Positions 1-32,574 of a stretch of 32,574 nucleotides of DNA are shown here, in pieces (the stretch's first letter is position 1; each line of letters starts with the position of its first letter). The notes below the pieces were generated by a model that had not been told where the DNA came from, ran no database searches, and saw only the letters and a list, made by a program, of their open reading frames with translations. Location of the stretch: the NCBI GenBank assembly GCA_947487845.1, contig CANKYC010000003.1:1-32574 (forward strand). Direction: 5' to 3'. The stretch is from Rickettsiales bacterium. GTDB taxonomy: Bacteria > Pseudomonadota > Alphaproteobacteria > Rickettsiales > UBA1997. The translations under genes and the position numbers were made by a program.

Positions 1-74
1 TGAACATCTTTTTTTTCAAGAGAGCTATTTAAGTGGCTTATATTTGGTGATTAACAACGGTTAATGTTGCTGCT

Positions 75-275
75 TTATTTTCTGTCTAATCTTCTTTCGA
101 GCTCTTTCTTCACATTGGCCATATTGTCGCGGATGTGGTCACAAAAAGACACTATGGCATAAAGCTGCTCATCTGAAAAAGTATGAGCATCTCCGGCAAA
201 ATGTCTTAAATCCGTTGCAAACTTTTCCGCCGAAGCTCGTAAAAAGTAGAATTCAATTTTATTTTCAGCCGACAT
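75..275 (-). CDS. Small hypothetical protein (about 66 aa, starting at internal MSAENK...)
   Basis: ORF 75..338. Its first ~21 codons overlap a strong terminator hairpin (302-344), so the internal Met (MSAENKIEFYFLRAS) is the likelier start. Confidence 0.5.
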   Translation of the reverse strand: MSAENKIEFYFLRASAEKFATDLRHFAGDAHTFSDEQLYAIVSFCDHIRDNMANVKKELERRLDRK

Positions 276-301
276 AAAACTCCTCAAAAGATTAAAAATA
301 A

Positions 302-344
302 AAAACCGTGTAGAGCCAGTAAATAGAAGGCTTTGCACGGTTTT
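302..344 (-). terminator. Rho-independent terminator downstream of the RT gene
   Basis: Perfect 9-bp inverted repeat AAAACCGTG/CACGGTTTT with inner AGCC/GGCT, followed on the minus strand by a T-rich run. Confidence 0.7.
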
Positions 345-383
345 ATTTTACCTTAAAAAAAGCGTCTAGCAAGCTAATTAGTA

Positions 384-1382
384 TTATTTTTTGGGTATTG
401 CGGCAAACTTACCAACCTCTATCTGCCTAGCTTCGCTTAGGTAACTGTTTAATTTAGCAGTTTCTTCTTTGGTCTTATTTTTTTTATTTTTTAAATCATG
501 AATCTTAAGATGGCTTCTATTTCTGAGTTTTAATTCACCTTTGGGGGTTATGACAATTCCGGTTATTTCTTTATTGTCGCTTGGCTGGTAAACTTTGAAT
601 TTCTTTTTGTTGTAGCTTAGCCCATGATTTACGATGATTTTTTTTGCTTCCTCCGCCACTTTTACGGCATTGTCACCTGATATAATAATATCATCTACCC
701 ACAGAGACATTTTGCATCTATAATTACTGGAAATCTCGTCTATCTCATCAAACATTTTTTTATTGGCATAATATGCCATAACCATGCTTACCGGAGAGCC
801 AGTAGGTAAGTGATTTTTAAATGTTAATATTTGTGCAAAAATCTTGGCTACAGGTGTCCGGCATTTTAAATCTTTTTCAAAAAAGTTGAATATTGACTCA
901 AATGTAACTGATGGGAAAAATCCCTTAAGATCAAGCTTAACTGCATACTTATCGCTATTTTCTAAGTGAAATTTTGCGTTATCTAGACAGCTTCTTCCTT
1001 TAGTTCCGGAGAATAAATATTCTTTTGTTTGGATTGATGAGAGCAAAAAAGATAAGCGTTGATGAATTTTATATAACCCTTCTTTTTTATTTCCCTTTGG
1101 AGTTTGGCATAATCTTTCTTTTACTGCGGCGATAGCAAACTTTTTGCCGTTAGGCATCTCTATCTTTTCTCGAATATTTTTATCATTTAGTTCGGCATAA
1201 TCTTTCACTCTTACCAAACGATAATCTTTGACTGCTGATTCTATGAAATTTTTGTCATTGGAGCTGCTGATTTCTTCAAGAGTTGAAACATTCACTCCAA
1301 GTATTTCAGATAACTTCTTTTTGCTCGGAAGCTTGTAAAAGCAGGACTTTTCTAACGGATATTTTTTATTACTTTTTTTCAT
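384..1382 (-). CDS. Retron-type reverse transcriptase (332 aa)
   Basis: RT motifs in the translation: KGRSCLDNAKFH (NAxxH), KLDLKGFFPSV, LPTGSPVSMVMAY, LWVDDIIISG (catalytic DD), and ITGIVI at the retron VTG position. Confidence 0.85.
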   Translation of the reverse strand: MKKSNKKYPLEKSCFYKLPSKKKLSEILGVNVSTLEEISSSNDKNFIESAVKDYRLVRVKDYAELNDKNIREKIEMPNGKKFAIAAVKERLCQTPKGNKKEGLYKIHQRLSFLLSSIQTKEYLFSGTKGRSCLDNAKFHLENSDKYAVKLDLKGFFPSVTFESIFNFFEKDLKCRTPVAKIFAQILTFKNHLPTGSPVSMVMAYYANKKMFDEIDEISSNYRCKMSLWVDDIIISGDNAVKVAEEAKKIIVNHGLSYNKKKFKVYQPSDNKEITGIVITPKGELKLRNRSHLKIHDLKNKKNKTKEETAKLNSYLSEARQIEVGKFAAIPKK

Positions 1383-1668
1383 CTTCTTTACAAATCCAAT
1401 CTAGAAAATCGACAGCGGTTTTGGCTAAAAATAATTTAGCTTTTTTTCTTAAGCCTTTTTTATCCTTATATTCTTCTGCAAACAGCATTATAGACGATAG
1501 AGGTATGTCAAAAACATCGGAGTATTTTTGCAAAACTTCAAGAGTTGGGGTTTTGCTATTTGATTCTATTTCTGAAATGTAAGAGCGGGAAATGCCAAGA
1601 TTTTCTGCTAACTCTAGTTGAGTTTGATGATTAAAGATTCTGATGTGTTTTAGTATTGATCCTAGCAA
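1369..1668 (-). CDS. XRE-family HTH protein (99 aa), overlapping the RT gene
   Basis: HTH signature TQLELAENLGISRSYISEIESNSKTPTLEVLQKYSDVF; TTG start preceded by AAGGA; 14-bp overlap with the RT ORF suggests an operon. Confidence 0.8.
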   Translation of the reverse strand: MLGSILKHIRIFNHQTQLELAENLGISRSYISEIESNSKTPTLEVLQKYSDVFDIPLSSIMLFAEEYKDKKGLRKKAKLFLAKTAVDFLDWICKEDEKK

Positions 1669-1697
1669 TGTTGATGTCCTTAAAATTGTAAAAACGG

Positions 1698-2138
1698 AGT
1701 AGAAGTTTTAACTAAAGAAATCGATGACCTTATTAATCGTATCAACTACTGTAAAAACGATTTTTAAAGTAGTTGGGTTTAATAATTTCTTCCTTAGTGG
1801 CTTTTGTTTTTTTCTATTTTTTGACATAATTTTAAAAATAAAATTATGACACAAAGGTGTGTCGCCCCGACTAAACGAAATGAATCAGTCGCCTCAAAAC
1901 CAACGACATTTCCTTTAGTTACTCTCTAGGACGATCAGACGGTAAAAACAAAAGCCGCTTCCACTCCATTTACCCAGATTCACATTACCACTATAATACC
2001 GATAGCGTAACCTAATATAAATTAGATCTGATTTCCTACACATTGTCTTATGCGCAGAAAGGGAGTTAAGATACTTATTCAGCATCTCGTGAGCAAATGA
2101 ATGCTCAAAAAAACATGAGAGTTATCCGCCTTTCACCT
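1698..2138 (-). ncRNA. Candidate structured leader / retron msr-msd-bearing RNA
   Basis: About 470 bp without substantial ORFs between a promoter-like site and the HTH-RT genes. Dense hairpins: 1743-1775 (15 bp, 1 mismatch), 1711-1720/1789-1798, 1730-1736/1779-1785, 1870-1882/1907-1919 (13 bp, 1 mismatch), 1848-1863, 1825-1848, and TGAGCA/TGCTCA near 2080-2105. Boundaries are estimates. Confidence 0.5.
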
Positions 2139-2144
2139 TACACT

Positions 2145-2172
2145 ATTTTCACCACGATAAAATCTTTGTCAA
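2145..2172 (-). promoter_or_regulatory. Sigma70-like promoter for the retron leader-HTH-RT operon
   Basis: Minus strand TTGACA (2172-2167), 16-bp spacer, GAAAAT (2150-2145). Confidence 0.5.
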
Positions 2173-2185
2173 TAAAAATGTTGCT

Positions 2186-2193
2186 GTAAGCGA
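2186..2193. repeat. 8-bp target site duplication (left) GTAAGCGA
   Basis: GTAAGCGA directly abuts the left IR; identical copy at 3861-3868. Confidence 0.9.
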
Positions 2194-2331
2194 GGCAATT
2201 ATCCCTTGACATCGTGATTTAGTTAAGGAGAATTAGAGCCGTCCTGACCGACAGTTTTTTTAATCTCAAAATCTAAGCACGAATGTCAAAAGATCCAAAA
2301 ATTCCTCCGCCAGTTAAAGATGATTACGATA

Positions 2332-2889
2332 TTAAGAGCCTATAAATATACTCTTCATAAGCATCAAAAAACTGACTAAGAAGGAAACCGAAATAATCGC
2401 CAAAGCGACATTAATAAATAGCCCTTTAGTGGCGTTTATCTCTTTTGCTTTGGCGATTCTTGTTGAATAAGTTTGCAACTGACAACAAATCAAAAAGCGT
2501 AAATCTCCCTTATTATATTTCGCTTTCAGAAGTTCTTCTGGCGATGTTCCAATTGTAGGAAATTTTTCTGTTTTGTAGGTAATCGATAGAATTGCGAGGG
2601 CAAGACAAAAGCCGCTGATTAACACAATTAAAAGCCCCTGATAAGAAGAATCCCCAAATTTTAAAATTCCAAATAAAGCAGTTAAAGAGGCGGCTAAAAA
2701 AGTTCTTACTAAAGCACTTTTATTATCGAGAGAATCATAATTTGCCGACACAATCCGCATCAACTTTTCGCCCTCTTGCAGAATGAAATTTGCCTTATCT
2801 AAATCTATTTTATCCCAATCAATTTCATCAGGATTTGCAAGTATTTGAGGCTGATTTTTTTTAGTAAAAAATTGTTTTAAAATCTTCAT
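2332..2889 (-). CDS. Passenger protein with about 3 predicted TM helices (185 aa)
   Basis: Lies inside the IS boundaries, 5 bp from the transposase stop. Hydrophobic segments ALVRTFLAASLTALFGIL, GLLIVLISGFCLALAILSI and GLFINVALAIISVSFLVSFLML. Confidence 0.75.
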   Translation of the reverse strand: MKILKQFFTKKNQPQILANPDEIDWDKIDLDKANFILQEGEKLMRIVSANYDSLDNKSALVRTFLAASLTALFGILKFGDSSYQGLLIVLISGFCLALAILSITYKTEKFPTIGTSPEELLKAKYNKGDLRFLICCQLQTYSTRIAKAKEINATKGLFINVALAIISVSFLVSFLMLMKSIFIGS

Positions 2890-2894
2890 AAATC

Positions 2895-3785
2895 TTACAA
2901 AATTGTTGCTCCAACCAGCTTATCAAAAATAAACTCGTTGTTGCGGTTGTTATATCTAAACGCAAACTCATTCACATAAAGCTGTAAATGTTTCTTGCTC
3001 ACATGATGATAAATCCCATAAACACCACGCTTCAAGGTTGACCAGAAGCCTTCGATTGAATTTGTGTGAGCGTCAGCACCTTTCTTGTATTCACCTTTTG
3101 AGTGATTAACAACTTGGTGCTGAAATTGACTGTAAAGCCAGTAATAAGCCTTGTGTTCATCTGTCATTATTTGGCTGCCTTTCTTCACATTCTCGTGAAT
3201 TTTAGCCATGATCGTATCGCGCTTTGCATCATCAATTACAAAGGCTCTAACCTCCTTATCTCTTTCAAGCATTCCTAAAACAATCATCTTCTCAAAGATG
3301 CCTTTAGCAGCAACTCTTTCACTCATATGTTTGTTTTCTGCTTTGCCGCCCAAGTAGGTTTCGTCAATCTCAATAATTGTATTCATAAAATCATCGTCAT
3401 CATCTTCTTTCTTCTTTTTATTACCCATCGCAAGACGAATCTGGCGAAGCATACGCCAAGCGGTTTTGTAGGTTACTTCAATTTCTCTTTGAAGCTGCAA
3501 CGCACTAATTCCTTTTTTACCATTTAGAAAAAGGTGAATTGCGTAAAACCATTTGCGAAGGTCTGTGCAAGAGTTTTCAAAAATCGTGTCTTTGAAAATT
3601 GAGAAATCTCTATTGCATTCAGCACATCTAAAAAACTTCATCATTTTTTCGTTTGAGTAAGGATAAGTTTTTAAACTTCCGCAGTGGTTGCAGTGAGGCA
3701 TTTCCTTGCTGTATCTAGTTTTAATGTAATAATCTACTATCGCTTGTTCGGTCGGAAATTTTTTCTGAAATCTTAAAAAATTCAT
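2895..3785 (-). CDS. IS1595-family (ISXO2-like) transposase
   Basis: N-terminal zinc ribbon (CNHCG...CAECN) and DDE-type core (IIEIDETYLGGKAENKH, MTDEHKAYYWL, HTNSIEGFWSTLKRGVYGIYH). Confidence 0.92.
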   Translation of the reverse strand: MNFLRFQKKFPTEQAIVDYYIKTRYSKEMPHCNHCGSLKTYPYSNEKMMKFFRCAECNRDFSIFKDTIFENSCTDLRKWFYAIHLFLNGKKGISALQLQREIEVTYKTAWRMLRQIRLAMGNKKKKEDDDDDFMNTIIEIDETYLGGKAENKHMSERVAAKGIFEKMIVLGMLERDKEVRAFVIDDAKRDTIMAKIHENVKKGSQIMTDEHKAYYWLYSQFQHQVVNHSKGEYKKGADAHTNSIEGFWSTLKRGVYGIYHHVSKKHLQLYVNEFAFRYNNRNNEFIFDKLVGATIL

Positions 3786-3860
3786 AAAATCTTTTTCGTT
3801 TGGTTTAAGAATTGTGATTATTGTAAAAAGATTGTTTCACGATGTCAAGGGATAATTGCC

Positions 3861-3868
3861 GTAAGCGA
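3861..3868. repeat. 8-bp target site duplication (right) GTAAGCGA
   Basis: Identical to 2186-2193, immediately outside the right IR. Confidence 0.9.
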
Positions 3869-4182
3869 CATTTAATTTTCTGCAAGATAGCGATAAGTTC
3901 GTAAATGAGACAAAAATTTTGCTCGTAGAAGTGCTTTGATAAGTTTAGGTGAGACATCACAAAGCCAATGTTTTAGAGGCTAAACTATTTGAGAAAGGTT
4001 AAGCATATTCGGAGAAACGGAGAGATAAATACCGAGAAATTGGCGGAAATTCTGAATTGCGGAGAAGAAGCAGTTAAGGCAAATCAAAAAATACAACCCC
4101 CCTTGATCCCGTAAATACAGGGATTGGAGGGGATATAAAAAATTACAAAAACTGAGCGGAGATAGTTTTTGAGCTGTAGTTA

Positions 4183-4274
4183 TGGCGGAGAAAGAGGGAT
4201 TCGAACCCTCGATACAGTTTTACCCGTATACTTTCTTAGCAGGAAAGTGCCTTCAGCCGCTCGGCCATTTCTCC
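4183..4274 (-). tRNA. tRNA-Ser(GCT), CCA encoded
   Basis: Reverse complement GGAGAAATGGCCGAGCGGCTGAAGGCACTTTCCTGCTAAGAAAG...GGTTCGAATCCCTCTTTCTCCGCCA; 7-bp acceptor stem, long variable arm, GCT anticodon. Confidence 0.95.
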
Positions 4275-4419
4275 GTGTGATAATTATTTAGCTGTGGAAG
4301 TGAACATAAGAGTGAAAAGCATTTCGTCAACTTTTTTTACGAGTCTATCGCAAATCAAAATTTTCTTAAGAACTTTTTGATTTGCGACAGGCTCTTTTAA
4401 GTAATACGCCAATTAATTT

Positions 4420-5532
4420 TTATCTCTCGGCGTTAATCGTAAATGTGATTTCAATCTCGTCTTTCACGCCATTGGCTTTTTTCGGGTCGCGGTCGCCGAC
4501 CAAAAATGTGCTGCGTTTGATTGTGGTTTTGCCAACTGCGCGGGCTTTGGTTTGGCTATATTCTTCTAAAATAAATTCTACCGGAGTGGCGATGGTTTTG
4601 CCTTTTATAGTTAACATACCATCAGCGCGGAAAGTTTTTTGAGCGCTTAAATTTGTGAAGCGACTGGCGGTAAAAGTAGCTTTTGGAAAGGCTTGAACTG
4701 AAAGCCAAGCTGCGTTTTTTATGGCGTCTAAGGCTTCGTTGAAGGAGGTGTCGATTGAGGTTGTGTCAATATCAATCTGGATTTTGCTTTTGGTCAATTG
4801 GTTTTTGTCAAAATTAATTTTGCCGTCAAATTTTCTGAAAGATCCGGTGATGTTGGAATTTTCTTGAATAGCACGAAATTCTAATTTGCTTTTGGAAGGA
4901 ATGATTTTCCATTCATCAACTGTTGCGGCTGCTGTGTCGTCTTTATAAGGCATATTGCTGCCAGCTACGGCGAAAGTTAATTCAGATTCGATGGCGATTT
5001 TAACTTCGTCAGAAACACCCGGTAAGCCAAAATCCATGCCGAATTGCGAACGTTTGATCGTAGTTGTGGCGCTGAATCCCGCGGTTTTTCTCTGGTTGAT
5101 CGGGTTGAGACCAATCTTGTTTACTTTCACGTTTAAAGTCACTGGTTTGGTGGTTCCAAGCAAAGTCAAATTACCTTGAACTTTGGCGCTGGTTTTGCCG
5201 AATGGCGTAACTGATGTGCTTACAAATTTCGCAGTAGGGAATTTTTCGGTATAGAAAAAATCTTTGCTTTTTAAATGTTCATCAAATTTGGAATTTCCGG
5301 TGGAGATGGAATCAGTTTTGATGATGATTTCAACCAAGCTGTTTTGCGGGCTGGCTTCGTCTAAAGTTAAAGTGCCGTCAACATCGGTGAATTTTCCTGA
5401 TGGGCTAGAAAAGCCAAAATGATTGGCCGACCAGTTGATATTGGTGTGATTGGTGTCGAATTTGTAAATTTCAGTGGCGTGGGCGGAAAAAGTGCAGAAA
5501 AAAATAGCAAGAATCGGGAGGAATTTTTTCAT
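4420..5532 (-). CDS. Periplasmic protein with two tandem YceI domains
   Basis: Signal peptide; two YceI-like repeats (YKFDTNHTNINWSANHFGF...KRSQFGMDFGLPGVSDEVKI and WKIIPSKSKLEFRAIQ...IKRSTFLVGDRDPKKANGVKDEIEI). Confidence 0.88.
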   Translation of the reverse strand: MKKFLPILAIFFCTFSAHATEIYKFDTNHTNINWSANHFGFSSPSGKFTDVDGTLTLDEASPQNSLVEIIIKTDSISTGNSKFDEHLKSKDFFYTEKFPTAKFVSTSVTPFGKTSAKVQGNLTLLGTTKPVTLNVKVNKIGLNPINQRKTAGFSATTTIKRSQFGMDFGLPGVSDEVKIAIESELTFAVAGSNMPYKDDTAAATVDEWKIIPSKSKLEFRAIQENSNITGSFRKFDGKINFDKNQLTKSKIQIDIDTTSIDTSFNEALDAIKNAAWLSVQAFPKATFTASRFTNLSAQKTFRADGMLTIKGKTIATPVEFILEEYSQTKARAVGKTTIKRSTFLVGDRDPKKANGVKDEIEITFTINAER

Positions 5533-5574
5533 AAAATTTAGTTGGTCGAAACTTGTTAAATAGAAATGAACTTG

Positions 5575-5619
5575 AAGACGGGTTATAAAACCCGTCTTAC
5601 TTGAGTTTTTTTACTCAAG
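5575..5619 (-). terminator. Two tandem hairpins between secB and the yceI-like gene
   Basis: AAGACGGGTT-ATAA-AACCCGTCTT (perfect 10 bp) and CTTGAGT-tttttt-ACTCAAG. Confidence 0.6.
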
Positions 5620-5624
5620 ATTAA

Positions 5625-6071
5625 TTAGTTTTTTGTATCGCTAACTGGTTCCGCATTATTGGCGGCTTTTCTTCTGGCGTATAAATCAGCAAAGTCAATT
5701 GGATCTAACATTAACGGCGCAATTCCACCATCAGTTGTAACATTCGCGATGATACGGCGCAGGAATGGAAAAAGCAGATTAGGACAATAAATCAACAGCA
5801 CTTGCTCCAACATTTCGCCTTCGATTTTTTGTAAAGAGAAAAGTCCAGCGTAAGTTATTTCGCAGATGAAAAACTTTTTATCCTGCATCGTTGCTTCAGC
5901 TGTAACTTTTAGCGCAACTTCAAAAAGTTCGTCGGAAATTTTGTTGGCATCGATATTGATCGAAAGCGCGATATTAGGCTTGTCTTGCGGGTTTAGAAAA
6001 ATTTGCGGTGAGTTCGGAGATTCAAAAGAAAGGTCTTTGATATATTGTGAAACGATCCTGATGTTTGACAT
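5625..6071 (-). CDS. secB: Protein-export chaperone SecB
   Basis: YIKDLSFESPNSP, FICEITYAGLF, LLIYCPNLLFPFLRRIIANVTTDGGIAPLMLDPIDF. Confidence 0.95.
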   Translation of the reverse strand: MSNIRIVSQYIKDLSFESPNSPQIFLNPQDKPNIALSINIDANKISDELFEVALKVTAEATMQDKKFFICEITYAGLFSLQKIEGEMLEQVLLIYCPNLLFPFLRRIIANVTTDGGIAPLMLDPIDFADLYARRKAANNAEPVSDTKN

Positions 6072-6122
6072 AAATATTTTTTTAAAAGTTAAGATTTGGT
6101 AATGATTTTTTTAAGAGTTAAT

Positions 6123-6257
6123 GGTGATTATCCCTTAAGACACAATAGAAGTCACCCTGAGTTTGTCGAAGGGTGATTTAAGGCTTCGATCTTAGAATCA
6201 CCCTTCGACAAGCTCAGGGTGACATCGAGTTTTTTTGTGAATCAAGGTATAATTATC
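6123..6257. mobile_element. MITE-like palindromic element, copy 1
   Basis: Begins GGTGATTATCCCTTAAGACACAATAG, ends AATCAAGGTATAATTATC; core GTCACCCTGAG.TTGTCGAAGGGTGATT/AATCACCCTTCGACAAGCTCAGGGTGAC. Confidence 0.75.
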
Positions 6258-6321
6258 AAAGAAATTTACCAAAAGAAATTTACCAAAAGAAATTTACCAA
6301 AAGAAATTTACAAAAAGAAAT
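6258..6321. repeat. 14-bp tandem repeat (AAAGAAATTTACCA, about 4.5 units)
   Basis: Near-identical tandem copies between the two MITE-like copies. Confidence 0.9.
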
Positions 6322-6484
6322 GGTGATTATCCCTTAAGACACAATAGGCGTCACCCTGAGCTTGTCGAAGGGTGATTTAAGGCTTCGATCTTACAATCAC
6401 CCTTTTAAGGCTTCGATCTTAGAATCACCCTTCGACAAACTCAGGGTGACATCGAGTTTTTTTGTGAATCAAGGTATAATTACC
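6322..6484. mobile_element. MITE-like palindromic element, copy 2, with internal tandem duplication
   Basis: Same termini as copy 1 (GGTGATTATCCC...GGTATAATTACC); TTTAAGGCTTCGATCTTA.AATCACCCTT is present twice. Confidence 0.75.
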
Positions 6485-6578
6485 ATATTTAAAATGTGTT
6501 TCGGAATATTTATAATATCATCCTTTAATTACAGATTTCAAGCCTTTCAACTTAAGGATTGCGCAGCGTAAGATGATT

Positions 6579-7688
6579 TTAATTAAACGCTAATCTCAAA
6601 TTATTTTGGTAAGTAATCAAAGTTGTTTTTACAATTTCATCTTCAAGATTTATCGCAATTGAAGAGCTTTCTTTATTCACTAAAAGCTCGATAAAATTAT
6701 AAACATTTTTGGCAAAAAGTTTACTGGCATCCGCCGCAATTCTGCTTGGAAAATTTTCATGTCCAATAATTTTTACACCATCAATTTCGATAATTTTTCC
6801 AACTTGAGTTAAAGCGCAATTTCCACCATTTACCGCCGCCAAATCAACAATGATTGATCCTGATTTCATTGATCGAACCATGGCTTCGGTAATCAGAATT
6901 GGTGCTTTTTTGCCGGGAATTAATGCGGTTGTAATTACAACATCTTGGGTTTTTATAGTATCTTCCAAAAGTTGCTCTTGGAGTTTTTTATATTCTTCAC
7001 TCATTTCTTTGGCGTAAACTCCGTCAGTTTTTTCTTCGGATTTTACTTCGATGAATTTGGCACCAAGACTTTGAACTTGTTCTCTTGCTGATGTACGTAC
7101 ATCGAATGCACAAACAATTCCGCCTAGTCTTTTGGCAGTTGCAATTGCTTGAAGGCCGGCCACACCCGCTCCTAAAATCATAAATTTTGCTGCAGATATT
7201 GTTCCGGCAGCAGTCATCATCATCGGTACGGCTTTTGGCATTTCATAGGCAGCGTCGATTACGGAAACGTAACCCGCTAAATTGCTTTGCGAAGAAAGAG
7301 TATCCATGGTTTGAGCTCGAGTGATTCGCGGAAGTAATTCAAGTGCAAAAGCGGAAATGCCTTTTTTCGCGAAGTCAGAGATTTTATCTTTGTTAAAATA
7401 TGGGTTTAGAAGTGCGATGAAATTTACGTTTGGTTTGGTTTTAGTGAAATCGATGTCGGTGCGTTGGACCGAGATTATTACGTCGATTTCAGGGAGAATT
7501 TGGTTGATGTCAGCGATGATTTTGGCTCCAGCTTTTTCGTAGGCGGAATCAGATATTGAGGATTTAAGACCAGCGTTGGATTCGATGTAAGTTTCAATAT
7601 TTAGAGATTTGTATTTGGTGATGAGATCAGGAGTTAAAGCAACGCGGCTTTCGGAAGGGCGGGATTCTTTTAGGACTAAGAGTTTCAT
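6579..7688 (-). CDS. pntAA: NAD(P) transhydrogenase subunit alpha part 1
   Basis: MKLLVLKESRPSESRVALTPD, RITRAQTMDTLSSQSNLAGY, MILGAGVAGLQAIATAKRLGGIVCAFDVR. Confidence 0.9.
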   Translation of the reverse strand: MKLLVLKESRPSESRVALTPDLITKYKSLNIETYIESNAGLKSSISDSAYEKAGAKIIADINQILPEIDVIISVQRTDIDFTKTKPNVNFIALLNPYFNKDKISDFAKKGISAFALELLPRITRAQTMDTLSSQSNLAGYVSVIDAAYEMPKAVPMMMTAAGTISAAKFMILGAGVAGLQAIATAKRLGGIVCAFDVRTSAREQVQSLGAKFIEVKSEEKTDGVYAKEMSEEYKKLQEQLLEDTIKTQDVVITTALIPGKKAPILITEAMVRSMKSGSIIVDLAAVNGGNCALTQVGKIIEIDGVKIIGHENFPSRIAADASKLFAKNVYNFIELLVNKESSSIAINLEDEIVKTTLITYQNNLRLAFN

Positions 7689-7820
7689 GGAGTTTATGAA
7701 TAGGATTTTTAAGATTTTTTTTAATCGAATTTGTTGGTGAAAAGCTTGGCTCTAGCAATCTCCACTAGAACAGTCCAAGAAAAGCTTGGCCTGCCAAGCG
7801 TAGCTCGCAAGAGCGAAGCT

Positions 7821-7907
7821 TGGTGCGGTCGAGAAGATTTGAACTTCCACGGGTTTTACCCCACAACGACCTCAACGTTGCGCGTATACCAATTCCGCCA
7901 CGACCGC
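7821..7907 (-). tRNA. tRNA-Leu(GAG), CCA encoded
   Basis: Reverse complement GCGGTCGTGGCGGAATTGGTATACGCGCAACGTTGAGGTCGTTG...GTTCAAATCTTCTCGACCGCACCA; loop TTGAGGT. Confidence 0.95.
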
Positions 7908-7924
7908 ATATAACACTAGCGCGA

Positions 7925-10900
7925 TTAGCTAACTAGTGGTTTTAACCTGTTTAATGCAACGATGAACATTGCCAAATCTGGATTTGGCTGGGCTTTTAAA
8001 TCTAAGATGAAGCTGTCGAAACGCTCAACTAAAAAATCAGCAGATTTAATCCAACCATCCAAAGAATTATCTTCGCAAATTTTTTTATCGTCACTGCTAA
8101 AATCAACAATACGTTTCGCAATACGCATTTGGTAAGAATATAAATCTTCCAAAATTGTTTTGCTCGAAAGTTTTTGCCAATAATTTTCTGGAGCTTGTTT
8201 GTTTAATCTACTGCGTAACCATTTTAATGAAAATCTGGTTCCAACTGCGAAATAGATTTTAGCAATTGTTTTTAGATCAAAATTTGAAGCCGCAGAAATT
8301 TCGGCAATATCAAAAGCTGAAGCCACCGGATCCATAGCGGCAACTTTGCCAGCTAATTTGCGGTTCACATTATTTAAATGATATTTCTCGATTTTTCTTT
8401 CAAATGATTCGCGTGATGCTTGCGCCAAAACTTGTGACAAAACTGCTGATAATTCATCAGCAATTTTTCTAAAGCGCGTAACAATTGCAGAAAGGTTGCC
8501 TTTAGATTGATTGCGCAACAACCACATTACAGATCTTTCAAGCAACTTATTTGGGCTTAAGAACATTTGCATTTGAATATGCGAAGCTATTTTGCCATCA
8601 AGATTTTCAATTTCTTCCCAAATTTCACGAAGCCTGAAAGAACCACAAGCGATGATGAAACTTTTTACCACATCAACAATTCCAAAGCCGCTATCTTGGC
8701 ACATTTGATTAATGAAAGTGATACCGATTCTATTCACAATAAAATTGGTGATTTGAGTGGCGATAATTTCATTTCTTAATTGGTGATGAGCAATTTCATC
8801 AGCAAATTTTTCCTGCATTAATTTCGGGAAATAAGAAAATAGTTCGCTCTCGAAATATTTATCCTTAACTAAATCTGACGCTAAAATGTGATTGTAAATA
8901 TCCATTTTAGAATAGGCCAACATCACGCAAAGTTCTGGGCGAGTAAGACCAATTTTATCATTTTGTCTTTTATCAATTTCTTTTTTTGAAGGTAAAAATT
9001 CAATTTTACGATTTAAGAAACCTGTTTTTTCAAGCTTATCTAAAAACTGTGCCTGATCGTCAATTGCGGCAATTCCTTGTGAATAAGCGATTGAAATAGC
9101 TTGAGTTTGCAGGCGATTGTCACTTAGCACCAAATGCGAAACTTCGTCAGTCATTGATTCAAGAATTTTGTTTCTTTCTTCAAGAGTAACTTTTTTGCTA
9201 CGAAGAGCCGAAGTTAAAGCAATTTTAATATTTACTTCATGATCTGAACAATCAACGCCCGCCGAGTTGTCCATTGCGTCAGTGTTAATTCTTCCTCCAG
9301 TTAAAGCATATTCAATACGACCTCTTTGGGTGAAGCCAAGATTTCCGCCCTCACCTATAACTTTGCAACGAAGTTCGTTGCCATTGATGCGAAGTGAATC
9401 GTTTGCACGATCGCCAACTTCTTGATTAACTTCATCATTTGCTTTAACGTAAGTTCCAATTCCACCGTTCCAAAGAAGATCAACCGGCGCTTTTAAAATC
9501 GCCTGAATTAAATCATTTGGAGATAATTCATCTTCTTCAATTGCCAAAATAGCCTTGATTTCAGGTGTGATTTGAATGGTTTTTGCACTTCTTTCAAAAA
9601 TGCCGCCACCTTTGGAAATTAAGGATTTATCATAATCGGTCCAGCTTGAACGCGGAAGATTGAACATGCGCGTGCGCTCTTTGAATGAAGTTGCAACATC
9701 AGGATTTGGATCAAAGAAAATATGCAAATGGTTAAATGCGGCAACGAGCTTGATATGCTGGGAAAGCAACATGCCATTTCCAAAAACGTCGCCTGCTAAA
9801 TCGCCAATTCCAACGCAAGTAAAATCTTGAGTTTGAGTATCGATGCCCATTTCGCGGAAATGACGCATAACTGAAATCCAGCCGCCTTTAGCGGTGATTC
9901 CCATTTTCTTATGATCGTAACCAACTGAACCGCCAGATGCGAAAGCATCTCCAAGCCAGAAATTATATTCTGCAGAAATGCCATTGGCGATGTCGGAGAA
10001 AGTTGCAGTTCCTTTATCTGCTGCAACTACGAGATATGGATCTTGCGCATCATGCATTACAACATTTTGTGGATGTTCAATTTTATTATTTACGACATTG
10101 TCGGTTATGTCCAACAAACCGCGAAGGAAGTTTTGATAGCATTCAACTCCTTCTTTTTGAAGTTCGTCACGAGTAAAAGCACTAGTATCGCGCTTCAAGA
10201 CAAAACCACCTTTTGATCCAACTGGAACAATTACGGCATTTTTAGTCATTTGCGCTTTCATCAAGCCTAAAACTTCAGTTCTGAAATCTTCTTGACGATC
10301 AGACCAGCGAAGCCCGCCGCGCGCAACTTTACCGCCTCTTAAGTGAATTGCTTCAAACCTAGTTGAATAAACAAAAATTTCAGCGTGTGGAAGTGGAAGT
10401 GGAAGTTCGGGAACTTTTTTGCAATCAAATTTGAAGGAAACATAACCTTTAAATCCGCCATGTTTCAATGATTGATAATAGTTGGTGCGCAGTGTTGCTT
10501 CAATTACACCGAGCAATCTTCTGATAACTGAATCATCAGTTACATCTTTTACTTTATTTAAACCTTCACGGATTTGAGCAGCAATTTTTTCAGTTTTTTT
10601 ATTTCTTTCAGCCAAGGTGATTTTTAAGAACGGATCAAATTTTGCTTCAAATAATTCGACCAATAATTTGGTGATTGCAGAATATCTAACCAAAACATCC
10701 GCAACATAAGTTTGGCTAAAACGAAATCCAGTTTGATGAAGATATTTGCTATATGCGTTAAGCATGTAAACCTGCTTCCAATGCAAGTCAGCGGTGACGA
10801 CAAGGCGGTTTAAAAAGCCAACTTGCATCATATCTTGCCAAATTAATGAAACGGTTTTTTCAAAATTTAATTTAGTTTTTTCTGAAAATAAGTGACCTTG

Positions 10901-12760
10901 TTTGCTTAAGTTTAAATGGAAATAGTGAATCCAGACTTTGCGTTTGCTTCTGATTTTTTCATCTTCTTCCGCAGTTATAACGTAAGTATGTTCTTGAATT
11001 ACGTTAAAGCCGAAACTTTCTAAAATCGGCATGATTGAAGAAAGAATTAATTCTTTTTCTGGGCTAAAAATTTTAAGTTCGGTTACATCTTCGGGAAGCA
11101 AATCGGAAGATTTGTAAAGATTAAATAAAACTAAATTTTTTTGCAGACATTCTTCAATGCGTGAAATATCAATCGCGGCGCGCTTAGAATCGAAACGGTT
11201 GATGTAACTTACTGAGAAAGCATTTTTGTATTTAGCGTAAAGTGAAACACGAACTTCATCATCAAATTTGGCTTTGATTGATTCCAGCAAGTCATCGCTC
11301 CAAACTTTAGTCATTTTGGTAATTTGGCGCTCAATATCATTTTCATCAACAGTTGGAATTCCTTTATTGGTGCGAACAATTACGTGGAAACGAATTAGGT
11401 TTGAATCAGTGATTTGCACAAAAGAATCTGCAACTTCGCCATTATAAACTTGGGCAAGGTAATCTTTAATTTTATCGCGCAATTCAGAATTGCTGCGATC
11501 ACGCGGAGTGAAAATCAAGCAGCTAACGAAACGGTTAAATTTATCTTTGCGACCAAAGAAACGAACTTGTGAACGACCGCAAATCGCTACAATTCCGGTA
11601 GCATTTTTAAGTAAATCTTCGGAGCTAATTTGGAATAATTCATCGCGCGGATAAAATTCTAAAGTCGAAACTAAATCTTTGTAATTATGGCTGGCTTTAA
11701 TGTAGCCAGAATCTGCAATAACTTTATTAATTTTACCACGAATAAGTGGAATTGAAGCTGTGCTGGCGTGATAAGATGATGTAGCAAATAAACCGATAAA
11801 ACGGAATTCACCAATTACCTTTCCTTCAGCAGAAATTTTTTGAACACGAACTCTTTCTGCATTTGCAACTCTGTGAATTCTAGAGCGATAACGCGATTTT
11901 AAAACTTCGATTACATAAGGATTTGTAACTGAATCACTAACTTCTTCAAAAGAAGTATTAATAACTTCTGGTACAAATTCTTCATTTTCAGATCTAAAAA
12001 TTCCAAAACCGGAATTTTTAGCTTCTTCCAAAGCATATTCATTTTTTTTAACTTCGCGAACATCAAATTCTTTAGCACCAAGAAGGATAAAATTTCCGCT
12101 GGCGATCCAGTTTAAAAATTCTTTAATTTCATCAGTTTCTTTATTGATTTTTTTCGCATTATCAATTTGATCCGCAGCTTTATTAACAAGCTCAATCATT
12201 GGCTGCCAATCTTTTACAACCAAGGCAACATTTATCAAAATTTTGCTGATATTTTCTTGCAACATTTTGATATCTGATTCTGCGGTAAGCTTATCTAAAT
12301 GCAGCTGAATTATGGATTCTTGATGAGCAGTTTTAGAAGTAGAAATTTCTTCTAACTTTCCACTTTTACCACGGATTGAAGAATAAATCGGATGAATAAT
12401 ATTTTTAACGCGAATGCCGTATTTATCTAAATAGGCAACAGTTGAATCAACCAAAAAAGGCATATCATCATTAACAATATCCAAAAAAGTATAAGCTGAT
12501 TCGAAGCCATTTTTCTCAATTGTCGGATTGCAAATTCTGACTTTAAATTCACCCGGTTTTTTATTTACATAAAAATCAAAACTCAAAAGAGCCGCGTTGT
12601 ATAACTCTTCGATTGAGTAATTTAGAAAATCGCGCGAAGTGCTTGCTGAAAAAAAGTTTTTTACAAAAGTTGTAAAATCTTTTCCGTCAAAACCGACAAA
12701 TTGTTTTTTCTTTTGAGAAAAGTCGATTACTTGCGCGATTAAATCCTGCATTTTTTGCAT
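7925..12760 (-). CDS. Large NAD-specific glutamate dehydrogenase (1611 aa)
   Basis: VARGGLRWSDRQEDFRTEVLGLMKAQMTKNAVIVPVGSKGGFVLK, GDLAGDVFGNGMLLS, LRCKVIGEGGNLGFTQRGRIEYALTGGRINTDAMDNSAGVDCSDHEVN. Confidence 0.96.
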   Translation of the reverse strand: MQKMQDLIAQVIDFSQKKKQFVGFDGKDFTTFVKNFFSASTSRDFLNYSIEELYNAALLSFDFYVNKKPGEFKVRICNPTIEKNGFESAYTFLDIVNDDMPFLVDSTVAYLDKYGIRVKNIIHPIYSSIRGKSGKLEEISTSKTAHQESIIQLHLDKLTAESDIKMLQENISKILINVALVVKDWQPMIELVNKAADQIDNAKKINKETDEIKEFLNWIASGNFILLGAKEFDVREVKKNEYALEEAKNSGFGIFRSENEEFVPEVINTSFEEVSDSVTNPYVIEVLKSRYRSRIHRVANAERVRVQKISAEGKVIGEFRFIGLFATSSYHASTASIPLIRGKINKVIADSGYIKASHNYKDLVSTLEFYPRDELFQISSEDLLKNATGIVAICGRSQVRFFGRKDKFNRFVSCLIFTPRDRSNSELRDKIKDYLAQVYNGEVADSFVQITDSNLIRFHVIVRTNKGIPTVDENDIERQITKMTKVWSDDLLESIKAKFDDEVRVSLYAKYKNAFSVSYINRFDSKRAAIDISRIEECLQKNLVLFNLYKSSDLLPEDVTELKIFSPEKELILSSIMPILESFGFNVIQEHTYVITAEEDEKIRSKRKVWIHYFHLNLSKQGHLFSEKTKLNFEKTVSLIWQDMMQVGFLNRLVVTADLHWKQVYMLNAYSKYLHQTGFRFSQTYVADVLVRYSAITKLLVELFEAKFDPFLKITLAERNKKTEKIAAQIREGLNKVKDVTDDSVIRRLLGVIEATLRTNYYQSLKHGGFKGYVSFKFDCKKVPELPLPLPHAEIFVYSTRFEAIHLRGGKVARGGLRWSDRQEDFRTEVLGLMKAQMTKNAVIVPVGSKGGFVLKRDTSAFTRDELQKEGVECYQNFLRGLLDITDNVVNNKIEHPQNVVMHDAQDPYLVVAADKGTATFSDIANGISAEYNFWLGDAFASGGSVGYDHKKMGITAKGGWISVMRHFREMGIDTQTQDFTCVGIGDLAGDVFGNGMLLSQHIKLVAAFNHLHIFFDPNPDVATSFKERTRMFNLPRSSWTDYDKSLISKGGGIFERSAKTIQITPEIKAILAIEEDELSPNDLIQAILKAPVDLLWNGGIGTYVKANDEVNQEVGDRANDSLRINGNELRCKVIGEGGNLGFTQRGRIEYALTGGRINTDAMDNSAGVDCSDHEVNIKIALTSALRSKKVTLEERNKILESMTDEVSHLVLSDNRLQTQAISIAYSQGIAAIDDQAQFLDKLEKTGFLNRKIEFLPSKKEIDKRQNDKIGLTRPELCVMLAYSKMDIYNHILASDLVKDKYFESELFSYFPKLMQEKFADEIAHHQLRNEIIATQITNFIVNRIGITFINQMCQDSGFGIVDVVKSFIIACGSFRLREIWEEIENLDGKIASHIQMQMFLSPNKLLERSVMWLLRNQSKGNLSAIVTRFRKIADELSAVLSQVLAQASRESFERKIEKYHLNNVNRKLAGKVAAMDPVASAFDIAEISAASNFDLKTIAKIYFAVGTRFSLKWLRSRLNKQAPENYWQKLSSKTILEDLYSYQMRIAKRIVDFSSDDKKICEDNSLDGWIKSADFLVERFDSFILDLKAQPNPDLAMFIVALNRLKPLVS

Positions 12761-12780
12761 AACTATTTGAAAATTATTTA

Positions 12781-13320
12781 TTACTTTTTGATAAGTGTTA
12801 CGACCATCTGCATCCCTTCCAGTCTAGGATTGATCTCGGGTTTAGCAAACTCTTCAGTATCTTTTAAAATATCGACCATCATTTTTTCAGCTAAATCACG
12901 GTGAGTAATTTCACGACCTTTCATTCTGATACTGATTTTTACTTTATTTCCCTTCTCAACAAACTCGATAGTATGTCTGATTTTCGTGTCGAAATCGGCC
13001 TTTCCGATATTGATCGTCATTTTTACTTCCTTCACCTCAACTACTTTTTGTCTTTTTTTAGCATCTGCAGCTTTCTTCTGAATTTCATATTTCATCTTGC
13101 CGAAATTGGCAATTTTACAAACTGGTGGCGCCGCATTTGGCGAGACCTCGATTAGGTCTAAATCCGCTTCCTGAGCCATTCTAATCCCTTCAGCCACCGT
13201 TGTGACTCCGATCATATTTCCATCTTGATCGATGAGCCTGATTTCTTTGGCTCTAATTTGATCATTAATTTTAAAAGGATTGTTTGAGCTATTTTGCTGC
13301 TGCGGTTTTACTGGAATCAC
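12781..13320 (-). CDS. infC: Translation initiation factor IF-3
   Basis: NDQIRAKEIRLIDQDGNMIGV, DLDLIEVSPNAAPPVCKIANFGKMKYE; ORF start is GTG followed by ATT. Confidence 0.95.
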   Translation of the reverse strand: MIPVKPQQQNSSNNPFKINDQIRAKEIRLIDQDGNMIGVTTVAEGIRMAQEADLDLIEVSPNAAPPVCKIANFGKMKYEIQKKAADAKKRQKVVEVKEVKMTINIGKADFDTKIRHTIEFVEKGNKVKISIRMKGREITHRDLAEKMMVDILKDTEEFAKPEINPRLEGMQMVVTLIKK

Positions 13321-13393
13321 GAGGTTTTTTTTGATTGTTAAAAAAAGAGAAATTGAAAAGAATTTTCATAAACTAAAAGCGCTCCACTAAATT

Positions 13394-13744
13394 TCAACTT
13401 ATGAAATTGGAATAATGCTTGGGGAATAAAAATTTGTTAATTTCAATGAAATCAAAGCGAATATCATAATTTTGAAAATGAGGATTTTGTGAGATAAAAA
13501 ACTGCGCCGATTTTTTGATGCGATCAATCTGCTTGGGACGCAAAACCTCTTCGCTAATAATTTTTGAATTGCGCGCTTTCACCTCAATTAAAATAATAAG
13601 GCGCGATTTTTTGGCGATAATATCAATTTCACCAAAATGCGATCTGTAGCGCCATTTCAAGATTTTGTAACCTTTTAAGCGTAAAAATAATATCGAAATT
13701 CTTTCGGCGAGAATTCCGAATTGATGGGTTTGTTTTTTGGTCAT
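13394..13744 (-). CDS. yraN: UPF0102 / YraN family nuclease-fold protein
   Basis: GEIDIIAKKSRLIILIEVKARNS motif; position between rsmI and infC. Confidence 0.9.
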   Translation of the reverse strand: MTKKQTHQFGILAERISILFLRLKGYKILKWRYRSHFGEIDIIAKKSRLIILIEVKARNSKIISEEVLRPKQIDRIKKSAQFFISQNPHFQNYDIRFDFIEINKFLFPKHYSNFIS

Positions 13745-13765
13745 TAGTTTTTTAAGAAAAATTAG

Positions 13766-14647
13766 CTAAGATTTTTTGCTACTTACTTCAAGCGCCAATT
13801 TATAAATCTCCTTTTTATTCATTGAATAAATTTCAGCCAGATTTTGTGACAAATCTTTTAAGCTGTGTCCTAAAAAAATCGCATTGGAAATTTCTTTTTT
13901 TAATTCTTCTTCGCTAAAAATTTTTTCATTTTTATCAGCTTTTTCAACCACAACCACAAACTCGCCGCGCAATTTTCCAGAATTTTCATCAAAAAATTTA
14001 ATCACGTTTTCCAACTCGTTTGTTACAATTTCTTCATGCATTTTTGAAATCTCGCGAGCGGCGCAAACATTGCGATTTCCCAAAGTTTTAAAAACCAAAT
14101 CGAGCGTTTCTTTAACGCGATTTGCCGATTCAAAAAACACAAATGTAAAATTTCTCGGCAATGATTTTAAAAGTTTTTCTTTTTGAATTTTGGAAGTTGG
14201 CAAAAACCCAATAAATAAAAAATTATCGCAAGCGAGTCCGGAAGCGCAAAGCGCCGCAGTCACACTTGATGCGCCGGGAAGTGGAATAATTTTTTGATTA
14301 AATTGGCGTAAAAAATTTATTAATTTATAACCCGGATCAGAAATTAGCGGCGTTCCGGCATCTGAAAGCAAAGCCAAGGATTTTCCCGAAAGCATTAAAT
14401 CGAGAATTTTTTTACGAGTTTTTTCATCGCAATGATCGTTGTAAGTAAGAAATTTTGCTTCTTTTAATTTATAAGCGGCAAATAATTTTACCGAAACCCG
14501 AGTATCTTCACAAATCACAAAATCAACATTATCCAAAACCTGCAAAGCGCGCAGCGTAATATCCGCCAAATTACCAATTGGCGTGGCTACAACATAAAGT
14601 GCATTTTCAAGTTTTATTTCTTGAGTTTTTAGAGAAAAATCTTGCAT
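13766..14647 (-). CDS. rsmI: 16S rRNA (cytidine-2'-O)-methyltransferase RsmI
   Basis: ALYVVATPIGNLADITLRALQVL, ICEDTRVSVKL, LLSDAGTPLISDPGYKL, PGASSVTAAL; start likely the internal MQDFSL rather than the TTG at 14692. Confidence 0.93.
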   Translation of the reverse strand: MQDFSLKTQEIKLENALYVVATPIGNLADITLRALQVLDNVDFVICEDTRVSVKLFAAYKLKEAKFLTYNDHCDEKTRKKILDLMLSGKSLALLSDAGTPLISDPGYKLINFLRQFNQKIIPLPGASSVTAALCASGLACDNFLFIGFLPTSKIQKEKLLKSLPRNFTFVFFESANRVKETLDLVFKTLGNRNVCAAREISKMHEEIVTNELENVIKFFDENSGKLRGEFVVVVEKADKNEKIFSEEELKKEISNAIFLGHSLKDLSQNLAEIYSMNKKEIYKLALEVSSKKS

Positions 14648-14695
14648 ATTGCCCAAATATTTAAATTCACGAATTAATAATTTTCTTTTCAAATT

Positions 14696-15973
14696 ATGAA
14701 AAAACTTTCCCTGCTTTTAGTGTTTTTTCTTTTTAGCTGTCAATCAATTAGCAAAAAGATTGAATTGCTACAAATCCTCAAGCCAAGCGAAGAAACAGCT
14801 CCCGTTAAAACGCATCAACAATTTGAATCTCGTGATTTAGGTGTTGAACAATCACAACTAAAAAAAGTTCAAGTAGCATTATTTTTACCATTTTCAGGAA
14901 AGAATAAAGAGTTGGGATGGAGTTTGTTTAATGCCGCAACTTTATCGTTATTTGACAATGATCCAAATCATAATATTGAATTGATTTTGATTGATTCCAA
15001 AGAAACGCCGCAAGAAACTGCTAAAGCTTTCAAAGAAGTTATTGATCGCAAAATTAAAATTGTCATCGGGCCAATTTTTAGCACTTCGGTTGAGGCAATT
15101 GAAAAAGATGCTAAAGCCAATCAAATCACCGTAATTTCACTTTCTAACAATCAGCAACTAATTGGTAAAATTAATAATGAAGGCGGAATTTTTATCGCTG
15201 GAATGTTGCCTGAAACTCAGATTGATAAAATTGTTAATTATAGTTTGCAAAAAGCTAAATTCAGTTTTGCAATCATCGCACCAAATAATCAATATGGACA
15301 AACCATTAATGGTCTGTTCAAAAAAATGGTGAAAAACCGTGATGGCGATTTTATTACTTCCGAATTTTATGATCCAAGCGGTAAAGATTTGGATCACGCT
15401 GTTAACCGAGTGATTAATTCATTTTCGATTTCACCGCATTTAAAAAATAAAAAAGACGCAGTTATTACCGAGTCGGATCGCAATTATCCCAAGGTTATAA
15501 TTATTCCGGAATCAGGAAAAACTTTATCCAAAATTGTCGCGTCAATTAAAGAGCAAAATAAAGATGAAAGAGAATTTCAGATTGTAGGAACCAGCCAATG
15601 GGATGATGTTTCAACATTAAATGATTTTAACCTTGTTGGCGCATGGTTTCCGGCCCCGGAAAATGAAAAATTCCGCAGTTTTGAAAAAGCTTATTACCAA
15701 ACTTACAATAAATTCCCGCCCAGAATTTCTTCGATTATTTATGATTCAGTTTCGGTTGTAGCAGAATTATCAGACCGCAAAAAAGGCGAAGCGCCTATGG
15801 TTGCTGATTTTACAAACTACAGCAAATCTTCAAAAAATGGTTTTGATGGAATTGATGGTTTATTTAGATATTTGCCCAATGGCTTGGTGCAAAGGAATTT
15901 GGCGGTTTTAAAAGTTGGAAATGGTCGCTTTGAAACTATCGAAAAACCAGTGGAACAGTTTTTGAAATATTAG
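14696..15973 (+). CDS. Penicillin-binding protein activator (LppC/LpoA-like) lipoprotein
   Basis: Lipobox LLVFFLFSC; periplasmic-binding-like fold (VALFLPFSGKNKELGWSLFNAATLSLFD, IGPIFSTSVEAIE). Confidence 0.8.
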   Translation: MKKLSLLLVFFLFSCQSISKKIELLQILKPSEETAPVKTHQQFESRDLGVEQSQLKKVQVALFLPFSGKNKELGWSLFNAATLSLFDNDPNHNIELILIDSKETPQETAKAFKEVIDRKIKIVIGPIFSTSVEAIEKDAKANQITVISLSNNQQLIGKINNEGGIFIAGMLPETQIDKIVNYSLQKAKFSFAIIAPNNQYGQTINGLFKKMVKNRDGDFITSEFYDPSGKDLDHAVNRVINSFSISPHLKNKKDAVITESDRNYPKVIIIPESGKTLSKIVASIKEQNKDEREFQIVGTSQWDDVSTLNDFNLVGAWFPAPENEKFRSFEKAYYQTYNKFPPRISSIIYDSVSVVAELSDRKKGEAPMVADFTNYSKSSKNGFDGIDGLFRYLPNGLVQRNLAVLKVGNGRFETIEKPVEQFLKY

Positions 15974-15977
15974 ATTT

Positions 15978-16257
15978 TATATACCAAAGCTACTTGAAAC
16001 TCGAACATTTCACTTTGGCATAAGAATTGAAATTCGCAAAACCCCCCCAACCCCCCTTAACAGGGGGGCTTTATTCGAGTTTGATATAAAGCCCCCCTGT
16101 TAAGGGGGGTTGGGGGGTTTTGCGATGCTAAAATAAAATGATATTTTTTTTAAAATGAGATTTTTTTTAAAATGATATTTTTTTAAAAAATCCCACCTTT
16201 TAAAGTTAGTGAAATAGCAAAACAAACTGTTCGAGTTTCAAGTATCTTTGGTATATA
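15978..16257. mobile_element. MITE-like element with 30-bp terminal IRs and internal long C/G palindrome
   Basis: TATATACCAAAGCTACTTGAAACTCGAACA (15978-16007) vs reverse complement at 16228-16257 (1 mismatch); internal ~39-bp IR 16035-16073/16086-16124; no ORF. Confidence 0.75.
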
Positions 16258-16260
16258 TGT

Positions 16261-16319
16261 CCAAAAACAAGTTCAGGATGATAGCGTTTTTTGACGGTCA
16301 TCCTGAACTTGTTTTTAGG
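16261..16319. repeat. Palindromic hairpin at the tsaD 3' end
   Basis: CCAAAAACAAGTTCAGGATGA ... TCATCCTGAACTTGTTTTTAGG. Confidence 0.8.
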
Positions 16320-16333
16320 ATCTATTTCGATTT

Positions 16334-17395
16334 TCAAACCAACTCCCAACCTAATTCCCAACGCGCCTTCGGCTTAAATTCCAAACTATCCACCAATCCC
16401 AATCTCATTTTTTCAACTCCCGCCCAAGCCACCATCACCGCATTATCTGTACAAAGCGCAATTGGCGGTGCGATTACTTCAATATCATATTTTTTCGACC
16501 AATTTTGTAGCGCCGAAAAAATATAACGATTTGCCGCCACGCCTCCGGCAATAATCAATTTTTTTGCGCCTTTTTCTAAAAGCTGAACATTATCTAAACG
16601 ATTCAAAACAATCTGGCAAACCACGTGTTGAAAGGATGCGCAAATATCAGCTTTGTCTTTTTCATTAATTTTTTGCGGCGTTGTTAAATGCGAAAAATCT
16701 TCACCAACTAACTTTTCAATCTCGCGGCGCACCGCGGTTTTAAGACCAGAAAATGAAAAATCACAAAGATGATCTTTGTGCTTCGCGCCATCAATTAATG
16801 GCTTGGAAAATTTAAATCTTTTTTCATCACCAATCAAAGCCATTTTCTCAACCGAAGGCCCGCCCGGATAAGGCAAACCAAGCATTTGCGCCACTTTGTC
16901 AAAAGCCTCGCCCAAAGCATCGTCAATTGTTTCGCCCAGCTTTTCATAATTACCAACACCGCGCGCAAATAAAATTTGGCAATGGCCGCCAGAAATTAAC
17001 AAAAGCAAAAAAGGAAATTGCAAATCGGAAGTAAGTCGCGCCGTTAAAGCGTGCCCCTCCAAATGATTCACCGCTAAAAATGGTTTTTTATAAACCGAAG
17101 CCAAAGTTTTCGCCGCCATCATTCCAACAATAACGCCGCCAATTAAACCCGGTCCAGAAGTTGCGGCAAAGCCATCAATATTTTCAAATTTTAGATTAGC
17201 ATTTTTTAAAGCCTGCAAAATTAATTCATCCAAAACTTCAATATGACCTCGCGCCGCAAGCTCTGGAACCACGCCGCCAAATTTTTTATGAAGCTCAATT
17301 TGTGAATTTAAAACGTGAGAAAGAATATTTTTTTGCTCATCAACAATCGCAACCGCAGTTTCATCGCAGGAAGTTTCAATACCGAGAATTTTCAT
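16334..17395 (-). CDS. tsaD: tRNA N6-adenosine threonylcarbamoyltransferase
   Basis: MKILGIETSCDETAVAIVD, VNHLEGHALTARL, LLISGGHCQ, GGVAANRYI. Confidence 0.97.
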   Translation of the reverse strand: MKILGIETSCDETAVAIVDEQKNILSHVLNSQIELHKKFGGVVPELAARGHIEVLDELILQALKNANLKFENIDGFAATSGPGLIGGVIVGMMAAKTLASVYKKPFLAVNHLEGHALTARLTSDLQFPFLLLLISGGHCQILFARGVGNYEKLGETIDDALGEAFDKVAQMLGLPYPGGPSVEKMALIGDEKRFKFSKPLIDGAKHKDHLCDFSFSGLKTAVRREIEKLVGEDFSHLTTPQKINEKDKADICASFQHVVCQIVLNRLDNVQLLEKGAKKLIIAGGVAANRYIFSALQNWSKKYDIEVIAPPIALCTDNAVMVAWAGVEKMRLGLVDSLEFKPKARWELGWELV

Positions 17396-17454
17396 TTTAA
17401 TTTTTAAATAAATCAGAGTTATATCAAAAAGATCTAATTAAATTTAAATCCTTT

Positions 17455-17539
17455 ATCCCTTCGGGATACGGAAACGCGACACGAGTCGCGCCCCGCTTTA
17501 CGGCGATCCCCATCCCTTATGTCTATAGGACATACGGGA
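17455..17539. repeat. Cluster of short hairpins in the dnaB-tsaD intergenic region
   Basis: ATCCCTTCGGGAT, GCGACacgaGTCGC, TCCCTTATGTCtataGGACATACGGGA. Confidence 0.6.
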
Positions 17540-17542
17540 AAT

Positions 17543-18985
17543 TTAATTATGAAAATTATCCAAATTTCCAAAGCGCGTAAATTCTGAATCAAAAAATAAA
17601 TTCACGCTGCCAACTGGACCGTTGCGTTGTTTGGCAATTATAACTTCAGCTTTATGCGAAACTTCCTGCATTTGGGTTTTCCATTGATGAAATTTGTCGG
17701 CCTCATTTTCTTGCGGACGTTTGCGTTCCAAATAATAACTGTCGCGATAGATGAAGGCTACAACGTCAGCATCTTGTTCGATTGATCCTGATTCACGCAA
17801 ATCTGAAAGTTGTGGGCGCTTATCTTCGCGTTGTTCAACGGCGCGCGATAATTGCGAAAGCGCCATTACCGGAATGTTAAATTCTTTGGCGATTGCTTTT
17901 AATCCTTGCGTGATTTCCGAAACTTCCTGAACCCGATTTTCGCTAGAGCGCGAAGTTGTGCCGCGAATTAATTGCAAATAATCAATTACCAAAAATGCTA
18001 AATTATGTTTGCGCACCATTCTGCGGGCGCGCGTGCGAATTGCCGAAATTGAAAGTGCTGGAGTATCATCAATAAAAAGTGGCATTTTCGAAATTTCTGC
18101 CGAACGCGCCGCCACAACTTCCCATTCACTTTCATTTAATTGACCGGTTCTAAATTTGGTGGCGTTAATGCTACATTCCATTGATAAAATTCTCGCCGCT
18201 AATTGGTCGGAAGACATTTCGAGCGAGAAAAATCCAACTGCCTTTTTATCTTTCGTATCAACCACATCTTTGTTTAAAAACTTGCAGGCATTAACCACAA
18301 TATTAATTCCCAGCGCGGTTTTACCCATTGAAGGCCTTCCCGCCAGAATAATTAAATCGGATTGTTGCATGCCGCTCAAAATTTTATCTAAATCTGAAAG
18401 TCCGGTTGAAACGCCGCTAATATGGCTGTCGCGTTGACGCGCCAAAATTGTTTTATCCAAAGTTTCTTTCATCGAATGCGAAATGCTGCGAAAATCGCTG
18501 CGGCCATTTCCATGTTCAGAAAGTTTAAATAAATGCGATTCGGCAAGCTCGATTTGTTCAGTTGCCGAAGTTTTTTCTTCAGCTTTAAAAACCCGATTCA
18601 CAATATCTTCACCAACCATTGATAATTCACGCTTCAAAGCCAAATCATGAATTAAACGACCATAATCAGAAATATCGATAATTGCCGAAGCTGTTGCCAA
18701 AAGCGTTGATAAATAAAGAGCGCCGCCAGCTGCTTTAACAGCTGCGTCAGATTCAAAAAATTGTTTCAGCGTAACTTGATTGGCGATGATGTTAACTTTT
18801 TCAATATTGTGTAAAATTTGGGCAAAAATATTGCGATGCGCCGGCTCGTAAAAATGCTCTTCACGCAAAAATTCGGAAACGCGATTTAGATATTCGTTAT
18901 TTAAAATAATCGTTCCTAGAACCGCTTGTTCGGCTTCAATATTAAATAATTCTTTACGGATTGTAACTTGGTTTTCGGATGTCAT
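17543..18985 (-). CDS. dnaB: Replicative DNA helicase DnaB
   Basis: EAEQAVLGTIILNNEYL, ILAGRPSMGKTALGINI, FFSLEMSSDQLAARIL, LSQLSRAVEQREDKRPQLSDLRESGSIEQDADVVAF. Confidence 0.97.
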   Translation of the reverse strand: MTSENQVTIRKELFNIEAEQAVLGTIILNNEYLNRVSEFLREEHFYEPAHRNIFAQILHNIEKVNIIANQVTLKQFFESDAAVKAAGGALYLSTLLATASAIIDISDYGRLIHDLALKRELSMVGEDIVNRVFKAEEKTSATEQIELAESHLFKLSEHGNGRSDFRSISHSMKETLDKTILARQRDSHISGVSTGLSDLDKILSGMQQSDLIILAGRPSMGKTALGINIVVNACKFLNKDVVDTKDKKAVGFFSLEMSSDQLAARILSMECSINATKFRTGQLNESEWEVVAARSAEISKMPLFIDDTPALSISAIRTRARRMVRKHNLAFLVIDYLQLIRGTTSRSSENRVQEVSEITQGLKAIAKEFNIPVMALSQLSRAVEQREDKRPQLSDLRESGSIEQDADVVAFIYRDSYYLERKRPQENEADKFHQWKTQMQEVSHKAEVIIAKQRNGPVGSVNLFFDSEFTRFGNLDNFHN

Positions 18986-19030
18986 TTTTTTTAAGAATTT
19001 TTTTTAAAGAATATGGTGGTTATTTTGGAA

Positions 19031-19561
19031 TCAACTTTTCACTCCCCTTTTTTGCAACTTTCGCGCTAAAGTTCTGCGATGCATTCCAAGAATGCGCGCT
19101 GCTTTGGAAATGTTAAAATCGGCGTCAATCAAAGCTTGGTGAATATATTCCCATTCAATATTTTTAATCGAAGTTTTTTTATCTGATATTTTTTCTTCCA
19201 AAGCCTCGCCATTAAAAGCAGCAATTATTGCATCAACATTTGCTGGTTTTGCTAAGTAATAACAAGCTCCCAACTTAATCGCCTCAATTGTTGTGGTGAT
19301 GCTGGCGTAACCTGTGAGCATCACAATTTTAATTGTAGAATCAAATTCATGCAAAGCTTTGATTAAAGCCAATCCAGATTCACCGGGCATTTTTAAATCA
19401 ACAACTGCAAATCTTGGATGAAAATTTTTTAAAATGGCGAGCGCATCTTTAACATTATTGGCAATTTTAGTTTCATAATTTCGGCGCATAAAAGAGCGCG
19501 ACAAGCTTTCCGACAAAGCTTTATCATCTTCAACAATTAAAACAGTTTGATAATTTTTCAT
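19031..19561 (-). CDS. RegA/ActR/PrrA-type response regulator
   Basis: Receiver domain (VVDLKMPGESGLALIKAL) plus Fis-type HTH (ADFNISKAARILGMHRRTLARKLQKRG). Confidence 0.88.
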   Translation of the reverse strand: MKNYQTVLIVEDDKALSESLSRSFMRRNYETKIANNVKDALAILKNFHPRFAVVDLKMPGESGLALIKALHEFDSTIKIVMLTGYASITTTIEAIKLGACYYLAKPANVDAIIAAFNGEALEEKISDKKTSIKNIEWEYIHQALIDADFNISKAARILGMHRRTLARKLQKRGVKS

Positions 19562-20376
19562 TATTTGAAATCACTTTTTTTTGCTTGTTCAAGCCTTTCA
19601 CTTCCTGAATCGGAAAGAATTTCTGAAAGAGTTTTTTTGCAGCGCTCGATTTGCGATTCAATCATTAAAATATCAGAATTTAAATCTTCTTTTTTTAAAT
19701 CGAGATTTTTCCAATCATTTAAAATAACCGAGATTGTCGCCAGCGGCGTTCCCAAATCATGAGCGGCGGCGGTTGCAAGCATTGCGCTTCTAAGCAATTG
19801 TTTTTCTTCCAAAGTTTTTTGATCGCGCTCTTTTAAATTTTTGGAAATTTTGGTAACAAAAATTAACAGCAAAACTGTCGCTAAAATATGACTAATCAAC
19901 ATTCCATTAAGATGTAAATTGAAAGCATTGTGATTATGAAATTCATGCATTTCATTAAAGTTGAAACCAAGCCAAATATAGCAAAATGTTGTAATTGCGG
20001 TGATTGTCCAAGCGTAACTTGTGCGTAGCAAAATAGCGGCAATAATTACTTGTAGTAAAAATAATGAAATAAAAGGATTGGAAGCTCCGCCGCTTAAATA
20101 AAGCTGCGCCGTTAAAGCAGCAACATCAAAAAGCAACTCTATGAATAAGAATTTATCGCTGATATTTCGACAGGTTTTATAGCAATAAAAACTTACGCAA
20201 TTTATCAAAAATAACAGCGTAACCAAACCAAACATTGGCTTTATCGGCAAGGAAATTTCAAAAAATTTACTGACAAAAATAATAGTCACAACTTGCCCAA
20301 TAATCGCGATGATACGAAGCAAAATAAGCTGAAGCAGATTTTTATGATTAGCGCTTTTAGGGAAATTATTTTTCAT
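19561..20376 (-). CDS. RegB/PrrB-like sensor protein, TM region plus H-box, no HATPase domain (271 aa)
   Basis: GGASNPF (RegB-type GGxxNPF), multiple TM segments, H-box AAAHDLGTPLATISVIL; ends ~60 aa after the His; stop overlaps the regulator start (TAATG). Confidence 0.8.
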   Translation of the reverse strand: MKNNFPKSANHKNLLQLILLRIIAIIGQVVTIIFVSKFFEISLPIKPMFGLVTLLFLINCVSFYCYKTCRNISDKFLFIELLFDVAALTAQLYLSGGASNPFISLFLLQVIIAAILLRTSYAWTITAITTFCYIWLGFNFNEMHEFHNHNAFNLHLNGMLISHILATVLLLIFVTKISKNLKERDQKTLEEKQLLRSAMLATAAAHDLGTPLATISVILNDWKNLDLKKEDLNSDILMIESQIERCKKTLSEILSDSGSERLEQAKKSDFK

Positions 20377-20418
20377 TTTTTAAGGTTTGTACTAATTCTA
20401 AATTGAATATGTCGAACT

Positions 20419-20502
20419 CTCGATGTCATGCTGAACTTGTCGAAGCATGATTCAAGCCTTTCTATTAAAATCATGCTTCGACAAGTTCAGCATGACATCG
20501 AG
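20419..20502. repeat. Palindromic repeat, CATGCT/AGCATG variant
   Basis: CTCGATGTCATGCTGAACTTGTCGAAGCATGATT ... AATCATGCTTCGACAAGTTCAGCATGACATCGAG. Confidence 0.85.
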
Positions 20503-20633
20503 CTTGATTAGAATGAATATATTTTAGCACAAAACTGCGCTTGGACAAATTGTCTCAAGTTTAAAAATTATTTTGCGATTGAGATTTGTGATTTTTAAAA
20601 AGCCAAAAATCTTATTAACCAAATAATTTAATT

Positions 20634-21560
20634 ATGAAATTTTCTAAAAAATATTTTTTTGCCGCACTTCTTTTATTCGCAATTTCTTCAAAAGAAGTTT
20701 TGGCTTGCGCTTGTGGTTGTGGCGTTTTCACAGTTGGAACCAGCTCAATTTTACCAAATTGCGAAGGCGGAACGGCTTTTTTGCAATATGATTATATGAA
20801 TCAAAGTCGCAATTGGCATAAAACTGATAATTCCAGCGGACATAATCACGACAAACGCATCAACACTCAAACCGTAACCGCCGGCATGCAATATATGTTT
20901 AACCGCGATTGGGGCGCCGCGATTCGCGTTCCTTACATGACACGTTATGTACAAAACTTGCCTCATTCTGGCGGCATGACTTATAACCGCCATAGCGCCG
21001 TTGGCGATATTCGTATTAATGGAATTTATTCCGGATTTTCTTCCGACATGTCGAGCGGATTAATTTTTGGTTTAAAACTTCCAACTGGCGACACCAATTC
21101 TAAAGGCTTTGAACGCAACACTCAAATTGGAACCGGCAGCACTGATTCAATTTTAGGCGCTTATAAAGTTGGCAAAATTGATATTGCCGGAAAATTTAAT
21201 TATTTCTTGCAAGGAACTTGGGAACATCCACTGACAATTCATCGTGGCTATCATCCCGGTGATGAAATTTCTGGTGCGACTGGTATTTATTACAATGCTG
21301 GATCACATTTTGGCCTAAAAAAAATCGCACCAATTATGCAATTTATGGGTTCTAAAAAAACTCAAGATACAGGTTGGGCATCACCGTCACATAATGCTCA
21401 CAGCGGATATACCCAAATATTTTTTGCGCCAGCAATCGAATTTAGCTTTACGCAATTTAAACTTTATACCGATGTGGAATTTCCAGTTTATAGAAATGTC
21501 AATGGCAATCAATTAGTGCCGCAGAATTTGTATAAATTAATTTTGAGTTATAATTTTTAA
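20634..21560 (+). CDS. Putative outer-membrane beta-barrel protein with N-terminal Cys cluster
   Basis: Signal peptide, CACGCGVF motif, alternating aromatic/hydrophobic strands, C-terminal YKLILSYNF. Confidence 0.6.
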   Translation: MKFSKKYFFAALLLFAISSKEVLACACGCGVFTVGTSSILPNCEGGTAFLQYDYMNQSRNWHKTDNSSGHNHDKRINTQTVTAGMQYMFNRDWGAAIRVPYMTRYVQNLPHSGGMTYNRHSAVGDIRINGIYSGFSSDMSSGLIFGLKLPTGDTNSKGFERNTQIGTGSTDSILGAYKVGKIDIAGKFNYFLQGTWEHPLTIHRGYHPGDEISGATGIYYNAGSHFGLKKIAPIMQFMGSKKTQDTGWASPSHNAHSGYTQIFFAPAIEFSFTQFKLYTDVEFPVYRNVNGNQLVPQNLYKLILSYNF

Positions 21561-21582
21561 TATCAGCCGATTAAAAACTACG

Positions 21583-21613
21583 CAGTCACGCTTCGACAGC
21601 CTCAGCGTGACTG
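21583..21613. repeat. Palindromic repeat arm, CACGCT/AGCGTG variant
   Basis: CAGTCACGCT-TCGACAGCCTC-AGCGTGACTG, perfect 10-bp stem. Confidence 0.75.
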
Positions 21614-21685
21614 TGAATTAGTTTAAAATTTTGATATAATTAAAAAAGTGTGACGCTAAAAAACTCATTTTTTTAATACGCTTTT

Positions 21686-23527
21686 TTACTCCACCGTTAC
21701 CGATTTCGCTAAATTTCTTGGCTGATCAACATCATTTCCTTTGTACAGCGCAACATAATAAGCCAAAAGCTGCGTTGAAACCACTGGCAAAATTGCTTCT
21801 TGAATAATTCCATCAAGCTTCGGAATTTCAATTTTTCTCTTCGCCATTTTGCCAAATTGGGCGATTCCTTTTTTGTCACTAATGAAAATTATTTTCCCGC
21901 CGCGCGCGTTAACTTCTTGAGCGTTGGATAATGTTTTTTCAAACAAGTCATTATCTTTATTATGCGGCGCAATCACGATTACCGGCATTTTTTTATCAAT
22001 CAGCGCGATAGTTCCGTGCTTTAATTCTCCTGCGGCAATTCCTTGCGCGTTAATATAAGAAAGTTCGCGAAATTTTAATGCCGCTTCAAAAGCTGTAATC
22101 TGCGAAATGCCGCGCCCAATATATAAAACATGCTTCGCCGCAGTTAATGATTGGGCGATTTTTTTGATGTTTTTAATGTCATTCTTATCAAACAAATGAA
22201 CCATTTTCGCGCCACTTTCGGCAAGTTCCTGCAATAATTTTTCTTTTTCTTTAGTCGAAATTTTGCCTTTTATACATCCAAAATGAATTGCCAAAAGCGA
22301 TAAAACCGTAATTTGCGCCGTGTAAGCTTTAGTTGATGCCACGCCAATTTCAGGCCCTGCAACTGTGCGAATTACTGTGTCAGAAAGTTGCGCCATTGTA
22401 CTGTGCGCCACATTTACAATTGAGAGAATTTTTTGACCATTTTGTTTGGCAAATTTCAGCGCCGCTAAAGTATCAGCGGTTTCGCCCGACTGCGAAACAA
22501 AAACCATTAAATTATCATCGCGAAACGGATGAGCGCGGTAACGAAATTCGGAAGCAATATCAACTTCAACTTCCACGCCAGCAATTTCTTCAATCAAATA
22601 TTTGGCGCACATGCCCGAATAATAAGAAGTTCCGCAGGCAATAATTGTGATTTTATTAATTTTTTTAAGATCAAAAGCAAAGTTCGGCAAATGAATTGAG
22701 GAATTGCTTAAATCAACATAGGCTTGAATTGTTTCTTCTAAAACTCGCGGCTGTTCGTAAATTTCTTTGAGCATAAAATGATCGTAACCATCTTTGGAAA
22801 CGCGGTTATTTTCAGCTTCCATTAATTTTGGCTCTTTGTGAATTGGCTTATTTTTAGCATCAAAAACTGCAATTTCATTTTTGGAAATAATGGCAAATTC
22901 TTCATCTTCCAAAGCAATGATTTTGCTAGTGTGATCTGACAATGCGTAATAATCAGAAGCGATATAATTTTCATTTTCACCAAGACCAATAACCAATGGC
23001 GAGCCGCGTTTGGCAACTGCGATTACATTTGGATGACCTTTAAAAATTACGGCAAGCGCGAAAGTTCCGTGAATTTCTTTAGCAGTTTCCAAAATTGATT
23101 TTTTGATGTCGCCAGTTTTTTCAAAATGATATTCGATTAAATGTGGCACAACTTCGGTGTCAGTTTGGCTTAAAAATTTGGCACCGCTTTTGGCTAATTT
23201 TTCTTTTAATTCCTGATGATTTTCAATAATGCCATTATGCACCACGCAAACATTTGATGAAGCGTGCGGATGCGCATTTTGCTTGCTTGGACGACCATGA
23301 GTTGCCCAACGCGTGTGACCAATTCCAATGTCAGATTCCAATTTAGTTTTTTTCAAAGCCGCTTCCAACTTGGCTATTTTACCCTCTTCTTTAACGGTTT
23401 TAAATTTATTTTTTTCCAAAACCGCAATTCCCGCCGAATCATAACCGCGATATTCCAGTTTTTTCAAACCTTCAAGAATGATAGAAACAGCATTTTTACT
23501 ACCAACGACACCAACAATTCCGCACAT
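21686..23527 (-). CDS. glmS: Glutamine--fructose-6-phosphate aminotransferase
   Basis: MCGIVGVVGSKNAVSIILEGLKKLEYRGYDSAGIAVL, GIGHTRWATHGRPS, C-terminal LAKSVTVE. Confidence 0.97.
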   Translation of the reverse strand: MCGIVGVVGSKNAVSIILEGLKKLEYRGYDSAGIAVLEKNKFKTVKEEGKIAKLEAALKKTKLESDIGIGHTRWATHGRPSKQNAHPHASSNVCVVHNGIIENHQELKEKLAKSGAKFLSQTDTEVVPHLIEYHFEKTGDIKKSILETAKEIHGTFALAVIFKGHPNVIAVAKRGSPLVIGLGENENYIASDYYALSDHTSKIIALEDEEFAIISKNEIAVFDAKNKPIHKEPKLMEAENNRVSKDGYDHFMLKEIYEQPRVLEETIQAYVDLSNSSIHLPNFAFDLKKINKITIIACGTSYYSGMCAKYLIEEIAGVEVEVDIASEFRYRAHPFRDDNLMVFVSQSGETADTLAALKFAKQNGQKILSIVNVAHSTMAQLSDTVIRTVAGPEIGVASTKAYTAQITVLSLLAIHFGCIKGKISTKEKEKLLQELAESGAKMVHLFDKNDIKNIKKIAQSLTAAKHVLYIGRGISQITAFEAALKFRELSYINAQGIAAGELKHGTIALIDKKMPVIVIAPHNKDNDLFEKTLSNAQEVNARGGKIIFISDKKGIAQFGKMAKRKIEIPKLDGIIQEAILPVVSTQLLAYYVALYKGNDVDQPRNLAKSVTVE

Positions 23528-23584
23528 GTTTTTAGAAATTTATTTTAAGAAAAAATACAAAGCGCGGCAGCCTAGAAAGGCTTC

Positions 23585-23602
23585 AAGATAAGTAAATTGT
23601 AA
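23585..23602. repeat. 18-bp direct repeat, copy 1 (AAGATAAGTAAATTGTAA)
   Basis: Identical to 24948-24965. Confidence 0.85.
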
Positions 23603-23706
23603 TGTTTTGTAAGAACCAGTTTACCATCTTTTTTAACCTCAGATTTTGGCATATTTTTAGCGTTTTTTTCGGGTGCTCGCGAATTATAAATTGCCTAAAT
23701 TTATAC

Positions 23707-24822
23707 TTAATGTTCGCGTTCACCAGACTTATTGTTTTGAGTTGGGTCATTGTGAGTATCAAAAATCTTTTGTAAAAAATCAGGTCTTGAAGCCAATGTT
23801 TTTGCGACAGGATGAGTTTCTAGCGGCAGCTCTGATTCTCTAGTTGCAAGGCTATTTATTCTTTTGGCAATTTCAGTAATGGCTTGCGGATTAGCAGAGT
23901 TTTCACTCTCTGGATCTGTTTGGTAAACAGCATCATAAGGCACTTTAGTAGTCACTTTAATTTTCTCATCATTGGGAGCATTTCCTTCTTTAATTCCTAA
24001 CGTCTTAATTAATCCTTGCGCATCTTTGCTGTTTTCAAACAGAATAGCACCACCTTTTGCATCACCATATTTTTGGGCGGCATCTAAAATATCCTGCGTT
24101 GTTAATTGACCAATCACTCTGTCACCTTCTTGCGCGACTTCATACATTTCTCCATATTGATTAAGTGGGAAAAACCCGTCTCTTCTTTCTTCTTGGACAC
24201 CAGTAGCATTGCGGCTGTCCATGTGTTTGACGATTTTATTAATATCACAATGAGCCACGGCAATAACTGATGGGCAGGAAAAATTGTGATCTGCCATATA
24301 TTTATTAAATTCTGCCACAACATCATATTTACCCAAAGGAACCACATCCAAAACGCTAGGCAAGCCATTTCTAGAATTTTCCATTGCCCGTGCAAAAATA
24401 TTTTCCATTATTTGAGAATTTGATGGTGAATTTTTGGCAGCTTCTTGAAATGGTTCGCAATATTTTTCTATCAAACCTTGTATTTTGGTGAGTTTATCTG
24501 CGCTATAAATTTCAGATTCTTCTGGCAATTTATTGTTATGAATTGGTAGTAAAATATTAATTGGTTCTAAATTCTGCTTTGTCTTCAAGTCAATAAAATC
24601 AGGATCTTGATCAACAATACTAAGATGAACGTCTCCTAAATTAGGATGCCTTCTGCATTCCAAATCAAGTCCATCTTCCTGCCAGTCTAGCCTGTCTTTT
24701 GGATCTTTTGCCTCATCTTGTTTTTTCAACTCTTTAATGATCGTACCTTTACCAGCCGATGATGTTCCAAACAAAAGCACTATTGTTGCTTTTCCGCGTT
24801 CTTTTCTTGTTGAATCTTTCAT
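23707..24822 (-). CDS. Uncharacterised P-loop NTPase / possible small-molecule kinase-like protein (371 aa)
   Basis: Walker A-type ATIVLLFGTSSAGKGTIIKEL at the N-terminus; rest of protein not recognised. Confidence 0.6.
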   Translation of the reverse strand: MKDSTRKERGKATIVLLFGTSSAGKGTIIKELKKQDEAKDPKDRLDWQEDGLDLECRRHPNLGDVHLSIVDQDPDFIDLKTKQNLEPINILLPIHNNKLPEESEIYSADKLTKIQGLIEKYCEPFQEAAKNSPSNSQIMENIFARAMENSRNGLPSVLDVVPLGKYDVVAEFNKYMADHNFSCPSVIAVAHCDINKIVKHMDSRNATGVQEERRDGFFPLNQYGEMYEVAQEGDRVIGQLTTQDILDAAQKYGDAKGGAILFENSKDAQGLIKTLGIKEGNAPNDEKIKVTTKVPYDAVYQTDPESENSANPQAITEIAKRINSLATRESELPLETHPVAKTLASRPDFLQKIFDTHNDPTQNNKSGEREH

Positions 24823-24947
24823 GAGAGATTTTGAAATTTTTTAAAGGAGATTTTTGTTTTCAAGACCTCTAAATAAAGATCAACAAGATCTATTAGTTGG
24901 ACAATGAATTTTTCAAATTTGTTTAAAAAAAAGCGCCACAACAGTTT

Positions 24948-24965
24948 AAGATAAGTAAATTGTAA
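24948..24965. repeat. 18-bp direct repeat, copy 2
   Basis: Identical to 23585-23602. Confidence 0.85.
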
Positions 24966-25058
24966 AAACCTCGATGTCACCCTGAGCCTGTCGAAGGGTG
25001 ATTCAAGCCTGAAGCTAGAATCACCCTTCGACAGGCTCAGGGTGACATCGAGGTTTTT
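24964..25058. repeat. Palindromic repeat, CACCCT/AGGGTG variant
   Basis: AAAAACCTCGATGTCACCCTGAGCCTGTCGAAGGGTGATTC ... GAATCACCCTTCGACAGGCTCAGGGTGACATCGAGGTTTTT. Confidence 0.88.
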
Positions 25059-25186
25059 TTACGGGGATTCTTTCAGTTGCAGAATTACCCATCCAACAAA
25101 CTAAAATAAGTTGCGCGAAAAAATCTAAAAATTAGAAGGTAGAATAAATATCTGCGCACTCATTTCCAATTCCCTAAATTTCAAAA

Positions 25187-26467
25187 ATGTATAATTTAAG
25201 ACACGTTAAAGCCGGCTTATTTATTGCTTTGGCAATGTGTTTTGTTGCGTCAAAAACTTGGGGCGAAATTGCGGAAGTTAAGATTAAAAAAATTGGCTTT
25301 AACGCCAAAAACCAGTTAGAAATTTTTATTTCTGATAAAAGTGAATTTAAAATTTTTACCTTAGAAAATCCTTCGCGTCTGGTGATTGACATTGCTAATG
25401 CCGATTTCGAAAAAACTAATTACCAACCAGCAATTCCCGCTTTCGCCACTTCATTTCGTAGTCGCAAAGGTGATGGTTCGCTGCGCTTGGTTTTTGATTT
25501 GAATCAAAAAATTTCCGTACAAAAATCTAATTTTGAAAAAGGAAAGATTACCGCTGAATTAGTTGGAATTGAAAGCGGCGCACAAACAACAGCGATTACA
25601 AAAGTTAAAACTATTGTAAAAAATGATGCCATTTCCGACAAGGTTCAGGAATTTGAAGTTCAAACTGAAAGAATTGTTAATCCTGATGGTTCGGCAAAAT
25701 ATATAGTAAGAAAAATTCCCAAAGGCGCGAATTATGAAACAAATGCAGTTTCAAATAAAACTTCTGCTGTTTTGCAAAGAATGCCAATTATCGTAATTGA
25801 TTCTGGTCACGGCGGCAAAGATCCCGGAACAATTGGAACTTTTGCCCGCACCAAAGAAAAAAACCTGACTTTGTCTTACGCCAAAGAACTCGGTAAACAG
25901 CTAATAAATACCAAACGCTATAAAGTTTATTTAACTCGCGATGAAGATAATTTTATTCCTTTGCGCAAACGCGTACAAATCGCCCGCAAAAAGAAAGCTG
26001 ATTTATTTATTTCGCTTCACGCCGACTCAATCCCTAATTCTCAAGTTGCTGGTTTTTCAATTTATACTTTATCCGAAAAATCTTCTGACAAACAGGCTGA
26101 ATTATTAGCTCAAAAAGAAAACCGCGTTGATATTATTAACGGCATGAATTTTTCTGGCGCTAGCCAAGACATCATGAAAACTTTAATTGATTTATCACAA
26201 CGCGACACTATGAATGGCTCGGCGCGATTCGCTAATATCGCCATCAAATCAATTAAAAATTCCGAAATAAATATTCTGCAAAACACTCACAGATTTGCCG
26301 GCTTTGAGGTTTTAACTGCGCCCGACATGATTTCGGTTTTGATTGAACTTGGGTATTTATCGAGCAAAGAAGAGGAAAAACTTCTAAACAGTCTTACATA
26401 CAAGCGCAAAGTGGCGGAAAGTCTGACCAAAGCGATTGATGAATATTTTTCTAAAAACAAAACTTAA
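25187..26467 (+). CDS. N-acetylmuramoyl-L-alanine amidase with AMIN domain
   Basis: AMIN-like N-terminus (FTLENPSRLVIDIANADF); Amidase_3 motifs IVIDSGHGGKDPGTIG, LFISLHADSIPN, VLIELGYLSSKEEE. Confidence 0.93.
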   Translation: MYNLRHVKAGLFIALAMCFVASKTWGEIAEVKIKKIGFNAKNQLEIFISDKSEFKIFTLENPSRLVIDIANADFEKTNYQPAIPAFATSFRSRKGDGSLRLVFDLNQKISVQKSNFEKGKITAELVGIESGAQTTAITKVKTIVKNDAISDKVQEFEVQTERIVNPDGSAKYIVRKIPKGANYETNAVSNKTSAVLQRMPIIVIDSGHGGKDPGTIGTFARTKEKNLTLSYAKELGKQLINTKRYKVYLTRDEDNFIPLRKRVQIARKKKADLFISLHADSIPNSQVAGFSIYTLSEKSSDKQAELLAQKENRVDIINGMNFSGASQDIMKTLIDLSQRDTMNGSARFANIAIKSIKNSEINILQNTHRFAGFEVLTAPDMISVLIELGYLSSKEEEKLLNSLTYKRKVAESLTKAIDEYFSKNKT

Positions 26468-26473
26468 AAAACA

Positions 26474-28942
26474 GTGACCAGATCAAGAAAAAAATTAAAA
26501 AAAACCTTGGGCGCATTATTTGCGGTAGGCATTTTTGCGACTCTTATTTTAATCACTTTCGGATTTTTCTTATTTAAAAAATATAGCGAAAACCTGCCTG
26601 ATTACGAGCAGCTAAAAAATTACAACCCAATGATTACAACCCGTCTTTACGCGGCTGACGGCTCATTAATTAGTGAATTTTCTAAAGAAAAAAGAATTTT
26701 CGTTCCAATCGATACAATTCCAAAAGATTTAATTAACGCCTTTTTGGCGGCAGAAGATGCCAATTTCTACAAACATTCCGGCATTGATCCTTTGGCGATT
26801 TTTAGAACTTCGGTACAAAATTTCTTTTCGATAATGAAAGGCGATAGTTCAATGGGCGGCGCTTCGACAATCACCCAGCAAGTTGTAAAAAACTTTTTAT
26901 TAACCCGCGAAAGAACTTTTGAACGTAAAATTAAAGAAGCAATTTTGGCTTTTCGCATGTCGCAAACTTTTTCCAAAGACCGCATTTTGGAACTTTATTT
27001 AAACCAAATTTATTTAGGCTCTGGCGCTTACGGAGTTGCAGCTGCGGCGCAAGTTTACTTTAATAAATCAATTGATGATTTAACGACTGAAGAAGCAGCT
27101 TTACTTGCAACTTTGCCTAAAGCTCCTTCTAAACTTGATCCGCGTAAAAATATTGAAAAAGCCAAAGTGCGCCGCAATTGGGTAATTGAGCGCATGGTGG
27201 AAAATGGTTTTATCGATGAAAAAACTGGCGTTGAAGCTTCGGAAAAACCAATCTCGCTTAAAGTTAAAGACAGTGACGAAATTACTAAAGCCAACTTCTT
27301 TTCTGACTCAGTTAAAAAAGAATTAACTCAACTTTACGGTTCAGATTCAGTTTTTGAAAATGGCATTGTGGTTCGCACCACGCTTGATCCGCGCTTGCAA
27401 AAAATTGCTTCAAGAGCATTTGATGCCGGTATTGAAGAATATGACCAAAAACATGGTTATCGCGGCGCTTTAACTAAAATTGACGCAAATGGAAATTGGC
27501 AAGAAGAGTTGCAAAAATTTGATCCAAAAAAACTTTATAAAGAAACTTGGAGCAAAGCCATTGTGCTTTCTTTGTCGAAAGACATCGCCGCAATTGGCGT
27601 TGAAAATGGCGCTTTAGGTTCAATTGAATTTTCTTCGCTGAAATGGGCGCGTAAATATCGCAGTGTTAATTCGGTTGGTCCGGCTCCAAAAAAGATCGCC
27701 GATGTTTTGGCGGTTGGCGATGTTGTGTTAGTTGAAAAATCGGAGAAAGGCGAAAATTATTTCTTGCGCCAAGTTCCAGAAGTTAACGGCGCGCTTTTAG
27801 CAATGGATCCGCACACCGGCCGTGTTTTAGCAATGATGGGCGGCTACGTTGACACGCCAAACCAGTTTAACCGCGCCACGCAAGCGATGCGTCAACCCGG
27901 TTCAACCATGAAAACTTTTGGTTACATCGCCGCTCTTGAAAATGGCATGACTCCGGCGAGCGTGATTATGGATGAAGAAATTTCTCTAAATCAAGGTTTT
28001 GCGCTGCCGCCTTATCGCCCAAGCAACTATTCTGGACAATATTACGGACCAACAACTTTGCGTATTGGTCTTGAACAATCGCGCAACGTTACAACTGTAA
28101 GAATGGCGGATCAAGTTGGTTTGGATAAAGTTGTTGATGTGATAAAAAAATTCGGCGTTAGCGACAATCCACAAAAAATTTATTCCCTAGTTTTAGGTTC
28201 GACCGAAACAACAATGGTGCGCCTTGTTACTGCTTATTCTATGATGGTAAATGGTGGCAAAAAAATCTCGCCTTTGATGATTGAAAAAATTCAGGATCGC
28301 GACGGCAAAACAATTTATCGCCGCGACAAAAGAGAATGTAGATCTTGTTCAATTGCCAATCTCAATGATTATGTTTCCAAAGATGTCAGCGAATTGCCGG
28401 TGCCATTTTTAGATGAAAATAAAGAACAAGTTACTGATTCTGCAACCGCTTATCAAATCACCTCAATGCTGCAAGGCGTTGTTGAACGCGGAACGGCGGC
28501 ACGCGCCAAATCGGTTGGTAAAATTATCGGCGGTAAAACAGGTACGACAAATAATTCATACGATTCTTGGTTTATTGGCTTTTCACCAGATTTAGTAACC
28601 GCAGTTTACATTGGTTTTGACACGCCAAAAACTTTGGGCTCTGAAGAAACTGGCGCTTCGGTGGCGCTTCCTGTTTTCATCAACTTTATGAAAGAGGCTT
28701 TGAAAAATACTCCTTCAACTCCATTTCGCGTTCCTAACACGGTTAAATTTGTAAAGATTGATCGCACAAGTGGAAAATATCCAACACCATTAACGCCTAA
28801 AGAGCGGGTGTTTTTTGAAGCTTTTAAAATGGACGATACAATTTCCAGCGCCGATTCATCGGATAATGCCAGTGACGACGCCGAAGAAGATGATGGATTT
28901 GGCGACAAAACCTCAGATTCCGACCCGACGGGAATTTATTAA
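26474..28942 (+). CDS. mrcA: Class A penicillin-binding protein 1A (GTG start)
   Basis: Glycosyltransferase motifs EDANFYKHSGIDPLAI, GGASTITQQVVKNFLLTRERTFERKIKEAILA; transpeptidase motifs RQPGSTMKTF (SxxK), SRN, GGKTGTTNN (KTG). Confidence 0.95.
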   Translation: MTRSRKKLKKTLGALFAVGIFATLILITFGFFLFKKYSENLPDYEQLKNYNPMITTRLYAADGSLISEFSKEKRIFVPIDTIPKDLINAFLAAEDANFYKHSGIDPLAIFRTSVQNFFSIMKGDSSMGGASTITQQVVKNFLLTRERTFERKIKEAILAFRMSQTFSKDRILELYLNQIYLGSGAYGVAAAAQVYFNKSIDDLTTEEAALLATLPKAPSKLDPRKNIEKAKVRRNWVIERMVENGFIDEKTGVEASEKPISLKVKDSDEITKANFFSDSVKKELTQLYGSDSVFENGIVVRTTLDPRLQKIASRAFDAGIEEYDQKHGYRGALTKIDANGNWQEELQKFDPKKLYKETWSKAIVLSLSKDIAAIGVENGALGSIEFSSLKWARKYRSVNSVGPAPKKIADVLAVGDVVLVEKSEKGENYFLRQVPEVNGALLAMDPHTGRVLAMMGGYVDTPNQFNRATQAMRQPGSTMKTFGYIAALENGMTPASVIMDEEISLNQGFALPPYRPSNYSGQYYGPTTLRIGLEQSRNVTTVRMADQVGLDKVVDVIKKFGVSDNPQKIYSLVLGSTETTMVRLVTAYSMMVNGGKKISPLMIEKIQDRDGKTIYRRDKRECRSCSIANLNDYVSKDVSELPVPFLDENKEQVTDSATAYQITSMLQGVVERGTAARAKSVGKIIGGKTGTTNNSYDSWFIGFSPDLVTAVYIGFDTPKTLGSEETGASVALPVFINFMKEALKNTPSTPFRVPNTVKFVKIDRTSGKYPTPLTPKERVFFEAFKMDDTISSADSSDNASDDAEEDDGFGDKTSDSDPTGIY

Positions 28943-29028
28943 AATATTCCCGATATTATGAAAAATTTTACCAAAAAGACAAATGCTATAGAAGGGTTTA
29001 TTTTTGGGTTTGGTAAGGTTGATATGAT

Positions 29029-29131
29029 TTTGTCGAAGGGTGATTCTAAGAGCCCGTCCTAAGATCGAAGCCTTAAATCACCCTTCGACAAACTCAGGGT
29101 GACATCTATTGTGTCTTAAGGGATAATCACC
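29029..29131. mobile_element. MITE-like palindromic element, copy 3, inverted and 5'-altered
   Basis: Ends CTATTGTGTCTTAAGGGATAATCACC, the reverse complement of the copies 1/2 start; contains the TTGTCGAAGGGTGATT ... AATCACCCTTCGACAAACTCAGGGTGAC core. Confidence 0.7.
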
Positions 29132-29214
29132 GTTTTTTTAAAACAAAAAATCTATTGCAAGTTCATCAATTTACCAAATGAATTAATTCAACAAAACTTT
29201 ACCAGCATAAGCCT

Positions 29215-30138
29215 ATGAAACAAAGAAACGTAAGGATTTCCAAGATTCAGGATAAACAATTAGATTTTGGTCAAGTTATTAATATTTTAACAAGTTCGGT
29301 AAAAAAAACCGCTAAACCAAAATTCACTTTCATTGATTTGTTTGCTGGGATTGGTGGCTTTCATTTAGCTGCTTCGCAGAATGGCGGCAATTGTGTTATG
29401 GCTTGCGAAATAGACAAGGCGGCAAAACAAACTTATTTAGCCAACCATAAAGTAAAAAACTTTGTTGAAGATATAACGAAGATAAAAACAAAAGACATTC
29501 CAGATCACGATTTACTTTGCGCTGGTTTTCCTTGTCAGCCTTTCTCACAAGCGGGATTTAAAAAAGGTTTTGATGACATAAGAGGCACTTTATTTTTTTA
29601 CATTGCCGAAATTATCAGGGTTAAAAAGCCAAAAGCATTTTTTTTAGAAAATGTAAGACATCTCTTAAATCACGATGACGGCAGAACATTTGCCAAGATA
29701 AAGGAAGTCTTAGAAGAGCTTGGATATTCTTTTTCTTATAAGATAGTTAAAGCCTCTGATTTTGGACTTCCTCAACATCGTCCAAGGCTTTTTATGGTTG
29801 GGTTTAAAAACAAAAAAACTAAATTTGAATTTCCCGAAAAAATACCTTTAAAAGCGACGATGTCAGATATTTTTGGGGAACCTTGCAATAAAACTATTGG
29901 ATTCACCCTTAGAGTTGGTGGCAGGGGTTCTAAAATTGATGATAGGAGAAATTGGGATAGATATTTGGTTGGTGGCAAAGAATACAAGATTCAGTCGAAA
30001 GATGGCGTAAAAATGATGGGCTTTCCCTCTGATTTTAAATTTCCTGTTTCCGAAACGCAGGCAATGAAGCAACTAGGAAATAGCGTTGCCGTTCCAGCAA
30101 TCAGTAAAACAATTGAAGCAATCACAAAATACTTATGA
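29215..30138 (+). CDS. DNA (cytosine-5)-methyltransferase
   Basis: FIDLFAGIGGFHLA, CAGFPCQPFSQAGFKKGFDDIRGTLFF, FFLENVRHLLNHDDG, QLGNSVAVPAI. Confidence 0.95.
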   Translation: MKQRNVRISKIQDKQLDFGQVINILTSSVKKTAKPKFTFIDLFAGIGGFHLAASQNGGNCVMACEIDKAAKQTYLANHKVKNFVEDITKIKTKDIPDHDLLCAGFPCQPFSQAGFKKGFDDIRGTLFFYIAEIIRVKKPKAFFLENVRHLLNHDDGRTFAKIKEVLEELGYSFSYKIVKASDFGLPQHRPRLFMVGFKNKKTKFEFPEKIPLKATMSDIFGEPCNKTIGFTLRVGGRGSKIDDRRNWDRYLVGGKEYKIQSKDGVKMMGFPSDFKFPVSETQAMKQLGNSVAVPAISKTIEAITKYL

Positions 30139-30737
30139 GCGAAATTTTTGAGATTTTAAAGCTAGGCGATAAAGAGCTACATAATCTTTTTAAAGAAATT
30201 ATAAACAAAGCAACTTATACGAGTCCTAGTCAACTAATTAGCGATTGTTGGGCTGAATACGAAAAACAATCAGGGAACAAATCTGCTGACTCTTCTAAAA
30301 ATAAAAACGGGCAATTCCTAGAGTTATTGGTTCAATACATACTTTGCAAAAACGATATTTTACCTTTTTACAAACAAGCAAAAGTTGCCTTTGTTCCCAA
30401 TGTAAATTTTGACGCGCTGTTATACACGAAAGAAATTGGCTCGATAGTTTTAAGTATAAAAACCTCGTTAAGGGAAAGATATAAACAAGCCGATTTAGAA
30501 GCTATCGCACTAAAACAAGTTCACCGCAGATCAAAAACTTTTTTGCTTACGCTTTCTGACGAATATTTGAGCATAAACAAAAAAATAGAAAAAGGTGATG
30601 TAGCTGGCTTGGAAAAAGCCATAAATTGCCGCAATAGTGATTTTGATTTGTTTATAGAGGAGTTGAAAAAATACACTTTTATCGAGGCTGGAAGCGTTGA
30701 AATAGTTATTGGTAATTTACTAAAACAGAAAAAATAA
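30135..30737 (+). CDS. Probable cognate type II restriction endonuclease (200 aa)
   Basis: ATGA overlap with the methyltransferase; PD-(D/E)xK-like NVNFDALLYTKEIGSIVLSIKTSLRERYKQADLEA. Confidence 0.7.
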   Translation: MSEIFEILKLGDKELHNLFKEIINKATYTSPSQLISDCWAEYEKQSGNKSADSSKNKNGQFLELLVQYILCKNDILPFYKQAKVAFVPNVNFDALLYTKEIGSIVLSIKTSLRERYKQADLEAIALKQVHRRSKTFLLTLSDEYLSINKKIEKGDVAGLEKAINCRNSDFDLFIEELKKYTFIEAGSVEIVIGNLLKQKK

Positions 30738-30811
30738 GAATAATCAATCAACTCAATAAGAAGTCTCGAAGCCTTCGAATTTAAAAAGATTAAACTATTA
30801 AAAACTACCAA

Positions 30812-32574
30812 ATGACCGCCTTACAAAATCTATTAAAAACCCTTCGTCAAAATTCTTTAAGCCCGCGCGAACAAGGCACTTATTTTGAAGAATTGGCAAT
30901 TAAATATTTTCAAAACGAGCCTTTTTACCAACAGCTTTTTTCTTCGGTTCAAACTTATTCAAATTGGGCAGATGAGCAAAATTTAGCTGGACAAAAAATA
31001 GATCGGCGCGACGCAGGAATTGACTTGGTTGCCACAACTCACGGAACCAACGAATTTCACGCCATTCAATGCAAATTTTACGAAGAAACCTACCGCATTC
31101 AAAAATCTGACATCGACAGTTTTTTCACCGCTTCGGGCAAAAAACAATTCAGCCAAAGAATCATCGTTGCCACAACCAACAATTGGTCCGAGCATGCTGA
31201 AGATGCGCTACAAAATCAACAACCACCCGTCACCAAAATTGATCTAAACGATTTAGAAAATAGCCAAATTGATTGGTCAAAATACCAACCAAACCAGCAG
31301 CCGATTTTAAAGAAAAAGAAAGATCTGCGCGACCATCAAAAAGCTGCCCTAAAATCAGTTGAAGAAGGTTTGCGGGAAGCGGCTCGCGGCAAGTTAATCA
31401 TGGCTTGCGGCACTGGAAAAACTTTCACCTCTTTAAAAATTGCCGAAAAACTAGCGGGCAAAAACAAGCGAGTTTTGTTTTTAGTCCCTTCGCTTTCGCT
31501 ACTTTCTCAAACCCTAACCGAATGGACGCAAGAAAGCGCAACGCCCCTAAACAGCTTCGCCGTTTGTTCTGACTCCGACGTTGGCAAGAAACGAAAAAAT
31601 GAAGACGACATCGTCCAAACCTTCACTCACGAACTGCGCTACCCCGCAACCACCAACTCTGCGCGCCTAGCTTTTGAAATGCAAAAACGCCACGACTCGC
31701 ACCACATGAGCGTTGTATTTTCAACCTACCACTCAATTGAGGTAATTTCTAAAGCCCAAAAAAATCACGGCCTCGAAGATTTTGACCTAATCATTTGCGA
31801 CGAAGCGCACCGCACCACCGGACAAACTTTTGATGACAAAGACGAATCAAATTTTGTGCAAGTTCACGACGCTAATTTCATCAAATCAGCCAAGCGCCTT
31901 TACATGACGGCAACGCCGCGCATCTACGGCAATGAAGCCAAAGCCGTTGCTGAAAAAGATAAAATTGCTATTTGTTCAATGGATGACGAAGCGCTTTACG
32001 GCGAAACACTTTTCACCATCAATTTTTCTGAAGCCGTAAAACAAGGCTTACTGGTTGATTACAAAGTAATCGTCTTGGCCGTTGATTCTCAACATGTCAG
32101 CGACCGCCTTCAACATTTATTAAAAGACGAAAACAACGCGCTTAAAGTTGACGACGCCGCAAGAATCATTGGCTGTTGGAAAGCGCTTTCAAAACAAGAC
32201 ACGCAAGAAGATTTAACCGACGACCAAAACCCAATGCGCCGCGGGGTTGCTTTTTGCCAAGTGATTGAACCGCAAAACACCACTTCAAAAACCAATAAAG
32301 TCAGCTCCAAAAAAATCTCCAGCATGTTTTCGGCGGTTGTCGAAGAATATAAAAAGCAAGAAGCTGCCAGCGACCAACTCGCAACCAAACTAGTTTGCGA
32401 AGCCGCGCACGTTGACGGCTCAATGAATGCCAGCCAAAAAGAAGAAAAACTAAATTGGTTAAAAGAAGAAGCCCCACAAAACACCTGCCGCATTTTAAGC
32501 AACGTGCGCTGCCTTTCTGAAGGTGTTGACGTGCCAGCTTTGGACGCAGTTTTGTTTTTAACCCCAAGAAATTC
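30812..32574 (+). CDS. Mrr-like nuclease plus SF2 DEAH helicase (type ISP-like restriction enzyme), truncated by window end
   Basis: Manual translation from ATG 30812 gives MTALQNLLKTLRQNSLSPREQGTYFEELAIKYF... with DAGIDLVATTHGTNEFHAIQCKFY (Mrr-like), ACGTGKT (Walker A), ICDEAH (DEAH) and MTATP; open to the window end. Absent from the supplied ORF track. Confidence 0.85.
   Translation, partial: MTALQNLLKTLRQNSLSPREQGTYFEELAIKYFQNEPFYQQLFSSVQTYSNWADEQNLAGQKIDRRDAGIDLVATTHGTNEFHAIQCKFYEETYRIQKSDIDSFFTASGKKQFSQRIIVATTNNWSEHAEDALQNQQPPVTKIDLNDLENSQIDWSKYQPNQQPILKKKKDLRDHQKAALKSVEEGLREAARGKLIMACGTGKTFTSLKIAEKLAGKNKRVLFLVPSLSLLSQTLTEWTQESATPLNSFAVCSDSDVGKKRKNEDDIVQTFTHELRYPATTNSARLAFEMQKRHDSHHMSVVFSTYHSIEVISKAQKNHGLEDFDLIICDEAHRTTGQTFDDKDESNFVQVHDANFIKSAKRLYMTATPRIYGNEAKAVAEKDKIAICSMDDEALYGETLFTINFSEAVKQGLLVDYKVIVLAVDSQHVSDRLQHLLKDENNALKVDDAARIIGCWKALSKQDTQEDLTDDQNPMRRGVAFCQVIEPQNTTSKTNKVSSKKISSMFSAVVEEYKKQEAASDQLATKLVCEAAHVDGSMNASQKEEKLNWLKEEAPQNTCRILSNVRCLSEGVDVPALDAVLFLTPRN

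Follow-up and report, generated by a model that had tools for sequence, protein, structure and literature searches.

A type VI retron operon with a predicted toxin-like gene at the end of its leader, and the apparent overlap of such genes with the a2 arm in related loci

By the profiles of its two larger genes, the operon at positions 384-2140 (-) of the window (the whole stretch of 32,574 nucleotides analysed here) belongs to the type VI retrons, an established kind of anti-virus system in bacteria, and has the order leader RNA, small peptide, HTH repressor and RT. The window copy is one more type VI retron, and its interest is type-wide: comparison of related sequences places the a2 arm of the retron RNA within a toxin-like gene in type VI retrons generally, which specialists may already know. 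The features referred to below are the following.

384-1382 (-): retron reverse transcriptase (RT), 332 aa (PADLOC RT_VI, E = 8.5e-70; Pfam RVT_1)
1369-1668 (-): XRE/Cro-type helix-turn-helix (HTH) protein, 99 aa, TTG start (PADLOC HTH_VI; Pfam HTH_3)
1708-1827 (-): small ORF, 39 aa, MSKNRKKQKPLRKKLLNPTTLKIVFTVVDTINKVIDFFS, toxin-like (profile of type VI peptides)
1828-2140 (-): structured leader RNA, proposed type VI msr-msd (folding; position and layout common to homologues)
2053-2134 (-): two-hairpin msr-like domain (covariance model R1; covariation in 18 relatives)
2107-2090 and 2088-2068 (-): hairpins of the msr-like domain
1944-1956 (-): 5' arm of a 13-bp helix, GGCTTTTGTTTTT (perfect pairing with 1811-1799)
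1799-1811 (-): 3' arm of the same helix, AAAAACAAAAGCC, within small-ORF codons 6-10
1870-1919 (-): hairpin ACTAAAGGAAATG...CATTTCGTTTAGT (repeat search and fold)
1848-1868 (-): GGGGCGAC and hairpin GACACACCTTTGTGTC (fold)
1825-1848 (-): hairpin CATAATTTTA-TTTT-TAAAATTATG enclosing the small ORF start codon (repeat search and fold)
2145-2172 (-): predicted promoter-like site TTGACA-16-GAAAAT, 10/12 consensus positions
2180-2194 (-): CTCGCTTACAGCAAC, a degenerate type VI operator with 3 mismatches to TTCGC-N5-GCGAA (weak, at the expected place)
2194-3860 (no strand assigned): IS1595-family element with 24-bp perfect inverted repeats and 8-bp target duplication GTAAGCGA

The PADLOC family ranking next after RT_VI matched the RT at 3e-32. 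The catalytic aspartates D151, D230 and D231 are all kept (SLWVDD), and their columns are invariant in two alignments, one of 19 and one of 6 type VI RTs; the retron motifs NAxxH and xTG appear as NAKFH and ITG. The adjoining HTH gene matched HTH_VI at E = 2e-33 over 92 aa, and the reading frames of both genes are intact. In PADLOC, RT and HTH are the only components listed for type VI retrons, and on these profiles the initial annotation was right in regarding the region as the leader of an HTH-RT operon that is a retron. The locus agrees with type VI retrons (classes of Mestre et al. 2020; PADLOC retron_VI) in the order of its RT_VI and HTH_VI genes, in the small ORF upstream of the HTH gene and in a structured leader, with a putative two-hairpin msr-like domain. 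It differs in its RT, which is 30-37% identical to those of the relatives found and has a 24-aa insertion near the N-terminus, and in a weak a1/a2, an additional helix of 13 bp that reaches the peptide gene and an IS1595 element at the promoter. The assembly carrying the operon is a ca. 1 Mb, 57%-complete genome, probably alphaproteobacterial by its gene content; among 348 genomes of the same order, just 2 others have an RT equally close to RT_VI. A search of the first 4.5 kb of the window against Rfam returned no retron family matches, and among plasmids no DNA-level similarity was found. Retroelements of P2-like and Mu-like phages (Escherichia P2_2H1, Klebsiella ST147-VIM1phi7.1, Shewanella MuM16-1; PMC8541194) share the three genes and the leader layout; these are phage-borne and gammaproteobacterial, whereas the window copy lies beside an IS and tRNA-Ser in a small genome.

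The initial annotation had described 1698-2138 as one leader of about 440 nt. Structured RNA indeed extends over ca. 2140-1828, but about 120 nt (1827-1708) are the coding small ORF. When 13 peptides encoded at other type VI loci, the window left out, were made into a profile and this was run against the 427 window ORFs, the small ORF came out on top at E = 1.5e-10, with the runner-up at 0.11; a profile from 51 peptides retrieved it at 2.4e-6. An ORF of 33-67 aa just upstream of the HTH gene was tabulated for 47 loci (the window and 46 others), i.e., those from phages, plasmids, IMG/VR contigs and GTDB genomes in which HTH and RT were both present and which were readable far enough upstream. 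A net positive N-terminal half followed by a hydrophobic or amphipathic C-terminal stretch was found in 47/47 peptides, and the gene was present in all four held-out loci that were found later (L099-L102). By a Ka/Ks of ca. 0.25 in the enteric group, the peptide gene is under purifying selection in these relatives. The presence of a small gene in type VI retrons is not new, as PMC8541194 (citing Mestre 2020) associates them with genes for small auxiliary proteins.

The window peptide, encoded at 1827-1708(-), has a basic N-terminus and an amphipathic C-terminal helix, with a charge of +8 and a hydrophobic moment of 2.4. AlphaFold2 predicted a helix at residues 18-38 (pLDDT ca. 93). We regard the peptide as toxin-like, of the cationic amphipathic kind, with predicted toxicity. 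It resembles type I toxins such as TisB in being a small cationic amphipathic helical peptide whose translation is plausibly limited by 5' UTR structure, and differs from them in its linkage to RT and HTH genes and in the absence of a Pfam match to TisB, the window peptide being without any Pfam hit. A single relative's peptide resembles TisB at E = 0.028, below the Pfam cut-off. The peptide family was not found in Pfam, NCBIfam or PADLOC as tested; its enteric version corresponds to PHROG 15287/5826, where its function is unannotated. No clear Shine-Dalgarno sequence precedes the window peptide. An ORF of ca. 62-68 aa with a hydrophobic stretch was also seen just upstream of more distant RT_VI-like genes (L104, L105, L106, L107 and L109); these ORFs are less basic than those of true type VI loci and may belong to a related retron group.

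We then consider the fold of the leader. The 663-nt region 1669-2331, which contains it, folds at -185.9 kcal/mol, compared with -143.7 kcal/mol for shuffled sequences (z = -7.6, 20 shuffles). For the leader by itself (2145-1828) z is -2.6, and with 60 nt of the small ORF added it is -4.9; the 3' end of the leader RNA probably runs into the ORF. All inverted repeats that had been reported for 1698-2138 are present: 1743-1757/1761-1775 is 93% complementary, 1870-1882/1907-1919 is 92% complementary, and GACACA/TGTGTC (1848-1863), CATAATTTTA/TAAAATTATG (1825-1848) and TGAGCA/TGCTCA (2090-2107) are where they were said to be. GAAAGG/CCTTTC also exists as sequence but is unused in the predicted minimum-energy fold. 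The arms of the nested repeat 1711-1720/1789-1798 and of TTATTAA/TTAATAA are likewise there, but not as leader RNA: since 1827-1708(-) is a protein-coding small ORF, the nested hairpins, which span 1711-1798, belong to the coding part. Their folding is only moderately better than that of synonymous recodings (p ca. 0.02-0.03). The strongest long-range helix, 1956-1944/1811-1799, had not been among the reported repeats; its 13 perfect pairs are rarely equalled when the leader is dinucleotide-shuffled (p = 0.002).

In most loci a common layout can be recognised by eye: a1 is followed by a short motif of purines, with a consensus near YGARRG, and by two hairpins; then come a stem region that varies, one hairpin, in many cases GGGCGA, another hairpin, a Shine-Dalgarno sequence and the peptide start. 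The window element at 1848-1868 recalls, again by eye, an element found in many type VI leaders, GGGCGA plus a hairpin upstream of the peptide. Leaders of enteric P2-like phages show good conservation and can be aligned over ca. 300 nt. A pairing of GAGAG (after a1) with CUCUC (before GGGCGA), convincing by eye, was discarded as not above shuffles (Fisher p = 0.78).

The two-hairpin msr-like domain is, as far as alignment can tell, common to the type VI loci examined. In 18 relatives, 90% of its cells are paired, versus 68% in shuffled alignments and 39-57% in slid ones; 10 of the 13 msr pairs have double-sided changes, and the covariation score is 0.76 versus 0.30. A wider alignment of 27 sequences was left out owing to the misalignment of hairpin 1. 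Covariance model R1, from whose construction the window was excluded, recovers the held-out loci L099, L100 and L101. Run over both strands of the window (32.6 kb), it matched 2134-2053(-) with 10.9 bits and a weak E of 0.58; this match ranks third in the window, but sits at the expected place. Scaled to the ca. 150 nt where relatives put the domain, the value becomes ca. 0.001 by our own calculation, which relies on that expectation. G2134 in UGAAAG is a candidate branching G. As had been supposed, the leader probably holds a retron-type RNA domain, in which homologues covary.

The supposition that this leader is unusually long did not hold: the distance from the start of the msr motif to the peptide start codon is 307 nt in the window and 209-301 nt in 29 relatives, and a leader of ca. 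310 nt is normal for the type. Nor is it a novel class of msr-msd, its layout being that of the type VI loci examined. The numerous nested hairpins and two terminator-like stems could be read as parts of one long non-coding RNA that combines a retron RNA with an HTH-RT attenuator in a new layout; we consider this highly improbable, because the 3' third of such an RNA is a conserved ORF, by profile match and in held-out loci, and because the leader has the usual type VI length. The extra length that had been attributed to an attenuator stems from the small ORF instead. The tails of the terminator-like stems are AT-rich, with no run of T, and no convincing T-run terminator was seen in the leader, so an attenuator or terminator was rejected.

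Sequences that could bring the two ends of the retron RNA together were clear in relatives of the window, where the ca. 14 nt preceding the msr domain (a1) are complementary to the beginning of the peptide ORF (a2), at approximately codons 3-14. Examples are TTGGTTAGTT/AATTAACCAA, CGATGTGT/ACACATCG, TGCTTATCAGCA/TGCTGATAGGCA, AAGAACTTTTA/TAAAAGTTCTT and AGCTTTAGGC/GCCTAAAGCT. When each a1 of 24 loci, the window included, was paired with its own a2, the energies summed to -312 kcal/mol, versus -209 +/- 13 kcal/mol for swapped partners (z = -7.8, p = 1e-5); the non-redundant Fisher p is 6e-10. The complementarity of a1 and a2 that the initial annotation had proposed to look for is therefore a property of the relatives, but in the window it is unconvincing: at the conserved place we found UAGUG/CACUA, ca. 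5 bp, ranking 20 of 24, and when 2160-2133 was searched for a1/a2 pairing with 1850-1640, nothing rose above shuffles. The 13-bp helix of the window lands on the same peptide codons from a different point.

The standard order of a retron RNA is a1-msr-msd-a2. With a2 in the peptide ORF, the ribosome site and start codon of the peptide should then be on the template side, bracketed by msr and a2. The order is expected to be the same as in Retron-Eco1 (Ec86), and in enteric type VI loci the UUAGUGAG that follows a1 presumably recalls the Ec86 branching site. Type VI differs from Ec86 in that a2 is inside a coding gene and in that its candidate effector is not a nucleoside deoxyribosyltransferase-like protein.

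Upstream of the leader, the promoter-like site at 2172-2145, if used, agrees with a transcript start near 2138-2140. The palindrome TTCGC-N5-GCGAA is found upstream of the leader at type VI promoters (e.g., L040, L047, L057 and L074); it is perfect in 23/47 loci and has at most one mismatch in 31/47, while shuffles expect 0.6. It is likely the operator of the HTH protein. The IS1595 element ends at 2194, 22 bp upstream of the -35 box of the promoter-like site, so that the retron operon extends no farther upstream than this point. It is a single copy in the assembly and contains a transposase gene, 2895-3785(-), and a 185-aa passenger gene, 2332-2889(-), which is membrane-protein-like and without a Pfam hit. 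The latter was ruled out as a retron effector, since it sits within the IS1595 element.

The proximity of the IS to the -35 box, the degenerate operator-like site, the failure to find a good a1/a2 in the window and the strong alternative helix onto codons 6-10 could together mean that the leader, as a long structured 5' UTR, serves mostly to switch the translation of a type I-like toxin mRNA and that retron function in the window has been lost or is decaying after IS1595 insertion. However, the RT and HTH frames are intact with every catalytic residue present, and the promoter-like site is within the part that was retained. We regard this reading as improbable.

For type VI retrons as a whole we propose that folding and copying of the leader RNA leave the peptide untranslated, and that disturbance by a phage lets it damage the membrane; we give this proposal somewhat less than an even chance. 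Transcription would start near 2140, and the leader would fold into a retron RNA with the msr hairpins at 2134-2053, followed by a region to be copied that continues into the small ORF as far as its first codons. Reverse transcription, yielding msDNA, would begin within these codons and go back through the start codon and the ribosome site. The peptide would be kept untranslated by folding, and by copying together with removal of the template by RNase H; the HTH protein probably represses the operon via the TTCGC-N5-GCGAA operator. A phage disturbing RT, RNA or msDNA would cause the peptide to be made; as a cationic amphipathic helix, it would then compromise the inner membrane, halting the infection. 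We infer that the window copy works in the same way, although an a1/a2 pair of its own was not found.

Since general occlusion of the start region was not found on average (its accessibility across loci was not below that of the rest of the leader, p = 0.29), the simplest, folding-only version of this proposal is weakened. The template-destruction version is unaffected by this result. There, reverse transcription itself would be the antitoxin: RT and RNase H would destroy the ribosome-binding site of the toxin, and a block of RT or msDNA would lead to its translation. We advance this specific version with considerable doubt. Computation supports the individual parts and the geometry of the pairing; in either form, we infer a switch between translation and reverse transcription in type VI.

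The same retron may instead act at the protein level, the peptide being an auxiliary subunit or effector held by an RT-msDNA-HTH complex and the overlap of a2 with the ORF reflecting compact packing. Retrons of other types sequester effectors in an RT/RNA/DNA complex, according to PMC12548924, and the small auxiliary proteins of type VI mentioned in PMC8541194 would fit. Against it, the basic N-terminal half and hydrophobic or amphipathic C-terminal stretch of every peptide tabulated are like those of small membrane toxins, and the overlap of a1/a2 with the ORF is maintained among very divergent loci. We judge it unlikely in itself, and nearly as likely as control at the level of translation.

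Of 5426 complete E. coli genomes, 99 carry the leader and peptide, on the chromosome, and 98 of the 99 have at least 80% of the operon in one place. These copies (H60-H119) include O157:H7 strains. Between E. coli groups the leader shows the higher conservation, at 97.4% versus 84.4% for the whole operon (O157 group). Three further observations were made. In the same genome as the window, a second, distant RT domain lies in a 650-aa open frame (L002, G000:C8:14509-14850; RT_VI E = 4.7e-6). On a Microvirga plasmid, a TIR-domain gene (3483-4442) is directly 3' of the type VI RT of L047. At 29215-30737 of the window, a C5 cytosine DNA methyltransferase gene and a 200-aa gene that comes after and overlaps it resemble a type II restriction-modification pair.

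No paper explaining the type VI retron effector was found in the literature searched. A toxin-like peptide that is conserved, and whose first codons also serve as a2, would provide a concrete effector candidate and a simple control mechanism, and the window illustrates that an apparently non-coding leader can conceal a short gene.
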